Assembly (NCBI GenBank): GCA_026389265.1
Contig: JAPLIE010000043.1
Coordinates: 1-64,000 of the forward strand
Source of the DNA: Cyanobacteriota bacterium
GTDB taxonomy: Bacteria; Cyanobacteriota; Cyanobacteriia; PCC-6307; Cyanobiaceae
DNA length: 64,000 nucleotides
Direction of reading: 5' to 3'
Below are positions 1 to 64,000 of this stretch, in pieces; position 1 is the stretch's first letter, and every line of letters begins with the position of its first letter. Under the pieces are notes generated by a model, which was not told the DNA's origin, did not search any database, and saw only the letters and a program-made list of their open reading frames with translations. The position numbers were made by a program, and so were the translations under genes.

Positions 1-162
1 GCCAAAGTCCTCCACATCTGGAATCTCGATGCCAACTGGACCTTGCAATCCACCAGCGGCGCTGATGGGTTCAACACACCCGCAGCCTGGGCTCTTGAAA
101 CGAGCTTTCAGGTCGATGGCAACCGCGATGGCATCATCGGCGCACCCTCGTCGACGATCTGA
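1..162 (+). CDS. C-terminal end of a Trp-rich repeat protein (partial)
   Basis: The reading frame is open from the first base and stops at 160-162, giving the last 53 residues of a larger protein. They read as a Trp-rich unit (IWNLDANWTLQST, then AAWALETSFQVDG) followed by DGNRDGIIG, an Asp/Asn pattern like calcium-binding loops. This fits the tryptophan-rich Synechocystis C-terminal domain (PF07483), found as repeats in large cyanobacterial surface or secreted proteins. The N-terminus lies outside the window, so overall size and function cannot be judged. Confidence 0.6.
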   Translation, partial: AKVLHIWNLDANWTLQSTSGADGFNTPAAWALETSFQVDGNRDGIIGAPSSTI

Positions 163-212
163 AACGAAGAGTTTCCAGAACAACCAGCCCGCGAGCCAGT
201 CTTCTCCACCGC

Positions 213-644
213 TCAGCTCAGATCCACCAGGAGGGCCCGCAGCCTTCGAGCCAGGGCCTCCAGGGCCGCCCCATCCTGGGGCCGTTCACAGCGGAGGCCA
301 GAGGGATCCATCCAAACAGCGTGGCTGCCGTGCCAGAGCATCGCTTTGGCATCGTCCTGCAGCCAGGCCAGGGTGAAATGGAGGCTCCTCTGCTGCGACG
401 AGCCGCTGCGATAGATCTCCAGCTCAAGATCGTGCTCCGGCTGGCGCTGCCCATCGCCATCGCGAACTTCCAGGCGCAGACAGCAGTCTGGGTCCCCTGC
501 GGCGCTGGTAAGCACCACGCCATGGCGCAGCGGTTTGCGGCACAGGTCGGCCGCCGCCGCCACCAACTGGGCCAGATCGGCGTTCACCCCGGCCAACTCA
601 TCGGGCCTGCCGGGCCCCAGGGGATCGGAATCGGCCCATTCCAT
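213..644 (-). CDS. conserved hypothetical protein, 143 aa
   Basis: This is a 143-residue soluble protein beginning at ATG (644) with MEWADSDPLG. I do not recognise the family. The middle is rich in charged residues and aromatic strands (LELEIYRSG, LHFTLAWLQDD, AVWMDPSG), suggesting a small alpha/beta fold, and the C-terminus is an amphipathic helix (ALARRLRALLVDL). It has no signal peptide or membrane segment. It lies 70 nt downstream of the CIA30-family gene on the same strand, at the end of the glpX-to-pgl run, so it may be cotranscribed with it. Codon use matches the neighbours, which supports a real gene. Confidence 0.6.
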   Translation of the reverse strand: MEWADSDPLGPGRPDELAGVNADLAQLVAAAADLCRKPLRHGVVLTSAAGDPDCCLRLEVRDGDGQRQPEHDLELEIYRSGSSQQRSLHFTLAWLQDDAKAMLWHGSHAVWMDPSGLRCERPQDGAALEALARRLRALLVDLS

Positions 645-714
645 GCTGCCAGTGGCCGTACGGCGCTCACTCCCAACAGGTTGGCCGATCGTTGTTGATT
701 CCGCAGCCCGGCGG

Positions 715-1287
715 TCAGTTCACCGCGTAGATGGCCCGCAGCTCCAGATCGATCGGCCCAAGTTGGAAGCCCGGGTTGAGCCCTCCCGCATCATCGAACT
801 TGGAGTGGAGCAGTTGCAGGCGGGTGATGCGAGACGCATCAAGGCGCAGGGGCAGCCCCATCGGCAGCTTTTCGATCGGCTGGGCCCGCACCGAAGGCGT
901 GAGCTGATCAAAGCCGATCCGCACGCTGCTGAAACCATCCAGCTCGGTGCCGAATTCATGCACCCAGCGCAGGCCCCCCGGGATCAGCTCGGTGAGACCC
1001 GCCACCCCATCGGCACAGGCCAGGGCCAGTTTGTAGCGACGACCATGGCCGGCCAGATCGAGGCGAAGCGCAGCGAAACCAGAGAGATCCAGCGGTGGCG
1101 AAAACAGCGGGGAGCGCACGCTCACAAAGCCCCCGCCTTGTTCGATCAGTTCCCCCGAGAAGCGCAGACCGGCCTGGCTCACGCTGCAGCTGCCGCTGCT
1201 CCGCCCCCCCATGATCGTGTCATTGAGGGCATGCCAACCGACGAAGCCATCGCCAGCCACCACCAGCTTCCCTTCAGGCTGCGTCAC
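715..1287 (-). CDS. CIA30-family protein
   Basis: This 190-residue protein belongs to the complex I intermediate-associated protein 30 family (PF08547). The hallmark N-terminal segment is WHALNDTIMGGRSSG, followed by beta-strand-rich sequence (FSGELIEQGGGFVSVRSP) and an FDDAGGLNPGFQLGPIDLELR-type end. In mitochondria CIA30 assists complex I assembly. In cyanobacteria the family is conserved, but its role, possibly in NDH-1 or photosynthetic complex assembly, is not established. The start is GTG at 1287. An in-frame TGA lies only five codons upstream, so no longer start exists. It sits 99 nt after pgl. Confidence 0.8.
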   Translation of the reverse strand: MTQPEGKLVVAGDGFVGWHALNDTIMGGRSSGSCSVSQAGLRFSGELIEQGGGFVSVRSPLFSPPLDLSGFAALRLDLAGHGRRYKLALACADGVAGLTELIPGGLRWVHEFGTELDGFSSVRIGFDQLTPSVRAQPIEKLPMGLPLRLDASRITRLQLLHSKFDDAGGLNPGFQLGPIDLELRAIYAVN

Positions 1288-1386
1288 GGAGCGGTCCCAT
1301 CAGGCCCCATTCTGGATCTGTTTGCGGCGGCGCTGCCGGATCCACCCCAGCCGCGATACCCCAGGGCCCCGGCTGAATGGGAGCTC

Positions 1387-2100
1387 TCAGACCAGGCCTT
1401 CGGCGGCGGCTTGGTCCGCCAGGATCAGCACCTCCCCCTCAGGGAGCACCAGGCGGGCCGGGGTGCGATCGGGCGGTTCCTTGGGATCGAGCAGGCGGCC
1501 GAGGGCTTGGCGCTTGCCGGCGCCGCTCACGAGGAACACCACCCGGCGGGCGGCTGAGAGCACCGGCGCCGTGAGGGTGATGCGGGGCAGCCCCTTCCCC
1601 TCCCCGATCGTCACCGATCGATCCCGCACGGCAGGGGCCGCCGTTCCAGGGAACAGGGAGGCGGTGTGGCCATCGTCGCCCAGGCCCAGCAGGATCAGGT
1701 CGAAGCGGGGTGGATCGCCTGGACACAACGTCTTGAGCAGGTCCGCGTAGGCCGTGGCGCTGGCCTCGGGATCGGCCAGCTCGGTGGGCACCGGATGGAA
1801 GCTGGCCCGGCTGCCCGGTTCACGGGCCAGCAGCGTTTCCGCAAGCATGCGAGCGTTGCTGGAGGGATCCTCCCGGCTCACCCAGCGTTCATCACCCAGC
1901 AGCACATCGACGCGCTCCCAGGGCAGGTGCTCCTCTCCCAGGAGGCGGTAGGCCGCCTTCGGGGTCTCGCCACCGGCCAGTGCGATCTGGGCGCGGTCCC
2001 GTTCGGCTAGGGCGAGGTCGATCACGGCAGCGATCTGCTCGGCGCACTGGCGGGCAAGGTCGTCGGCGCTGGCGGCCACCGAGATCCGGTAGGAGGTCAT
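1387..2100 (-). CDS. pgl: 6-phosphogluconolactonase
   Basis: The product hydrolyses 6-phosphogluconolactone to 6-phosphogluconate, the second step of the oxidative pentose phosphate pathway, in the cytoplasm. The 237-residue length is normal for the DevB/SOL-type lactonase. Visible motifs are AGGETPKAAYRLL, the LLGDERWVSREDPSSNARM block and LGLGDDGHTASLFPGT, which holds catalytic-site residues. The start chosen is ATG at 2100 (MTSYRIS), whose ATGA overlaps the gnd stop. This implies translational coupling, so gnd and pgl products of consecutive pathway steps would be made together. An upstream in-frame start would add a basic, unlikely N-terminus inside gnd. Confidence 0.93.
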   Translation of the reverse strand: MTSYRISVAASADDLARQCAEQIAAVIDLALAERDRAQIALAGGETPKAAYRLLGEEHLPWERVDVLLGDERWVSREDPSSNARMLAETLLAREPGSRASFHPVPTELADPEASATAYADLLKTLCPGDPPRFDLILLGLGDDGHTASLFPGTAAPAVRDRSVTIGEGKGLPRITLTAPVLSAARRVVFLVSGAGKRQALGRLLDPKEPPDRTPARLVLPEGEVLILADQAAAEGLV

Positions 2101-3530
2101 GGCAGCCATTCGGTGTGGAAGCTGCCGGGGCGGTCGGTGCGTTCGTAGGTATGGGAGCCGAAGCAATCGCGCATCGCCTGAACCAGGTTCTGGGGCAGAC
2201 GGCCCGTGGCATAGCTGCTGATGTAATCGAGTGTGCTGCTGTAGCAGGGAACGGGAATGCCAGCCAAGGCGGCACCGGCGACGACCTGGCGCAGGCCGGG
2301 CAGACGGCGGTTGATCTGCTCCGCGAACCAGGGATCCACCATCAGGTTGGGGAGCTGCTGATTAGCGGTATATGCGTCCTGGATTCGCTGCAGCAGGCGG
2401 GCGCGAATGATGCAGCCTCCCTTCCAGATCTGGCCGATTGCGGCAAAATCGAGGTGGTAGTCATGCAGGGTTGAGGCTTCCTGCAGCAGGGCCATCCCCT
2501 GGGCATAGCTGGCGATGCAGGCCAGAATCGTGGCATCCCGCAGGGGCTCCATGCCGCTATCGGGGGAGCCCAGATCAAAGCTGTGGGTGGGGATGCTGGC
2601 GGGCCGGCCAGCCGGCAGCACAGATTCAGCGGCGATCCGCTCAGGCCGCAGGGAGCTGAGCACCCGGGCATTGAGCGCGGCGTAGATGGTGGGCACTGGC
2701 ACCCCCATTTCCAGGGCACTGACCACAGTCCACAGCCCGGTTCCCTTCTGCCCCGCCGCATCGACGATCAGCTCGACCAGATCGCCACCCCGTTCAGGAT
2801 CCTTGGTGGCCAGGCAGACCTCGGTGATCTCCACCAGAAAGGACGCCAGCTCCTCGGTCTGGTTCCAGCCCCCCAGCACCTGGGCCATAGCGGTTCCATC
2901 GAGACCCGCCACCCGCTTCATCAGGTCGTAGGCCTCGGCCAGGATCTGCTCGATGCCGTATTCGATGCCGTTGTGCACGGTCTTCACGAAGTGGCCGGCA
3001 CCGCCGGGGCCGATGTAAGTCACGCAGGGGCCGTCCTCCACCTGGGCCGCCATCTTGCGGACCAGACCTTCGATCGCGTCGTAGGCGGCCTTGGTGCCCC
3101 CAGGCATCATGCTCGGCCCCTCCAGGGCCCCCTTAGCGCCACCGGACACCCCCATGCCGATAAAACCGAAGCTCTTGCTCTCGAGTTCCTTCACGCGACG
3201 CTCGGTGTCGGTGTAGAGGGAATTACCGCCATCGATGAGCAGATCGCCCTCCTCCAGCAGGGGCGACAGGGTGGCGATCATGTCGTCCACCGGCTGACCG
3301 GCCTTCACCATTACCAAGATGCGGCGCGGGCGCTCCAGGGCCGCCACGAATTCGGGCAGCGTTTCGGCTCCGATGATCTGCTTACCGGCCCCTCGGCCGG
3401 CAAGAAACTCCTGGGTCTTGGCGTAGGTGCGATTGAACACCACGCTCGAAAAGCCGTTTCGCTCAGCGTTGAGGACGAGGTTCTCCCCCATCACACCGAG
3501 ACCGATCAGGCCGAAATGCGCCTTGCTCAT
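2097..3530 (-). CDS. gnd: 6-phosphogluconate dehydrogenase, decarboxylating
   Basis: The enzyme oxidises 6-phosphogluconate to ribulose 5-phosphate and CO2 with NADP. The 477-residue length is typical. The Rossmann motif GLGVMG lies at residues 10-15, the substrate-binding signature SGGAKGALEGPSMMPGG near residue 130, and the catalytic Lys region KTVHNGIEYGIEQ near residue 190. The C-terminal all-helical dimer domain is present through SYAQGMALL and DCFGSHTYERTD. The start is ATG at 3530 (MSKAHFGLIG). A longer in-frame extension (MYGFLPGP) lacks family support. It overlaps pgl by 4 nt and follows glgC by 79 nt. Confidence 0.96.
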   Translation of the reverse strand: MSKAHFGLIGLGVMGENLVLNAERNGFSSVVFNRTYAKTQEFLAGRGAGKQIIGAETLPEFVAALERPRRILVMVKAGQPVDDMIATLSPLLEEGDLLIDGGNSLYTDTERRVKELESKSFGFIGMGVSGGAKGALEGPSMMPGGTKAAYDAIEGLVRKMAAQVEDGPCVTYIGPGGAGHFVKTVHNGIEYGIEQILAEAYDLMKRVAGLDGTAMAQVLGGWNQTEELASFLVEITEVCLATKDPERGGDLVELIVDAAGQKGTGLWTVVSALEMGVPVPTIYAALNARVLSSLRPERIAAESVLPAGRPASIPTHSFDLGSPDSGMEPLRDATILACIASYAQGMALLQEASTLHDYHLDFAAIGQIWKGGCIIRARLLQRIQDAYTANQQLPNLMVDPWFAEQINRRLPGLRQVVAGAALAGIPVPCYSSTLDYISSYATGRLPQNLVQAMRDCFGSHTYERTDRPGSFHTEWLP

Positions 3531-3609
3531 GGGGCCGGGCAGAAATCCGTACAACCCAGTGTGGACGGGGAGGCCGGATCCTGCCGGGTGGAAGGGATCC
3601 CTGTCAGGA

Positions 3610-4905
3610 TCAGATCACACTGCCATCGGGAATGGTTCCATTTTTAACAACGACAACGATGCCGTTTCGGATGTAAACGTTCAGTTCGGGTCGGTCAGCT
3701 TCTTCAACACGATCTTTGTTGATAATTGTGACATTTTCCCCGATCCTCACGTTCTTGTCAAGAATCGCCCGCTTCACCGTGGTACCACGTCCCACGCCGA
3801 TCGGGATGCCACCCCGCTCGCGCAGGAGCAAGCGCTCCTCCATCGACTCAAAGTAATCAGCGCCCATCACCAGGCTGTCCTGCAGCACCACCTCATCCTC
3901 GACGCGGGTCCGAACCCCCAGCACACAATGGTGAATGCTGCAGGCCTTGAGCAAGGATCCTTCGCCAATGATCGATTGGGTAACCTGGGCATCGTGCAGC
4001 TTGCTGGGGGGTAGGTAACGGGGACGTGTATAGATGGGAAACTTTTCGTCGTAGAAGGAGAAGGCGGGGTTTGGCTGTTCGGTGAGAGCAAGATTTGCCT
4101 CAAAGAAAGCACCGATCGTTCCGATGTCTTCCCAGTAATCGTCGAAGAGAAAGCTCTGGAGATTATCGCCTCGTTCCAAGGAGGCGGGAATGATTTCCTT
4201 GCCGAAATCGGTTGCTCCCGGATTCGAGTTCAGCAGATCAAACAGGGTGTCACGGCTGAACACATAGATGCCCATCGAGGCCAGGAAGGGGCGGCGGCTG
4301 GCTTCATCAGCCGACAGGCCCAGACTCTGGGTATCCACCCGCATCGCTTCAAGGGACTGACCTTTGGGCTTTTCCCGGAATTCCCGGATGCGGCCGTCGG
4401 CCGTGGTGCGCATCAGTCCGAATTCCTCGGCTTGGGCGGCATCGACCGGCAGGGCTCCCACGGACAGCTGGGCGCCAGTTTCGACGTGATGCTGCACGAA
4501 TTTGCTGTAATCCATCCGGTACAGCTGGTCACCGGAGAGGATCAGGTAGTGGTCAACATCCCATTCCTGAAACAGCCACTGATACTTGCGCACCGCATCG
4601 GCTGTGCCCTCGAACCAACTCGGGCTATCAGGGGTTTGCTGGGCGGCAAGCACCTCCACGAACCCCTGACCGAAGCCGGCCGAGAGGTTGTAGCTCATCG
4701 TGAGATGACGGTTGAGCGAGGCGCTGTTGAACTGGGTTAAGACATAGATCTTATTGATCTCAGAATTGATGCAGTTGCTGATCGGGATATCAATCAGCCT
4801 GTATTTGCCTGCCAAAGGCACTGCGGGCTTCGCCCTCGTCTTGGTGAGGGGATAAAGGCGGGTTCCCGCGCCTCCTCCAAGGATGATCGCCAGTACTCTT
4901 TTCAT
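3610..4905 (-). CDS. glgC: glucose-1-phosphate adenylyltransferase
   Basis: ADP-glucose pyrophosphorylase makes ADP-glucose from glucose 1-phosphate and ATP, the committed step of glycogen synthesis. The protein has 431 residues. The N-terminal nucleotidyltransferase has [19 protein letters not shown], the glucose-1-phosphate and ADP-glucose contacts [21 protein letters not shown] and FREKPKG, and a C-terminal left-handed beta helix from about residue 290 ([29 protein letters not shown]). The start is ATG at 4905, with a strong AGGAGAGG ribosome-binding site just upstream. A TTG one codon earlier is the alternative. Known cyanobacterial GlgC enzymes are activated by 3-phosphoglycerate. Confidence 0.97.
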
Positions 4906-5017
4906 CAATCCTCTCCTCTCACAGACGCAGGGCAGACCGTACAGGAACGCGGTGCAAGGCGGCGAGTGTCGGCGACACTTCGTAGCCGGGGGTTATTCAT
5001 CGATGGCTAGGGGGAGA

Positions 5018-6328
5018 TCAGAGCGGAGAATCGCTGTCGGAAAGCTCGAAGAGCTCCCGCAGCACCGTCATGGCCAAGTGGCGCTGCTGGCGCGGCTGGG
5101 GCGCCCGCAGATGGGTCACCGGGGTGTGGAGGATCTTGTTGATGATCCCCTTGCTGAGCGCCTCCACCACCTTGCGCTCCCTGGCTGAGAGGTCGGGTCC
5201 CATGCGGCTCAGGGCCTTCTGGAGCTCCTGCTCACGGATCTCCTCCAGCTGCAGGCGGAGTTTGTTGACCAGGGGCACGGCCTCCAGACCATCCCACCAT
5301 TCGAGAAACAGGCGGGATTCCTCTCGCAGCAGCCCCTCGGCCTCGGCGGCCATCTCACGGCGAGCCTCCTGGTTGCGGGTCACCACCTCCTGCAGGTCGT
5401 CCACATCAAAGGATTCGACCCCAGCCAGCTGGCTCACGTCGGAGCTGATGTTTCGGGGCACGCCGATATCGATCAGCATCAGGCTGGACCTGCGGTTGAG
5501 GTGCTCCAGCCGGGAGGTGGTGATCACCGGCTCCTCGGCGGCGGTGCTGGTGAACACCAGGGAGCAGGTGCTGAGGCAGTGGTCGAGATCCGTGAGCGGG
5601 CGGCACTGCACCGGAAGCTGGGGGAAATCAGCGGCCAGGGCCTCAGCACGGGCCAGGGTGCGGTTGAGCAGCACCACACCCCGACAGCCTTTTGACTGAA
5701 GATGCTGCAGCAGCAGGCGGGCCATGCGGCCGGCTCCGACGACGGCCACCTGCTGGTGCTCGAGGCTCACCAGCTCATCGTGGCCACGGGCCTGACCCAC
5801 CTTGAGTTGGGCCAGTTCCACGGCGGCCGAGGAGATCGAAACCGCCCCTGTTCCCAGGTTGGTTTCCGTGCGAACCCGCTTGCCGGTGCTAACGGCCTGG
5901 TTGAGCAGGCGATTCAGGATCGGCCCTACGGAACGGTATTCCTGGCCGAGGCGCACCATCTTCTTCACCTGGGAGAGGATTTGCCCCTCCCCGAGCACCA
6001 GGCTGTCGAGGCCGGCCGCTACCCGCAGCAGGTGAGCGACGGCCTCCTCGTGGTGGTAGGTGAATAGATGGGGCCCGAGTTCTTCAAGGCTGAGGCCGGA
6101 GACCTGGGTGAGGAAGGATCCCACCGCCTCAATCCCAGCATCGGGGTGGCGCAGCAGGGTGTAGATCTCGAGCCGGTTGCAGGTGCTGAGGATGGAGGCC
6201 TCCAGCACCTGTTCATCGGAGCGGAGCCGCAAAAGCGAGGCCTCCAGGCTCTGCTCGGGGATGCTCAACCGCTCGCGGATCTCAACAGGAGCCGTGCGAT
6301 GACTGAGGCCGACAACGGCTATGTGCAT
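5018..6328 (-). CDS. hemA: glutamyl-tRNA reductase
   Basis: The enzyme reduces glutamyl-tRNA(Glu) to glutamate-1-semialdehyde with NADPH. This is the first committed step to haem, chlorophyll and bilins. The protein has 436 residues. The N-terminal catalytic domain begins MHIAVVGLSHRTAP and contains the nucleophile Cys50 in STCNRLEIY. LVLGEGQILSQVK follows, then the NADPH-binding domain VVGAGRMARLLLQHL and the C-terminal dimerisation helices. It sits 44 nt after glpX and 112 nt before glgC on the same strand. This ties tetrapyrrole supply to central carbon genes in position, though cotranscription is only inferred. Confidence 0.96.
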   Translation of the reverse strand: MHIAVVGLSHRTAPVEIRERLSIPEQSLEASLLRLRSDEQVLEASILSTCNRLEIYTLLRHPDAGIEAVGSFLTQVSGLSLEELGPHLFTYHHEEAVAHLLRVAAGLDSLVLGEGQILSQVKKMVRLGQEYRSVGPILNRLLNQAVSTGKRVRTETNLGTGAVSISSAAVELAQLKVGQARGHDELVSLEHQQVAVVGAGRMARLLLQHLQSKGCRGVVLLNRTLARAEALAADFPQLPVQCRPLTDLDHCLSTCSLVFTSTAAEEPVITTSRLEHLNRRSSLMLIDIGVPRNISSDVSQLAGVESFDVDDLQEVVTRNQEARREMAAEAEGLLREESRLFLEWWDGLEAVPLVNKLRLQLEEIREQELQKALSRMGPDLSARERKVVEALSKGIINKILHTPVTHLRAPQPRQQRHLAMTVLRELFELSDSDSPL

Positions 6329-6372
6329 GGAGGCGAGCTCACGTGCAGGTGCGGAGGGATCGGAGCTGGCGG

Positions 6373-7377
6373 TCAGCGCAGGGCGATGGTCTGGGCACCG
6401 GGTTTGATATGCACCGTATCGGTGAAGCGAGCCGATCCGTCGAGGGTGCTGATCACCAGGGAGCTGGTGCGGATGAAATCCTTCTCAAACTTCACGCCAT
6501 CGAAGAGCAGGCCATCGGTGATGCCACTGCCGGCGAACACCACGTTCTCACCGGAGGCGAGCTCCTCGGCCTCGTAGATTTTGTCGGGATCGCTGATGCC
6601 CATTTCCGTCAGTCGGGCGAGATTCCCCTCACGGGTGAGCCCCTCCCATTCCTTGGTCTGGGCCACGGCCGGGTCGTAGACGAGCTGGCCCTGGAAGTGG
6701 CCGCCGAGGGCCCGCATGGCCGCTGCTGAGATCACCCCTTCCGGGGCGGCACCGATGCCCATCAGGCAGTGGGTGCCGGTGCCAGCAAAACCGCAGGCGA
6801 TGGCGGCCTGCACATCACCATCGGAAATCGGCTGCACCCGGGCGCCGGTGGAGCGGATCTCGGCGATCAGGTCCTTGTGGCGGGCACGGTCCATGACCAC
6901 GATCACCAGGTCGCTGGCGGGGATTCCAAGTGCCTCGCTGAGAATGGCGATGTTTTCAGTGGCTGATTTGCGGATATCCACCTTGCCCTTGGCGGCCGGC
7001 GGCGCCGCCAGCTTTTTCATGTAGAAATCAGGGGCGTTGAACAGACCGCCGCGGTCCGAGGCGGCGAGCACGGCCATGGAGCCACGCTGGTTGTTGGCGC
7101 AGAGGTTGGTGCCTTCGCAGGGATCCACGGCAAAGTCGACGCCGGGTCCGGTGCCGCTACCCACTTCTTCGCCGATGTAGAGCATCGGAGCCTCATCCCG
7201 CTCACCTTCACCGATCACGATCCGCCCCTGCATCTGGATCTGGCCCATGCGCTTCCGCATGGCCTCCACAGCGGCGGCATCGGCCTCATCCTTTTGCCCC
7301 AGACCGGTGAGTTCGGCGGAGGCGATGGCGGCCTGTTCAACGACCTCGAGAATTTCCTGGATGAGAGTGCGATCCAC
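6373..7377 (-). CDS. glpX: class II fructose-1,6-/sedoheptulose-1,7-bisphosphatase
   Basis: In cyanobacteria this bifunctional phosphatase dephosphorylates fructose 1,6- and sedoheptulose 1,7-bisphosphate in the Calvin cycle. Characteristic segments are [28 protein letters not shown] (metal and phosphate binding), [15 protein letters not shown] and [17 protein letters not shown]. The start chosen is GTG at 7377 ([15 protein letters not shown]), giving 334 residues, the usual picocyanobacterial length. The longer in-frame extension up to 7524 is Pro/Arg-rich and runs through the inverted repeat in the leader, so it is unlikely to be coding. rpe diverges on the other side of a 228-bp intergenic region. 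Confidence 0.95.
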
Positions 7378-7491
7378 AGCGGTCCGGCGGTTGGGTAATG
7401 GGTAGGGGCGCGGGGCGAACCAGGCGGGAGGCGGCTGGTTGGATGCCCGGTCGGTGGTTCCTTGGTGGAGCGGGGCCAAGGGCCGCCGAAT

Positions 7492-7579
7492 CCGCTCAGG
7501 TCCCTGACCACTGCAGGACCTCACGGTCCCTGAGCGGCGTCATTGTATCAGCGAGCACGGTGCGACCAGCCCGTACAAT
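7492..7579. promoter_or_regulatory. divergent glpX/rpe promoter region with leader hairpin
   Basis: Two TACAAT hexamers resemble -10 elements. One is on the plus strand at 7574-7579, reading toward rpe. The other is on the minus strand at 7547-7542, reading toward glpX. Neither has a convincing -35. Just downstream of the minus-strand element lies a perfect 9-bp inverted repeat, CCGCTCAGG (7492-7500) and CCTGAGCGG (7529-7537), with a second nested pair AGGTCC (7498-7503) and GGACCT (7516-7521). It would fold near the 5' end of the glpX transcript. Function is inferred only. Confidence 0.45.
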
Positions 7580-7605
7580 CTCGTTATCTGTAGCCCTCGG
7601 CCATC

Positions 7606-8277
7606 ATGAGCACCAAGCCCCTGGTGATCTCACCTTCGATCCTCTCGGCCGATTTCTCCCGGCTTGGCGAGGACGTGCGGGCAGTAGATGCCGCCGGGGC
7701 GGACTGGATCCATGTGGATGTGATGGATGGACGCTTCGTGCCCAACATCACGATCGGCCCCCTGATCGTTGAGGCCCTGCGCCCGGTGACCACCAAGCCG
7801 CTGGACGTGCACCTGATGATCGTGGAACCGGAGCGCTATGTGGCGGATTTCGCCAAGGCCGGCGCTGACATCATTTCGGTGCAAGTAGAAGCCTGCCCAC
7901 ATCTGCACCGCAACCTTAGTCAGATCAAGGACCTAGGCAAGCAGGCTGGAGCCGTACTCAATCCCAGCACATCACTGAGCAGCTTGGAATATTGCCTTGA
8001 GCTGTGCGATCTGGTGCTGATCATGAGCGTGAACCCCGGTTTTGGGGGCCAGGGCTTCATCCCTTCCCAGGTGGAGAAGATTCGTGAGCTTCGCAGGATG
8101 TGTGATGAGCGGGGCCTGGATCCCTGGATTGAAGTGGATGGGGGTATCAAGGGTGGCAATGCCTGGCAGGTGATTGAGGCCGGTGCCAATGCGATCGTGA
8201 GTGGATCGGGTGTGTTTGGTCAGGCCGATTATGCCGCTGCAATAAATGGAATCCGCAACAGCAAGCGCCCTGCTTGA
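7606..8277 (+). CDS. rpe: ribulose-phosphate 3-epimerase
   Basis: The enzyme interconverts ribulose 5-phosphate and xylulose 5-phosphate in the Calvin cycle and the pentose phosphate pathway. The protein is a 223-residue TIM barrel, the standard length. Family signatures are [17 protein letters not shown], the metal and catalytic segment [22 protein letters not shown], the flexible loop [12 protein letters not shown], and [11 protein letters not shown] with SGSGVFG for phosphate binding. The start is ATG at 7606, about 27 nt after the putative -10 element. It is transcribed away from glpX, which acts in the same cycle, and is followed by a bidirectional terminator. Confidence 0.96.
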
Positions 8278-8363
8278 TGGCTTTTGGCTGAAGCGATTGG
8301 CTGTTGCTGTTGCTCGATGATGCCGGCAGCTAAACCTAAGATCAAAGCGGCCATTTCATGAAT

Positions 8364-8397
8364 AAAAAGCCCCGATTAGTGAACCGGGACTTCTTTT
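8364..8397. terminator. bidirectional intrinsic terminator after rpe
   Basis: A stem of AAGCCCCG (8367-8374) and CGGGACTT (8385-8392), with one mismatch and a 10-nt loop, has TTCTTTT on the plus side. On the minus side it has a run of five T residues. It lies between the convergent rpe and PEP-CTERM-like genes and can serve both. Confidence 0.65.
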
Positions 8398-8416
8398 AGT
8401 GAGTTCTGAAAACCAA

Positions 8417-9160
8417 TCAAGAAGCTGGGCTGATCCTCCGCCGAATCTTCCTACTCCAACCGAAGGCAGCAGCTGCACCCATTAAAGGAAGTGGAGAGGG
8501 AATTTGGACTGAACCACTAGTTTCAAAGGATAGATTAGCGGTGAAATAAGATTTTTCTTCGGCACCGGTCCCAGTTGGCGCAAGTTCAAATGGTGATAGG
8601 TTTACATTGAGGGCCAATGGTCGTTCATCAAAGTTGAAAGCGCTGCTCCCTACGTTAAATCCTGGGGATAAAATAGTAATATCCTCTGTTTTGATTCTTG
8701 CTGGCACTGGCTCAGAGCCCCAAACTGTCGCTATTGCATAAGGAGTTTCTTTCTTAATTTCGGGAAGGGCAGGAAGAGCGCTGGCAGGGTACCAGCAAAA
8801 ATCATCAGCGCAATCTCCCGCAGTCGTTATAACTGTTTGAAAAAGTAGGATGGGATTGATCGGATCAGCAAAATTCCAAATACCCAAACTTCTGTTGGGA
8901 GGACTTGTGACTTTTTTATAAACTCCAATTCCTTTAATGACCTTGTCCATGTTCGTTGAGAAACGATAGCCAAGCAAAGTCGGACCACCATCTACCGTTG
9001 TGGTAGTGGTTTTGAACGTAAAAGCCGGCACGTAAGTAGTCGCTTGGGCAGGGGGCATCGCTGCGATACAAAGCAGAGACGCGGCGCTCATTAGGGGTGT
9101 AACGCACCTTCTGAAGGAAAAGACAGCTGAGAAGGGATTGAAACTGCTGGAAATTCCCAT
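8417..9160 (-). CDS. PEP-CTERM-like exported protein, DUF4082-type
   Basis: This 247-residue protein starts at ATG 9160 (MGISSSFNPF). A signal peptide runs to about residue 43 (SAASLLCIAAMPPAQA). The central region (LGYRFSTNMDKVIKGIGVY, SLGIWNF, PYAIATVWG) resembles DUF4082, a beta-sandwich of extracellular proteins. The end is a PEP-CTERM-like sorting tail: IPSPLPL, a short hydrophobic stretch with GAAAAFGW, and the basic SRKIRRRI. In other bacteria such tails are processed by exosortase, but I see no exosortase gene here. The gene is clearly A+T-richer than its neighbours (24 G+C in bases 8641-8700), pointing to transfer. Function is unknown. Confidence 0.75.
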   Translation of the reverse strand: MGISSSFNPFSAVFSFRRCVTPLMSAASLLCIAAMPPAQATTYVPAFTFKTTTTTVDGGPTLLGYRFSTNMDKVIKGIGVYKKVTSPPNRSLGIWNFADPINPILLFQTVITTAGDCADDFCWYPASALPALPEIKKETPYAIATVWGSEPVPARIKTEDITILSPGFNVGSSAFNFDERPLALNVNLSPFELAPTGTGAEEKSYFTANLSFETSGSVQIPSPLPLMGAAAAFGWSRKIRRRISPAS

Positions 9161-9181
9161 AAAAACAATTCGGGTGTCCCT

Positions 9182-9211
9182 ATTACAGCACGAGTTGCCC
9201 ATAAAGATCAA
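9182..9211 (-). promoter_or_regulatory. putative sigma-70 promoter of the PEP-CTERM-like gene
   Basis: On the minus strand TTGATC (9211-9206) and TGTAAT (9187-9182) are separated by 18 nt. This would start transcription about 15 nt upstream of the ATG at 9160. There is no clear ribosome-binding site. Confidence 0.4.
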
Positions 9212-9254
9212 GGTGGTGGCAGCGTGAACGCAAACGCTGACAGAATCCGCCAAC

Positions 9255-10172
9255 TCAGCCGTCCCCGAAGAACCAGCCATAGCTGTGGAGGCCGATCCCG
9301 AGCAGGTTCACACCGATGTAGCACACGGCGATCACCACCAGGCCAATCGCTGCCACCACCGCCGGGCGGCGTCCCTGCCAACCGCGGATCAGGCGGGTGT
9401 GGAGATAGGCGGCATAGACCAACCAGCAGATCAGGGCCCAGGTTTCCTTGGGATCCCAGCTCCACCAGCTGCCCCAGGCTTCATTGGCCCATACAGCGCC
9501 ACTCACCAGGCCCACGGAGAGCAGCAGAAAACCCACGGTGATCGTGCGGTAGCTCAGGCTGTCGAGCTGTTCGCTGAGGCGAAAGTTTCCTGAGCTGAGT
9601 TCAAGCTCGCCCCCGCCCGCGGCAGCCACACTCGCTTGCCGGTAACCGCCGCTGCCGATCGAACTGCTGCGCAACTCCAGCACTCCCTCGCGGTCCACAA
9701 GCAGAACGGCCACTGACAACAGCGAGCCAACCAGCAGGGCCGCATAGCTGAGCATGATCACGCTCACATGCATCACCAACCAACTGGAGCGCAGGGCCGG
9801 TACTAAGGGCGAGGCCTCCTGCAGCCGTTCCGGTAAGGCAAAACTGGCGAAAGCCACACAGCCCAGGGCCATGGGAGTGGCCGCTGCTGGCACGAGGGGA
9901 TTGGGCCAACTGCGCTCCACCAGCAATTGCACCAGCGTGCAGGCCCAGGCCAGGAAACAGAGGGATTCGTAGAGGTTGCTGATCGGGAAATGGCCCGACT
10001 CCCACCAACGCAACACCAGCTGGGCCGTGAGGCACAGGTTGGCCGCTGCCACCAGCAGGCGCACCCAGGGGCTGTTGCGGTCGCCGCTCAGGGCCCAGAA
10101 GGAGAGGGGCAGCACCAAGAGCAACAGGCCAAAAGCCAGAAGGCCAAGAGCCAGGACCGGATCGTTCACCAC
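9255..10172 (-). CDS. ccsA: cytochrome c biogenesis protein CcsA (system II haem handling)
   Basis: CcsA and its partner Ccs1 carry haem across the thylakoid membrane and attach it to c-type cytochromes. The 305-residue protein has about eight membrane segments and the diagnostic tryptophan-rich WWD motif near residue 235 ([18 protein letters not shown]). Conserved histidines include [13 protein letters not shown] and [10 protein letters not shown] non-conserved loop lies near residues 165-205. Some databases name this family CcsB. The ccs1/resB partner is not in the window. It lies 64 nt after the LptF/G-type gene on the same strand. Confidence 0.93.
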
Positions 10173-10236
10173 ATGAACTCAGCTGACGCTCACTCTGCCG
10201 TGTGGCCGAGGCCGCGGCGAAGCTCCAAAGGGCGGG

Positions 10237-11442
10237 TCACCGGCTGGCCACCCGCAGCAGATGGAGGCCTCCCGCCATGCCGATCAGCACGGGGGACCAG
10301 GCAGCCAGAAGCGGAACCAGGGTTCCTGAGATTCCTAGCGAGCTGAAGATGAAGGACATCAGGTAATAGCCAAAAATCAGCAGCACGCTGATCCCGAATC
10401 CCTGGCTGCGGCTGGTGCGGTTGTAGGGCCTCACACCAAGGCTGCTTCCGATTAGGCCGAACACAAGGCAGATCGCCGGAAAAGCAAACTTCTCCTGAAT
10501 CCGCACCCGCATGCGGCGGGCCTCTTTGGCGTTGCCGGCCTCCTCATAGAGCCGCTCGGCCCGGCGGGCCTGGCCCACGGTCATGGCACCGGGATCGGTG
10601 GGAATCTTGGCCACCTCTAAGGGATTGCGGCTCAGGGGATAGAGATAGCGGTCAAAACGGGCCGAGGTTGTGGTGCCAGAAGCATCATCGAGATTGACAA
10701 TGTGGCCATTTCTGAACTCCCACATGCCCTGGGTTTCGTTCCAACGGCCGCTTTCAGCTGTGAGCATCTGCCGCTGGCCGCCCCTGGAAAAATCGATCAC
10801 GGTGACATCCAACATCTGCCCCTGCAGATACTTGCGCGAATAGAAGAGATGGGTGAGCTGCTTGATGCTCTCTCCTTCGAGTTGCTTGATGCGTCCAAAG
10901 CGAGAATAAAGAACATTATTGCCTGTTTCGGTGGTGAGAGCCTTGCCTAGCGCCACCTCCAACGTGTTGGTGGCCGCGAGATTGGCCTTCGGCACGATCA
11001 GATCATTGAACAGGAAGGTGAGCAGGCTCATCAGCACCGACAACACGAGGGCCGGCAGCACCATGCGGCTGGTGGAAACGCCCACGCTGCGCAGGGCCGT
11101 GAGTTCACTGTTTCCCGAGAGACTGCTGTAGGCCAACAGGGTGGCCATCAGGGTGGCCATCGGAAAGGCGAGCACCAGAAAACCCGGCAAGCGCAGCAGC
11201 AGCACCTGCATGGCCGCCAATAGGGGAAGGCCCGACTCGGCAACCCGGCGCACCAGCTCGAACACCACCCCCACCGAAAGAGAAACGGCGGTGAAGGCTG
11301 CGATTCCGAACAGCAACGGCCCCAGCAACTCCTTGATCAACCAGCGATCCATCAAGGGAATCCGGTTCCACCGCAACTGAGCGGACAATCGCTCCATGGG
11401 GATGGACCGCTGCAGTTTCTGGAGACGGGTGAAGGCGATCAC
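10237..11442 (-). CDS. LptF/LptG-family LPS export permease
   Basis: This is a YjgP/YjgQ-family permease (PF03739) of 401 residues. Membrane helices lie near residues 38-60, 75-100 and 125-150 (FGIAAFTAVSLSVG, LLLRLPGFLVLAFP), with three more at the C-terminus. A large periplasmic domain between them (FGRIKQLEGESIKQL, TAESGRWNETQGMWEF) resembles the LptF/G beta-jellyroll. It would work with LptB to extract LPS from the inner membrane. The GTG start at 11442 overlaps the lptB stop by 4 nt. ATG codons at 11397 and 11352 (MDRWLIKELL) are alternatives. Cyanobacteria usually encode one such protein, so I do not assign F or G. Confidence 0.88.
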   Translation of the reverse strand: MIAFTRLQKLQRSIPMERLSAQLRWNRIPLMDRWLIKELLGPLLFGIAAFTAVSLSVGVVFELVRRVAESGLPLLAAMQVLLLRLPGFLVLAFPMATLMATLLAYSSLSGNSELTALRSVGVSTSRMVLPALVLSVLMSLLTFLFNDLIVPKANLAATNTLEVALGKALTTETGNNVLYSRFGRIKQLEGESIKQLTHLFYSRKYLQGQMLDVTVIDFSRGGQRQMLTAESGRWNETQGMWEFRNGHIVNLDDASGTTTSARFDRYLYPLSRNPLEVAKIPTDPGAMTVGQARRAERLYEEAGNAKEARRMRVRIQEKFAFPAICLVFGLIGSSLGVRPYNRTSRSQGFGISVLLIFGYYLMSFIFSSLGISGTLVPLLAAWSPVLIGMAGGLHLLRVASR

Positions 11443-12167
11443 AGCTGGAAGGCCTCGCCGAGATAATGGCGCCGCACCAGCGGATCCTGCGCCATGGCCT
11501 CGGAGCTGCCGGAGGCCAGGATTCTTCCCTCGGTGAGGATGTAGGCGCGATCGGTGATCGCCAAGGTCTCCCGCACGTTGTGGTCAGTGATCAGCACACC
11601 CATGCCCCGGATGCGCAGGCCATCAATGAGGGCCTGAAGATCGGCCACCGCCAGGGGATCGACACCGGCAAAGGGTTCATCGAGCAGCAGATAGCGGGGG
11701 CCCTTCTCTCCCACGGCCAGGGCACGGGCCACCTCACAGCGGCGGCGTTCTCCGCCGGACAACTGATAGCCCTTGCGGTGCTGAAAAGGCACCAGATGGA
11801 AATCCTGGATGAGGCTGTCCAGCCGCTCTCGCCGCATGGAGGGGGGTGTGCCGCTCTCCTGCAGGGCCAGCTGGAGGTTTTCGCGCACCGTGAGCGAGCG
11901 GAACACACTGGCCTCCTGAGGGAGGTAACCGATGCCGAGACGGGCACGCTGTGGCATCGGCAATCGGGTGACCGAGAGGCCATCGAGGCGAACATCTCCC
12001 CGGTCGGGCCGCAACAGACCAGTGACGATGTTGAAGGTGGTGGTCTTGCCGGCGCCATTGGGCCCGAGCAGGCCCACCACCTCGCCTGGATGCAGCTCCA
12101 CACTCACGCCATTCACCAGGGTGCGCCCCCCGAGGGAGATCGCCACCTGATCCAGATTCAGGCTCAT
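11439..12167 (-). CDS. lptB: LPS export ABC transporter ATP-binding protein
   Basis: This 242-residue ABC ATPase powers LPS transport to the outer membrane. It contains Walker A GPNGAGKTTT at 35-44, the Q-loop in GYLPQEASVFRSLTV, the signature LSGGERRRCEVARAL, Walker B YLLLDEPFAGVDP and the switch histidine in VLITDHNV. The LptB-specific stretches GYLPQEAS and DEPFAGVDPLAV set it apart from generic importers. Start ATG is at 12167. It overlaps the LptA-like gene upstream and the LptF/G permease downstream by 4 nt each, indicating one translationally coupled module. Confidence 0.94.
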   Translation of the reverse strand: MSLNLDQVAISLGGRTLVNGVSVELHPGEVVGLLGPNGAGKTTTFNIVTGLLRPDRGDVRLDGLSVTRLPMPQRARLGIGYLPQEASVFRSLTVRENLQLALQESGTPPSMRRERLDSLIQDFHLVPFQHRKGYQLSGGERRRCEVARALAVGEKGPRYLLLDEPFAGVDPLAVADLQALIDGLRIRGMGVLITDHNVRETLAITDRAYILTEGRILASGSSEAMAQDPLVRRHYLGEAFQL

Positions 12168-12787
12168 GGCATCGGCGGGCGGGCTGCTGGAGCGGAGGGC
12201 GATTGAAGCCGGATCTTGCTGAGCACCTGCCGACCCGAAGCCGGTTCGGCCTGAAGCCGCTCGCTACCCAGCTGATAGACCAGCCGCTCGGCCTTAATCC
12301 GCTGGCCGTCCGCATCGACCACCTCCACATCCCCACTCAGCACCAGGCGCGCCTCCTTCGAGAAATACTGGGCCTGGCGTGATGTGGCCACCATCCCCTT
12401 CTCCGGATAAACAATCCGCACATTCCCCGTGGCCGTGACGATGCCGGTGCGGTTGTCGGCCTGCTGGCGATCCGATTCGATCGTGACCATGCCAGCCCCC
12501 GCAGCCGGGACAGCGGGATCGGTCGCCCGGACTGCTGCTGATGACGGGGTTGCGGGCGGGCTTGTCTCGCCGGACGCCGCACCCTGGGGCCTGGGCAGGA
12601 GGGGTGCCGCAGGCGTGGAGAGACCATCCGACTGAGCCTGAGCCCAAGAAAGCCGGGATGAAGAGGACCAAACCAGCAGAGCCAGGCCCAGCAGCAAGGC
12701 GCCAGCCCTTGGCCCCGGAACTGCTGCTGTGGCGCGCTTGGGTGACGGCAAGGTGATGGAAATCGAGAATTCGACCAATCGATTCAA
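12164..12787 (-). CDS. LptA/OstA-like periplasmic LPS transport protein
   Basis: The 207-residue protein has a signal-like hydrophobic segment (GALLLGLALLVWSSS, residues 28-43) and a Pro/Ala-rich linker. It ends in an OstA/LptA N-terminal-type domain from about residue 98 (VTIESDRQQADNRTGIV, ATGNVRIVYPEKGMVA, RLVLSGDVEVVDADGQRI, KAERLVYQL). LptA forms the periplasmic bridge for LPS. The start is TTG at 12787, overlapping the DUF309 stop as TTGA, which supports it. The order LptA-like, LptB, LptF/G with short overlaps argues that it belongs to the export machine. The long linker is unusual for LptA. Confidence 0.8.
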   Translation of the reverse strand: MNRLVEFSISITLPSPKRATAAVPGPRAGALLLGLALLVWSSSSRLSWAQAQSDGLSTPAAPLLPRPQGAASGETSPPATPSSAAVRATDPAVPAAGAGMVTIESDRQQADNRTGIVTATGNVRIVYPEKGMVATSRQAQYFSKEARLVLSGDVEVVDADGQRIKAERLVYQLGSERLQAEPASGRQVLSKIRLQSPSAPAARPPMP

Positions 12788-13185
12788 TTTACCGTTGGCT
12801 CCTGCGGGGATGCCCGGCGCAGGCTGGGAGCTGGAAGGTCATCCAGCGGTTGCTGCTGCTGGAGGGCCTCAAGGAAACGGGCACTGTTGCTGCGAAGCAG
12901 GGCAAGGTCGAAGCCGAGGGCGCCATCACCGCAGGGTGACAACCGTCCCAGACCTTCCCCCAGCAATACCGTGGCACCCCGGAGGTTTCCCCGTTCGCGG
13001 TGCAGATGGGCGACAGCAATCTGGAGTATGCCCTGGAGCTCCGTGCGTTCAGGCTCCAGGGTTTCGTGCCAGAGGGCCTCGAAGCCATCGTGGCAGGCAT
13101 ACCACTCACCATGGTTGAACTGATCCACAGCGTCCAGCAGGCGGGGATCGCCGGCCAGATCAGGCTCGCCGGCGATGGGGTCCAA
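12784..13185 (-). CDS. DUF309 family protein
   Basis: This 133-residue helical protein belongs to DUF309 (PF03745). The conserved face is FNHGEWYACHDGFEALWHE and QGILQIAVAHLHRERGN, with repeated His and Glu residues that look suited to metal binding. The biochemical role of the family is unknown. The TTG start at 13185 lies 5 nt after the typA stop, and its own stop overlaps the TTG of the LptA-like gene, so typA, DUF309 and the LPS genes may share one transcript. Confidence 0.85.
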   Translation of the reverse strand: MDPIAGEPDLAGDPRLLDAVDQFNHGEWYACHDGFEALWHETLEPERTELQGILQIAVAHLHRERGNLRGATVLLGEGLGRLSPCGDGALGFDLALLRSNSARFLEALQQQQPLDDLPAPSLRRASPQEPTVN

Positions 13186-13190
13186 GGGAT

Positions 13191-14999
13191 TCAGCGCTTG
13201 GCGGGTTTGCGGGCCGGCAGCTTGCGCAACCGGATCGACTCGGGGGTGACCTCAAGCATTTCATCGGGGCCGATGTACTCGAGAGCCCGTTCCAGGGTCA
13301 TCTGGACAGGGGCTTGCAGGGTGTCGAGTTCCTCAGCACCGGCTGAGCGGATGTTGGTGAGCTGTTTGGCCTTGCAAACATTGATCTCCATATCCTGAGG
13401 GCGGTTGTTTTCGCCGATGATCATCCCCTTGTACACCTTGGTGGTGGGGGTGATGAAGAATTGGCCGCGATCCTCGGCGTTCTTGAGGGCATAGAAGGTG
13501 GCAGTACCCTCCTCGAAAGCAATCAGAACACCGTTACGGCGGGTGTCGAAGTGACCCTGCATCGGGCGGTAGTCGAGGAAAGAATGGCTCATGATTCCCT
13601 CGCCGCGCGTGGCACGGATGAAGTCGCCTCGGAAGCCAATCAGCCCCCTGGAAGGAACCACGAATTCGAGCTGGGTACGGCCGTCGTTGGTGTTTTCCAT
13701 GTTTTGCATCTCACCTTTGCGGATGCCGAGCTTTTCAATGCAGGTGCCCACTGACTCCTCCGGCACATCCAGCACCAGGGTTTCAAAGGGTTCGTTAGGG
13801 CTGCCATCGATGGTGCGGTAGATAACTTGGGGTTGGCTTACCTGGAACTCGAAGCCCTCCCGGCGCATGGTTTCAATCAAAATTCCGAGGTGGAGCTCGC
13901 CCCGGCCGCTCACCGACCAGCGATCAGGTGAATCGGTGTCTTCCACCCGCAGGGCCACGTTGGTGAGCAGTTCCTTCTGCAACCGATCGCGGATCTGACG
14001 GCTGGTCACGAATTTGCCTTCCTTGCCTGCAAAGGGTGAATCGTTCACCACAAAAGTCATTTGCAGGGTTGGTTCGTCCACCTTGATCAGGGGGAGGGCT
14101 TCCGGGTGATCGGGACAGGCGATGGTCTCGCCGATGTTGACCTCATCAAATCCGGCCACGGCCACCAAATCACCGGCACTCGCTTGCTCGATCTCAACGC
14201 GCGCAAGACCCTTGAAGCCCAACAGCTTAGAAATGCGGCCGCGCTTAATCGAGCCGTCATCGCGGATCAAGGCGGCAGGCTGGCCTGCCCGGATGGTGCC
14301 GTTGTGAATACGGCCGATCATGATACGTCCGAGAAAATCGCTGTAATCGAGCGTGGTGACCTGCAGTTGCAGGGGCTTGTTGGGATCGCCGACTGGGGGC
14401 GGCACATGGCGGAGGATAGCCTCAAAGAGCGGTTTCATCGTGTCGCTCTCGGTCTTCATATCGGGTTTGGCATAACCACTCATGCCGCTACCGAATAGGT
14501 AGGTGAAGTCGCACTGGTCGTCGTCGGCTCCGAGCTCGAGAAAGAGATCGAGAACTTTGTCGACAGCCTGCTCAGGATCGACTCTGGCTCGGTCGATTTT
14601 ATTCACGAAAACAATCGGACGCAGACCTTTTTCAAGGGCTTTTTTGAGCACGAATCGAGTTTGGGGCATGGGCCCCTCATTGGCGTCCACGATCAGCAGA
14701 CAACCATCCACCATGCCCAGCACCCGCTCCACTTCACCGACAAAATCGGCGTGGCCGGGTGTGTCTACAATATTGATACGAATTCCATTGTAATCAACGG
14801 CTGTATTCTTTGAAAGAATCGTGATGCCGCGCTCCCGCTCCAGATCATTGGAATCGAGAATGCAGGTCGGCACCGCCTCGCCTTCGCGGAAGATTCCCGA
14901 CTGGTTGAGCAGGGCATCCACCAAGGTGGTCTTGCCGTGGTCGACGTGGGCAATGATCGCGATATTGCGAATCAGGGCGCCTTTGGCTTCGCCGCTCAT
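13191..14999 (-). CDS. typA: translational GTPase TypA/BipA
   Basis: TypA is a ribosome-associated GTPase involved in ribosome assembly and stress adaptation. The 602-residue length is typical. G1 is AHVDHGKT at 17-24. G2 is ERERGITI, G3 DTPGHADF and G4 NKIDR. EF-G-like domains follow with [19 protein letters not shown] and the TypA C-terminal domain [21 protein letters not shown]. The start is ATG at 14999 ([14 protein letters not shown]). An in-frame extension to 15152 is basic, Pro-rich and unsupported. The 231 nt between it and the VanY-type gene hold no feature I recognise. Confidence 0.96.
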
Positions 15000-15230
15000 G
15001 GGGCCTGGGTCCTCAAGGGGTAGGGGTGTTGGCGTCTGCCCGGGTGACGCCGCGTCGCGCGTTCCTAATCCGTGGGCATGTGGCAGCGGAAGAAAATGCT
15101 GCTCGGGCTGGATCGAGACCTGAGCTCCTGTCGTCACCCTGGTTTGAAGCACCCAGCGATGGGCATTTCAAGGAGCAAGCCGGAGTTCTGAAGCGATTCT
15201 TGATTCTATAACAGTAAGCGCCCAAGGCGG

Positions 15231-16124
15231 TTAAGGGAGATTCCGGCTGAGGCGATGGGCCGGCTCAAACAGCCGCAGGGCCTCGGTGGACCCCTCAAAT
15301 CGCCAGTGCCAGGGCTCGTAGCTCACCCCTTGGCGGTTCTGAGCGGGAAAGGAGAGCCGAAAATGAAACCGCACGGCGTTGGCCTTGAGCCAGGCATAGG
15401 CATCCGTCGTCTCGAAGCTGGTGGAGAGGTTGGTCTGGGGGCTGCGCCCATCGCCGAGATCGACAGCAAAACCTGTGCTGTGCTCGGAAAACCCTGGCGG
15501 AGCACTGACCCGGGCGCGCTCCTCAGGGCTCTGGTTGCGTTCGGCACCCACCACAAAGAAGAGATGACGCTGCAGGGCCAGACTGCGGAAGGCACTAATC
15601 ACCGTGAGTTGAACCCCATCAGCGGCAGCGGCACGCTGCATGGCAAGCAATTGGCGAGCCGCTTCCTCTCTCAACTCGAGCCCGGACGCGAAAGTGACCA
15701 GGCTGGCCGCCGGGGCTTCGGGATAGGGAAAGTGGCCGAGCAGCCGTCCATCGGCCGCCAATCTTGTGTTCAGGCCCGCCACTGGGGGCGGGACCAACCA
15801 GGGCCGTAGGGGCCCTAGAACCAACGCGACGGCCAAGGATCCCACCACCAAGCTGCCGAGCAGTCCCCAGCGAAAACGGCTGGCGAGGCTCGTCTGGGTG
15901 CTGGCCGGCGGTCGACTGCGGCGAGCCAAAGGGATGTCCGCTGCACTGCCCCCCCGACCCCCGGGCTCCCGCCCGCTTGAGCTGGCTGCGCGGCGCCCGC
16001 TCCTGGCTTGGGCGCTCGGGGCCGAACCGCGCGGGGGTGAATCTCGGCCGGAGGCTCGCGGGGACACGCCGGGAAGGGTGGGTGGTTGGATGTTAAGACG
16101 CTGTTGCCGAACTCCAAGCAACAC
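15231..16124 (-). CDS. VanY-type D-alanyl-D-alanine carboxypeptidase (M15B)
   Basis: The protein is predicted to trim the terminal D-Ala of peptidoglycan stem peptides in the periplasm. It has 297 residues. The N-terminal ~80 residues are Arg/Pro/Ser-rich, then comes one membrane anchor (WGLLGSLVVGSLAVALVL, about 86-103). The M15B catalytic domain has SAFRSLALQRHLF, zinc ligands in SEHSTGFAVDLGDG and the catalytic HxH-type EPWHWRF. The GTG start at 16124 is the most upstream option, and a shorter start cannot be excluded because the N-terminus is low complexity. It diverges from chlP across about 56 nt. A VanX-type dipeptidase lies near 25.0 kb. Confidence 0.87.
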   Translation of the reverse strand: MLLGVRQQRLNIQPPTLPGVSPRASGRDSPPRGSAPSAQARSGRRAASSSGREPGGRGGSAADIPLARRSRPPASTQTSLASRFRWGLLGSLVVGSLAVALVLGPLRPWLVPPPVAGLNTRLAADGRLLGHFPYPEAPAASLVTFASGLELREEAARQLLAMQRAAAADGVQLTVISAFRSLALQRHLFFVVGAERNQSPEERARVSAPPGFSEHSTGFAVDLGDGRSPQTNLSTSFETTDAYAWLKANAVRFHFRLSFPAQNRQGVSYEPWHWRFEGSTEALRLFEPAHRLSRNLP

Positions 16125-16180
16125 GATGGTTGGCGGTGTTAGCTTCTGTGTGAGAACCCTTGGCTGGAGCTGGTTTCAAG

Positions 16181-17584
16181 ATGTTGCGCGTTGCGGTTGT
16201 CGGGGGCGGCCCCAGCGGATCCTGTGCTGCGGAAGTTCTGGCCAAAGCTGGAATTGAAACCTGGCTGTTTGAGCGGAAGCTGGATAACGCCAAACCCTGT
16301 GGTGGGGCGATTCCCCTTTGCATGGTGTCGGAATTCGACCTGCCCGAGTCGATCATCGATCGCAAGGTGCGCAACATGAAGATGATCTCCCCCTCCAACC
16401 GCGAGGTGGACATCCATCTCGACAACAATGCCGAATACATCGGCATGTGCCGGCGTGAGGTGATGGATGCTTTCCTGCGCGATCGGGCCGCCTCCCTCGG
16501 AACCCAGCTGGTCAATGGCCTGGTCACGAAGATTGACACCGGCGCGAACCGGCAGGGCCCTTACACCCTCACTTATTCCGACTATGCCGCTGGTGAAGCG
16601 ACCGGCGAAACCAAGACGTTGGAAGTGGACCTGATCGTGGGCGCCGATGGTGCTAACAGCCGCGTGGCCAAGGCGATGGATGCGGGCGACTACAACGTGG
16701 CCATCGCCTTCCAGGAGCGGATCAAGCTGCCGCCGGAAGAGATGAAGTATTACGAAAATCTTGCAGAAATGTATGTGGGCACCGATGTTTCCCCCGATTT
16801 CTACGCCTGGGTCTTTCCGAAATATGATCATGTGGCGGTGGGAACCGGCACCATGCAGAAAAACCAGGCCCTGATTAAGGGTCTGCAGCAGGGCATCCGC
16901 GAGCGAGCCAGCAATCGACTTCTCAAGGGCGAAGTGATCAAGGTGGAAGCCCATCCGATTCCAGAACATCCCCGGCCACGCCGCGTTGTGGGGCGGATGG
17001 CACTGGTCGGAGATGCTGCCGGCTATGTGACCAAGAGTTCCGGCGAGGGCATCTATTTCGCGGCGAAGAGCGGTCGGATGTGTGCCGAGGAGATCGTGGC
17101 AGCCAGCCAGGGCGGGCAGCGCATTCCCACGGAAGCCGATCTGAAGGTGTATATCAAAAAGTGGGACAAAAAATATGGTCCTACTTATAAAGTTCTAGAG
17201 ATTTTGCAGAACATATTTTATAGTAATGACGCCGCCCGCGAAGCTTTCGTGGAGATGTGCGACGACAAGGATGTGCAACGTCTCACCTTCGACAGCTATC
17301 TCTACAAGCGGGTGGTTGCGATGAATCCCTGGCAGCAACTCAAGCTAACCTTCCTCACCCTCACCGCCGTGCTGCGGGGCCAAGCGCTGGCGCCTTCCTC
17401 CTATAGCCCGGTGGCCAGTGCTGTACGCAGCCCCGAAGAAGTTGAGGCGATGGAGGCTGTGAGCGCGATCAAGGGCGGGATTCGGGTGAAACGGCCCGAA
17501 GCCAAGACACACCCTTCCTCCGCAACCCCTGGAGAAGCGGACTCCAAGGAGAGCCGCGAGCCGGTGCTGGCGGGCAAGCCCTGA
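16181..17584 (+). CDS. chlP: geranylgeranyl diphosphate/geranylgeranyl-chlorophyll reductase
   Basis: ChlP reduces the geranylgeranyl chain to phytyl for chlorophyll a and tocopherol with NADPH. The 467-residue flavoprotein begins with a dinucleotide fold MLRVAVVGGGPSGSCAAEVL. It has KPCGGAIPLC (substrate-side Cys), GADGANSRVAKAMDAG and the flavin motif VGDAAGYVTKSSGEGIYFA. The C-terminal tail from about residue 425 is charged and variable. The start is ATG at 16181. An in-frame ATG seven codons earlier (MAGAGFK) is possible but falls outside the usual family start. Downstream is a hairpin shared with the convergent ABC operon. Confidence 0.96.
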   Translation: MLRVAVVGGGPSGSCAAEVLAKAGIETWLFERKLDNAKPCGGAIPLCMVSEFDLPESIIDRKVRNMKMISPSNREVDIHLDNNAEYIGMCRREVMDAFLRDRAASLGTQLVNGLVTKIDTGANRQGPYTLTYSDYAAGEATGETKTLEVDLIVGADGANSRVAKAMDAGDYNVAIAFQERIKLPPEEMKYYENLAEMYVGTDVSPDFYAWVFPKYDHVAVGTGTMQKNQALIKGLQQGIRERASNRLLKGEVIKVEAHPIPEHPRPRRVVGRMALVGDAAGYVTKSSGEGIYFAAKSGRMCAEEIVAASQGGQRIPTEADLKVYIKKWDKKYGPTYKVLEILQNIFYSNDAAREAFVEMCDDKDVQRLTFDSYLYKRVVAMNPWQQLKLTFLTLTAVLRGQALAPSSYSPVASAVRSPEEVEAMEAVSAIKGGIRVKRPEAKTHPSSATPGEADSKESREPVLAGKP

Positions 17585-17664
17585 GGGTTCAAAAGCCAAT
17601 CCGCCGCTGGTGGGGACAACCTCCGCTCAATGCCCAAGCCGCTGCTGCTTCAAGAGATAACCTC

Positions 17665-17686
17665 AGCTGAGCTGACCGGCTCAGCT
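17665..17686. terminator. hairpin between convergent chlP and ABC permease genes
   Basis: A perfect 8-bp stem, AGCTGAGC (17665-17672) and GCTCAGCT (17679-17686), encloses a 6-nt loop and overlaps the stop codon of the minus-strand permease. No T tract follows on either strand. It may be a weak terminator or a 3'-end stabiliser. Confidence 0.35.
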
Positions 17687-18487
17687 CGAGGCTGAGGTGT
17701 AGTGGCGAAGGGCCAGCCTCCAGAGGGCTCGGCTACCCACCACGCTCAACCCTGCCAAAACCAGTCCTGCCAGCAACGATCCGCCACTGGCCAATCCCAG
17801 AATCGCCTCAGCTGGCACGGTGGTGAGAAAGGCCACCGGCAAGATGGTGCTGAACACCACCCGAAGCGCTGGGGGATAGGCGCTGACGGGGAATTGCCCA
17901 GCGGCCAGCAGGCTCCGGAGCACCTCGGTGGCATTCCAGATTTTCACGAACCAGATGCTGGTGGCCGCCAGCACGAACCAGAGGCTGTACAGAATGGTGA
18001 TGCCAGCCAGAACCATCAGGCCGCCGGTGAGCAAGGCGGTGGTATGGGGTTTGGCGCCGGAGCGGATCGTTCCCACCACCACCAGGGCAAGACCGAGCAC
18101 CATCTCCGGCAGGCCCCAGGGAGAAAGGGTGCGCAACGACAACCAGATCTGGGAATCCATCGGCTTGAGCAACACAAAGTCGAGGCCGCCGCTCTGAACC
18201 TGTTTCACCAGGTTGCCTAGATTTGGTCGCAGCAAGGTGCTCGAAAATCCATTCAGCAGCGTGTAGATGCCCAGCACCACCAGGGCCGCATTCCAGCTCC
18301 ATCCCCCCAGCTGTTGACCGCGACCGAAGAACAGCGACAGCGTGAACAGGCTGCCCGTCAGGGTGATGAGCGTGGCCGCCACCTCAATCAGCAAATTGAG
18401 CTGATATTCCATTTCGGCCGCCAGGGAGGAGGACCAAAAGCGGGCGATGCTGCGAGCATGTCGACGGATGGTGGAGGTCGATCCCAT
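17681..18487 (-). CDS. ABC-2-type export permease (DUF990-like), second subunit
   Basis: This 268-residue protein has six predicted membrane segments (LLIEVAATLITLTGSLFTLS, ALVVLGIYTLL, MVLGLALVVVGTI, GGLMVLAGITILYSLWF, AILGLASGGSLLAGLVLAG) and the cytoplasmic sequence VQSGGLDFVLLKPMDSQIW that is typical of the DUF990/ABC2_membrane_6 group. ATG at 18487 shares its A with the stop of the upstream permease (TGATG), so the two subunits are translationally coupled. They would form a heterodimeric channel with the ATPase encoded upstream. The substrate is not evident. A Synechocystis exporter of this type was linked to viologen resistance. Confidence 0.83.
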   Translation of the reverse strand: MGSTSTIRRHARSIARFWSSSLAAEMEYQLNLLIEVAATLITLTGSLFTLSLFFGRGQQLGGWSWNAALVVLGIYTLLNGFSSTLLRPNLGNLVKQVQSGGLDFVLLKPMDSQIWLSLRTLSPWGLPEMVLGLALVVVGTIRSGAKPHTTALLTGGLMVLAGITILYSLWFVLAATSIWFVKIWNATEVLRSLLAAGQFPVSAYPPALRVVFSTILPVAFLTTVPAEAILGLASGGSLLAGLVLAGLSVVGSRALWRLALRHYTSASS

Positions 18488-19332
18488 CAGCCCCCCATGG
18501 CCGCATAACGGCGGACGCCTGCGCGCCACAGCAGCAGGTTGATTGGGATCAATACGGCCAGCCAGACGGCGACAGTCCGAAAGCCTGCCAACGCATCAAT
18601 CGGACCACCGGAGGCGAGCTGGGCCGGCAGGTACAGCATCGAGGGGAACGGGGTCAGAAGGGCGAATCGCCGCACCGCTTCGGGATAGAGATCCAGAGGA
18701 GCAAGCATGCCCGAAAGAAAGAGATAAGGCATGAAGAGAAAACGTTCGAGGGCACTGGCCCGCTCACTCCAGAAGCAGAGCATCGTGATGGCGTGCTGCA
18801 ACAGAAAATTCAGCCAGAACCCGAGGTGAGCTGCCAGCAGTGCAAGCAGCAGGCGTGTGGGTGAAGGGATCCAGACCGCCTCCGGAACCGCCCAAAAAAA
18901 GAGCGCCACCATGACCATCACGAAGGGGAATCGAGTGGCCTGCTCGGCTAGGTGGGCAGCGGCGTATCGCCAAATCAGCGGCAGCGGTTGCAGCAACAGG
19001 GGAGAAAGACGTCCCAGCAGGTTGTCCTCCTCGAAGGCGTACACCACCCACACCACCGTGAACTGGCGCACGACGAACGCCGCCAGGAAGTAGCGAGAGA
19101 ACGCTTGGGGGCTAATGCCCGCCGCGGCACCGGCCGGTGCTCCGCTCCAGAGCGAGAACATCAACAGCGGCAGCAGTCCTGAGAGGGCCCAGAGCAGAAT
19201 CTCGGCCCGGAATTCGAGCATCAGCGCGTACTGACTGTTGAACAGGGCGCGGCCGATGCGCAGGGCGGAGGCCAGGGCCGGGCGCCCACTGCGACGACCA
19301 CTTGGCAGAGGCCGCAAAGGATGCTGGCTCAT
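18487..19332 (-). CDS. ABC-2-type export permease, first subunit
   Basis: This 281-residue membrane protein has about six helices (ILLWALSGLLPLLMFSLW, FLAAFVVRQFTVVWVVYAF, FPFVMVMVALFFWAVP, LLLALLAAHLGFWLNFLLQ, FLFMPYLFLSGMLAPLDL, VAVWLAVLIPINLLLW). The segment EDNLLGRLSPLLLQPLPLIWRYAA matches the coupling region of ABC-2 exporters. It overlaps the ATPase gene by 4 nt upstream and the second permease by 1 nt downstream, so the three genes form one operon. The substrate cannot be told from the sequence. Confidence 0.83.
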   Translation of the reverse strand: MSQHPLRPLPSGRRSGRPALASALRIGRALFNSQYALMLEFRAEILLWALSGLLPLLMFSLWSGAPAGAAAGISPQAFSRYFLAAFVVRQFTVVWVVYAFEEDNLLGRLSPLLLQPLPLIWRYAAAHLAEQATRFPFVMVMVALFFWAVPEAVWIPSPTRLLLALLAAHLGFWLNFLLQHAITMLCFWSERASALERFLFMPYLFLSGMLAPLDLYPEAVRRFALLTPFPSMLYLPAQLASGGPIDALAGFRTVAVWLAVLIPINLLLWRAGVRRYAAMGG

Positions 19333-20318
19333 GGCTGCTCGATGCTTCCCTGCCGGAAAAGCCGGCCGATGATGTCCTCGATCGGGGGATCACGAACCTC
19401 AAGATCCAGAACCGGCAGGTCCGCCAGCAGACGTCCCACCACCGTGGTCAGGCGGTCGCGATCGACCAGCAACCGCACATCGCGGCCACTGCAGGATTCG
19501 ATCTCCCCATAGCCGCTGAAGGCCGAGTCCGGCAGGGTGTCGGCCAGCTCCAGCCGCACCTCGCGGCGGGGAGCGAGGCGCTGGGTGAGCTGCTCGAGGC
19601 TGCCGTCATGGAACAGGGAACCGGCGTGGATCAGCAGGACGCGGGGACACAGGGCCGTGATGTCGGTCATGTAATGACTGGTGAGCAGCACCGTGGCGCC
19701 ATGGCGGCGGTTGTAATCGGCCAGGAAGCGGCGCATGGCCGCCTGGGCATTCACATCCAGACCAAGGGTGGGCTCATCGAGGAAGAACACCTCCGGCCGA
19801 TGCAGCAGGGCTGCCATCAGTTCGGCCTTCATTCTCTGGCCCAGGGACAGCTTGCGCACGGGGCGGTGCAGTTCCTCCCCCAGCTCTAGCATCTCAGCCA
19901 GTTCGCTGATGCGTCGGGCGGCCTCCCGGTCGTCGAGGCCGTAGACCGCCGCATTGACCCGCAGGGAATCCAGGGGTGGCAAATCCCAGATCAACTGCTG
20001 CTTCTGACCCATCACCAGGGTGATGCGGCGCAGGAATTCCGCCTCGCGGCGGGCTGGAACATGGCCGGCCACCTCCAGCCGCCCGCCGCTGGGATGGAGC
20101 AGCCCGCTCAGCATCTTGAGAGTGGTGGTTTTGCCGGCGCCGTTAGGGCCCAGAAAACCCACCATCTCGCCAGGCTCGATCGTGAAATGAAGATCCCGCA
20201 CGGCCTCAACCGTGCGGACCCTGCGCCTCAGAAAATGCCGCAGAGTCCCGGCTAAACCAGGGTCCTTCTCCGACACCCGAAACGAGCGGCAGAGACCCTG
20301 AACGTGGACGATCGCCAT
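19329..20318 (-). CDS. ABC-2-type exporter ATP-binding protein
   Basis: The 329-residue ATPase has Walker A GPNGAGKTTTLKML, the Q-loop in VMGQKQQLIWDLPPLDSL, signature LSLGQRMKAELMAALL, Walker B VFFLDEPTLGLDV and the switch H in LTSHYMTDI. A C-terminal ~90-residue extension (VRLELADTLPDS through VRDPPIEDIIGRLFRQG) is common in NatA-type exporters. The non-canonical signature (LSLGQ for LSGGQ) and the WDLPPLDSL stretch match the subgroup that pairs with DUF990 permeases. It is the first gene of the operon, separated from the glyS terminator by about 100 nt. Confidence 0.88.
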   Translation of the reverse strand: MAIVHVQGLCRSFRVSEKDPGLAGTLRHFLRRRVRTVEAVRDLHFTIEPGEMVGFLGPNGAGKTTTLKMLSGLLHPSGGRLEVAGHVPARREAEFLRRITLVMGQKQQLIWDLPPLDSLRVNAAVYGLDDREAARRISELAEMLELGEELHRPVRKLSLGQRMKAELMAALLHRPEVFFLDEPTLGLDVNAQAAMRRFLADYNRRHGATVLLTSHYMTDITALCPRVLLIHAGSLFHDGSLEQLTQRLAPRREVRLELADTLPDSAFSGYGEIESCSGRDVRLLVDRDRLTTVVGRLLADLPVLDLEVRDPPIEDIIGRLFRQGSIEQP

Positions 20319-20420
20319 CGCCCCAGGCTAGAGACCGCTGCTGCGCCTAGCGCCCCTGCGGTGGCCGCATCGTTGCACTGAACAGGAAAGCATCCGCGGC
20401 GGCGCCTGCGCTGCACAGCC

Positions 20421-20443
20421 AAAAAAAGCCGCGATGCCTCGGC
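20421..20443 (-). terminator. intrinsic terminator of glyS
   Basis: On the minus strand GCCG (20443-20440) and CGGC (20431-20428) can pair around an 8-nt loop and run directly into seven T residues (20427-20421). It lies 7 nt past the glyS stop, separating glyS from the ABC operon. The stem is short, but the T tract is clear. Confidence 0.55.
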
Positions 20444-20450
20444 AATCGGG

Positions 20451-22616
20451 TCAACCTGCCAAGCGGTTGAAATCGGCCAGCACCGCCGCCTGGTTCCGCA
20501 AGACCCCCAGCAGATTCAGACGATTGCTGCGCACGGCGGGATCCTCGGCCATCACCAACACGCTGTCGGCGCCATCAAAGAAGGCGGCGAGGGTGACAGC
20601 ACTCTCGGCCAGTCCGCGGGCCAGCTCCCGGTAGCGGTTGGGATCGTTGCCGGTGGCCACCGGTTCGAGCTTCATGAGAACCTCGAGCATGGCGGCCTCG
20701 CTGCCCTTCTCAAACAGGACCGCCTCCACCACCCCCGAGGGGCTACAGACCCCGCCGGCCAGGGTTCCCTTTTCGGCCAGGCGCGAGGCCCTCTGCACCA
20801 CTGCCTGCACAGCCGACAGCTCACCGCTGCGGCGCAGGGATTGCAGCAGCTCCGCTCGGCGGCGGGCATCGGCTGGATCGGCAAGCACCCGCTCCAAGGC
20901 CAGCCCCTCCCCGGCGACCGCCTGCACCACATCCACCGCAAACCCCTCCTCCTCGAGCAGGCTCACGAGGCGCTGGCGCAGGAATTCCGCCAATTCGGCC
21001 GCGAGGGCACCGCTGTCCACCTGAAAGGCGGGAAACAGCGCAGCCCACTGGCTGGTGCATCGCTGCAGCAGGGCGAGTAGATCCAGCCGCCAGCCCCGCT
21101 CCCAGAGAATCTGGAGCAGGCCATTGCCGGCCCGGCGGAGGGCATAGGGATCGGAGGAGCCTGTGGGACGTTCGCCCTTGGCATAGATACTCAGCAGCAG
21201 TTCCAGCCGCTCCGCCAAGGCCACCACGGCCCCGGCATCACTACCGGGCAGGGCATCGCCGGCACCGCGGGGGAGGTAATGCTCAAGCACGGCCAGAGCA
21301 ACCGCCCGGGGCTCCCCCTCGGCCAGCAGATATTTCCCCCCCATCACCCCCTGGAGCTCCGGGAACTCCCCCACCATCTGGCTCACCAGATCGTGCTTGC
21401 ACAGGTGGGCTGCGCGGCGGGCATGGTCGGCGGTCGGGGGTTCGATGGGCAGCCGCTCCAGCAGTACGTCGGTACACCACTCGAGCCTCTCAACGCGGTC
21501 GCGCAGGCTGCCGAGGCCTTCCGCGAAGGTGACCCGCGCCAGTTGCTCGCGGCGGTCGATGCTGGCGGTGGAGCGGTCGGCAGCCAGGAAGAATTCGGCA
21601 TCGGCCAGCCGGGCCCGCAGCACCCGCTCGTTGCCGCGGCGAATGGTTGCCGCCGCCGCATCCAGCCCGTTGCCGATGCAAAGGAAGCGGGGGAGCAGCT
21701 GGGAGCCCGCCTCCAGCGCCAGGGGGTCAGCCGGAGCGTCTTGGCGCTGCAGGGGCACGTAGCGCTGATGGGCGCGCATCACCGTGCTGAGCACCTCCGG
21801 CGGCAGGGCCAGGAAGCGCTCCTCGATGGCACCCTCGATCAGGCGGGGGGATTCGACCAAATCCACCAGCTCCTCGAACAGAGCGTCAGGCAGATCCGGC
21901 CGGGCCGTGGAGGCTTCGGCGGCGGCGGTGATCGCCTGCCGGATGGCGGTGGCACGGGCCTGGCGATCGACCTGGACATCGGCGGCGGCCAGGGCGCCGA
22001 CATAGGCCGTGGCGGTCTCAATCACCACGGGATCGGCGTGGAGTCGGTGGCCCCGGCTGAGGCGATCGCTGTGCAGGGGGGGATCGCAATCGGCGAGGGT
22101 AATCGGCACCACCGCTCCATCGAGCAGGGCCACCAGCCAGCGGAGCGGACGGCTGAAGCGGCTGTCGCCGTTGCCCCAGCGCATGAAGCGGCGGCCCTGC
22201 AGGCTCCAGATCCAGTCGGGCACCAGCTCGGCCAGCACCTCGGCGGTGTCCCGGCCCGGCTCGATGGTGCGGGCAAAGACGAAAGCCCCCTTTTCGGTGT
22301 CACGCACCTCTAGGGCCTCAGGATCCACGCCGCAGCGGCGAGCAAATCCCACGGCGGCGGGAGTTGGAAGGCCATCGCGGAAGGCCTGCTGGGCCGGGGG
22401 GCCCTTGCGTTCCTCGCTGCGATCCTCCTGCCGATCAGGCAGATCCTCGAGCCGCAGGGCGATCCGGCGCGGGGTGCCATCCACCCGGATGGCGCCGCTA
22501 CTGATCCGGGCCTCGGCCAGATCCCGCCGAACCCGCTGCTCCAGTTGTTGGAGGGCCGAGCCTGCGAAATCGGCGGGTAACTCCTCGGTGCCGATCTCCA
22601 ACAGGAACGTGGCCAT
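20451..22616 (-). CDS. glyS: glycyl-tRNA synthetase beta subunit
   Basis: This is the beta subunit of the bacterial alpha2-beta2 glycyl-tRNA synthetase. It recognises and binds tRNA(Gly), while the alpha subunit (glyQ, not in this window) activates glycine. The 721-residue length is normal. It starts MATFLLEIGTEELPADF, the family N-terminus, with GRRFMRWGNGDSRFSRPLRWL near residue 140. HDLVSQMVGEFPELQGVMGGKY follows near residue 405 and the YALRRAGNGLLQILWERGW segment near 495. A C-terminal DALR-like helical region completes it. It diverges from sir across 127 bp and ends at an intrinsic terminator. Confidence 0.95.
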   Translation of the reverse strand: MATFLLEIGTEELPADFAGSALQQLEQRVRRDLAEARISSGAIRVDGTPRRIALRLEDLPDRQEDRSEERKGPPAQQAFRDGLPTPAAVGFARRCGVDPEALEVRDTEKGAFVFARTIEPGRDTAEVLAELVPDWIWSLQGRRFMRWGNGDSRFSRPLRWLVALLDGAVVPITLADCDPPLHSDRLSRGHRLHADPVVIETATAYVGALAAADVQVDRQARATAIRQAITAAAEASTARPDLPDALFEELVDLVESPRLIEGAIEERFLALPPEVLSTVMRAHQRYVPLQRQDAPADPLALEAGSQLLPRFLCIGNGLDAAAATIRRGNERVLRARLADAEFFLAADRSTASIDRREQLARVTFAEGLGSLRDRVERLEWCTDVLLERLPIEPPTADHARRAAHLCKHDLVSQMVGEFPELQGVMGGKYLLAEGEPRAVALAVLEHYLPRGAGDALPGSDAGAVVALAERLELLLSIYAKGERPTGSSDPYALRRAGNGLLQILWERGWRLDLLALLQRCTSQWAALFPAFQVDSGALAAELAEFLRQRLVSLLEEEGFAVDVVQAVAGEGLALERVLADPADARRRAELLQSLRRSGELSAVQAVVQRASRLAEKGTLAGGVCSPSGVVEAVLFEKGSEAAMLEVLMKLEPVATGNDPNRYRELARGLAESAVTLAAFFDGADSVLVMAEDPAVRSNRLNLLGVLRNQAAVLADFNRLAG

Positions 22617-22743
22617 GGAAATGGATGGTGCAGGGAGTGGGCGAACTGTATTGAAACGGTGGGTTGAGTATCAGCGACAGAAGATCGGCGGCCTGAGCGG
22701 TCGCGGTTCGCTAACGTCGTTTAAACAGAGCAAGGAACCAGGA

Positions 22744-24666
22744 ATGGCCCCATCGAGGGTTGCCTCCCGTGCCACCGCCGATGGATCCTCCAAACGGCCA
22801 GCCCAGTCGGCTTCATCACAGTCTGAGGCCAATGCAGCGAAGGCTGAGGCCATTCCAGCGAAGGCTGAGGCCAATCCAGCGAAGGCTGAGGACAATCCAG
22901 CGAAGCTTCAGGACAATGGAGCGAAGCTTCAGGCCAGTGGAGCGAAGGCAGCGACACCGACCAAGTTTGAGCAACTCAAAGCGAGCAGCACTCATCTGCA
23001 CGAACCGCTGGGCAGTGAACTGACCAACGAACTGAAGCATTTCAGTGACAGCGCCGTTCAGATCCTCAAGTTCCACGGCAGTTATCAGCAGGACAATCGC
23101 GATAACCGCCGCAAGGGAGAGGAGAAGGACTGGCAGATGATGCTGCGTCTCCGCAGTCCGGCGGGCCGCATCCCGGTGCCGCTCTACCTCGCCCTCGATG
23201 GGCTGGCCGACCGATTGGGCAACGGCACCCTCCGGGCCACCACCCGTCAGGCCTTCCAGATGCATGGGGTGGCTAAGGCCGACCTGAAGGAGGTGATCGG
23301 CACGATCGTGCGCTCGCTGGGCTCCACCCTCTCGGCCTGCGGGGACATCAACCGCAACGTGATGGCACCAGCGGCCCCGTTCAGCGGCGGCGGGTACCCT
23401 GCCGCCCGGCTTCTTGCCGATCAGATCGCCGATCTGCTGGCGCCCGATGCCGCCGAGGGCTCCTATCTCGACCTCTGGGTGGATGGTGACCTCACCTACC
23501 GCATTCGTCCCAGCGCGGCCGTGAAGCGTGTCAAGGCCCGCCAGAAGGAAGGGGCCGTGTTCAGCGGTGACTCCGATGAACCGCTTTATGGCTCCACCTA
23601 CCTGCCCAGGAAGTTCAAGGTGGCCGTCACCGTGCCTGGTGACAACGCCGTTGACCTGCTCACCCAGGACATTGGCCTGGTGCTGTTCACGGATCCAAAC
23701 GGGCGGCCGAGGGGTTGCAATGTCTACGTGGGTGGGGGCATGGGCCGGACCAACAACAAGGAGGAAACCTTCGCCCGCACCGCCGACCCTCTGGGTTATG
23801 TGGCTGCTGCCGACGTGCTGGATCTGATCCAGGCGATCCTGGCCCTACAGCGCGACCACGGTGATCGCCAGCAGCGCCGCCACGCCCGGATGAAGTACTT
23901 AATCCACGACCGAGGCATCGGCTGGTTCAAGCAGGAACTGACGCGCTACTTTTCCCAGCCAATCCGCCCCTTGCGGGACGAACCGATTCGCAAGCTCCAC
24001 GACTACCTGGGCTGGCATCGGCAGGGTGATGGCCTCTGGTTCGTGGGCCTGCCCCTGCTGTGTGGTCGTCTGGAGGGGGAAATCAAGCTAGCCCTCCGGC
24101 GGCTGGTGGAGACCTACCAGCTGGAGGTGCGACTGACTCCGAACCAGGATCTGCTGCTTTGCAACATCGGGGCCCCGCAGCGCAGTTCCCTGAAGCGGGA
24201 ATTGGCGGCGATCGGCTTCGAGACCCCCGAAGACACCACACCCCTGGCCCGCCATGCGATCGCCTGTCCGGCCCTGCCCACTTGCGGTCTGGCGATCACC
24301 GAGGCCGAGCGGATCCTGCCGATGGTAGTGGCCCGACTGGAGAGCCAGCTGGCAGAGCTCGGGATTGAGCGGCCGGTGCTGCTGCGAATGACGGGCTGCC
24401 CGAACGGCTGCGCCCGCCCCTATATGGCCGAAATCGGTTTGGTGGGAAGCGGCGTGGACGAATACCAACTCTGGCTCGGAGGCACCCCGGGACTGACCCA
24501 GCTGGCAAGGCCCTTCCTGCAGCGGCTGCCGCTTGAGCAGCTTGAAAAGACCCTGGAGCCTCTGTTCTTGGCCTGGCGGGACCAGGGGGGGCGCACGAGT
24601 TTCGGGGCCTTCGTCGGTCAGATCGGCGATGCCAGGGTCGCAGCGTTGCTGGCCGACCCCGGCTGA
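22744..24666 (+). CDS. sir: ferredoxin-sulfite reductase
   Basis: The enzyme reduces sulfite to sulfide with six electrons from ferredoxin, using sirohaem and a 4Fe-4S cluster, for cysteine synthesis. The protein has 640 residues. After a variable N-terminus come the two ferredoxin-like halves (VPLYLALDGLADRLGNGTLR, TTRQAFQMHGV, GDINRNVMAPAAPF). The cluster cysteines lie in ACPALPTCGLA and TGCPNGCARPYMAEIG. The start is ATG at 22744. An open frame extends far upstream, but there it is a shadow of glyS. Residues 32-66 are an Ala/Lys-rich heptad-type repeat not normally part of the enzyme. It converges with the VanX-type gene. Confidence 0.94.
   Translation: MAPSRVASRATADGSSKRPAQSASSQSEANAAKAEAIPAKAEANPAKAEDNPAKLQDNGAKLQASGAKAATPTKFEQLKASSTHLHEPLGSELTNELKHFSDSAVQILKFHGSYQQDNRDNRRKGEEKDWQMMLRLRSPAGRIPVPLYLALDGLADRLGNGTLRATTRQAFQMHGVAKADLKEVIGTIVRSLGSTLSACGDINRNVMAPAAPFSGGGYPAARLLADQIADLLAPDAAEGSYLDLWVDGDLTYRIRPSAAVKRVKARQKEGAVFSGDSDEPLYGSTYLPRKFKVAVTVPGDNAVDLLTQDIGLVLFTDPNGRPRGCNVYVGGGMGRTNNKEETFARTADPLGYVAAADVLDLIQAILALQRDHGDRQQRRHARMKYLIHDRGIGWFKQELTRYFSQPIRPLRDEPIRKLHDYLGWHRQGDGLWFVGLPLLCGRLEGEIKLALRRLVETYQLEVRLTPNQDLLLCNIGAPQRSSLKRELAAIGFETPEDTTPLARHAIACPALPTCGLAITEAERILPMVVARLESQLAELGIERPVLLRMTGCPNGCARPYMAEIGLVGSGVDEYQLWLGGTPGLTQLARPFLQRLPLEQLEKTLEPLFLAWRDQGGRTSFGAFVGQIGDARVAALLADPG
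22837..22941 (+). repeat. five tandem 21-bp repeats inside the sir N-terminus
   Basis: Five 21-bp units start at 22837, 22858, 22879, 22900 and 22921. Each begins GCGAAG and encodes a seven-residue AK(A/L)(E/Q)xxx unit, such as AKAEAIP, AKAEANP and AKLQDNG. Degenerate half-units flank both ends. Being a multiple of three, expansion or loss would keep the frame. Confidence 0.9.
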
Positions 24667-24747
24667 GTTGCAGGCTGGAGGGATGTTCCCACACGTCTTG
24701 GCATCCGCCTGATCTGGAGGCCTCGGGATTTCGCTGGGGGGTATCGC

Positions 24748-25461
24748 TCAGGCGGCTGCCCGACCGTAGTGGGCCTCGGTCTCACCCCGGCCCCAGGCCC
24801 AGAGCTGATCGCCATGGCTGAAATGCCACCACTCGTTGGGATGGCGGACAAAACCAGCGGCCGCCATCACCGCCGCGAGCCGATCGCGGCGAAGGTGCCA
24901 TTGGGCCGCCTCGGAAGCGGGATCAGCCGCTGCCGCTGCGGCGAAATGGTCGGGTTCGGAGACCGGACCGATGGCATCGATAGCGCCCCCCATGGCCAGG
25001 GGCCGCCCAGCTCCGTCAGCCAGGGTGAGATCCACGGCGCCACCGGTGCTGTGGGGGGGCGGGGTGGCCGGATCAAGGCTGGGCTCGGCCCAGAAGCGGG
25101 CCACGGCCTCCACCACGACCTGCCGGGCCGCTGCATCGACATGGTTTGGATCCAGGCCACGGGCCTGACATTCCTGGGCGATGCTGTGCTCCACCATGAA
25201 CCGCTGCACCGCCACGGGTCGCCAGGCATCGAAGATCGCCAGGCGCCAGCCCTCCGGTCCCGCGGCCAGGGCCGCATCGGCCGCCAGCAACCGCGCGATT
25301 ACGCTGCTCCTTAGCCGGAAGGGGCTGGCCCCGGGCCCGTAGGGAGCGCCGAGGCTGATGTAGGGGTGGGGCTCCAGCCGCCACAGGCTGGAGGGCAGCG
25401 GCTCCAGGGATTCGCCGCACTCCTGGATCGGGATCGGGCTCCAGGGGCGAGTCGCGGTCAT
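24748..25461 (-). CDS. VanX-type D-alanyl-D-alanine dipeptidase (M15D)
   Basis: The predicted zinc dipeptidase of 237 residues cleaves D-Ala-D-Ala. It shows FDAWRPVAVQRFMV (substrate Arg), the zinc-binding HSTGGAVDLTLAD and the catalytic EWWHFSHGDQLWAW. There is no clear signal peptide, so it may act in the cytoplasm. No vanA or vanH ligase gene lies nearby. In picocyanobacteria this gene typically sits beside recG and sir, so a housekeeping role in D-Ala recycling is more likely than glycopeptide resistance. Start ATG is at 25461. The 220 nt up to the recG stop show no gene. Confidence 0.9.
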   Translation of the reverse strand: MTATRPWSPIPIQECGESLEPLPSSLWRLEPHPYISLGAPYGPGASPFRLRSSVIARLLAADAALAAGPEGWRLAIFDAWRPVAVQRFMVEHSIAQECQARGLDPNHVDAAARQVVVEAVARFWAEPSLDPATPPPHSTGGAVDLTLADGAGRPLAMGGAIDAIGPVSEPDHFAAAAAADPASEAAQWHLRRDRLAAVMAAAGFVRHPNEWWHFSHGDQLWAWGRGETEAHYGRAAA

Positions 25462-25681
25462 GGCGGGTGTGATGGGTCTTGATGCCAGCCTGCTATGGCA
25501 ACCCTCCAGCCAACGATGGGCGGATCGCCGGGCGAGGGAGTCAGCGCGGGGCGAGCGCTAGCGCTGCCCCACACCACAGACTGCCTCCCCGGAGCGGAGA
25601 AGACTTGGGCAACGGCTCCTGAAAGCCCTGCCGGTTCAGGGCATCCATTCGCATCCAGGAGATCGATTGAATGGAGACGGG

Positions 25682-28387
25682 TTAATTGAGACGGGCGGCC
25701 TCCAGCTGACGCTGGCGCTGATCGAGCAGGGCCTGGCTTAGGCCGGGGTGGGCCTCCAGGTCTGGATCGGCGGCCACCAACTCCTGGGCCACTGCACGGG
25801 CCTGCTCGAGCAGGTCCCCATCGTCGGTGAGGCTGGCCAAGGCCAGATCCGGCAGGCCTGACTGGCGGGTTCCCAGCACCTGGCCCGGCCCCCGAAGCCG
25901 TAAATCCATCTCGGCGATCTCAAAGCCATCGCTGCTTCGCACCAACACCTCAAGCCGCTGACGGGCATCGGCATTGTTGCCTCCATGCAGCAGCAAACAG
26001 TGGGAAGCCGCCGCGCCCCGGCCCACCCGGCCCCGCAGCTGGTGCAGCTGGGCCAGGCCAAACCGCTCGGCATGCTCGATCACCATCACGCTCGCCTCCG
26101 GCACATCCACCCCCACCTCCACCACCGTGGTACTCACCAACACATGGCATTCACCGCGGGCAAAGGCCCCGATCGCCGCCTGCTTCGCCTCGCTGGACAG
26201 ACGGCCATGCAGCAGGCCCACCCGCAGATCGACAAACACCTCCTCGGCTAGATGGCGATGCACCTCCACCGCCGAGCGCAAATCGAGCTTCTCGCTCTCC
26301 TCCACCAGGGGGAGCACCACGTAGGCCCGCTGGCCCAGGGCTACCTGTTCGCGCACCAGCTCCCAGGCCTCCTGCCGCTCGCCGGAGCGGAGCAAGCGGG
26401 TGCGGATCGGCGTACGGCCGGGAGGGAGCTCATCGATCTGACTCACATCCAGATCGCCGTGGATCGAGAGGGCCAGGGTGCGGGGGATGGGTGTGGCGGT
26501 CATGGTGAGCAAGTGGGGCTGTAACCCCTTGGCCATCAGACGGTTGCGCTGCCGTACGCCAAAGCGGTGCTGCTCATCCACCACCACCAGCCCCAGCCGG
26601 GCGAACTGCACCGGATCCTCCAGGAGGGCATGGGTGCCCACCAGGATCTGCAGTTGGCCGTTGATCAGGTCTTGCAGCAGTTCCCGCCTCCTTCGGGCCG
26701 GGGTGGAGCCGGTGAGCAGGGCACAGCTCACGTGCAGCTGAGGCAGCCAATGGGCGAGCTTGGCGAGATGCTGCTCGGCCAGCACCTCGGTGGGGGCCAT
26801 CAGGGCGCCCTGGCAGCCGGCCTCGATCGCACAGAGCAGGGCAGCGACGGCCACCACGGTCTTGCCGCTGCCCACATCCCCCTGGAGCAGCCGTGCCATC
26901 GGCTGGGGACGGGCCAGGTCATGGCGGATCTCGGCCAGCACACGATCCTGGGCGCCGGTGAGGGGAAACGGCAGGATCGTGCGCAGCTGGCCCACCAGGT
27001 CGGCACCCCCGGGAGGTGGATCCAGGGCAAGGGCGGGGCGTTGACGGAGCTTCTGGCGGCGCTGGGCCAGACCCAGCTGCAGCAGCAGGAACTCATCAAA
27101 GACCAGGCGCCGCCGGCTGGCCTGAAGATCCGCCTGGTCAGTGGGCTGGTGGATGCCCCGCAGGGCCCGCTGACGGGGCACTAAAGCCAGCCGCTGGCGG
27201 AGGGCATCCGGCAGGGGATCGCTCCACCGCTCGAGGTGGGGCAGCACAGCCTGAATGGCCCTGCGCAGGGTGTCGGCGCGCAGGCCCTCCGTGAGGCCAT
27301 AGACCGGCACCAGTCGGCCGATCAGGGGAGAACGGACCGGTGACCCGGAGCTCTCCAGCACCTCAAGCAGGGGATCGGAAAAGGAAGGTCCGTAGGGACT
27401 CTCCTTCACGAGCCCGCTCACCGCCACCGTGGTTCCAGGAGGAAACTGACGCTGCTGGGCCTTCAGCCAGCCCGGGCTGCTGAAGCGACGGCCGGCGAAA
27501 AAGCGGCTGACCCGCAGACGACCCGTGCTGTCCTGCAGATGGAGCTCGAGAATCGAAAGATTGGGGTTGCGGGGACTGCTGAAGGCATGGCAACGCCGCA
27601 CCGTGGCCACCACCGTGGCGGTCCGACCGGGAACCAGGGCCACGATGCGCACCAAGTTGGCGTAATCCAGGTAGTCGCGGGGGTAATGGGCGATCAGATC
27701 CCCCAGCACCAACAGCCCGAGGCCGGCCAGCTGGGTGGCGGTCCGAGGACCGATGCCGGGCACCTCCGCCAGGGGTGTGCTGGCCAGGAGGGAGCGGCTG
27801 GCCCGGTCGGCCGGGCCAGATGATCCCGATGGGGTGGCACTGGCATAGGGACTTGACGGCGGCAGGCTGGAGCCGCTTCCCAGCGCTGGCGGAGTGCTAC
27901 CGCTTTCGGGGCCGTCGGGGCTGTTCAGCAGTCGCAGGCGGGGTGGAGCCTGCGGCAGCGCCGGTCGACTTTGGACCCGGACCTGATGGAGCCCCTGGCG
28001 CAGCTGGCGGAGCAAATGCTGACGGCGGGCCAGATCCTCCAGCCGGTATCGGCTGAAGGCAGCGGCAAGAGGCGCGAGGGAACGCATCGCATCCGGGGTG
28101 AGATCCGATGGAGGTGCCTCAAGATTGCGGGCCACGAAACTGGAGAAGGTTTCGTGGCGGCCCATCAGATCCCCGAAGCCCCGCTCGGCCTCGAGCCGGC
28201 AGGCCTGCTGCAGGGAGGCGAACCACGATTCCAGGGAACCAGGGGTGGAGACAGAGGAGGAAACCTCGCCGCAATCAGGCCTTAGCGACACCTCCGGTGG
28301 TGCGAGCGGTGCGGGCGAGGCCCCCCGCAGGGGATTCAGGAGGGGTGGTCCGGACCCGGGCGCATCGAGCGGATGTCCTGCAGCCAC
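25682..28387 (-). CDS. recG: ATP-dependent DNA helicase RecG
   Basis: RecG drives branch migration and fork reversal at stalled replication forks. The protein is long (up to 901 residues), because a ~200-residue N-terminal extension typical of cyanobacterial RecG precedes the wedge domain. Seen here are VPGIGPRTATQLAGLGL (helix-hairpin-helix-like), the wedge region DYLDYANLVRI, Walker A GDVGSGKT, the DEAH-box variant VVDEQHRFG, TMTATPIPRTLAL and the RecG C-terminal QLRGRVGRGA. The longest start is GTG at 28387, overlapping the upstream gene by 52 nt. GTG at 28291 is the alternative and avoids the overlap. Confidence 0.94.
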   Translation of the reverse strand: MAAGHPLDAPGSGPPLLNPLRGASPAPLAPPEVSLRPDCGEVSSSVSTPGSLESWFASLQQACRLEAERGFGDLMGRHETFSSFVARNLEAPPSDLTPDAMRSLAPLAAAFSRYRLEDLARRQHLLRQLRQGLHQVRVQSRPALPQAPPRLRLLNSPDGPESGSTPPALGSGSSLPPSSPYASATPSGSSGPADRASRSLLASTPLAEVPGIGPRTATQLAGLGLLVLGDLIAHYPRDYLDYANLVRIVALVPGRTATVVATVRRCHAFSSPRNPNLSILELHLQDSTGRLRVSRFFAGRRFSSPGWLKAQQRQFPPGTTVAVSGLVKESPYGPSFSDPLLEVLESSGSPVRSPLIGRLVPVYGLTEGLRADTLRRAIQAVLPHLERWSDPLPDALRQRLALVPRQRALRGIHQPTDQADLQASRRRLVFDEFLLLQLGLAQRRQKLRQRPALALDPPPGGADLVGQLRTILPFPLTGAQDRVLAEIRHDLARPQPMARLLQGDVGSGKTVVAVAALLCAIEAGCQGALMAPTEVLAEQHLAKLAHWLPQLHVSCALLTGSTPARRRRELLQDLINGQLQILVGTHALLEDPVQFARLGLVVVDEQHRFGVRQRNRLMAKGLQPHLLTMTATPIPRTLALSIHGDLDVSQIDELPPGRTPIRTRLLRSGERQEAWELVREQVALGQRAYVVLPLVEESEKLDLRSAVEVHRHLAEEVFVDLRVGLLHGRLSSEAKQAAIGAFARGECHVLVSTTVVEVGVDVPEASVMVIEHAERFGLAQLHQLRGRVGRGAAASHCLLLHGGNNADARQRLEVLVRSSDGFEIAEMDLRLRGPGQVLGTRQSGLPDLALASLTDDGDLLEQARAVAQELVAADPDLEAHPGLSQALLDQRQRQLEAARLN

Positions 28388-29802
28388 AGTGCTTCGGCCT
28401 CGTGCGCCTGGATCCGCCGTTCAAGTCGGCGGTACTGCTGGGCCATTCTGCGTCCCTCCTGGCGGAGCTGCTGCAGCCGGCTCCTTACCGTGCGCAACCG
28501 TGGTTGCTCCAGTTCGAGATCGGCGCGGCGCAGCAGGATGGACTGGGCCCTGAGAATCCGGCCGGAGCGGCTGCTGGGAAGGGGCAGGGGCAGCTGCAGA
28601 AGATTGGGATGGCTGGACTGAACCTCGATCTGCCCCCTGATAACCCCCTCCAGCAGGTTGAGAGGTAGCAGGATCCGGATCAACCCGCACTGCAGCAGTT
28701 CCGTGTTGAGGGCATGGGAAAGATCCCGCAGCTGGCGAGCCAGGGCCAGTTCCACGCCCTCCAGCCAGGCCAGCAGCGCCACTGGATCGCGGGGCAGCAG
28801 TCCACCCCCTTCCGGCGGGCGGTAGAGAGCACCGGGGTCCTCCTCCCTGAAGCGGTCCGGCAAGAAACGCTGTAGGGCATCGACCTCCAGCGCCAGGGCA
28901 CGGAAGCGGAACGGGAAAGCCGCATCCTCCGGACGTTCACCGAACGACCCCGATTCCTCCCCTTCTGCTGAGGCCTGATCGCTGACGTCATCGCCACCCG
29001 CATCATCCTGGTCGGTGAACTCCGCCATGCCTTGCCCGTAGGGGTGCTCCAGCCCTCGGAGGCCCCTGTCCATCCCGGCCGCGGCAGCGAGGGCGGAGAA
29101 CAGGCTGAACAGATCCGAGGCGGTGTCATCCTCATCCGGGTCGGCCCGTTCGGGGTGGAGGGCATCGGAATCCTCCGGATCCAGGCCTGATGATTCCGGT
29201 GCAGAGAATTCCGGTGCCGTGAATTCAGCGGCTGACGATTTTGCGGCTGAATCATTAGCACCCAATCCAGGGGCTTCACCCCAGCCGAGCCAGCCACCCT
29301 CAATCGGGAGATCCAGCCCGAGATGGACCGATCCATCGTGAGGGAGGCGGATTGGCGAGCCACCCTGCGGAGCATGGGGAGAACCGAGATCCGAGCGAGG
29401 CTCCGCTGCAGGACCGTGCGTCACGGTGGCCTGATGGCGGTCACCGTCAGCATCTGGATCTCGATCAAAGCGATCGGCCCGCAGGGCTTGCGCACGCGCG
29501 ATCCGGCCAGCTAGGCAAGCCAGCTGTTCCACCGTGAGAAGGGTGGTGCAGTGCGTCACCAAAGCCGAGACGTTGGCGTGGAGGCGGCGACGCTGTGCTT
29601 CTGAAAGGGTGGTGTAGCGATCGGGTTGCACCTGGGTTGCCAGGTGAAAAATCGCCTGATCCACACTCTTGGGCAGGATCTGGCGCAACACCTGCAGGTA
29701 GAGCGCCAGCTGCCGATAAAGCTCCGGATTGGTGCTCGCCAGCTGATGTCGAATCCGCAGCAGATCGGCTTGCGTGGCAAATGGCCCAGAGACGTGGGTC
29801 AT
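28336..29802 (-). CDS. conserved hypothetical protein with acidic linker, 488 aa
   Basis: I do not recognise this family. The protein starts at ATG 29802 (MTHVSGPFATQADLL). Residues 1-110 are a helical domain (LLRIRHQLASTNPELYRQL, LRQILPKSVDQAIFHLATQ). About 120-300 is a long disordered stretch rich in Asp, Glu, Ser and Ala, with EFTAPEFSAPESS-like repeats. About 310-488 is helical again with a likely coiled coil (RSRLQQLRQEGRRMAQQYRRLERR). It has no signal or membrane segment. It sits 23 nt after tsf and overlaps the longest recG frame. The layout suggests two binding domains joined by a flexible tether. Confidence 0.75.
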   Translation of the reverse strand: MTHVSGPFATQADLLRIRHQLASTNPELYRQLALYLQVLRQILPKSVDQAIFHLATQVQPDRYTTLSEAQRRRLHANVSALVTHCTTLLTVEQLACLAGRIARAQALRADRFDRDPDADGDRHQATVTHGPAAEPRSDLGSPHAPQGGSPIRLPHDGSVHLGLDLPIEGGWLGWGEAPGLGANDSAAKSSAAEFTAPEFSAPESSGLDPEDSDALHPERADPDEDDTASDLFSLFSALAAAAGMDRGLRGLEHPYGQGMAEFTDQDDAGGDDVSDQASAEGEESGSFGERPEDAAFPFRFRALALEVDALQRFLPDRFREEDPGALYRPPEGGGLLPRDPVALLAWLEGVELALARQLRDLSHALNTELLQCGLIRILLPLNLLEGVIRGQIEVQSSHPNLLQLPLPLPSSRSGRILRAQSILLRRADLELEQPRLRTVRSRLQQLRQEGRRMAQQYRRLERRIQAHEAEALWLQDIRSMRPGPDHPS

Positions 29803-29825
29803 GGCAGCGGAGCCATGGGAAAGGA

Positions 29826-30482
29826 TCAAGCCTTGCCCATGGCCGCCACTTCAGCAGCGAAATCGCTCTTCTCCACATCGATGCCTTCTCCGAGAGTGAA
29901 GCGGCTGAAGCGGCGAACTTGGATGTTCTCGCCGGTCTTGCCGGCGGCCTGCTTGACCATCTCTCCCACCGTGATGGTGTTGTCACGGATATAGGACTGC
30001 TCAAGCAGGGCGAGTTCTTTGAGGCGCTTGCCAATGCGCCCTTCCACGATCTTCACCTTCATCTCTTCCTTCTTGCCGGCCAGATCATCGCGGCCCATCT
30101 CAATCGCCTTTTCCCGTTCCGCAACCTCCTGGGGGATCTCCTCGGTGCTCACATAATCCACACTGGGGCAGGCGGCGATCTGCATCGCCACGTTGCGAAC
30201 CAGCTCCTGGAACAGCTCACCGCGGGCCACAAAGTCGGTTTCGCAGTTCACCTCCACCAGCACGCCCACGCGAGCACCGGTGTGGATGTAGCTTCCGATC
30301 GCCCCCTCCGCAGCGGTGCGACCCGCCTTCTTCTCCGCGGTGGCAATGCCCTTCTGGCGCAGCCATTCAGCGGCCTTGGTCATGTCGCCGCCGGATTCGG
30401 CCAGGGCCTTCTTGCAATCCATCATGCCGGCGCCGGTCTTGTCGCGCAGGTCCTTGACGAGCTTGGCGGTGATCTCAGCCAT
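29826..30482 (-). CDS. tsf: translation elongation factor Ts
   Basis: EF-Ts exchanges GDP for GTP on EF-Tu. The 218-residue length is that of short cyanobacterial and plastid EF-Ts. The N-terminal UBA-like domain is [22 protein letters not shown]. The signature [14 protein letters not shown] that contacts EF-Tu lies near residue 80, and the core ends with [14 protein letters not shown]. The start is ATG at 30482 (MAEITAKLV), with GGGAGGGGAGG-like purines upstream. It follows rpsB by 273 nt on the same strand. That spacer contains GGGCTGAAGCCC-type inverted repeats but no gene. Confidence 0.97.
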
Positions 30483-30755
30483 GGGAGGGGAGGGATGGAA
30501 AACGGGTAAGGGGATCAATCTGCAGGGACGAGGGCATGGAACCCTGGCCTGAAAGCTCCGCAACGACATCCGGGCCGACCCGGAGCGCTAATTGCGGGCC
30601 TGTTGCTGCTCTAGCTGACAGCCTGGAGGATCGTCTGTCGCCTACATCGCCGCTGATGGTGCTCCAACTGCGGGCGGCACACCAGGGCCAAGACCGTCAA
30701 CAGCCTGGCCATGGTGTTTGCTGGGCGGAGCCCGGGGGCTTCAGCCCAGGGGCGT

Positions 30756-31469
30756 TCAGCCCTCGTCGTCGCCGCCACGGTCTTGGGCGCCATGGCGTCC
30801 TTCATTGATCGCATCGGCCAGGCGACCCAGCACCAACTGCACCGAACGCACGGCGTCGTCGTTGCAGGGGATGGGCACATCGCAAAGGTCGGGATCGCAA
30901 TTGGTGTCCAACATCGACACCAGCGGAATATCGAGCTTGCGAGCCTCGAGCACGGCGTTGGTCTCGCGACGCTGATCCACCAGGATCACCACATCGGGGA
31001 GACGGCGCATATTCTTTAGGCCGCCGAGATATTTCTGCAGCCGATCCAGTTCACGACGCAGCACCGCCGCTTCCTTTTTGGGTCGCATGGCGATGGCACC
31101 GGAGGACTCCATGCGCTCCAGATCCTTGAGGCGATCGATGCGGGCCCGCATGGTGGTCCAGTTGGTGAGCATGCCGCCCAGCCAGCGCTGGTTCACGTAG
31201 GAGGCACCACAACGGGTCGCCTCCAGGGCAATCACCTCGGAGGCCTGTTTTTTGGTGCCAACAAACAGAAAGCGCTTGCCGCTGCGGGAGGCACTGCGGG
31301 TCCATTTGTAGGCGTTGTTCATGCAGACAGCGGTCTGCACGAGATCGATGATGTGAACACCGTTGCGCGCGCAATAGATGTAGCGCGACATCTTCGGGTT
31401 CCAGCGCCGGGTCTGGTGCCCGAAGTGGGCGCCAGCTTCCATCATCTCGGCGAGCGTGACGACAGCCAT
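30756..31469 (-). CDS. rpsB: 30S ribosomal protein S2
   Basis: S2 of the small ribosomal subunit has 237 residues. It is recognised by [32 protein letters not shown], the [13 protein letters not shown] segment, [12 protein letters not shown] and [13 protein letters not shown]. The C-terminus ends in an acidic/basic tail (DRGGDDEG). The start is ATG at 31469 (MAVVTLAEM). An in-frame extension to 31661 is leader, not protein. A long 5' leader (over 100 nt) precedes it. In many bacteria rpsB-tsf is autoregulated by S2 through its leader, but that is not shown here. Confidence 0.97.
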
Positions 31470-31520
31470 GGGATTCGATTGGGTTTCGGGTTGGCCACCA
31501 CCTGCCAGGAAAGCTGGTCG

Positions 31521-31526
31521 ATTATG
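31521..31526 (-). promoter_or_regulatory. possible -10 element of rpsB-tsf
   Basis: The minus strand carries CATAAT here, about 52 nt upstream of the rpsB start. No good -35 is visible at the usual spacing. It is the only AT-rich hexamer in the leader close to the consensus. Confidence 0.3.
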
Positions 31527-31633
31527 CGGGGTCGAGCATCGCGGGATGCGCTGGGACCGTTGCAACCGAAGCCAGATCACCCGAAACGTGCAGGTGTGCG
31601 GTGTGACAGGACTCAAGTAACTTATCAAATGGC

Positions 31634-31672
31634 CCGCTGGCGGCACGCGAGGAGGACCCACGCCGCCAGCGG
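31634..31672 (-). terminator. strong hairpin downstream of the glycosyltransferase gene
   Basis: A perfect 11-bp inverted repeat, CCGCTGGCGGC (31634-31644) and GCCGCCAGCGG (31662-31672), has a 17-nt loop and begins 3 nt past the stop codon at 31676. On the minus strand it is followed by only CATTTG rather than a T run. It probably terminates or stabilises the glycosyltransferase transcript ahead of rpsB. Confidence 0.55.
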
Positions 31673-31675
31673 AGA

Positions 31676-32605
31676 TCAGAGTCCCTGTTGCGGAGCTTCG
31701 CTGTAAAGGGCCTCAACACCGATCCGGTTGAGGGGAAGGCGCAGCAGTTCCATCGCCAGGCCAGGGTGGCCCCGACGGATCAACCAGCCCAGCAGGGGCC
31801 GCAGGCTGCGTTCATTGAGGAGGCCCCCCAGGGTGAGCAGTTGCCACAGGATCCGATGCAGCCAGGTGTACTGGATAATGAACCGCACCCGGCGAGTGGG
31901 ATGTTTGCGGTAAAAGACGAGTCCCATCTTGGCCCGCTCCCGCTCCACCTGGATCAGCCGCGGGATCTGCTCCAGGCTGAGGGCCGGATGCCAGTGGTAG
32001 CCCACGGCGCGGGGGCAGCGCACCAGATCCACCCCAAGACGCCGAAGGCGCTCCCCGAGCTCGAGATCCTCCCAGCCATAGAGGCGGAAGGAGGTGTCGA
32101 ACAGACCGGCACGCTCCAGAACCTGCCGATCAATCGCCACATTGCCGGTGGCGAAGTAGGCGAAGGAGACATCATTGAGTTTGTGAGGCTCGCTGGTGGG
32201 ATTCTCGAAATTGGCGGTGTTGACCACGGCGCCGTAGGTGAAGCAGAGCTTGTCCCCCCTCTGACTCCAGCGTTGCTCAAGGGCGCGCGCGTGGTGCTGC
32301 AGGAAATCCGCCAGCACCACGAGGTCGCTGTCGATGAACACGATCACATCGCCGGCGGCGTGCTCAACCCCCCGGTTGCGCCCCGCCGCTGGGCCGCCAT
32401 GGTCCTGGCAGATGAGGCGCACATGGGGCAGGGAGGTGGCATGCTCCTGAAGCCAGGCCACGGTGTCGTCGGTGGAGCCGTCATCGACGAGCACCACCTC
32501 GAAGCGCTCGATCGGCGGCGCAATCTTCTGGCGCTCCAGGGCCATTAGGCACTGGCGCAGGATCGGCAGCCGGTTGTAGGTGGGGATGACGACGCTCAGG
32601 AACAT
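31676..32605 (-). CDS. family 2 glycosyltransferase
   Basis: This 309-residue GT-A fold enzyme transfers a sugar from a nucleotide donor to an unknown acceptor. Motifs are [34 protein letters not shown], the metal-binding [10 protein letters not shown] (DxD-type) and [15 protein letters not shown] (ED catalytic motif of GT2). The C-terminal ~80 residues are hydrophobic and basic ([16 protein letters not shown]) and may associate with the membrane. The start is ATG at 32605. An in-frame extension to 32707 is unlikely. It lies between the 51-aa basic protein and rpsB. A role in cell-surface polysaccharide synthesis is a guess from the family. Confidence 0.88.
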
Positions 32606-32721
32606 GGCAGCTGGAGGGAAGGCAACAGGCAGCGATGGTTGGGTCCGACGCTCGGCCAGCAAAAAAGGGGATCCCTGGGGACCCCCCGCTGGGGCTTGCC
32701 GGCCCAAGGCGCTGCGCCAGA

Positions 32722-32877
32722 TCAGTCGGCGGCCCCGCCGTTGTTCGCGGTGCCGGTCACTCCGTTGCCGGCGCCTTCGCCACGACCGTCATTGCGCAGC
32801 TTGCGCTTCTTGAACTTGCGGGCGTAGGCGCGGTTGCGCTCCTGCTTTTCCTTCTTTAAGTTCCTGCGCTTGGCCAT
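32722..32877 (-). CDS. small basic protein, 51 aa
   Basis: This 51-residue protein starts MAKRRNLKKEKQERN and continues RAYARKFKKRKLRND, with 17 Lys or Arg residues in the first 30. The C-terminus is Gly/Asn-rich (GEGAGNGVTGTANNGG). The layout, a highly basic helix with a short flexible tail, is that of a ribosome- or nucleic-acid-associated protein. From memory a similar protein recurs in picocyanobacteria as an unnamed hypothetical. It starts at ATG 32877, 33 nt after devA on the same strand. Its position upstream of rpsB-tsf is consistent with a translation role but does not prove it. Confidence 0.75.
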   Translation of the reverse strand: MAKRRNLKKEKQERNRAYARKFKKRKLRNDGRGEGAGNGVTGTANNGGAAD

Positions 32878-32909
32878 GCGGACAGCTTTTCCTGGGGGTT
32901 TGGATGGGA

Positions 32910-33740
32910 TTACCCTACCGAACCGCTGAGCGTTCGGCTGCTGATGCTGGCCTCGGATAGCCGCCCATCCTCCATCTCCACCAAACGATCGGCCACATCG
33001 AGAATGCGGGGGTCGTGGGTCACCATCAGCACGCTGCACCCCTGATCCCGGGCTAGACGCCGCAGCAGCTCCACCACCTCGCGACCAGTGCGGCTATCCA
33101 GGGCCGCGGTGGGTTCATCGGCCAACAGCAACCGCGGCTGGGCCGCCAAGGCCCGGGCGATCGCCACCCGCTGTTTTTGTCCACCGGAGAGGTCGTGAGG
33201 GAGCTTGGGCAGATGATCGCCGAGTCCCACGGCTCGCAACCACTGCCGGGATAGGTCTCGCCGGGCCCGGTAACCCAGGCCAGGAAGCAAATCGGCCCCC
33301 ATCTGCACGTTCTGCTCGGCACTCAGGCAGCGCAGCAGGTTGTGACCCTGGAAGATCATGCCAATCTGACGGCGCACCAACTGGCGCTCCGTCCGGGCGG
33401 CACCATGAAGCTCCTGGCCGAAGAGCTGCACCGAACCCGCCATCACCTGCCGCAGGGCGCCCACCAGAGTGAGCAGGGTGGTCTTGCCACAGCCCGAAGG
33501 GCCCGTGAGCAGCACCACCTCACCGGGGCGGATTGTGAGGCTCACCCGATCGAGCACCTGACGCCGGTTGGCACCGCTGCCGAACCAGTGTTCGAGGTCT
33601 TGCACGACCAGGCTTGGCGGGGCCGAGCCGTTGCGTTGCCGGCTGACGATGCCATTGCTGGAATGGGATCCGGAAGCGGGGGGTTGGGGAGCGCTGCTCA
33701 CGGGAATCGGGGCCTCAGAAGATCTCAGCGGGATCGGCAT
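32910..33740 (-). CDS. devA: DevA-family ABC exporter ATP-binding protein
   Basis: The 276-residue ATPase of a DevBCA-type (MacB-like) exporter has a ~45-residue Pro/Ser-rich leader. The ABC domain follows: Walker A GPSGCGKTTLLTL, Q-loop MIFQGHNLLRCLSAEQNV, signature LSGGQKQRVAIARAL, Walker B LLLADEPTAALDS and switch H VTHDPRIL. The start is ATG at 33740, overlapping devC by 26 nt. GTG at 33701 is an alternative that would remove the overlap. In heterocyst-forming relatives DevBCA exports glycolipids with a TolC partner. In unicellular cyanobacteria the substrate is unknown. Confidence 0.9.
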   Translation of the reverse strand: MPIPLRSSEAPIPVSSAPQPPASGSHSSNGIVSRQRNGSAPPSLVVQDLEHWFGSGANRRQVLDRVSLTIRPGEVVLLTGPSGCGKTTLLTLVGALRQVMAGSVQLFGQELHGAARTERQLVRRQIGMIFQGHNLLRCLSAEQNVQMGADLLPGLGYRARRDLSRQWLRAVGLGDHLPKLPHDLSGGQKQRVAIARALAAQPRLLLADEPTAALDSRTGREVVELLRRLARDQGCSVLMVTHDPRILDVADRLVEMEDGRLSEASISSRTLSGSVG

Positions 33741-34890
33741 CCCCGAGCTTGCGCATGGCCATCAGGGCCGAGCCCAGGCACATGGTGAGGATCATGCCGA
33801 ACACCAGCAGCGAACGAGCACCATCCATGGCCACCGGCAACTTGGTGCCATTGCGAATCACGGTGTACAGGCCTTGTCCCGCCAGCCAGGCGGGCAGATA
33901 ACCCAAAAGGGCCAGTAGGAGCCCCTCTCGGGCCACGACTCCCAGAAGCTGGGGGAGGGGATAGCCCATGGCCATCAGGGTGGCGTACTCGGGCAGATGG
34001 TCACTCACATCGGAATGGAGGATCTGATACACAATCACCGAACCCACCACGAATCCCATGCCGGCACCAAGGGTGAAAATGAAGCCGATGGCGGTGCTGC
34101 TGCGCCAGTAGTTCTTCTCGAATTCCACGAAACCTTGCTTGGAGTAGATCGCCACGTCCTCCGGCAGATGGGATTTCAGACGGGCAGCGACCGTGGCGGG
34201 ATCGGCCCCTGGCATGAGACGGATCAGGCCCAGCTCGATGCTGCCGGGGGGCAGGCCGGGCATCAGCTGCAGGAAGGTTTCACTGCTGGTCAGCAGGTTG
34301 CCGTCGGCACCGAAGGATGGGCCCAGCTCCACCAGACCCGCCACCCGCACACGCTTGCCGGCCACTTCGGTTTCGATCGTGCGGCCTTGCTTGTACCAAG
34401 TCGCAATCGGGCCGAACTCCGGCCGGGAGAGGGAATCAAAGAGAACCCGGCCCCGTTGGCTGAGCACCCGGGTGCGCTCGACCAAACCCGGATCGGTGAA
34501 CAGGGGATCTCCGGGCTCAAAGCCCACCGCCAGAATCGAACGGGTGCTGCGGGTCTGGGGATTGCGCCAGAGCAGGAAGTTCCAGTGCACGGGTGTGGTG
34601 CCCGCCACATCCGGATCGGCCATCACCTGCACCAGCCGCCGCCTGGGAAAACTAGCCATGGCGATCGAGCTCATCGTGCGCGGGCTCACCAGCACGAGAT
34701 CGGCGGCGAAACGCTTGTGCAGGGTCACGCTGGCGTCGAAGAGGCCATCGCGGAACCCGAGCTGCAGAAACATCAGGATTCCTGCGAAGGAGATCCCCGC
34801 CAGGGCCACCAGCAGCCTGCCGGGCTGGCGGGTAAGCAGCAGCCAGGCCAGGGGGATGCGGCGATCCGGCCAGAGATGATCCAGGAACAT
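33715..34890 (-). CDS. devC: DevC-family ABC exporter permease
   Basis: This FtsX/MacB-like permease has 391 residues. One helix lies near the N-terminus (LLVALAGISFAGILMFLQLG) and three at the C-terminus (GFIFTLGAGMGFVVGSVIVY, VAREGLLLALLGYLPAW, LLVFGMILTMCLGSALMA). A large periplasmic domain lies between (KRFAADLVLVSPRTMSS through FEKNYWRSSTAIG). RDGLFDASVTLHKRF and SDVSDHLPEYATLMAMGY are DevC hallmarks. The start is ATG at 34890, 7 nt after the devB stop, with an adjacent GTG as alternative. It would pair with devA and the membrane-fusion protein devB. Confidence 0.92.
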   Translation of the reverse strand: MFLDHLWPDRRIPLAWLLLTRQPGRLLVALAGISFAGILMFLQLGFRDGLFDASVTLHKRFAADLVLVSPRTMSSIAMASFPRRRLVQVMADPDVAGTTPVHWNFLLWRNPQTRSTRSILAVGFEPGDPLFTDPGLVERTRVLSQRGRVLFDSLSRPEFGPIATWYKQGRTIETEVAGKRVRVAGLVELGPSFGADGNLLTSSETFLQLMPGLPPGSIELGLIRLMPGADPATVAARLKSHLPEDVAIYSKQGFVEFEKNYWRSSTAIGFIFTLGAGMGFVVGSVIVYQILHSDVSDHLPEYATLMAMGYPLPQLLGVVAREGLLLALLGYLPAWLAGQGLYTVIRNGTKLPVAMDGARSLLVFGMILTMCLGSALMAMRKLGDADPAEIF

Positions 34891-34897
34891 CACGGCT

Positions 34898-35914
34898 TCA
34901 TGGCGCGAGCCTGGCGATCACCTTCAGCCCCGTGAGCTGGCGCACCCGTTGGGCGTCGGCCGGATCCAGCTGCACCCGCACCTCCACGATGCGCGCATCG
35001 GCATCACCGGTGGGATCGGTGGAAAGCACTTGGCGTTGCCGTACCTGGGGACTGATGCGGCTGACGCGCCCGGACAGGGTTCCGGTAAAGCCGCCGTTCT
35101 CGCTGGTGAGCCGCACGGCCATGCCGGGCTTCACTCGGGCGATGTCACTCTCATAAACCTCCACCACGGCCTCCATGCGGTCACTGGCGCCGAGCTCGAG
35201 GATGCCTTTGTCGCCGGGGCGTTCCCCCACCCGGGCATTGATCCTCAGCACCGTGCCAGCCATCGGGGAGCGCAGTTCGGTGTTGTCAAGGTCGACCTCC
35301 TCCTTCACCAGCTCGGCCTGAGCCTCCTGCAACTGGCCCTGCAGCAGCAGGTGATCCTGCTCGCGGCGATCGAGTTCATCAGCAGCGATCGCACCCACCT
35401 TGGTGAGCTGGCGGTAGCGGGCCAATTCCCGACTCTCCACATCCAACCGGCGCCGAAGATTGGCGATGCGGGCGCGCAGCAGATCCCGCTGGGCCAGCTG
35501 GGTGGGGGCGGTGTCGAAGCGGGCCAGGAGCTGGCCAGGCAGAACCTTTTGCCCCTCCACCACCTCCAGGGCTGTGATGCGAGGCGTCGCCCCCATGCCA
35601 CTAATCGGGGCGGCCAGAACGCGGATGTCGCCGGCGGGCTCGAGCCGGCCCAGGGCAGCCACGGCCTCGGGCTGGGGAGGGGCCTTGGGGCGCTCCGCCA
35701 CTGGCCGTGTGCTGGCAGCCTGCCCCAGCCATCCGGATTTCCAGGCCAAAAAACCAGCTCCGGCAGCCAGGGCCAGGGAGCCGATCAGGACGGTGAGGAG
35801 GGGGCGGGAGGATCGTCGAACAGGAGGCTTTCGATGTACTGGTCCGCCCAGGCTGGGTTGAATGCCTTCTCCAGGACCCGTCGGGTCTTGTCGTTCTGTT
35901 TCTGTTGCTTGCAA
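34898..35914 (-). CDS. devB: DevB-family membrane-fusion (HlyD-like) protein
   Basis: This 338-residue periplasmic adaptor of the DevBCA exporter has one membrane anchor (LLTVLIGSLALAAGAGFLAW, about 39-58) and the lipoyl half-motif EAVAALGRLEPAGDIRVLAAP. A coiled-coil hairpin (LLRARIANLRRRLDVESRELARYRQL ... ELDRREQDHLLLQGQLQEAQ, broken here) leads to the second half-motif VDLDNTELRSPMAGTVLRINARVG. The only start codon upstream of the anchor is TTG at 35914, so the frame overlaps the end of pcyA by 130 nt. No ATG or GTG lies between there and the anchor. The overlap is therefore probably real rather than a start-calling artefact. Confidence 0.85.
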   Translation of the reverse strand: MQATETERQDPTGPGEGIQPSLGGPVHRKPPVRRSSRPLLTVLIGSLALAAGAGFLAWKSGWLGQAASTRPVAERPKAPPQPEAVAALGRLEPAGDIRVLAAPISGMGATPRITALEVVEGQKVLPGQLLARFDTAPTQLAQRDLLRARIANLRRRLDVESRELARYRQLTKVGAIAADELDRREQDHLLLQGQLQEAQAELVKEEVDLDNTELRSPMAGTVLRINARVGERPGDKGILELGASDRMEAVVEVYESDIARVKPGMAVRLTSENGGFTGTLSGRVSRISPQVRQRQVLSTDPTGDADARIVEVRVQLDPADAQRVRQLTGLKVIARLAP

Positions 35915-36585
35915 TAGCGCTGCTGACCCTCCCAGCGAGCCACCGTAGCTAGATCCATGGGGCCCTGAGCGGTACCCTCCGATACCGCCGTGGCAAGCAC
36001 CCCCAGCACGGCCGCCACATGGTCGATGAAGCGCTCCTCCTCGGCCTGATCGACCGGCCGCACGAACAGCACGTGGGGGGAGAAGATCCCCCCCCAGGCC
36101 GGCAGCTCCCGCTCCTGGGAGAAGGGGCCGGGATCGAGGGCTGCGAGGGCCCGGTCGATCCCGGCGGGCAGGGATCCGGTCACGGGGGAAAGGTCCACGA
36201 TTGCGGCGGACACCACCCCGCGGCCGGCCACGATGTCGGCCCCAAACACCGGCAAGTCGAAGCTGGGTTCGGGGAAGAACACGCAGTGAAGGATCTGGAG
36301 GCCCGCCCCCAGACGGGCCGTTTCGAGATGAAGTTTGCGCAGGCCCCGGCAGCGATGCACCTCGTTGCGGATGAAGAGGTCCTCACCATCGAGGCTGCCG
36401 CTGATCGCCTCCAGGGCCGGATCGATCGTCAGGGGCTCCAGGCCGGGGAGGCCGTCACGGCAGGTGCGGATCCGCCCGGCAAGGGCGTCCACCAAGGGGT
36501 GGATGCCCCCGGACGCCCGGGCGGAGGCTCCCTGGGGCGCACGGACCGGCTCAGCTGCGGCGCGGGGTGGGGAATCCGGTGTCAT
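35785..36585 (-). CDS. pcyA: phycocyanobilin:ferredoxin oxidoreductase
   Basis: PcyA reduces biliverdin IXalpha to phycocyanobilin with four electrons from ferredoxin, supplying the phycobilisome chromophore. The protein has 266 residues. The active-site Glu lies in FIRNEVHRC, the His in LRKLHLETARLG and the Asp in VFGADIVAG, matching Glu76, His88 and Asp105 of the Synechocystis enzyme. Further support comes from LQILHCVFFPEP and the C-terminal FNPAWADQYIESLLF. The start is ATG at 36585 (MTPDSPPRAA). A longer frame to 36912 is antisense to the M16 gene. It diverges from that gene across only 43 bp and overlaps devB. Confidence 0.94.
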   Translation of the reverse strand: MTPDSPPRAAAEPVRAPQGASARASGGIHPLVDALAGRIRTCRDGLPGLEPLTIDPALEAISGSLDGEDLFIRNEVHRCRGLRKLHLETARLGAGLQILHCVFFPEPSFDLPVFGADIVAGRGVVSAAIVDLSPVTGSLPAGIDRALAALDPGPFSQERELPAWGGIFSPHVLFVRPVDQAEEERFIDHVAAVLGVLATAVSEGTAQGPMDLATVARWEGQQRYCKQQKQNDKTRRVLEKAFNPAWADQYIESLLFDDPPAPSSPS

Positions 36586-36628
36586 CGCGACGCAGCAGCC
36601 AGCAGAATGGCGATCTTGACACCAGCGC

Positions 36629-37903
36629 ATGCCCTCCCCATCCCGTTGTTGCGGCCCGTTGCTCCCCGGGCTGGAGCAACCGAACCGCCGGGTGCTTGCC
36701 AACGGAGCCGAACTGGTGAGTCTCGATCTGGCGGAGGCCCCCCTGGTCTGTCTCGACTTCTGGTGCCGCGCCGGCAGCGTGTTCGAAGCCGGTAGCGAGA
36801 GCGGCATGGCCCACTTCCTCGAGCACATGGTGTTCAAGGGGAGCCAGAGCTTGGCGGCGGGCGAATTCGACCGCAGGATTGAGGCCCTCGGCGGCAGCAG
36901 CAATGCCGCCACCGGCTTCGATGATGTTCATTTCCACGTTCTGATTCCTCCCCAAGCGGCCCCGGAAGCCCTCGAGCTCCTGCTCGATCTGGTGCTGGAG
37001 CCTCGCCTTGAGGGGGAAGCCTTCGCGATGGAGCGCCAGGTGGTGCTCGAAGAACTCGCCCAGAGCGAAGACCAGCCGGAGGAGGTGGCCGTGCAGCAGC
37101 TCCTGGCGATGGCCAGCCCCGGCCACGCCTACGGACGACCGATCCTGGGGCACCGTGAGGCCTTGCTAGCCCACGAGCCCGAGGCCATGGCGGCCTTCCA
37201 TCGGCGCCTGTATGGCGGTGGCCGTTGCGTGCTGGCCCTCGCCGGTGCCCTCGCCGGTAGTGATCTGGAGGCCAGGGCCGCTGAAGGAGCGCTCGCCTCC
37301 TTGGCACCCCTGGCAGGGTCGCCGCCCCTCGATCCTTTGCGGGTGCAACCGGGGGAACGACGGCTGGAGCTGCCCCGGTTGGAGGCGGCTCGCCTGCTGA
37401 TGGCCTGGGGCCAGCCGCCGGCCCGGGATCTCCACGGGGTGATGGGGGGTGATCTGGCAACGTCACTCTTGGCCGAAGGACGGCGGAGCCGTTTGGTGGC
37501 GCGACTGCGGGAGCAGCTGCAGCTGGTGGAGAGCGTGGACCTAGACCTGCACCCGATGGAATGCGGCAGCTTGGCGCTGCTGGAGGCGGTGTGCGATCCC
37601 GACGATTTGCCTGCCGTGCGCGCCGCCATTCACACCGTCTGGGAGGAGGTGATGGCCGAACCGGTGCAGGCGGCCGAGTGGTCGCGGATTCGGCGGCTGG
37701 TGACCAACAGCTACCGCTTCGGGATGGAGGCCCCGGGCAACGTGGCCGGCTTGATCGGCACCGGGCACCTCTGGGGCCGCTACGAGAGTCTGGAGGCTCC
37801 GCTCGAGGCGATCGACTCCTGGAATCCGGAGACCCTGCGGGCCGAAGCTCTGGCCAGCCTGGATCCCCGCCGCGCTTGCGTGCTTGAGGCGGTGCCCGCA
37901 TGA
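36629..37903 (+). CDS. M16-family zinc peptidase (active-type subunit)
   Basis: This 424-residue insulinase/processing-peptidase family protein carries the inverted zinc motif HFLEH at 62-66. The distal Glu lies in ERQVVLEELAQSEDQPEE. The C-terminal M16C-like domain includes GGDLATSLLAEGRRSRLVARLREQ (cf. the GxxxSRL motif). No signal peptide is evident. It overlaps the next M16 gene by 4 nt (ATGA), so the two are probably made in equal amounts and form a heterodimer like the mitochondrial processing peptidase. Substrates are unknown. The start is ATG at 36629. Confidence 0.9.
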   Translation: MPSPSRCCGPLLPGLEQPNRRVLANGAELVSLDLAEAPLVCLDFWCRAGSVFEAGSESGMAHFLEHMVFKGSQSLAAGEFDRRIEALGGSSNAATGFDDVHFHVLIPPQAAPEALELLLDLVLEPRLEGEAFAMERQVVLEELAQSEDQPEEVAVQQLLAMASPGHAYGRPILGHREALLAHEPEAMAAFHRRLYGGGRCVLALAGALAGSDLEARAAEGALASLAPLAGSPPLDPLRVQPGERRLELPRLEAARLLMAWGQPPARDLHGVMGGDLATSLLAEGRRSRLVARLREQLQLVESVDLDLHPMECGSLALLEAVCDPDDLPAVRAAIHTVWEEVMAEPVQAAEWSRIRRLVTNSYRFGMEAPGNVAGLIGTGHLWGRYESLEAPLEAIDSWNPETLRAEALASLDPRRACVLEAVPA

Positions 37904-39240
37904 GCTCCGCCATCCCGTTCCCCGTGCCCAGCTTCAACCTCAGCGGCGGCCTGCCGGTCATCGCCTGCAGCCATCCGGGGCCTGAAATCCTCGCGGCACG
38001 GTTGGTGATCCGGGGCGGCAGTGGCGCCGATCCGCTGCATCGGCGGGGTGCCCACCAGTTGCTGGCCGGAACCATGACCCGTGGCTGTGGCCACCTCGAC
38101 GCCGACGCCCTCGCCGATCTGGTGGAGGGGGCTGGGGCCGCGTTGCGGGCCGAAGCCCATGAGGATTCCCTGGTGCTCGGCCTCAAGTGCGCCGCCACGG
38201 ACACCCCGGATCTGCTGCCGCTCCTCCTCGCCATGGCGCGGCGACCCCTCCTGGCCTCGGACCAGGTGGCCATCGAGCGGCAGCTCAATCTCCAGACCCT
38301 GCAGCGCCAGAAAGAAGACCCCTACCAGTTGGCCCACGACCAGCTGTTGCGCCAGCTCTACGGCGAAGGCCCCTACGGCCACGATCCCCTCGGAGTTGAG
38401 ACTGAGCTGAAGGCGATCTCGGCCGATCTGCTCGCTGATCTAGCGGTGGGTCTGGGTCGAGAGGGCGCCGTTCTGGTGCTCACCGGAACCCTGCCTGACA
38501 ACCTCCATTCCCTGCTGGAAGACTCCCTGGAGGGCCTTCCTTGGGCCACCCACCTGCCCCTGGCCTCGCCAGCGGCAGGGTTACCGCCTTCCGAACCAGG
38601 TGGCGTGCCAACGGCCGGACCCAGCCTGAGGGCCCTGGAGCAGGACACCGAACAGCTCGTGCTGATGCTGGGGTGTCCCACCGTGCCGCTCGGCCATCCC
38701 GATGCCCTGCCCCTGCGGCTGCTTCAGACCCACCTCGGACTGGGCATGTCGAGCCGCCTGTTCGTGGTGATGCGGGAGGAACGGGGCCTGGCTTACGACG
38801 TGGGGGTGAGCCTGCCGGCCCGCTGCGGTGCCGCACCGTTCGTGATGCACCTCTCTACCTCCGCCGACCGGGCCGAGGAGGCCACGGCCTGTCTGCTGGA
38901 GGAATGGCAACGACTGCTGGAGGAGCCCCTGGATTTGGCGGCGCTGGAGCTGGCCCGCGCCAAATACATCGGCCAGGACGCCATGGGGCGCCAGACCTGC
39001 TCCCAGATCGCCGAGCGCCTGGCCCTGGTGCTGAGCCACGGCCTACCCGCCGACCATGTGGAACGGTGCCTGGCTCGGGCCGCTGAGCTGGATGGCGCTG
39101 CGCTGCGCCAGGCCGCCCGATGCTGGCTACCACAGGCCAGCCTCAGCCTCGTTGGGCCGGCAACGGCCCTGGCCTCAGCCACGGCCGCTTGGGAGGCAGC
39201 CGGCGGAATCAGTCTCAGTCGCTCGCGGACGCCGGCCTGA
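37900..39240 (+). CDS. M16-family peptidase-like protein lacking the zinc motif
   Basis: This 446-residue M16-fold protein matches the first M16 gene in layout. Where HxxEH is expected it reads RRGAHQLLAGTMTRG, so the zinc ligands and catalytic Glu are missing. Other family traits are kept: EAHEDSLVLGLKC, RQKEDPYQLAHDQLLRQLYG, PYGHDPLGVETELKAI and LGLGMSSRLFVVMREERGLAYDVG. It is likely the non-catalytic partner, as with alpha/beta subunits elsewhere in the family. The start is ATG at 37900. Its 3' end overlaps the convergent SipA-like gene by 26 bp. Confidence 0.88.
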   Translation: MSSAIPFPVPSFNLSGGLPVIACSHPGPEILAARLVIRGGSGADPLHRRGAHQLLAGTMTRGCGHLDADALADLVEGAGAALRAEAHEDSLVLGLKCAATDTPDLLPLLLAMARRPLLASDQVAIERQLNLQTLQRQKEDPYQLAHDQLLRQLYGEGPYGHDPLGVETELKAISADLLADLAVGLGREGAVLVLTGTLPDNLHSLLEDSLEGLPWATHLPLASPAAGLPPSEPGGVPTAGPSLRALEQDTEQLVLMLGCPTVPLGHPDALPLRLLQTHLGLGMSSRLFVVMREERGLAYDVGVSLPARCGAAPFVMHLSTSADRAEEATACLLEEWQRLLEEPLDLAALELARAKYIGQDAMGRQTCSQIAERLALVLSHGLPADHVERCLARAAELDGAALRQAARCWLPQASLSLVGPATALASATAAWEAAGGISLSRSRTPA

Positions 39241-39490
39241 GGTCCTGCACCGCCAGCAGGAAGGTGCCCCGCCGGAAGCGCACGGCCAGCTGGTCGCGAG
39301 GGCGGATCTCGCTCACCGCCCCCACCTCGCCGGTGCTCACCAGATCTGGGGGACGCAGCATGGGCATCGGATCGGCCGTCTTGAGGTAAGGAACGCTCTG
39401 CAGCAGGCAGACGCGATCACCCACGGCGAAGCGAACCGTTTCTGCCGGCTCGGTTGTCTCCTCACGATCTCCCTGGTCGGGCTGCTTCAC
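39215..39490 (-). CDS. sipA: SipA-like protein (DUF3148)
   Basis: This 91-residue SH3-like protein belongs to DUF3148. Recognised segments are VGDRVCLLQSVPYLKTADP, the near-invariant PMPMLRPPDLVSTGEVG, and VRFRRGTFLLAVQDLRP. In Synechococcus elongatus SipA binds the sensor kinase NblS and affects light and nutrient stress signalling. No NblS gene is in the window. It starts at GTG 39490, and its C-terminal codons overlap the end of the second M16 gene on the opposite strand. Confidence 0.85.
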   Translation of the reverse strand: MKQPDQGDREETTEPAETVRFAVGDRVCLLQSVPYLKTADPMPMLRPPDLVSTGEVGAVSEIRPRDQLAVRFRRGTFLLAVQDLRPASASD

Positions 39491-39559
39491 CGGATTGCCC
39501 CTTCTCAGCCGAACCTAGCTGCAGCAGGATGGGACCCTTGACCACCAACGGAGAAACGC

Positions 39560-40129
39560 TTGCGGGCCCTTGCCACCTGGAGCGGAGCGATCGCCGGCCT
39601 GCTGTTGATCGTGGCCGGGGGTCTGATCCCCGCCTTTTTGGCTCTTCCAGGCCCGGAAGGGTGGAGCCTCCGTCCCCTGGGGATCACTCTCCAGGTGCCC
39701 GCCCTGCTGCTCACGGCGTTGGTGGCTGGTCCCCGCAGCGCCCTGCTGGCCGCGGTGGCCTATCTGAGCGTGGGGCTGTTTCAGCTGCCGGTGTTCCAGC
39801 AGGGTGGTGGGATCAGCTATCTGGTGGATCCGGGATTCGGCTATCTGGCGGGCTTCATTCCAGCGGCTTGGATCACGGGACGACTGGCTCGCCAGCGTGG
39901 CATGGACGATCCCCTCGCCCTCAGCGCGGCGGCAGGGGTTGGACTTCTGGTGCTGCAGCTCTGCGGTCTGCTCAACCTGCTCATCGGCGCCCTGGCCGGA
40001 CGCTGGGGCGCCAGCCTGGTGCCGCTCCTTGTGGGTTATGGACTGGCGATCCTTCCCCAAGCGCTGCTGTGCTGCGCCGCCGGAGTGGTGGCCTGGGTGT
40101 TGAGGCGGGTGCTGCTGGTGCCATCTTGA
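39560..40129 (+). CDS. bioY: biotin transporter BioY-family S component
   Basis: This 189-residue membrane protein has about six helices and the BioY pattern: LGITLQVPALLLTALVAGPR, AAVAYLSVGLFQLPVFQQGGG, and LVDPGFGYLAGFIPAAWITG. BioY binds biotin in the membrane and can work alone or with an ECF energising module, which is not in this window. The start is TTG at 39560 with a GGAGAAA ribosome-binding site 6-12 nt upstream. It lies 10 nt before lspA on the same strand and opposite the SipA-like gene. Confidence 0.9.
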   Translation: MRALATWSGAIAGLLLIVAGGLIPAFLALPGPEGWSLRPLGITLQVPALLLTALVAGPRSALLAAVAYLSVGLFQLPVFQQGGGISYLVDPGFGYLAGFIPAAWITGRLARQRGMDDPLALSAAAGVGLLVLQLCGLLNLLIGALAGRWGASLVPLLVGYGLAILPQALLCCAAGVVAWVLRRVLLVPS

Positions 40130-40139
40130 GAGGCTGAGC

Positions 40140-40751
40140 GTGCCCGATCCCATTCCAAGCCCAACCACCGCCACGCCGGGATCCCCGGCTCCAGGCCCTG
40201 GATCGCCCCGATCCCGCAACCACAGGGCCCTGCCGCTGCTCCTTGCCCTAGCGGTGCTGATCGCGGACCAGTGGAGCAAGTCGTGGGTGCTCAGCCACTT
40301 GGAACCGGGAAGGCTGTATTCCTTCCTGCCTGGTCTGCTGGCCCTGCAACGGGTGAGCAACACCGGCGCCGCCTTCAGCCTGTTCCGAGATTCGGCGCAG
40401 ATCCTCGCTGTGGTGAGTCTGGCGGTGAGTGCCGCCGTGCTGCTGTGGATCCTCTGGAAGCCGCCCCATGGCCTGTGGCCCAGCCTGGCCCTCGGTTTCC
40501 TGTTGGGAGGTGCGGCCGGCAACGGCCTGGACCGCTGGAACCATGGAGCGGTGACGGACTTTCTGGCCACCGTGCCCTTCTCCTTCCCCGTGTTCAACCT
40601 GGCCGATGTGGCCATCAACCTGGCGGTGGCCTGCTTCGCCCTCGACCAGCTGGCGGCCTTCCTGCCGCGACGATCCAGCCCCAGCAGCCCCCGATCGCGG
40701 GGAAGTCAGGGTTCCGGAAGGGGCGCTAAAGCCGGCCGTAACCATGGCTGA
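40140..40751 (+). CDS. lspA: signal peptidase II (prolipoprotein)
   Basis: LspA cleaves the signal peptide of lipid-modified prolipoproteins in the inner membrane. The protein has 203 residues and four helices. The conserved regions are LIADQWSKSWV, VSNTGAAFSLF, the first catalytic Asp in GNGLDRW and the second in NLADVAINLAV. A Pro/Ser-rich N-terminal ~25 residues and a basic C-terminal tail are extras. It starts at GTG 40140, after GAGAGGC, 10 nt past bioY. It overlaps the FHA-PBP gene by 8 nt, so it is probably translated together with it. Confidence 0.93.
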   Translation: MPDPIPSPTTATPGSPAPGPGSPRSRNHRALPLLLALAVLIADQWSKSWVLSHLEPGRLYSFLPGLLALQRVSNTGAAFSLFRDSAQILAVVSLAVSAAVLLWILWKPPHGLWPSLALGFLLGGAAGNGLDRWNHGAVTDFLATVPFSFPVFNLADVAINLAVACFALDQLAAFLPRRSSPSSPRSRGSQGSGRGAKAGRNHG

Positions 40752-42939
40752 GCGCCCCGGCCCCATCCTCTCCATCCATCTGGACCACAAGCTGGAGCGG
40801 CGGGTTCCCCTGCACGGCAGCCTCTATCGGATCGGCCGGGATCCAAACGCCGAGGTGCTGCTCGAGCAGGCGGCAGTGAGCCGTCGCCATGCCCTGTTGG
40901 AACGGCGCGGCAACCACTGGCTGCTCAGCGATGCAGGGTCCACGAACGGGTTGTGGTGGCAGGGGCGCCGGGTGCATGAACTGCTGCTGCGCGATGGGGA
41001 TCGGGTGCGGCTGGGGCCGCCCCAACTGCCCGATCTGCCCGAAATCAGCTTCCACGCCGCCGAGTCCGATCGTCGGCTGCGGCGGATCCGACTGGCAATC
41101 CTGCTTCCTGCCGCACTGGCCGGAGGAGGCCTGTTGCTCTGGCTTCTGGGGACCGTGTTGGTGCCGATTCGGGGAAGCCTGGCGACCGTGCGAGGGCCGC
41201 TGCTGCTCTACGACCGTGCCGACCGGCCGATCGCTTCGGCCGATGACCGCCGCCACCGGGAACAGGGGAAGCTCGAGGGCTATCCGCGGGTGCTGATCGA
41301 TGCCCTGCTCGCGAGTGAGGACACTCGCTTCTGGTGGCACCCCGGCATCGACCCGATCGGCACCGGTCGCGCCCTGGTGACCAACCTGCTGGGCGGCCGG
41401 GTGCTGGAGGGCGGCAGCACCCTCACCCAGCAACTGGCCCGCAGCCTCTACCCGGCCCAGGTGGGCGAAGGCGAGACCCTGGGTCGTAAGGGGCGGGAAC
41501 TGCTCGTGGCCCTGCAGCTGGAGGCGCGCTTCAGCAAGACCGATCTGCTCCTGAGCTACCTGAACCGTGCCTTTCTGGGTGCGGGCTGGGGCTTCGAGGA
41601 TGCCTCCCGCCGACTGTTCGGCAAGCCTGCCGGGACTTTGTCCCTGGAGGAGGCAGCCCTGCTGGTGGGTCTGCTCTCCTCTCCCTACGGCCACGATCCC
41701 TGCAGCCGCCCCCAGGAGGCCCTGGAGGCCCGCAACGCCGTGCTGCACAAGATGGCTGACACGGGCCGCATCTCCGCCGATCAGGGCCGCCGCGCCCGCC
41801 GCCTGCCAATCCGCCTCAGCGTTGACGCCTGCCGCGGCAGTGAACGCCGGGCCATGCCTTACTACAGCGACCAGGTGCGACGGGACCTCGATGCGCTGGT
41901 GGGGCCGGATGTGGCGGCGGAAGGGAACTACCTGGTGGACACCCACCTGGATCCGGCCCTGCAGGAGCTGATCGAGCGGTTGCTGCGGGAGCACATCGAG
42001 GCCAGTCGCTCCCTCGGCGTGTCGGAGGGGGCAGTGGTTGTTCTCGACAGCCGCAACGGCGGCATCCTGGCGATCGTGGGAGGCCGCGACTACCGCCAGA
42101 GCCAGTTCAACCGGGCCTCGATGGCCCTGCGTCAGCCGGGGAGCACCTTCAAGCTGGTGCCCTACACGGCGGCGATCGAACGGGGGGCCAGGCCCGGTGA
42201 TGGGGTGAACTGCGGGCCCCTCACCTGGCAGGGTCAGGTCTTTGATAGCGCCTGCCGCGGCACGATCAGCCTCCGGCAGGCCCTGGCGATCAGCAGCAAC
42301 ACCGCCGCCCTGAGGCTGGCCCGGCGGGTGGGTCTCGACGCGGTGGTTCACAAGGCCCGGGACCTGGGCTTCAGCACACCGCTCGATCCTGTGCCTGGCC
42401 TGGCCTTGGGCCAGAGCGAGGTGACTCTGCTGGAACTCACCGCCGCCTATGCCGCCGTGGCCGACAACGGCCTGTGGCATGCCCCGAGCACCATCCGCCA
42501 TCTCACCGACGCCGAAGCCTGCCCGGCCGGGAAAGAGGAGAAGGGTTGCCGCAGCGTGCCGAAGACCGCACCGCCCCCCAGGGGTGCCCGAGCCAAGGAT
42601 GGGAAGGTCGCACCCGGCAAGCTCGAGCCCGGCGGCGTGGCCGGCACGGCCGGACGCCGGGCCATGACCCCGGCCACGGCGAAGCTGATGCAGGAGTTGC
42701 TTCGGGGCGTGGTGAACGGGGGCACCGGTACGGCCGCCTGGGTGAGCGGCGGGGTGTGGGGAAAGACGGGCACCACCAACGACGGCCGCGACCTCCTTTT
42801 CGTGGGCGCCGTGCCCGATCGCCACTGGGTGATGGGGGTGTGGCTGGGGAACGACGACAACAGGCCAAGCCGATCGACCAGCCACCTGGCCGCTGAACTC
42901 TGGGGTCGGATCGTTCGCTCCTCGGTGGCCTCCCCCTAA
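40744..42939 (+). CDS. FHA-domain-fused bifunctional penicillin-binding protein
   Basis: This 731-residue class A PBP polymerises and cross-links peptidoglycan. It has a cytoplasmic FHA domain at about 8-100 (YRIGRDPNAEVLL, SRRHALLERR, DAGSTNGLWW), one membrane helix at 116-140 and a GT51 transglycosylase with catalytic Glu192 in SEDTRFWWHPG. The transpeptidase has SxxK at Ser467-Lys470 (STFK), SSN at 517-519 and KTG at 674-676. All catalytic residues are present. The FHA domain binds phosphothreonine in other proteins, so activity may respond to a Ser/Thr kinase. It overlaps lspA by 8 nt and the GTPase gene by 1 nt. Confidence 0.93.
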   Translation: MAERPGPILSIHLDHKLERRVPLHGSLYRIGRDPNAEVLLEQAAVSRRHALLERRGNHWLLSDAGSTNGLWWQGRRVHELLLRDGDRVRLGPPQLPDLPEISFHAAESDRRLRRIRLAILLPAALAGGGLLLWLLGTVLVPIRGSLATVRGPLLLYDRADRPIASADDRRHREQGKLEGYPRVLIDALLASEDTRFWWHPGIDPIGTGRALVTNLLGGRVLEGGSTLTQQLARSLYPAQVGEGETLGRKGRELLVALQLEARFSKTDLLLSYLNRAFLGAGWGFEDASRRLFGKPAGTLSLEEAALLVGLLSSPYGHDPCSRPQEALEARNAVLHKMADTGRISADQGRRARRLPIRLSVDACRGSERRAMPYYSDQVRRDLDALVGPDVAAEGNYLVDTHLDPALQELIERLLREHIEASRSLGVSEGAVVVLDSRNGGILAIVGGRDYRQSQFNRASMALRQPGSTFKLVPYTAAIERGARPGDGVNCGPLTWQGQVFDSACRGTISLRQALAISSNTAALRLARRVGLDAVVHKARDLGFSTPLDPVPGLALGQSEVTLLELTAAYAAVADNGLWHAPSTIRHLTDAEACPAGKEEKGCRSVPKTAPPPRGARAKDGKVAPGKLEPGGVAGTAGRRAMTPATAKLMQELLRGVVNGGTGTAAWVSGGVWGKTGTTNDGRDLLFVGAVPDRHWVMGVWLGNDDNRPSRSTSHLAAELWGRIVRSSVASP

Positions 42940-44645
42940 TGCTCCCCAAGCGCCTTTGGCTCTGGCTTGCGCTGGCCTTGCTGCTGCTGGTGGTGGTCGC
43001 GGTGGTGCTGCAGGCCTTCAATCAGCTGCTCTGGCAACTCAGCTACTGGCTTCCCGGCTGGCTGATCGGTCCGCTGGTGTTGCTGGTGCTCGCCGCGATT
43101 GGACTTGCCCTGGCCCAGGTGGGCCTGCCCTGGCTCCAGGCGCTGCGCCACGGCAAAGGCACCGCTCCGGGCCGTCGCGGTGAGGCCCCGCTGAACCTGG
43201 AACGGCCCGCCAGCCGTCGGGAGGCGGCGGAACGCAATCTCGACGCGATCGACCGCACCCTTGAACGGGTGCGCGACGCGGTGGAGCGGGAGGCGCTGCA
43301 GCAGGAGCGGATCCGCATGCAGACCGAGCTGGAGCGCGGCGATCTGCGGATCGTGGTCTTCGGTGGCGGATCCGTGGGCAAGACCTCCTTGATCCGGGCC
43401 CTGCTGCAGGAGCTGGTAGGGAGCGTGGGAGCTCCGATGGGGTCGACCACCAGCTCCTCCTCCGATCGCTACCGCCTGCGGCTGCGGGGGCTTGAGCGGG
43501 CGGTAATCCTGGAGGACACCCCCGGCATCCTCGAATCGGGTGCCGAGGGCCTGCGGCGTGAGGAGCTGGCCCGGCGTCAGGCAGCCCGGGCCGATCTGCT
43601 GCTGCTCGTGGTGGATGGCGACCTGCGGGCCAGTGAGCTGGCGGTGTTCGACACCCTGGCAAGTCTTGGCAAACGGCTGCTGCTGGTGCTCAACAAGTGC
43701 GATCTGCGGGGCGAACGGGAAGAGGAACGGCTGCTGGAGTTGCTGCGGCAGCGCTGCGGCAAGCGAATCAGCGCCGAGGATGTGATCCCGGCCAGCGCCT
43801 CCCCTCAGAGCGTGCCCATGCCAGGCGGCAGGCCGCTCCAGCCCGAACCTGAAGTGGAGCCCCTGCTGCGCCGCATCGCGGCGGTGCTCCATGCCGATGG
43901 GGAGGAACTGATCGCCGACAACCTGCTGCTGCAGTGCCGCCAGTTGGGCGAAGCAAGCCGTCAGCTGCTCGATCAGCAGCGTCGCCGCGATGCCGAGGCC
44001 CTCGTGGATCGGTACATGTGGATCGGTGCCGGGGTGCTTGCGGTCACCCCCCTTCCCGGCCTCGATCTTCTCGGCACCGCAGCGGTGCAGGCCCAGATGG
44101 TGATCGAGATCGGCCGTGTCTACGGGGTGAATCTGAGCCGCAGCCATGCCCAGGATCTCGCCCTCACCGTGGGCCGCAGCCTGGCGGGCCTCGGCCTGGT
44201 CAAGGGCGGGGTGGCGCTGCTGGGCTCGGCCCTCAGCCTCAACCTGCCGGCCCTGCTGGTGAGCCGGGCGGTGCAGGCGGTGAGCGCGGCCTGGCTGACC
44301 CGCCTGGCGGGCCGCAGCTTCATCGTGTATTTCCAGCAGGGCCAGGACTGGGGCGATGGCGGCCTGCCGGAGGTGCTTCAGCGCGAATACGACCTCAACC
44401 GCCGCGAGGGAGTGCTGAAGCGTTTCCTGGAGGCTGCCTACCGCCAGGTGGTGGAGCCCCTCAAACAACAGGCCCTGCGTCTTCCGCCCCGACCGGACGA
44501 GCGATCCGAGCCACTTCGTTCGCGAGCGGCGGAGCCGAAGGAGCGCCCGATCCGGGAAGCGAACGCGCTTGAGAGGCTGGAACCGCTTCCGCGAAGGCCT
44601 CCTGAGGCGGGGGAAGCAGAGGACCGGAGCGATCGAGCACGCTGA
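42939..44645 (+). CDS. membrane GTPase with DUF697 domain
   Basis: The 568-residue protein has two N-terminal helices (LALALLLLVVVAVVL, LLVLAAIGLALAQVGL), a short coiled region and a G domain: G1 FGGGSVGKTS near 145, G3 LEDTPG and G4 LNKCDL. A C-terminal DUF697/YcjF-like region follows (MWIGAGVLAVTPLPGLDLL, GVALLGSALSLNLPALLVS). This architecture is common in cyanobacteria and of unknown function. It shares 1 nt with the FHA-PBP stop (TAATG). The last ~60 residues are Arg/Glu/Pro-rich and lie opposite the small membrane-protein gene. The stop may have shifted outward at low cost. Confidence 0.9.
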   Translation: MLPKRLWLWLALALLLLVVVAVVLQAFNQLLWQLSYWLPGWLIGPLVLLVLAAIGLALAQVGLPWLQALRHGKGTAPGRRGEAPLNLERPASRREAAERNLDAIDRTLERVRDAVEREALQQERIRMQTELERGDLRIVVFGGGSVGKTSLIRALLQELVGSVGAPMGSTTSSSSDRYRLRLRGLERAVILEDTPGILESGAEGLRREELARRQAARADLLLLVVDGDLRASELAVFDTLASLGKRLLLVLNKCDLRGEREEERLLELLRQRCGKRISAEDVIPASASPQSVPMPGGRPLQPEPEVEPLLRRIAAVLHADGEELIADNLLLQCRQLGEASRQLLDQQRRRDAEALVDRYMWIGAGVLAVTPLPGLDLLGTAAVQAQMVIEIGRVYGVNLSRSHAQDLALTVGRSLAGLGLVKGGVALLGSALSLNLPALLVSRAVQAVSAAWLTRLAGRSFIVYFQQGQDWGDGGLPEVLQREYDLNRREGVLKRFLEAAYRQVVEPLKQQALRLPPRPDERSEPLRSRAAEPKERPIREANALERLEPLPRRPPEAGEAEDRSDRAR

Positions 44646-44778
44646 CCACAAGGAGGTAGAGCACCGCGATCAGGATCGAGAGGGCACCGGTGAGGATCGC
44701 CACCCAGCGGGAACGGCGATCCCGGCCCGGGTCGCGACGCGGAGCAGAGAGGGGTTCCGGCCCGGCTGGGTCGTCCAT
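44461..44778 (-). CDS. small single-helix membrane protein, 105 aa
   Basis: This 105-residue protein begins at ATG 44778 (MDDPAGPEPLS). A basic stretch (DPGRDRRSRW) precedes one membrane helix (VAILTGALSILIAVLYLLVV) and the motif LDRSGPLLPPP. The remaining ~45 residues are Ala/Pro-rich, low complexity and read opposite the GTPase C-terminus. The core through LLPPP looks conserved from memory, but no function is known. If both genes are real they overlap tail-to-tail by 185 bp. Confidence 0.6.
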   Translation of the reverse strand: MDDPAGPEPLSAPRRDPGRDRRSRWVAILTGALSILIAVLYLLVVSVLDRSGPLLPPPQEAFAEAVPASQARSLPGSGAPSAPPLANEVARIARPVGAEDAGPVV

Positions 44779-44836
44779 GAGAGGGCCGCAAGGCCGGCGG
44801 TCGAGCCCCGGCATGTTGGCAGACGCTGTGGCGGGG

Positions 44837-46303
44837 TCAGCCGGGGGGTCCGGCTGCTTCGTCGCAGCTGCCCAGCACAATCGCGCTGAGGGCCTCTAGG
44901 TGCTCGCTGCCAGTGTGGGGATTTCCCAGCACCGCCTTGAGATGGTGATGGCCTTGGTAATCGGGTCGCGACAGCATCAATCCCTCCCGCAACAGCAGCT
45001 GGCGGGTCCGCTGGCTCCAGAGGTCACAGGCGTGGCGGTCGAGACCCTCAGGCCGGAAGGCCAGCAGGTGGAAACTGCCGCCGAGCACCCGCAGCCGTCC
45101 GTCGCTATCGAGCAGGTGCTGGAGCTGACGACGACGGCCAATGGCCCCATCGAGCACAGCGGCGATGCCTTCCAGGCCCAGCTGTCGCAGACCCAGCCAG
45201 AGCTTGAGCACCTCCGCCGGTCGCGTGCCCTGTAATCCGGACTCGCCGCCATGGCAGCCAACCCGGCTTGGCTCCATGTAAGGAAGACCGGTGGCGAAGG
45301 TGCTGCTGAGAGCGGTGGGGGAGGCGAGCAGCAGCAGCGAGGAGGTCTTGGTGATCCCCAGCAGCTTCTGTGGATTCACGGTCACCGAATCGGCCAGATT
45401 GAGGCCGGCAACACGGTGGCGATGGGAATCGGCAAGGGCGAAGACCGCACCGATCGCCCCATCCACATGGAGCCACACCCCATAGTGATGGCAGAGGGCG
45501 GCGATGGCGGGTAGGGGATCCACCGCTCCCCGCACGGTGGTGCCGGCGGTGGCCACCACGGCGATCACGGGTACGCCACGGCTGCCCAGGTGGGCCAGAT
45601 CCTCGCCGAGGCGGGCGGCATCCAGGCGGCCTGCGGCATCCACGGCGATCGAACGCAAGGCACCCGGTGGCAGGCCCATCACCCGCATCGCCTTGGCCAG
45701 GGAGACATGGGCGTCGGCACTGCAGAGGACAACCGCCTCGCCCACGCCATCGAGGCCCCGCTGGTGGCGAGCCACCACCAGCGCCATCAGGTTGCTGAGG
45801 CTGCCCCCACTGGCGGGCACCCCTCCGGAACCGGGAGGCAGGCCGATCGCTTCGGCCAGCCAGCTGCAGAGGGCCTGCTCGAGCCGACTGAGGCTGGGGG
45901 AGAGTTCCTCGGCCAGCAAATTGTTGTTGAGGCCCGCCGCGATCAGGTCGCCCACCACCGAGGCAATCAGGGGGGGCGGATCGAGATGGGCCAGAGCCCC
46001 TGGGTGGTTGGGGTTGTAGGCCCCGAGCATGAGCTGCTGCACCTCGGCCAGCAAAGCGTTGTTGCCGATGCCATACAACCCGGGGGCCACGGGCGGCTGC
46101 ATGGCGAAGCCGGGAAGGGGTGGCTGGTGGCTGGCAGAGGCGAACCAGCTGCCCAACAGTGCCGAGGCGCCCTCAAGCAACCCCTGCAGGGCGGGATCGT
46201 GTGCCTGCGGATCGGGGAAGGGAAGGCCGGTCGTGGTGGAGCCCAGCTGGGGTGGCGAGGCTTGGGGCACGCTGACCAAGGGCGGCTCGTTCGGTGGGGG
46301 CAT
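44837..46303 (-). CDS. group II PLP-dependent decarboxylase (L-2,4-diaminobutyrate decarboxylase-like)
   Basis: This 488-residue pyridoxal-phosphate enzyme is of the glutamate/diaminobutyrate/aromatic amino acid decarboxylase fold. Seen are GIGNNALLAEVQQLMLGAYN, GGVPASGGSLSNLMALVVARH, cofactor contacts VVATAGTTVRGAVDPL and LHVDGAIGAVFAL, and the Schiff-base Lys in VNPQKLLGITKTSS. The Lys context NPQKLLG differs from the HKW form of many decarboxylases, so the substrate is uncertain. The start is ATG at 46303. An in-frame extension to 46453 overlaps tadA. It diverges from tadA across about 112 bp that hold a 12-bp palindrome. Confidence 0.85.
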   Translation of the reverse strand: MPPPNEPPLVSVPQASPPQLGSTTTGLPFPDPQAHDPALQGLLEGASALLGSWFASASHQPPLPGFAMQPPVAPGLYGIGNNALLAEVQQLMLGAYNPNHPGALAHLDPPPLIASVVGDLIAAGLNNNLLAEELSPSLSRLEQALCSWLAEAIGLPPGSGGVPASGGSLSNLMALVVARHQRGLDGVGEAVVLCSADAHVSLAKAMRVMGLPPGALRSIAVDAAGRLDAARLGEDLAHLGSRGVPVIAVVATAGTTVRGAVDPLPAIAALCHHYGVWLHVDGAIGAVFALADSHRHRVAGLNLADSVTVNPQKLLGITKTSSLLLLASPTALSSTFATGLPYMEPSRVGCHGGESGLQGTRPAEVLKLWLGLRQLGLEGIAAVLDGAIGRRRQLQHLLDSDGRLRVLGGSFHLLAFRPEGLDRHACDLWSQRTRQLLLREGLMLSRPDYQGHHHLKAVLGNPHTGSEHLEALSAIVLGSCDEAAGPPG

Positions 46304-46328
46304 TCTGCCTTTCGCCGGCCCCGCCGCG

Positions 46329-46340
46329 CCTTGCGCAAGG
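46329..46340. promoter_or_regulatory. 12-bp perfect palindrome between decarboxylase and tadA
   Basis: CCTTGCGCAAGG reads identically on both strands and lies 26 nt upstream of the decarboxylase ATG and 76 nt upstream of the tadA GTG. Its position suits a dimeric regulator, but no such regulator is encoded nearby. Confidence 0.3.
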
Positions 46341-46415
46341 GAAGCGGATCGCGGCTCGGTCTCCGCGGCTGCGGGGCAGGTGGTGGGGCTGGAGCTACAA
46401 CCGGACTGAAAGGCT

Positions 46416-46919
46416 GTGAGTGGAGGCCCCGTGCGGGCGGATCCCTGGGACACGTGGATGGAGAGGCTGCTGCGGCGGGCCGATCAGGTGGGACGGGAGG
46501 GGGAAGTGCCCGTGGCCGCGGTGGTGCTGGATGGGGAAGGCAAGGCCGTGGGCTGGGGGAGTAACCGCCGCCATCGCCATCAAGACCCCCTCGGCCATGC
46601 GGAGCTGGTGGCCCTGGCGCGAGCGGCGCGGCTGCGGGGCAGCTGGAGGTTTCCTGACTGCACCCTTGTCGTCACCCTGGAGCCCTGTCCGATGTGCGCC
46701 GGAGCTCTGGTGCAGGCCCGCATGGGACGGGTGGTGTTCGGGGCCAGAGACCCCAAACGAGGGGCCCTAGGGGGAACCATCGACCTTTCCCGTCACGTCA
46801 GTGCCCACCACAAGATGGACGTGGTTGCAGGAGTTCTGGAATCCCAAGCCCGCAGCCAGCTGGAGGGGTGGTTCCGCCAGCGGCGGCCACGGGCAACCAA
46901 TGAGCAAAGGTCTGATTAA
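46416..46919 (+). CDS. tadA: tRNA-specific adenosine deaminase
   Basis: TadA deaminates A34 of tRNA(Arg) to inosine. The 167-residue length is typical. The zinc-dependent deaminase motifs are HAELVALARAARL (His and catalytic Glu) and TLEPCPMCAGALVQAR (two Cys ligands). VVFGARDPKRGALGG and the C-terminal LEGWFRQRR complete the family pattern. The start chosen is GTG at 46416, after GAAAGGCT. GTG at 46431 is an alternative. It is transcribed away from the decarboxylase. Confidence 0.94.
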   Translation: MSGGPVRADPWDTWMERLLRRADQVGREGEVPVAAVVLDGEGKAVGWGSNRRHRHQDPLGHAELVALARAARLRGSWRFPDCTLVVTLEPCPMCAGALVQARMGRVVFGARDPKRGALGGTIDLSRHVSAHHKMDVVAGVLESQARSQLEGWFRQRRPRATNEQRSD

Positions 46920-46950
46920 AAGGGCCACATGGAGCTAACGCATGGGCAGA

Positions 46951-46980
46951 GGCCCAATGGGGAGAGGCCCAATGGGGAGA
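46951..46980. repeat. 15-bp tandem duplication
   Basis: GGCCCAATGGGGAGA occurs twice in direct succession (46951-46965 and 46966-46980), with a partial third unit (GCCCGAT) after it. It lies between the convergent tadA and aminotransferase stops. Confidence 0.85.
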
Positions 46981-47004
46981 GCCCGATCGCAACGGCCATG
47001 GAGC

Positions 47005-48246
47005 TCAGCCCACGGCTGCGGCAATGGGAGCGCTGGGACGGAAGGCCGGCAGTTCGGTAGCGAAGAGATCGAGGAGGCGATCCACGTTCTCAGGAGTGCT
47101 GTTGTAGCCCATGAGGCCGATCCGCCACACCTTGCCAGCCAAGGCCCCGAGGCCGCCGCCCACTTCGATGCCGTGGCGATCGAGCAGGTGGCGGCTGAAG
47201 GCCTTGCCATCCAACCCCTCCGGAATCCGCACCGTGGTGAGGGTGGGCAGCCGCAGCTCCTCGGGCACGTGCAGGGCCAGACTGAGGGATTCCAGGCCGA
47301 CCCACAGCCGCTCGGCGTTGCGGCGATGGCGGGCCCAGGCATTCTCAATGCCCTCCTCGGCGAGAAGGCGCAAGGCTTCCCGCATGCCGAAATTCATGTT
47401 CACGGGTGCGGTGTGGTGGTACACCCGATCGGTACCCCAATACTGATTGAGCAGGGAGACATCGAGGTACCAGTTGGGCACTTTGCCGGTGCGGGCCAGC
47501 AACTTGGCCTCGGCGCGGGGACCCATGGTGAAGGGGCCCAGACCAGGAGGACAGCTGAGGCCCTTCTGGCTGCAGCTGTAGGCCAGGTCAACCTTCCAGT
47601 CATCGAGGAAGAGGGGCACACCCCCCAAGGAGGTCACCGTGTCGAGGAGCAGCAGGCAGTCGTGCTGGCGGCAGAGGTCACCGATGCCGTCCATCGGCTG
47701 GCAGACCCCGGTGGAGGTTTCGGCATGAACCATTGCCAGAATGGAGGGCTTGTGAGTGGCGAGGGCTTCGGCGATCTCAGCCTTACTGAAAGCCTCGCCC
47801 CAAGGGCGTTCAATCGTGACCACCTCGGCGCCGTAGCGGCCGGCCATATCAACCAAACGCAGACCGAAGTAGCCCTTCACAGCCACCAGCACCTTGTCGC
47901 CGCGCTCCACGGTGTTCGCCAGAGTGGCCTCCATGGCGGCGCTGCCGGTGCCGCTCATCGGAATCGTGAGGCGGTTGTCGGTCTGCCAGGCGTAACGAAG
48001 CAGTTCCTGCACCTCCCCCATCAGCTCGATGTAGAGAGGATCGAGGTGCCCGATCGGCATGCGGGCTAGGGCTTGGAGCACGGTGGGGTGGGCATTGGAG
48101 GGGCCCGGCCCTAGCAGGAGGCGATCCGGCGTGGCAATGGGGTCCAGCCCGAGCCTGTGCGCGGTAGACACGGAAGTCGGGATGGGGAGGGAAGCCAAGA
48201 CCGGTACGGGACGAAACGACGATCGATGGAGATTAGGCAACCACAT
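47005..48246 (-). CDS. alanine-glyoxylate-type aminotransferase
   Basis: This class V PLP aminotransferase of up to 413 residues probably converts glyoxylate to glycine, fitting photorespiration, with alanine or serine as donor. Key segments are LLLGPGPSNAHPTVLQAL, PIGHLDPLYIELMGEVQELLR, SGTGSAAMEATLAN, VHAETSTGV, DTVTSLGG and the PLP Lys in YSCSQKGLSCPPG. ATG at 48246 has a GAGG ribosome-binding site and is preferred. GTG at 48171 lies nearer the usual family N-terminus. It follows apcF by 87 nt on the same strand. That spacer holds an 11-bp direct repeat, CCGTGGGTTGC. Confidence 0.92.
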   Translation of the reverse strand: MWLPNLHRSSFRPVPVLASLPIPTSVSTAHRLGLDPIATPDRLLLGPGPSNAHPTVLQALARMPIGHLDPLYIELMGEVQELLRYAWQTDNRLTIPMSGTGSAAMEATLANTVERGDKVLVAVKGYFGLRLVDMAGRYGAEVVTIERPWGEAFSKAEIAEALATHKPSILAMVHAETSTGVCQPMDGIGDLCRQHDCLLLLDTVTSLGGVPLFLDDWKVDLAYSCSQKGLSCPPGLGPFTMGPRAEAKLLARTGKVPNWYLDVSLLNQYWGTDRVYHHTAPVNMNFGMREALRLLAEEGIENAWARHRRNAERLWVGLESLSLALHVPEELRLPTLTTVRIPEGLDGKAFSRHLLDRHGIEVGGGLGALAGKVWRIGLMGYNSTPENVDRLLDLFATELPAFRPSAPIAAAVG

Positions 48247-48333
48247 GACCTCACAGCGGCTGAATGCCCGTGGGTTGCTCCACCGGGAGGCCGTGGGTTG
48301 CCGATGGGGGGTGGGCCGACGACCGCCGGATGG

Positions 48334-48864
48334 TCAGCGGGCCCGGACGTTAGTGGCGGCCAGACCACGGCAGAGGTGGTCGAAAGGGGGCCGGACCACG
48401 GCATTCACGGAAGCCGGGTCGGCGAGACCGGTGGCGAGCAACTTTTCAACCACTTGCTCTGCAAGGAGGGCGATGCCGCGCACGGTGGGTCCGGTGGGAA
48501 CCCCCAGACTCTTGTAAGTGTCGTCAAGTCCGTTGAGAACACGCTCATCAAGGATCTTCACATCGTCCGCGATCAGCGCGTAGCTGGCGTAGCGAAGGAA
48601 ATAATCGAGATCGCGCAGACAGGCCGCGAGCCGGCGCGTGGTGTAGGCGTTGCCTCCGGGAAGGATTAACTCGGGGTCCTCAAGCCAGAGCCGCTGGGAG
48701 GCCTCGCGAACGATGGTGGCAGCTTCGCCGTTGATCAGTTCAACGGCGGCGAGCCGCAGGGCCGACTGGCCGAAATAGCTGTCAATGCGATCGATCGCGG
48801 AGCGGTCGAAGTAGCGGCCCAGCTGGTCGTAGCGACCGATCAGCCCGGTGATGGCATCGCGCAT
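48334..48864 (-). CDS. apcF: allophycocyanin beta-18 subunit
   Basis: ApcF is a core subunit of the phycobilisome that replaces one beta-allophycocyanin in the terminal-emitter trimer. The 176-residue phycobiliprotein has the bilin-attachment Cys82 in [13 protein letters not shown] and the [15 protein letters not shown] context typical of ApcF. It starts [20 protein letters not shown]. Standard ApcB would differ in the N-terminal MQDAIT and interior residues. The start is ATG at 48864. It diverges from glnA across 306 bp, which contains the NtcA-type box. Confidence 0.93.
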
Positions 48865-49106
48865 GGGTGGAAATGGATCGACGCACCTACAGCGGAAGGT
48901 AGCACTTGCAAACGCCAAGATTCCAGTCCCCAGGTGGGATCCGGGCGTTTTGACAGAAACGGTTACGCGGCTGGCCTGACCCGCTCCATGCCGAGCGACG
49001 GGCGCTTGAACCCACAACCGGAGCGAGCGCCCAGCGGTGGTTGCGCTGGGTGTCGGCCCAGCCCAGCAAGGATGGCTTCAGTCACAACGGCTACAAATTG
49101 GGTTCG

Positions 49107-49120
49107 GTATCGGTCCGTAC
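49107..49120 (+). promoter_or_regulatory. NtcA-type operator upstream of glnA
   Basis: GTA (49107-49109) and TAC (49118-49120) are separated by exactly 8 nt, a perfect match to GTA-N8-TAC, 50 nt upstream of the glnA start. NtcA is the global nitrogen activator of cyanobacteria and glnA is one of its classic targets. The expected -10 about 22 nt downstream is not obvious in this GC-rich stretch, so the exact promoter is not set. The rest of the 306-bp apcF-glnA gap shows no gene. Confidence 0.7.
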
Positions 49121-49170
49121 CGTTTGGCCTTGGCGCGCCCAGGGCGCTCTTTCACCAGCCCCACCCCTTC

Positions 49171-50589
49171 ATGGCCAAGACAGCGAACGACGTGCTCCGT
49201 CAGATCAAGGACGAGGGAATCGAACTGATCGATCTGAAATTCGTCGACCTGCACGGCAAATGGCAGCACCTCACGGTCTGCAACGACCTGATCGATGACA
49301 GCGCTTTCACCGACGGCGTGGCGTTTGACGGTTCCTCGATCCGCGGTTGGAAAGCCATCAACGAATCGGACATGGCGATGGTGCCCGATCCGAATAGCGC
49401 CTGGATCGATCCCTTCTATAGCCACAAGACCCTCAGCCTGATCTGCTCGATCCAGGAGCCCCGTAGCGGCCAGCCCTACAGCCGCTGCCCTCGCGCTTTG
49501 GCCCAAAAGGCACTCGATTACTTGGCCAGCACGGGCATCGCCACCAAGGCCTATTTCGGTCCGGAACCGGAATTCTTCGTCTTCGATGATGTGCGCTACA
49601 AGAGCAGCAACGGTGGCAGCTTCTACCAGGTGGATTCGGCCGAGGCCGCTTGGAACATCGATCGCGTTGAGGAGGGTGGCAACCTCGCTTACAAGATTCT
49701 GCTGAAGGAGGGTTATTTTCCCGTTGCTCCCAACGACACCTTGCAGGACATCCGCAGTGAGATGCTCCTCACCATGGGAGCCCTTGGGGTGCCAATCGAG
49801 AAGCAGCACCATGAGGTGGCCACAGCCCAGCATGAGCTCGGCATCAAATTTGCCGAACTGATCAGCGCAGCTGACAACGTGATGATCTACAAGTACGTGG
49901 TGCGCAACATCGCCAAGAAGTACGGCAAGACAGCCACCTTTATGCCAAAGCCGATCTTCGCCGACAACGGCAGCGGCATGCACGTGCACCAGAGCCTCTG
50001 GAACGACGATCAGCCGTTGTTCTTCGGCGAAGGCACCTACGCCAACCTTTCCCAGACCGCCCGCTGGTACATCGGCGGCCTGCTGAAGCACGCCCCCAGC
50101 TTCCTCGCCTTCACCAACCCCACCACCAACAGCTACAAGCGCCTGGTGCCCGGTTTCGAAGCGCCGGTGAACCTGGTGTACTCCCAGGGCAACCGTTCGG
50201 CCGCCGTGCGGATCCCGCTCACCGGTCCGAGCCCGAAGGCGAAGCGTCTGGAGTTCCGTTCCGGAGATGCCCTCGCCAATCCCTACCTGGGCTTCTCCGC
50301 CATGTTGATGGCTGGCATCGACGGCATCAAGAACCAGATTGATCCCGGCGACGGCACCGATGTCGACCTGTTCGAACTCTCGGCCGAGGAGCTCGCCAAG
50401 ATCTCCACCGTGCCCGCCTCCCTCAACGGGGCCCTTGAAGCTCTCAAGGCCGACAAGGACTACCTGCTGGCCGGCGGGGTGTTCAGCGATGACTTCATCG
50501 ACAACTGGATCGCCCTCAAATACGAGGAGGTGCAGCAGCTTCGCCAGCGGCCCCACCCCCATGAGTTCACCATGTATTACGACGCTTGA
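49171..50589 (+). CDS. glnA: glutamine synthetase, type I
   Basis: GlnA assimilates ammonium into glutamate to give glutamine. The 472-residue length fits the cyanobacterial dodecameric type I enzyme. Visible are [18 protein letters not shown], the metal site [15 protein letters not shown], the ATP site [30 protein letters not shown] and [17 protein letters not shown]. The start is ATG at 49171 ([11 protein letters not shown]). A longer open frame upstream is promoter DNA. Known regulation in this phylum is transcriptional by NtcA and, in many species, by small inactivating factors. No such factor gene is visible here. Confidence 0.97.
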
Positions 50590-50596
50590 TTCACGG

Positions 50597-50619
50597 GCAG
50601 CTCCATCGGGGAGCCCTGC
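50597..50619. terminator. hairpin after glnA
   Basis: GCAGCTCC (50597-50604) pairs with GGAG-CC-CTGC (50610-50619), with a 2-nt bulge and 5-nt loop, between the convergent glnA and 83-aa genes. No T tract follows, so termination is uncertain. Confidence 0.3.
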
Positions 50620-50620
50620 A

Positions 50621-50872
50621 TCAAACTGTCCCCTGCCTCAGCTGGGCGATGGCGTTGGCCTGACGCCGTTTGTCGCGGGCGTGCCCTTCCGCCCAGGCGG
50701 TGATCGGACCACTGATGTCGGCGGCTTCGCTGGGGTCGGGTTGGGCTTGGAGACCTTGCAACAGGGCCAGGCGACGCCTCTCCTCCTGCTGGCGGCCGCG
50801 GGCCCAGGCCACGAACAGGCTGTCGCGACCACGAACGGCCGTCGGGAGGTGGGCAAAATCGGATGTGCTCAT
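50621..50872 (-). CDS. hypothetical protein, 83 aa
   Basis: This 83-residue charged helical protein starts at ATG 50872 (MSTSDFAHLPTAVRG). It contains RDSLFVAWARGRQQEERRRLALLQGL and ITAWAEGHARDKRRQANAIAQL. It has no membrane segment. I do not recognise a family. The two WAxG-R/D-K-R stretches look like a repeated helical unit. A perfect 17-nt palindrome lies 6 nt upstream of the start codon. It ends 32 nt from the convergent glnA stop. Confidence 0.55.
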   Translation of the reverse strand: MSTSDFAHLPTAVRGRDSLFVAWARGRQQEERRRLALLQGLQAQPDPSEAADISGPITAWAEGHARDKRRQANAIAQLRQGTV

Positions 50873-50877
50873 CAGAG

Positions 50878-50894
50878 CAAGAGTAAAACTCTTG
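50878..50894 (-). promoter_or_regulatory. palindrome upstream of the 83-aa gene
   Basis: CAAGAGT (50878-50884) and ACTCTTG (50888-50894) form a perfect 7-bp inverted repeat around AAA, directly upstream of the minus-strand start at 50872. It could be an operator or a translation-controlling hairpin. No T run follows in either direction. Confidence 0.4.
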
Positions 50895-51050
50895 ATCATT
50901 CTGTATCAACCACTACGGATTCAGGGGTTGCCCGGGCATCTTTGCAGCGTCGCGCTGCATACCTCAGCCAGCCAGTTATCAAGTAGCCGGATGGGCGGCC
51001 CCCGAGGAGGTCCGCAATCACCTGATGAAGAGCGTGACCGCTGCTCGGCG

Positions 51051-51389
51051 TCAGCCAGCCAGCAGCCTCGCGAGCAGCAACCCGGCCCCGCCCCAGCGGC
51101 AGATCCGCCAGAAGAGTTCACTCCCGGCCTGGGGAGAGACCAGAGCTTCGGGCAAGGGATCCAGCAACCGCTGGGCCATGGAGAGGTGCTGACGGCGGCG
51201 GCGCTCACGGGAGCCACCGCTGCTTCGAGCCGCGGCCAAGCTGTGGAGAGCACCGAGATGGTGAAGCAGTCTCGGGCCCTGGCGCCACAGGGGAGTCCGG
51301 CGGAACTCGGGCCGGCGAGGCGCAGAACGTCGGAACGCGGGGCTCATCGCGCCAGGATGGATCAGGCCCAGGTAAATCGTCCAGTGCAT
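51051..51389 (-). CDS. possible small protein, 112 aa
   Basis: The candidate frame starts at ATG 51389 with MHWTIYLGLIHPG and ends GGAGLLLARLLAG. In between it is basic and Arg/Leu-rich (RQGPRLLHHLGALHSLAAA, MAQRLLDPLPEAL). The plus-strand frame in register here looks like non-coding low-complexity sequence, so this is the better candidate for the interval 50990-51390. Third-position G+C by eye is only moderately high (about 78%). It overlaps the 5' end of the plus-strand gene at 51357 by 33 bp, unless that gene starts later. No family recognised. Confidence 0.35.
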   Translation of the reverse strand: MHWTIYLGLIHPGAMSPAFRRSAPRRPEFRRTPLWRQGPRLLHHLGALHSLAAARSSGGSRERRRRQHLSMAQRLLDPLPEALVSPQAGSELFWRICRWGGAGLLLARLLAG

Positions 51390-51737
51390 CAGCCCTCCAA
51401 ACCCTTTCAGCCCGGCCCCCCCAGCTCCGGCTCCCCTCCTGCGGCCGTGGCCGGCGGCAGGGCCGACCCTTGGCCCGAGGGCAGCCGGGAGCTGGCAGAA
51501 CACCTGCAACGTCGGCTGGTGATCAGCGACCGGGACTGGCATGCCCTCAAGGCGCAGCGATCGCGCCGGGCCGCCGAGCAACTGGCGGGCGCCCTAGTGC
51601 AGCTTCTAGTGGCGGATGATCCTGCGGCAACGAAGGGCGGAGAAGCACGTCAGCGGGCGATCGCCCTCACCGCCAATGCCCTCGCCTGGCTCAAGGGGGA
51701 ACTCAAGGATCCAGGTTGCCCGGACCACGGCCGCTGA
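51357..51737 (+). CDS. conserved cyanobacterial protein (DUF6439-like)
   Basis: The 126-residue protein has a disordered N-terminus and a conserved C-terminal helical domain from about residue 45: ELAEHLQRRLVISDRDWHALK, RRAAEQLAGALVQLLV, ALTANALAWLKGELKDPGCPDHGR. The GCPDHGR ending is characteristic. I believe this family is DUF6439, of unknown function. The start is taken as ATG 51357 (MDQAQVNRP), and a GTG further in would avoid overlap with the divergent frame. Its 3' end overlaps the convergent ATPase-like gene by 35 bp. Confidence 0.65.
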   Translation: MDQAQVNRPVHQPSKPFQPGPPSSGSPPAAVAGGRADPWPEGSRELAEHLQRRLVISDRDWHALKAQRSRRAAEQLAGALVQLLVADDPAATKGGEARQRAIALTANALAWLKGELKDPGCPDHGR

Positions 51738-52212
51738 GCCGGCTGCGCTGAATCGCCACCTGCAGGCGATTGCCACGGTGACTCCAGCGCACATCATCAA
51801 AGCAATGGTGGATCAGAAAGATCCCGCGGCCGCAGGGGGCATCCAGGCAGTCCGGCAGCTTCGCGTAGCGCCGTTGCCTCGGAACCCCGTCCCCCTGGTC
51901 CTGAACCTGCCACACCAGCCAGCGCGGCGTGAGGATGCGCCGCACCCTCAAGCACTTGGCAGGATCGCAACCGTTGCCGTGGCGCACGGCATTGACAAGC
52001 ACTTCATGGAGGCCGAGCTGGAGCTGAGCGAGGCCTTCGTCGTCCGCGAAGGGCTCGATCAACAGTTCCACAAAGGGCCCCAGGTTCAGGGTGGAGGGGG
52101 TGATGTAGTCCGTCCAGCGCATCGAGCTAGCGAACCATCCGAACCCCAGCGGCAGCAGGGACTTTGGACCTGCAGGGAACCTGGGAACCTCAGGCATGCG
52201 GCACCTTGCCAT
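51703..52212 (-). CDS. RsbW-like GHKL ATP-binding protein
   Basis: This 169-residue protein has a histidine-kinase-type ATPase fold (HATPase_c_2). The N box is LQLGLHEVLVNAVRHGNGCD, followed by WLVWQVQDQGDGVP (G1-like box) and CGRGIFLIHHCFDDVRW (G2-like box). It has no dimerisation, sensor or receiver domain, as in anti-sigma factors and RsbW/SpoIIAB switch kinases. No sigma factor, anti-anti-sigma (STAS) or PP2C gene is nearby, so partner and target are unknown. The start is ATG at 52212 (MARCRMPEV). Later starts, such as the internal Met at MRWTDYI, are possible. Confidence 0.82.
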   Translation of the reverse strand: MARCRMPEVPRFPAGPKSLLPLGFGWFASSMRWTDYITPSTLNLGPFVELLIEPFADDEGLAQLQLGLHEVLVNAVRHGNGCDPAKCLRVRRILTPRWLVWQVQDQGDGVPRQRRYAKLPDCLDAPCGRGIFLIHHCFDDVRWSHRGNRLQVAIQRSRLSGRGPGNLDP

Positions 52213-52324
52213 TGGAACGCGCGACGAAGTAGCAGGGCCGATGGTCTGATCGGTCCCAGGGGGGACGGGAGGCCGTGGGCCTGGAGGGAGCAGGCAATTC
52301 AGCCGCCGATGATGTCTCCTAAGT

Positions 52325-52364
52325 TGAAACTAGCCTGAGGGCGCTAGCTGAAACTAGCCTGAGG
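52325..52364. repeat. 16-bp direct repeat spanning the gun4 stop codon
   Basis: TGAAACTAGCCTGAGG occurs at 52325-52340 and 52349-52364. The second copy contains the gun4 stop (CTA on the plus strand, TAG on the minus). The unit period is 24 bp, so the end of gun4 appears locally duplicated. Confidence 0.85.
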
Positions 52365-53097
52365 CCGCCGGGTTGGAGACCTTGATCCGGGTGGCCAGGG
52401 CAGGGTGTTGGAGCAAGGCATCCATGAGCCGCACGCCGCGGAGTTGGTTGACCAGGGGAAGATGGCCCTCCGGTGCCTCCACCGACCACGTGAAGGATCG
52501 TGGATAGCGGGTCCAGATGCCCTCGGCCTTCCAGCCCAGTTTGGGCCAGAGACGCTCCCATTGACCATCGCAGGAGAGCAGCAGTCGACCCTGCACAGAA
52601 AAGCCGAAACGCCCCCGGGAATACACCAGCCAGAGGCGGTCGAGGGCCTCGAGATCGGCGCCGTGCATGGTTGCCACTTCGCTGTAGTAGACGTAGCCCC
52701 GCCTCACGGCATCGAGCCCGGCCAACTGACGCAATGCCTCACTGGTGAGACGGTCGGCGGGTTCATACTCCTGAAACAGTAAGTGCCGTTGCAGCGGGCC
52801 GTAGTCCAGGCCAGCGGCGCTGGGGGTGGCGAGCCAACCGGAGGGGTAGCGCCCCAGGAGGGCATCCCGCCGCGCTAGGTCGTGTGCGGCGAGAAGTTGG
52901 AGCAGCCAGCCACAGGCCCAGTCCTCACCAGTGGCGTCAAACCCGTCAAGACCGTCTTCGATCAGGGGAAGCAACTCCGCCAGCCGGAGCTGAACATTCG
53001 CCATGAGGCTGCGTCGCTGACGGGGCGAACCGGTGAGGAAGCGCTCCAACAGCTGATCGGCGGCGAGGCTTCTGGAAACCGATGAACCGGAAAGCAT
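52354..53097 (-). CDS. gun4: GUN4-domain protein
   Basis: GUN4 binds protoporphyrin and Mg-protoporphyrin and stimulates magnesium chelatase in chlorophyll synthesis. The 247-residue protein has an N-terminal helical domain (LLERFLTGSPRQRRSLMANV through LQLLAAHDLARRDALLG). The GUN4 domain is from about residue 105 (LDYGPLQRHLLFQEYEPADRL, TSEALRQLAGLDAVRRGYVY). Its latter part includes LDRLWLVYSRGRFGFSVQGR and VEAPEGHLPLVNQLRGVRLMDALLQHPAL. The start is ATG at 53097 (MLSGSSVSRS). It faces psb28 across 134 bp, so chlorophyll supply and photosystem II assembly genes share a control region. Confidence 0.93.
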   Translation of the reverse strand: MLSGSSVSRSLAADQLLERFLTGSPRQRRSLMANVQLRLAELLPLIEDGLDGFDATGEDWACGWLLQLLAAHDLARRDALLGRYPSGWLATPSAAGLDYGPLQRHLLFQEYEPADRLTSEALRQLAGLDAVRRGYVYYSEVATMHGADLEALDRLWLVYSRGRFGFSVQGRLLLSCDGQWERLWPKLGWKAEGIWTRYPRSFTWSVEAPEGHLPLVNQLRGVRLMDALLQHPALATRIKVSNPAASG

Positions 53098-53231
53098 CGG
53101 GATGGTTCGGCCGTGGGGCGATCTGCTGGGGGCCACTATGTCATCGGCCGCCGCTGGCCGGCAGGCGGAGTGGTGGATCCGGGCGGGCGGGGGCAAGGGC
53201 GCTGCCTAGGATCCAGCTTTGATCTTGCGCC

Positions 53232-53606
53232 ATGGCCGCCGCCATTCAGTTCTTTCGCGGAGAGGATGAACCGGTGGTACCCGACATCCGACTCACCCGC
53301 TCCCGGGATGGACGGACTGGCCAGGCCTTGTTCGTGTTCGAAGAACCCTTGGCCCTGGCCCCGGAAACGATGGGTGACATCACCGGCATGTTTCTCGTGG
53401 ATGAGGAGGGAGAACTGGTGAGCCGCGAAGTGAAGGCCCGCTTCGTGAATGGCAAGGCCAATGCCATAGAAGCCACCTACACCTGGAAGACCAACGACGA
53501 CTTCGAGCGCTTCATGCGCTTCGCCCAGCGCTATGCCGACAGCCACGACCTGGGCTTCTCGGGTCAGGCAGAAGGCGGGGATGCGTCGGAGGACGCGGAC
53601 GCATGA
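53232..53606 (+). CDS. psb28: photosystem II assembly protein Psb28
   Basis: Psb28 binds the cytoplasmic face of CP47-containing photosystem II assembly intermediates. The 124-residue length is normal. It starts [20 protein letters not shown] and contains [40 protein letters not shown] and [23 protein letters not shown], all family hallmarks. The C-terminus is acidic. The start is ATG at 53232. It overlaps the first AI-2E-family gene by 4 nt (ATGA). Confidence 0.96.
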
Positions 53607-54706
53607 GCTTTGGCCAGTGGCTGGCATTGTTTGGCCTCGTGGCAGCACTGCTCCTGCTCTGGAGCCTGCGCGAGGCGATCATGCTGCTGTTCGCGGCGGT
53701 GGTGCTGGCAATGGCCCTTTGCACCCTGGTGGGTGTGGTGCAGCGGCGCCTCAGCTGTAACCGTCCCATCGCCCTGCTACTCAGCCTGCTGGCGATTGTG
53801 GTCGTGCTCGCTGTGGGAACTGCGGCCATCGTGCCCCCCTTCCTTGCCCAATTCAGCGAACTGCTGCAAAAGCTGCCGGAAGCCTGGCATGAACTGCTCT
53901 CCCTCCTGCATCAAGGCCTCGAGACCATCTCCCGCATGCTCTACGGGCGCAGCGATGGGGGTCTGGGCTGGCTGCAGAATTTGAGTGGATCGGTCCGCAC
54001 CAGTTCGGCCCTGGCCAGTGGTGTCGGTGACTGGACCTATCGCCTGGTGGGACTGGCCGGCAACGTGGGCACCGTGTTGCTCAAGACCCTCTTCGTGGTG
54101 GCGGTGGCCCTGATGGTGGCTGCCCAGCCCACGGCCTACCGGGAAGCCTTGCTGCTGCTGCTTCCCTCCTTCTACCGGCGCCGGGCCCGCCAGGTGTTGC
54201 TCCAGTGCGGTGAGGCCCTCAGCGCCTGGATGGGTGGGGTGCTGATCAGTTCGCTGTGCGTGGGAACGCTGGCGGCCATCGGACTCTCGTTGCTGGGCGT
54301 GCGTCTGGTGGCGGCGAACGCCGTGCTGGCAGGTTTGCTCAACATCATTCCCAACGTGGGCCCCACCCTGAGCACCCTGTTTCCGATGTCCGTGGCGCTG
54401 CTGGAGAGTCCCTGGAAGGCCGTGGCGGTGCTTGCCCTCTATGTGGTGGTGCAGAACCTCGAGAGCTACCTGATCACCCCTTCGGTGATGCACCACCAAC
54501 TGCGCCTGCTGCCGGGGCTCACCCTTTCGGCCCAGTTCCTGTTCACGGTCTTGTTCGGTCCCCTAGGCCTGGTACTCGCCCTGCCGTTAGCGGTGTGCCT
54601 GCAGGTGATCCTTCGCGAGATCGTGATCCACGACATCCTGGACCGCTGGAAAGCGAAACCGAAGCCAGCGATTCTGCAGCGGTTGACTGAGGCCATCGAG
54701 TCATGA
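53603..54706 (+). CDS. AI-2E-family transporter, first copy
   Basis: This 367-residue membrane protein belongs to the PerM/AI-2E family (PF01594). It has about seven helices in the usual order: paired N-terminal helices ([34 protein letters not shown]), a third, a soluble helical region ([20 protein letters not shown]), then [40 protein letters not shown] and the end [23 protein letters not shown]. Members transport varied substrates or ions, so the name is only a family label. Translational coupling to psb28 suggests a link to thylakoid or photosystem function, which is inference. Confidence 0.87.
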
Positions 54707-55731
54707 GTGGCCGCACCCTGCTCGGCGCCCTGGCCGTGGTGGTGCTGGGGCTGCTGGCCTGGGAACTGCGGCTGGTGCTGCTGGTGTTGTTTGGAGCGGT
54801 GGTGCTGGCGGTGGCCCTCGATGTGCCGATCACCCTGCTGCGGCGTCTACTGCCCCTCTCAAGGCCCGCTGCCCTGATTCTTGAACTGGTGGTGCTTGCT
54901 GTGGTGGGCTGGCTGCTCACGGCGCTGCTGCTGCCAGAGGTGCTGGAGCAGATCCAGGTACTCAGCAATCTCATCCCCCAGCTTCCTGCCCGGCTTCATG
55001 CCCTCATCAACCAGATTCCCCAGCTGCGCTCCCTGGAGCTGCAGCTGATGGGCGGAACCACGTGGGACCGCCTGCAGCCCCTCGGTGGGCAACTGCTGGG
55101 CTTTGCCGGTGGTGCCGCCAACAGCACGGTGCAGTTGTTGCTCATCGCCCTGCTGGCCGTGCTGCTTGCCCTGGATCCCCGCAGCCACCAGAAGCTGCTG
55201 CTGGCGGCCACTCCCCAGTTCTACCGGGCTCGCATGCAGCAGTTGCTCAGTGAGTGCCGTGAAGCCCTGGGGGGCTGGCTGGCCGGCATGACCCTGTCAG
55301 CCGTGGTGGTGTTTCTGGCCAGCTGGGCCGGACTTGCCCTGCTGAAGGTGCCCTTGGCGCTGTTGAGCGCCCTGGTCTGTGCCCTGCTCACCTTTGTGCC
55401 CACCATCGGACCCACAGCCGCCACCCTGCTGCCGATGGCGGTGGCGCTTCTCCTGGTGAGTCCCGCCAAAATGTTGCAGGTGGCCGTGTTGCGGCTGGTT
55501 CTTCAGAACGCTGAGGCCTTCGTGCTCACACCGGTGTTGCTGAGCCGCACGGTGAACCTCCTGCCCACCGTGGCCCTGATGTCCCAACTTTGCCTCGGAG
55601 CCCTGCTGGGCCTGCCAGGGCTGCTGTTGGCCCTCCCCCTGGTGGTGGTGCTGCAGGTGGTCTGCCAGGAGGTCTTGGTGCACGATTTTATGGATCGCTG
55701 GACAAGATCGGGCAGTACTGATCAGCGATAA
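54703..55731 (+). CDS. AI-2E-family transporter, second copy
   Basis: A second AI-2E-family protein of 342 residues follows the first with a 4-nt overlap. Its layout is parallel: LGALAVVVLGLLAWELRLVLLVLFG, LLTALLLPEVLEQIQVLSNLIPQL, ARMQQLLSECREALGGWLAGM, LLTFVPTIGPTAATLLPMAVAL and LCLGALLGLPGLLLALPLVVVLQVV. The two share organisation but differ widely in sequence, so the tandem pair is an old duplication. They may work as a heteromer. The end is 4 bp from the convergent small membrane-protein gene. Confidence 0.87.
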   Translation: MSGRTLLGALAVVVLGLLAWELRLVLLVLFGAVVLAVALDVPITLLRRLLPLSRPAALILELVVLAVVGWLLTALLLPEVLEQIQVLSNLIPQLPARLHALINQIPQLRSLELQLMGGTTWDRLQPLGGQLLGFAGGAANSTVQLLLIALLAVLLALDPRSHQKLLLAATPQFYRARMQQLLSECREALGGWLAGMTLSAVVVFLASWAGLALLKVPLALLSALVCALLTFVPTIGPTAATLLPMAVALLLVSPAKMLQVAVLRLVLQNAEAFVLTPVLLSRTVNLLPTVALMSQLCLGALLGLPGLLLALPLVVVLQVVCQEVLVHDFMDRWTRSGSTDQR

Positions 55732-55735
55732 CGGC

Positions 55736-55999
55736 TCACCGGTAACGGCGCAACAGCGAAGGCGTGAACAGCAATACCATCACCGCCAGCAGGTGGGTGC
55801 GCACAGCCTCGGTCAGACTGGTGAGCGTGACATGGTCGAACAGCAGCTGGAGTTCCACCCGCAGATCCAGCACGGCCAACAAGGCCAGAAGCAGGGGCAC
55901 CAAGGGGGTTCTTCGGCGGTTGGGCGCGGCGTTCACCCCGTCGGAAGAGTCGGCAGTGGCTGGGGGGCCCAGCGCCAGGGAATCAGGAGCAGAGTTCAT
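55736..55999 (-). CDS. small membrane protein, 87 aa
   Basis: This 87-residue protein starts at ATG 55999, overlapping the secF stop as ATGA. A polar N-terminus leads to a helix (LVPLLLALLAVLDLRVELQLL). A second hydrophobic stretch (HLLAVMVLLFTPSLLRRY) is separated from it by DHVTLTSLTEAVRT. I do not recognise a named family, though small proteins of this kind follow secF in related genomes from memory. Coupling to secDF suggests cotranslation, but no function is known. Confidence 0.65.
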   Translation of the reverse strand: MNSAPDSLALGPPATADSSDGVNAAPNRRRTPLVPLLLALLAVLDLRVELQLLFDHVTLTSLTEAVRTHLLAVMVLLFTPSLLRRYR

Positions 56000-56973
56000 C
56001 GTCGAATCATCAGGGGTAGGAGGGTGGGCGCGATGCCGATGCTCGACCAGCTGCCCACAGCGATGCCGACGGCCAAGGCCACCGAGAACCAGAACAGGGT
56101 GCTGCCACCAAAGAACATCAAGGCCAACAGGGGCAAGAGCGTGGTGAGGGAGGTGTAAAGGGATCGGGTGAGCGTGGCATCCACGGCCACATCCACCTGT
56201 TCAATCACCGGAAGGTGGGCGAGGGCCTTCCGCTGTTCCCGGATGCGGTCGAACACCACCACGGTGTCGGTCACGGAATAACCGGCCACCGTGATCAGCG
56301 AAACAGCAAAGAGCGAATCCACCTCAATCCCCCGCAGCAGCCCCAACCAGGCGAACAGGCCGCAGGTGATCAGCACATCGTGGAGCAGGCACACCAGCGC
56401 CAGAAAGGCGAAGACTCCGCTGTAACGGAAGGAGATATAGATGGCAATGGCGGCGAAACTCACCAGCAGCGAGATCAGGCTGCCCTGCAGCAGGCGGGAG
56501 CCCAGGGTGGGGCCAATGGTATCCACGGCGGTGCCCTCAGCCTTGAGGGGGCCGATGCTGCGGTTGAGGTCGTCGAGCACTGCCTTGGCCTGGTCGCTGT
56601 CGAGGGCAGGGAGGCGAAGAACGAGGGATCGCCCCTGGTCCAGCACCTGGGCACTGGCGCTGGAGAGATTGGGAGGCTGCTCGGCCGCGGGGGCGCTCAG
56701 GCGCAGGGCAGTGAGTTGCTGGCGGATCGTGTCTGCGGAGATAGCCGGGCAGGGTTGGGGCTGGGAGCCGCCGCCGCAGGCGCGCACCACCTGAATCTGG
56801 GTGCCCCCGGTGAAATCGAGGCCGGGTTTGAGCGGCGAATGAATCGAAGGCTGGAGCCAGCAGAGCACCAACCCGATCACGCTCAGCAGACAGGCCAAGC
56901 CGGAACCGATCCAGGCAAGCCAGCGATGGCTGTTGATGCGGAAACGGGGGGAGAGGGAAGAAGCAACAGTCAC
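55996..56973 (-). CDS. secF: protein translocase subunit SecF
   Basis: SecF with SecD uses the proton gradient to complete protein export through SecYEG, in the plasma and thylakoid membranes. The protein has 325 residues and six helices. The first periplasmic segment KPGLDFTGGTQIQV is diagnostic. RFRYSGVFAFLALVCLLHDVL-type sequence (here YISFRYSGVFAFLALV) and VAGYSVTDTVVVFDRIRE are family motifs. The start is GTG at 56973. It lies 13 nt after secD and overlaps the small gene downstream by 4 nt. Confidence 0.95.
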   Translation of the reverse strand: MTVASSLSPRFRINSHRWLAWIGSGLACLLSVIGLVLCWLQPSIHSPLKPGLDFTGGTQIQVVRACGGGSQPQPCPAISADTIRQQLTALRLSAPAAEQPPNLSSASAQVLDQGRSLVLRLPALDSDQAKAVLDDLNRSIGPLKAEGTAVDTIGPTLGSRLLQGSLISLLVSFAAIAIYISFRYSGVFAFLALVCLLHDVLITCGLFAWLGLLRGIEVDSLFAVSLITVAGYSVTDTVVVFDRIREQRKALAHLPVIEQVDVAVDATLTRSLYTSLTTLLPLLALMFFGGSTLFWFSVALAVGIAVGSWSSIGIAPTLLPLMIRR

Positions 56974-56986
56974 GGGAGAGGGTGGC

Positions 56987-58498
56987 TCAGGCGGCGCCGG
57001 AAGGCAGCTCGCGGGCAGGGAGGAAGTAGGGAAGGCGACGCAGGCTGGGATAACTCATCAACAGCCTCAGCAGGGTGCGGGTGCAGGTGAGGGCCGTGAA
57101 CAGGCTGAGCAGCAGACCGATCGCCAGGGTCACGGCAAATCCCTTGACCAGCCCCGTGCCGAGGAAGAAGAGAGCAACGCAGCTGATCAATCCGGTGATG
57201 TGGCCATCGAGGATCGAAGAAAAGGCCAGGGAAAAGCCTGTGTCGATCGATCGGATCAGGGTGTTACCGGAACGAAGTTCTTCCTTGACCCGCTCAAAGA
57301 TCAGCACATTGGCATCCACCGCCATGCCCACCGAAAGGATGAAGCCAGCGATGCCGGGCAGGGTGAGGGTGACAGGAATCAGGGCATAGATGGCGAGGTT
57401 GAAGAGGGAGTAAAGGCTCAAGGCCAGCACAGCCACGAATCCCGGTAGCCGGTAGGTGAACACCATGAACAGCGCCACCAGCACCAGTCCTGCCACACCG
57501 GCGATCAGACTGGAGCGGATGTTGTCGGCACCGAGAGAGGGGCCAACCGTCCGCACCTCTACGATCTTCACCGGCAGTGGCAAGGAACCACCCCGCAGCT
57601 GGACTTCCAAATCCCTGGCTTCTTCGGTGCTGAAGTTTCCGAAGATGGAGGCAGACCCACCGGTGATGCCGGCGGCCTTGAATTCTGGACCCACCGTGGC
57701 CTCGCTGATCGAGCGGCCATCGAGCACGATGCCGAGAACGCGGCCGGTGCCGGCAATCGACTGGGTGAGGCTGGCGAACTTCTCGGCTCCTTCACGATTG
57801 AAATTGAGCGTCACCTCCCAGGCGGTGCCGGTGCGGTCTTGCTGGCGGCCGGCGCTGGTGAGCTCCTTGCCGGTCAGCAAGGGGGGGCCGTAGAGGTTGA
57901 TCACTCGGCGGTTCACTTCGGCCTGCAGGATCTCGAGCTGATCAACCTCGCCGCTGCCGGCCGGAATCTTCAAACCCAAAGCACTGAAGGCCTTAGCCAT
58001 ATCGGCTTCAGAAATCGTGGTGGGTTTGGCGGGCTGACCTGGAGCGGGGGTGTTCGAAGCGGCAGCCTGGGCGCCGGGACGGCGGGCGAACAAGACGGCC
58101 TCGACCTGGCGCTTGAGGGGCAGCAGCCCGTTCATCTCCTTCTCGCTGCCAGGTTTCTGTTCCCGGAATTCGAGCAGGGCGGTGCTGCCCAGCACCTTGG
58201 CGGCGCGGGTGGGATCCTGCTCGCCGGGAAGCTGAAGCACCAATTGGTCGGACCCCACGGTCTGAAGGGTCGATTCCGACACACCTAGACCATTGACGCG
58301 GCGCTCCAGCACTTCTTTCACCGCTTCGAGCTGTTCCTGCTCGACGGTCTTGATGGACCCGGAGGGCATCACCTGCAGGGTGAGCTGGCTGCCGCCGCGC
58401 AGATCGAGGCCGAGCTGGAGGCCGTAGCTGGCGAGCAGGGCGGCGGAGGCGATCGCAAGGGCCAAGATCAGGGCCAGCCACCCCTGTTGACGTGCCAT
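56987..58498 (-). CDS. secD: protein translocase subunit SecD
   Basis: This 503-residue partner of SecF has the N-terminal helix (WLALILALAIASAALLASYG), then GLDLRGGSQLTLQV. The periplasmic P1 domains (VKEVLERRVNGLGVSESTLQ and GTAWEVTLNFNREGAEKF) follow. Five C-terminal helices contain GADNIRSSLIAGVAGLVLVA and the motif VGMAVDANVLIFERVKEEL. The start is ATG at 58498. A longer frame into pdhB is unlikely. Only 1 nt separates it from the pdhB stop. Confidence 0.95.
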   Translation of the reverse strand: MARQQGWLALILALAIASAALLASYGLQLGLDLRGGSQLTLQVMPSGSIKTVEQEQLEAVKEVLERRVNGLGVSESTLQTVGSDQLVLQLPGEQDPTRAAKVLGSTALLEFREQKPGSEKEMNGLLPLKRQVEAVLFARRPGAQAAASNTPAPGQPAKPTTISEADMAKAFSALGLKIPAGSGEVDQLEILQAEVNRRVINLYGPPLLTGKELTSAGRQQDRTGTAWEVTLNFNREGAEKFASLTQSIAGTGRVLGIVLDGRSISEATVGPEFKAAGITGGSASIFGNFSTEEARDLEVQLRGGSLPLPVKIVEVRTVGPSLGADNIRSSLIAGVAGLVLVALFMVFTYRLPGFVAVLALSLYSLFNLAIYALIPVTLTLPGIAGFILSVGMAVDANVLIFERVKEELRSGNTLIRSIDTGFSLAFSSILDGHITGLISCVALFFLGTGLVKGFAVTLAIGLLLSLFTALTCTRTLLRLLMSYPSLRRLPYFLPARELPSGAA

Positions 58499-58499
58499 C

Positions 58500-59483
58500 T
58501 CAGAGGGCGCCGGCGGTGATCTGGCGGGCCGCCTCCACGATCTGGTGGGGCTGGATGATCGTGAGGTTCTCCAAGTTGCCGTTGTAAGGAGTGGGAATGT
58601 CCTGGGAGGAGAGCCGCACCGGGCGGGCATCGAGGTCGTCGAAGCAGTTCTCGGTGATCAAAGCCAGCAGTTCAGCGCCGATGCCGCCGGTCTTCATGCA
58701 TTCCTCCACCACCAGCACCTTGTGGGTCTTGCGGATCGAGCCGGTGATCGTGTCGAGATCGAAGGGCTTGAGACTGATCAGATCGATGAGTTCCACATCG
58801 ATGCCATCGGCCTCAAGCTGCTTCACGGCCTTGAGACAATGGTGGCGCATCCGGGAGTAGGTGAGGATCGTGATGTCCTTGCCTTCCCGCACTACTTCGG
58901 CCTGATCGAGGGCGCAAATATAATCACCCTCGGGAATGTCCTCAGTGAGGTTATAGAGCAGCACATGCTCGAAGAAGAGCACGGGATTGTTGTCGCGGAT
59001 CGCCGCCTTCATCAGGCCCTTGGCATTGGTGGGAGTGCTCACCGCCACGATCTTGATGCCGGGCACGGCGTGGAAATAGGCCTCAAGGCGCTGGCTATGC
59101 TCTGCGCCCAACTGGCGACCGACTCCCCCGGGCCCACGCACCACGGTGGGAATCGTGAAGTTGCCGCCACTGGTGTAGCGGAGCATGCCCATGTTGTTCG
59201 AGATCTGGTTGAAGGCCAGCAGCAGGAAGCCCATGTTCATGCCCTCCACGATCGGCCGCAGGCCGGTCATGGCAGCGCCCACCGCCATGCCGGTGAAGCT
59301 GTTCTCGGCGATCGGAGTGTCAAGAACCCTCAGCTCGCCATATTTCGCGTGCAGATCCTTGGTCACCTTGTAGGAACCGCCGTATTCCCCCACGTCCTCC
59401 CCCATCACGCACACATGAGGGTCGCGGGCCATTTCCTCGTCGATGGCCTCGCGCAGGGCGTTGAAGAGAAGGGTTTCGGCCAC
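58500..59483 (-). CDS. pdhB: pyruvate dehydrogenase E1 component, beta subunit
   Basis: This is the beta subunit of the E1 (decarboxylase) of pyruvate dehydrogenase, which feeds acetyl-CoA to lipid synthesis. The 327-residue length matches the plastid/cyanobacterial type. Seen are [38 protein letters not shown], the thiamine-diphosphate region [39 protein letters not shown] and [16 protein letters not shown]. The start is GTG at 59483. The alpha subunit is elsewhere. It lies between a 31-aa membrane microprotein and secD on the same strand. Confidence 0.96.
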
Positions 59484-59515
59484 GGGGCGTCTGCCGGCTG
59501 CCGGGACAACCTATC

Positions 59516-59611
59516 TCAGCCTCCTGCAGCGAAGGTGCTCAGCAGCAGTACCGAGAGCAACATGCCGGGTAGGAGCAGGGCAACCAGCAGGCCGAGGTCG
59601 TGGGGAGTCAT
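59516..59611 (-). CDS. single-helix membrane microprotein, 31 aa
   Basis: From ATG at 59611 to TGA at 59518-59516 the frame reads MTPHDLGLLVALLLPGMLL, then SVLLLSTFAAGG. It is one membrane helix preceded by a short polar N-terminus, about the size of the tiny subunits of photosystems, cytochrome b6f and NDH-1. I could not match it to a named one (PetG, PetL, PetM, PetN, PsaI, PsaM or a Psb small subunit). It has an in-frame stop, good codon use and fills the gap between the DUF3082 gene and pdhB. No Shine-Dalgarno is visible. Confidence 0.5.
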   Translation of the reverse strand: MTPHDLGLLVALLLPGMLLSVLLLSTFAAGG

Positions 59612-59638
59612 GGCCCGGAGGACGGATCATGGTGAACC

Positions 59639-60055
59639 CTAGGCAGGGGTTTCAGGGCGCGACGGCAGCAGCGAGCGGAGGAACACAAGGAAGAGGCCTA
59701 GGCCCACGAAGGCAAAGGAGAACGTGGCCAAAAAGGTCATGCCCACGATCATGGTCTTCAGGGCGGTGGCGATGCTCTGGGCGACCTGTGCCTCGTAGTG
59801 GGGCGGATGAAGCGCGTAGTACGCCAACACATTCTTGCTAAGCCCGAGGCAGAGCCAGGCCAACAGGCCGCTGGTGAGGGCGCCGGAAAGGAAGCTGATC
59901 GGGCCCTTACGGCGGCTCACTGAGCTGGAGGCGGCCGGTCCGGCAGCGGCGGCGGCATTCACGTTGCGGGGGAAGCCTGGTGCCGTCGGGCCCGCGATGG
60001 CGTCGCCATCGCGGGGAGCTTCCGGGGGCTGGGGATCGGGGCTGGCGGCGCTCAT
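59639..60055 (-). CDS. DUF3082 family membrane protein
   Basis: The 138-residue protein has a Pro/Ala-rich, probably disordered N-terminus of about 55 residues. Two membrane helices follow ([20 protein letters not shown] and [24 protein letters not shown]). The connecting loop [22 protein letters not shown] is typical of DUF3082, a cyanobacterial and chloroplast family of unknown function. The start is ATG at 60055, overlapping the ispE stop by 4 nt. It is transcribed with ispE toward pdhB. Confidence 0.85.
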
Positions 60056-61056
60056 GGGTGGCTTCCGGTCGTCTCCAGGCTGGCACCGGAGTCGGTGCAG
60101 CGGCAGCACCAGGCCTCAAAGCCGGCGGCGCTGAGCTCGCCGACCAATGCAGAACGGGCCGCCTCAGCGCCGGCTGCATCGGCGAAGAGGGCGAACAGGC
60201 TGGGCCCCGAACCGCTCATCGCCACCGCCAAGGCAGCCGGGGCGCGGCGGAGCAGGGCCAACCCCTCCCCCACGCTCGCTACCTCAGGCGCCACCACGGC
60301 CTGAAGGTCATTGCGCAGAAGGGGGAGCGGCCCCCCAGCCGCCAAAGAAGCCACCAGAGGCCCCTGGCGGAGGGCCTGACGGCGCTGCTCGAAGTCGGCC
60401 TCGGTTTCGAGATAGAAATCGCCGCGCAGAGCGCGGCAGCGGCCGAAGGCCCAAGGAGTGGACACGCTCGCTTCGGGGTGCTTGATCAACAGCACACCGA
60501 ACCGTGCCGTCGCAGGAGCCGCCGATGTAACGAGTGAAGCAGCACCACCCGAGGCCAAGCCGGATGGTTGCACCGCCAGGGCAGGCTCCATCACCTCCCC
60601 CCGCCCGAAGCAGAGCTGAGTGCCGCCCGCGAGGCAGAAGGGCATGTCGGAGCCGAGGGCTAGGGCCATGGCGTGCAGATCGGCCGCGGAGAAGCCACAG
60701 CCCCAGAGGGCGTTGAGCCCCACAAGGGTGGCAGCCCCATCGCTGGAGCCCCCCGCCAGGCCCGCCCCAATCGGGATGCGCTTTCTCAGTGCAATGTGGG
60801 CCCCCAGTTCGGGCAGACCGGCGCGGGCTCGCAGCATCTCGGCGGCCTTCACGATCAGGTTGTCCTTTCCTGTACTGAGGTCCGGGCGGTCGCACTCCAG
60901 GGTGATGGCAGCGTCGGCGGTGCTGCTGAAGTGCAGGCTGTCGGCCAGATCGAGGCTCTGCATCACCATCGCCAGCTCGTGGTAGCCGTCGGGCCGCAGA
61001 CCGAGCACCTCCAGGTGCAGATTGATTTTGGCGGGGGCCTCAACGATGAGGGTCAT
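60052..61056 (-). CDS. ispE: 4-diphosphocytidyl-2-C-methyl-D-erythritol kinase
   Basis: IspE phosphorylates CDP-methylerythritol in the MEP pathway that supplies carotenoids and the phytyl chain of chlorophyll. The 334-residue GHMP kinase has [24 protein letters not shown] at the N-terminus (catalytic Asp in the RPDG region) and the ATP-binding [17 protein letters not shown]. The C-terminal [12 protein letters not shown] is motif III. It is longer than many IspE proteins through a Ser/Ala-rich insertion near residues 165-185. The start is ATG at 61056. Rubbing against DUF3082 by 4 nt suggests coupling. Confidence 0.95.
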
Positions 61057-61235
61057 GGGCGCAGGGGCGGGCGGGGCGCGGTTTCGGCGGGTTCAGGTTG
61101 GAGCACGGATTCGGAAGTTTCCTGGCAGGGCATGGTCTCCAGGGGTGGCATCCGATTGCCCACAGAAGAATCCAAGCGGCGTCGGAGGCTAGGGGCTCCC
61201 TTTCGGGTATGCCCAAGGGCTCCCCCGTGCCGCCA

Positions 61236-62102
61236 TCATCCCGGGTTGCCCAGATCCCGGTTGCAACGTGATGGGGACCCTTGGAGCTGATCAAGCACCG
61301 CCGCCAGCGCCAGCCAGCGTTCCGGCGCCAGCTCCTGGGGCCGTTGGTTGAGTGTGATGCCCGCCGCCTTCGCGGCCTGCTGGAGCTCCAACTCGGGCAG
61401 CAGCCCCGCCAGGGTGTTGCGCAGCATCTTGCGGCGGGCGGCGAAGCAGCGCCTCAGCAGCGCCTCGGTGCGGCGCGCCAGACTTGATACCGGGAGCTGA
61501 TCGGGGGGAAGGGGATCCAGGCGGATCAGCTCGGAATTCACCTTCGGCGGCGGTGAGAAGCAGCGCGGCGGCACCGGACACACCGTGGCGCAACGGGCCA
61601 GTAGCTGCATGCGCACGCTCAGGGCCGAATAGGCGCTGCTGCCGGGCCGGGCGCGGATGCGCTCACCCACCTCTTGCTGCACCAGCAGCACCAGGGCGCG
61701 GTAGGGCCTCTCCAGGGGCCGATCCAGCCGGCCCACCAGCCGCTCCAGGAGGGGGCCAGTGATGTTGTACGGGATGTTGGCCACCACCTTCTCGGGAGCG
61801 GGCCCCGCCGGCGGCACCAGGGGCAGGGCCAGGACATCGCCCTCCAGCAGCTGAAAGCGGGGATTGGCGCCGAAGCGCTGGCGCAGGCCGGCCACCAGAT
61901 CGCGATCGAGCTCGATCGCCAACAGGGAAGCCGCGGGAGAAGCCAGCAGGCGCTCGGTGAGGGCGCCGCGCCCGGGACCTACCTCCAGCAGGTGCTCGCC
62001 GGGCTCGATCGCCGCAGCGGCCACGATCCGATCCAGCACAGCGGCATCCGTGAGCCAGTGCTGGCCGAAACGCTTGCGGGCCCGGTGGCCGCTGAAGGTC
62101 AT
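61236..62102 (-). CDS. rsmA: 16S rRNA dimethyladenosine transferase
   Basis: RsmA (KsgA) dimethylates A1518 and A1519 of 16S rRNA. The 288-residue protein starts MTFSGHRARKRFGQHWLTDA. It has the SAM motif LEVGPGRGALTERLL, acidic LAIELDRDLVAGL and the catalytic NIPYNITGPLLERL. The end has FSPPPKVNSELIRLDPLP and CFAARRKMLRNTL. The start is ATG at 62102. An in-frame extension to 62237 is not supported. It lies 179 nt upstream of ispE on the same strand, and the gap holds no gene I can support. Confidence 0.95.
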   Translation of the reverse strand: MTFSGHRARKRFGQHWLTDAAVLDRIVAAAAIEPGEHLLEVGPGRGALTERLLASPAASLLAIELDRDLVAGLRQRFGANPRFQLLEGDVLALPLVPPAGPAPEKVVANIPYNITGPLLERLVGRLDRPLERPYRALVLLVQQEVGERIRARPGSSAYSALSVRMQLLARCATVCPVPPRCFSPPPKVNSELIRLDPLPPDQLPVSSLARRTEALLRRCFAARRKMLRNTLAGLLPELELQQAAKAAGITLNQRPQELAPERWLALAAVLDQLQGSPSRCNRDLGNPG

Positions 62103-62215
62103 CGCGTGGGTGGGCTGAATGGATCTCCAGATTGCTCTGGCGCCCTCCCCAGGGCCTGAGAGGAGTGTCCCGGCTTCCCTTCCGAGCGGCGCCTCTGCCA
62201 GTGCCCGCCACCGAC

Positions 62216-62581
62216 TCAACCTTCGAGGCGCAGCCACCGCACCCCTCCGGCGGCCGGGGGCAGGGGGACCAGAGCCGCTACGAATTCCACCGGCCAGGTG
62301 GCGCGCTCAGAGTGATCCACCAGCCAGCAGGCCCAGGCCCGACCCAGACGCCGACGCTGCCGGCCCCTCAATGCCACGCTGCCGGCCCCATCCCGGTGTC
62401 CCGGCCGGCGCCCCTTCACCTCCACCAGCAGCAACCGACCCGGCTTTTCGCAGACCAGGTCCAGCTCGCCCCAGCGGCAGCGCCAGTTTCTCGACACCAG
62501 GCGCCAGCCCTGGGCCTCCAGCAGCCGCAGGGCCCGCTGTTCGGCCCAGCGGCCCTGGCGTTGGCGGGGGGTGGGGGGCAT
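62216..62581 (-). CDS. YraN/UPF0102 family nuclease-like protein
   Basis: This 121-residue protein has the restriction-endonuclease-like core of UPF0102. Visible are GRWAEQRALRLLEAQGWRLVSRNWRCRWGELDLV (broken at the GELDLV acidic residue), EKPGRLLLVEVKGRR with the E-V-K catalytic pattern, and the end VEFVAALVPLP. The function is unproven, though the fold suggests a role at recombination or repair structures. The start is ATG at 62581 (MPPTPRQRQ), with ATG 62611 (MCCCFGS) as an alternative. The frame upstream to 62845 is not protein-like. It diverges from the pentapeptide gene across 270 bp, in which I see no other feature. Confidence 0.85.
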   Translation of the reverse strand: MPPTPRQRQGRWAEQRALRLLEAQGWRLVSRNWRCRWGELDLVCEKPGRLLLVEVKGRRPGHRDGAGSVALRGRQRRRLGRAWACWLVDHSERATWPVEFVAALVPLPPAAGGVRWLRLEG

Positions 62582-62851
62582 GGAGGAGGTGCTGCCGAAG
62601 CAACAACACATCCCCTGAGGCTTCCCGTGCTCGGACCGGCCGAAGCAGGATCTGTCCTTCCAGAGCTGCGCAGTGATTTTTCTTGCCACGGTCCACCGGC
62701 CCGCTGAAGCGCCTGCGGCCCTCGCTCGGGTGCCTTTAGCTTCCGCCTCGATTAGGGCCGGGAGTCCCTTTGGCGTCTGTGGAATCGACACTCCCCCTCG
62801 ATCAGCGCCACAGCGGCTTCCCCCTAAGTTGTCCCCATTCGCCACCCCACT

Positions 62852-63421
62852 ATGGAAGCCCGGTTCCCAAGGCCCAGCTCCCTAACGCTGGCCGGCATTG
62901 CTGATGGCTTGGGCTGGCATCAGATCGCGCAGCGGACCGTCGTCGCGTTGCTGGCGCTCCTGCTGACCCTCCCGATCACGCTGCTGGCCCTGATTCCGGC
63001 CCCCCCGGCCCTGGCTGCCATGGACTACGCCAAGCAGGTGCTGATCGGCGCCGATTTCCACGGGGCCGACCTGCGCGACGTGACCTTTAACCTCACCAAC
63101 CTGCGCGAGGCCAGCTTCGCCGGAGCCGACCTGCGCAACGCCAGCCTGTTCGGGGCAAAACTCCAGGATGCCGACTTCAGCGGCGCCGATCTGCGCGACG
63201 CCACCCTCGACTCGGCTGTCTTTGAAGGCACAGACCTTCGCAACGCCCGCCTCGATGATGCCTTTGCTTTTAACACTCGTTTCCTGAACGTCCGCATCGA
63301 CGGAGCCGACTTCACCAACGTGCCCCTGCGCGGTGACGTCCTCAAGCGCCTCTGTGCCGTTGCCAGCGGCACCAACCCCAGCAGCGGCAGGTCCACCCGT
63401 GACACTCTCGGCTGCGCCTGA
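62852..63421 (+). CDS. exported pentapeptide-repeat protein (probable thylakoid lumen)
   Basis: The 189-residue protein has a signal peptide (VVALLALLLTLPITLLALIP, cleaved near APPALAA, about residue 55). About 20 pentapeptide repeats of the A(D/N)LxX form follow (GADFHGADLRDVTF, REASFAGADLRNASLFGAKLQ, SGADLRDATLDS), predicting a right-handed beta helix. The tail LKRLCAVASGTNPSSGR-TRDTLGC (two Cys) resembles known lumenal pentapeptide proteins of cyanobacteria and chloroplasts. The binding partner is unknown. The start is ATG at 62852. Confidence 0.9.
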   Translation: MEARFPRPSSLTLAGIADGLGWHQIAQRTVVALLALLLTLPITLLALIPAPPALAAMDYAKQVLIGADFHGADLRDVTFNLTNLREASFAGADLRNASLFGAKLQDADFSGADLRDATLDSAVFEGTDLRNARLDDAFAFNTRFLNVRIDGADFTNVPLRGDVLKRLCAVASGTNPSSGRSTRDTLGCA

Positions 63422-63482
63422 TCCATTGCCTCCCGGCTTTTTCTCCCGCCTCGCGCCGCCACCAACCAGCGCCCCGCCGACC

Positions 63483-64000
63483 ATGAGCTTCGATGCCCGC
63501 AGCCGTGAACGCCTGGAGGCCCTCGGCCGCACCCTCCCTCAGAAACTGCCGTTGCCACTAAAGCCGGCCAGCCCGCCTCCGGCTGGGAGAAAGGCCGACA
63601 CCGCTCCCCGTCACCGGGTGGAGATCGAGGAGAACCCTGAGGATCTCTTTCGAGCCTTGATGGAGGCCAGCGCCGATGGATCGGTGCCGCCCCACCTCCT
63701 CGAGCGGCTGCGTGAGTTGGAAGTGGCCCAACCTGGGCGGCGCTCTGGAGCTGGTGCTGCTCTGAACAGCAACCTTGGCGCCCGTCCCCCCTCGGCTGCC
63801 GCTGAGCGCGAAGGTCCTTCCCCTCTCCCATCGGCACCGCCACGGCGACCCACCCCGAAGCGCCCCACCAACCCTCCGCCACGCCGGGCCAGCGGACCCG
63901 AGCGGGACCTCTACGACGCCTTTGATGATCTCCTGCATCTGGAACACGACGACATGCCTGATGCCCCTGTCCAGTCCGGACGACTGATCAACGACCGTCT
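63483..64000 (+). CDS. N-terminal part of an unknown protein (partial)
   Basis: From ATG at 63483 the frame stays open to the end of the window (172 codons). It starts MSFDARSRERLEALGRTLPQ, then has a Pro-rich stretch and a short conserved-looking helical block (EIEENPEDLFRALMEASADG, VPPHLLERLRELE). A long Pro/Arg/Ala-rich linker and an acidic DLYDAFDDLLHLEHDD segment follow. It has no signal peptide. The gene lies 61 nt after the pentapeptide gene. I do not recognise a family, and the C-terminal part is missing. Confidence 0.65.
   Translation, partial: MSFDARSRERLEALGRTLPQKLPLPLKPASPPPAGRKADTAPRHRVEIEENPEDLFRALMEASADGSVPPHLLERLRELEVAQPGRRSGAGAALNSNLGARPPSAAAEREGPSPLPSAPPRRPTPKRPTNPPPRRASGPERDLYDAFDDLLHLEHDDMPDAPVQSGRLINDR

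Follow-up and report, generated by a model that had tools for sequence, protein, structure and literature searches.

The window, a stretch of 64,000 nucleotides from a member of the Cyanobiaceae, holds a compact run of four genes on the forward strand in which the gene for an FHA-containing class A penicillin-binding protein (PBP) is embedded between lspA and the gene for a membrane GTPase (Table 1). The run begins with bioY, whose stop lies 10 nt 5' of the lspA start, and is flanked by a divergent gene for a SipA-like protein that scores 85.3 bits against the NCBIfam model RegSipA, below the cut-off of 100. The sequence-only reading had started the run at lspA; its gene positions and overlaps of 8 nt and 1 nt (TAATG, 42939, between PBP and GTPase) are exact, and the intact catalytic motifs and the FHA domain that it had noticed are indeed present, with the run being longer than it had said. 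LspA carries GN..D and FNLAD, and the GTPase GGGSVGKT, DTPG and NKCD. The 8-nt lspA/PBP overlap is confined to close relatives, other loci having variable spacing, and the PBP/GTPase junction measures -1 or -4 nt in 44 of 68 loci. The four genes from bioY to the GTPase gene are probably co-transcribed; the overlaps and spacing alone speak for a common message, since the promoter and terminator scan of the run gave nothing above shuffled sequences. A convergent open reading frame of 139 aa (44464-44880, minus strand) without Pfam match overlaps the GTPase gene at its 3' end; the central part of this frame recurs in the same position in genomes that lack the PBP.

Table 1. Genes and protein features of the bioY-lspA-PBP-GTPase run and its flank (positions in the window).
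Feature	Position	Strand	Evidence
SipA-like/CRR42-like small protein, divergent from bioY, conserved flank	39218..39490	-	PF11347, 92 bits
bioY, biotin transporter S component	39560..40129	+	PF02632, 93.5 bits
lspA, signal peptidase II	40140..40751	+	PF01252; TIGR00077, 91.7 bits (above the equivalog cut-off of 73.95)
Overlap of lspA stop and PBP start, 8 nt, ATGGCTGA	40744..40751	+	Sequence
FHA-containing class A PBP, 731 aa	40744..42939	+	Pfam domains, motifs, AlphaFold model
Cytoplasmic FHA domain, residues 28-91	40825..41016	+	PF00498, 61.2 bits
PBP membrane helix, residues 107-139	41062..41160	+	AlphaFold model
Glycosyltransferase GT51 domain, residues 162-337	41227..41754	+	PF00912, 158.6 bits; motifs conserved
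Transpeptidase domain, residues 429-721, STFK/SSN/KTG	42028..42906	+	PF00905, 100.1 bits
Membrane GTPase, Era-like G domain and DUF697	42939..44645	+	PF05128, 173 bits; PF01926, 48.2 bits

All three domains of the PBP exceed their Pfam cut-offs within one protein, and the motifs of a bifunctional class A enzyme are in place in both the glycosyltransferase (ED..F..H.G) and the transpeptidase domain. With 428.2 bits against the PBP1A family TIGR02074 (cut-off 508.75), the protein is by sequence a class A PBP outside this curated subfamily. The FHA domain has the residues of a phosphothreonine pocket (G-R, S..H and S(T)N-G), and G31, R32, S46, H49, D63, S66, N68 and G69 are invariant in an alignment of 146 PBPs (100 from Cyanobiaceae, 39 from outgroups and seven paralogues of the C6 type described below), so that the key residues read as intact from the single sequence are conserved throughout. 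The nearest solved FHA domains by sequence are those of Rv1747 (6ccd), EmbR, GarA and FhaA, and in the AlphaFold model (mean pLDDT 75.8) the FHA beta-sandwich reaches a pLDDT of about 87. Given the modelled membrane helix and the way in which class A PBPs usually span the membrane, the FHA domain is placed in the cytoplasm and the synthase domains in the periplasm; the wall synthase would hence read phosphothreonine on the cytoplasmic side.

The order of these genes is near-universal in PBP-bearing Cyanobiaceae and far from chance. From the divergent sipA-like gene to the GTPase gene it is complete in 29 of the 30 best order-level loci, with only sipA not visible within the fetched flank of the remaining one, and among testable loci of named relatives (including Cyanobium, Synechococcus, Vulcanococcus, RCC307 and others) sipA occupies the same place in 63/63, bioY in 65/65 and the GTPase gene in 65/65, with lspA upstream of the PBP gene in 63/69. 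Outside the family, lspA, often together with bioY, lies just upstream of an FHA-PBP gene in 12 of 38 cyanobacterial genomes, and the GTPase gene is found near the PBP gene in two of the 38 (G157 and G176), behind an RRM gene. As it recurs across family loci and distant cyanobacterial genomes, the order is considered old, conserved well beyond the Cyanobium and Synechococcus relatives among which the sequence-only reading had proposed to look. In a tree, the lspA-locus PBPs and the outgroup FHA-PBPs form one lineage with the C6-type proteins apart, which is consistent with vertical descent. Two side observations belong here, namely that the same gene for an RRM RNA-binding protein sits between FHA-PBP and GTPase in two distant families (L097:10577-10885 and L099:6609-6911), and that a record titled as a Bifidobacterium breve MAG (CALPNT020000001.1, L267) holds a Cyanobiaceae FHA-PBP locus and represents a mislabelled or contaminated bin.

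The second type of FHA-PBP is encoded in a cassette at G000:C6 (L070, 2224-9705), where its gene on the minus strand faces plus-strand genes for an FHA protein, a short Hanks-type kinase, a VWA protein and a PP2C phosphatase. About 33 of 150 genomes have inherited this self-contained phospho-signalling set, wall synthase included, as a single unit. In the C6-type FHA-PBPs (L070:2224-4851, minus strand) the ED..F..H.G motif of GT51 reads SE[DE].RFGWNSG, with His replaced by Asn, and GSTLTQQ reads GSGLTQQ; because of these changes glycosyltransferase activity may be altered.

A search with Pkinase and FHA models over 150 genomes of the order, 70 with and 80 without the lspA-locus FHA-PBP, found a kinase above the Pfam cut-off in all 70 FHA-PBP genomes. 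It is a single-pass transmembrane Hanks-type kinase of 734 aa (G000:C110:7144-9345; L104:7144-9348) encoded away from the PBP run, downstream of cysK, which adjoins the kinase gene in most loci. The kinase domain is followed by a Pro/Ala-rich linker, one membrane helix and a C-terminal domain without Pfam match; no Pfam domain besides the kinase domain, and in particular no PASTA domain, was found. In 41 of the 70 FHA-PBP genomes no FHA domain was found other than that of the lspA-locus PBP, and many of the 70 have no other strong Hanks-kinase match.

Presence and decay of the PBP, the kinase motifs and a putative docking motif in the kinase linker match across these genomes. No genome among the 150 has the PBP without the kinase, and the kinase is absent from 61 of the 80 PBP-less genomes (search at 1e-15). 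In the other 19 the kinase domain is decayed or missing in about 16, partly decayed in two and intact in one, the complete genome G021; an intact kinase without PBP may also be present in G265 and G269, both incomplete assemblies, and such cases weigh against the proposed pairing. The decay, read directly in 18 of these 19 genomes, took different routes: in G011, G102 and G106 the HGD loop is damaged (H to C, N to Q or H) and DFG deleted, in eight genomes of genus g9 the loop Asn is His, DFG has become DGG or EGG and the activation loop is missing, and in G025, G029, G058 and G087 the whole kinase domain is deleted, with the C-terminal domain persisting in all 18 copies. Early decay is seen in G005 and G028, where the loop Asn has changed to Thr or Ala and C-terminal fragments of the PBP (best E 2e-9) remain between lspA and the GTPase gene. 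Such remnants next to early kinase decay, together with the kinase without PBP in G021 and never the reverse, suggest that the PBP is lost first and that selection on kinase catalysis then lapses, an order expected if the PBP is the main output of the kinase.

The putative docking motif lies in the juxtamembrane linker, which is Pro-rich and otherwise hypervariable to the point of being unalignable. PBP-bearing genomes share there a stretch of 19 residues, with the pattern MP[DE]STGP..RADRT[VL]xL, in which Thr281 and Leu284 at +3 are invariant in 53 of 53 kinases; threonine followed by a hydrophobic residue at +3 fits recognition by FHA domains. The motif is missing in 15 of the 18 PBP-less copies, and Thr281 is replaced by Pro in G028. 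Of 20 kinases from distant cyanobacteria that likewise have an FHA-PBP, 14 show T-[VMIL]-x-[VIL] in the corresponding linker, with 1.1 expected by shuffling; because these kinases are partly paralogous and related, we treat the finding as supportive only. Many cyanobacterial Hanks kinases have a linker motif T-[VMIL]-A-V (L228-L247; for example, IATVAVGRPP and MQTMAVSR), a candidate for a general FHA docking site.

Taken together, we lean towards a mechanism in which the unlinked kinase would be the writer and would phosphorylate its own Thr281, most likely when prompted by its periplasmic C-terminal domain; phospho-Thr281, with Leu at +3, would be the docking site for the PBP's FHA domain, and docking would place the wall synthase beside the kinase or switch its activity. 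We infer that the kinase phosphorylates itself, that the FHA domain docks there, and in which direction wall synthesis is affected. A bolder version, held tentatively and at somewhat less than an even chance, is that in many Cyanobiaceae one kinase phosphorylates its own Thr281, on which the genome's only FHA domain found, that of the wall synthase, docks, the activity being selected mainly for this output. A PP2C phosphatase was considered as a further member of the pair and set aside, as PF13672 matches track the separate C6 cassette; outside C6-cassette genomes a PP2C of this type was not found, save in a few such as G132, which speaks against the mechanism.

The same pattern could have arisen without any direct link, with streamlining marine lineages independently shedding a surplus class A PBP and a dispensable kinase, an explanation we regard as rather unlikely. 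Losses of PBP and kinase do cluster in small genomes, the loss of Ser/Thr kinases in Prochlorococcus and marine Synechococcus and a general correlation of FHA domains with these kinases are already known (PMC2176072), and the independent events are few: the GTPase tree yields five independent contrasts, four to five of which agree and none of which opposes, and with about five independent losses a sign test (p 0.06-0.125) cannot reach significance. A Fisher test over the 150 genomes was not used as evidence, as the genomes are related, and co-occurrence of FHA-PBP and kinase in the outgroup was discarded as uninformative, because an FHA-PBP is present in nearly all genomes of the class sampled and kinases are many. 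Independent shedding accounts poorly, however, for the g8 trio G011, G102 and G106, which drop the pair yet keep the second cassette of FHA-PBP, FHA protein, kinase, VWA protein and PP2C, for decay restricted to the catalytic domain and the docking motif, for the PBP never occurring without the kinase, and for the recurrence of the pattern within the single genus g9, where the kinase is found in 5/5 genomes with PBP versus 4/29 without, three of these four being incomplete assemblies. The sequence-based case for a link between kinase and PBP rests on the conjunction of domain-specific decay by different routes, the Thr281 motif, the PBP remnants and the g8 trio.

Alternatively, the kinase might be an ATP-binding pseudokinase scaffold, with another enzyme phosphorylating Thr281 or the FHA domain reading another phosphoprotein, as in the mycobacterial MviN-FhaA set by PknB. 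The beta3 Lys is replaced by Arg (VALR) in every PBP-associated Cyanobiaceae copy read, a change described for pseudokinase families (PMC12599244), and a conserved alphaC Glu is not apparent in the copies read; because of this Arg, the chief concern for the proposed mechanism, the kinase is not classed as a canonical active Hanks kinase and its activity is uncertain. On the other hand, the catalytic motifs HGDISAANLL and LLDFG are recognizable, and the H.D Asp, the loop Asn and the Asp at the DFG position are kept in 53 of 53 kinases read directly from PBP-bearing genomes, with small variants at the DFG Phe such as DIG and DYG. Since, in addition, the outgroup homologues retain the Lys (CVLKEF) and many FHA-PBP genomes offer no second strong Hanks kinase as the writer, we consider the scaffold unlikely.

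A single message for LspA, FHA-PBP and GTPase as one control module, with kinase and GTPase jointly controlling wall growth, as the sequence-only reading had it, is very unlikely: tight junctions and the proximity of FHA-PBP, RRM gene and GTPase gene in two distant families speak for it, but the GTPase is present in 149 of the 150 genomes, 79 of them without FHA-PBP, it follows lspA directly in 11 of 11 PBP-less loci read, including those of Prochlorococcus-sized genomes, and outside the family it is rarely close to the PBP. The GTPase was therefore rejected as the main partner of the PBP. Of the proposed dual control, the kinase half is supported by co-loss and motif conservation, with its gene lying outside the run, and the GTPase half is not supported; it is probably the unlinked kinase, and not the adjacent GTPase, that tunes wall growth. 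LspA, BioY and the GTPase are encoded in conserved proximity to the PBP, and nothing found here gives them a role in the proposed phospho-control. Nor is the GTPase slr1306 itself: with 226.2 bits against family NF049994 (cut-off 490) it belongs to a related DUF697 subfamily, and because of this sub-threshold score the function of slr1306, named a putative CO2-concentrating component in the title of a reference (PMC5472144), is not transferred.

Tight gene overlap therefore says little about partnership: the PBP's evolutionary partner is encoded elsewhere, and the overlapping GTPase is independent. To our knowledge, little is known about the outputs of Hanks kinases in cyanobacteria, and the finding assigns to one of them a specific predicted target, phosphosite and reader in small, sometimes culturable genomes. 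If true, phosphothreonine reading would be built directly into a peptidoglycan polymerase. The literature searched gave no report of the FHA-PBP/kinase pairing and nothing direct on cyanobacterial FHA-PBPs, DUF697 GTPases or TerY-type triads.

Several known systems resemble the proposed docking in part. As in the control of PBPs by PASTA kinases in Firmicutes and Actinobacteria, a membrane Hanks kinase is linked to wall synthesis, but the kinase found here is of a type without recognizable PASTA domain and the link runs via an FHA domain that is part of the PBP itself. Docking of a canonical FHA pocket on kinases is equally a feature of GarA and OdhI, in one case through activation-loop recruitment by PknB according to a title cited in PMC6213207; these are, however, soluble metabolic regulators and not wall enzymes. 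In Rv1747-PknF of Mycobacterium tuberculosis the FHA domains sit on a membrane ABC transporter and are used by its kinase, mediating the phosphorylation of Rv1747 by PknF according to a reference cited in PMC6213207. There, as here, a membrane protein with cytoplasmic FHA is tied to a transmembrane Hanks kinase, in our case from motif and co-loss only, but the cyanobacterial effector is a class A PBP, the kinase is encoded at an unlinked locus, and docking is proposed at a juxtamembrane site outside the kinase domain. Finally, mycobacterial FhaA-MviN-PknB likewise links phosphothreonine reading by an FHA domain to peptidoglycan synthesis, the tail used for docking lying outside a kinase-like domain (PMC12599244, PMC11898655); unlike that system of a separate FHA adaptor and a pseudokinase docking protein, the cyanobacterial arrangement has the FHA domain within the wall polymerase.
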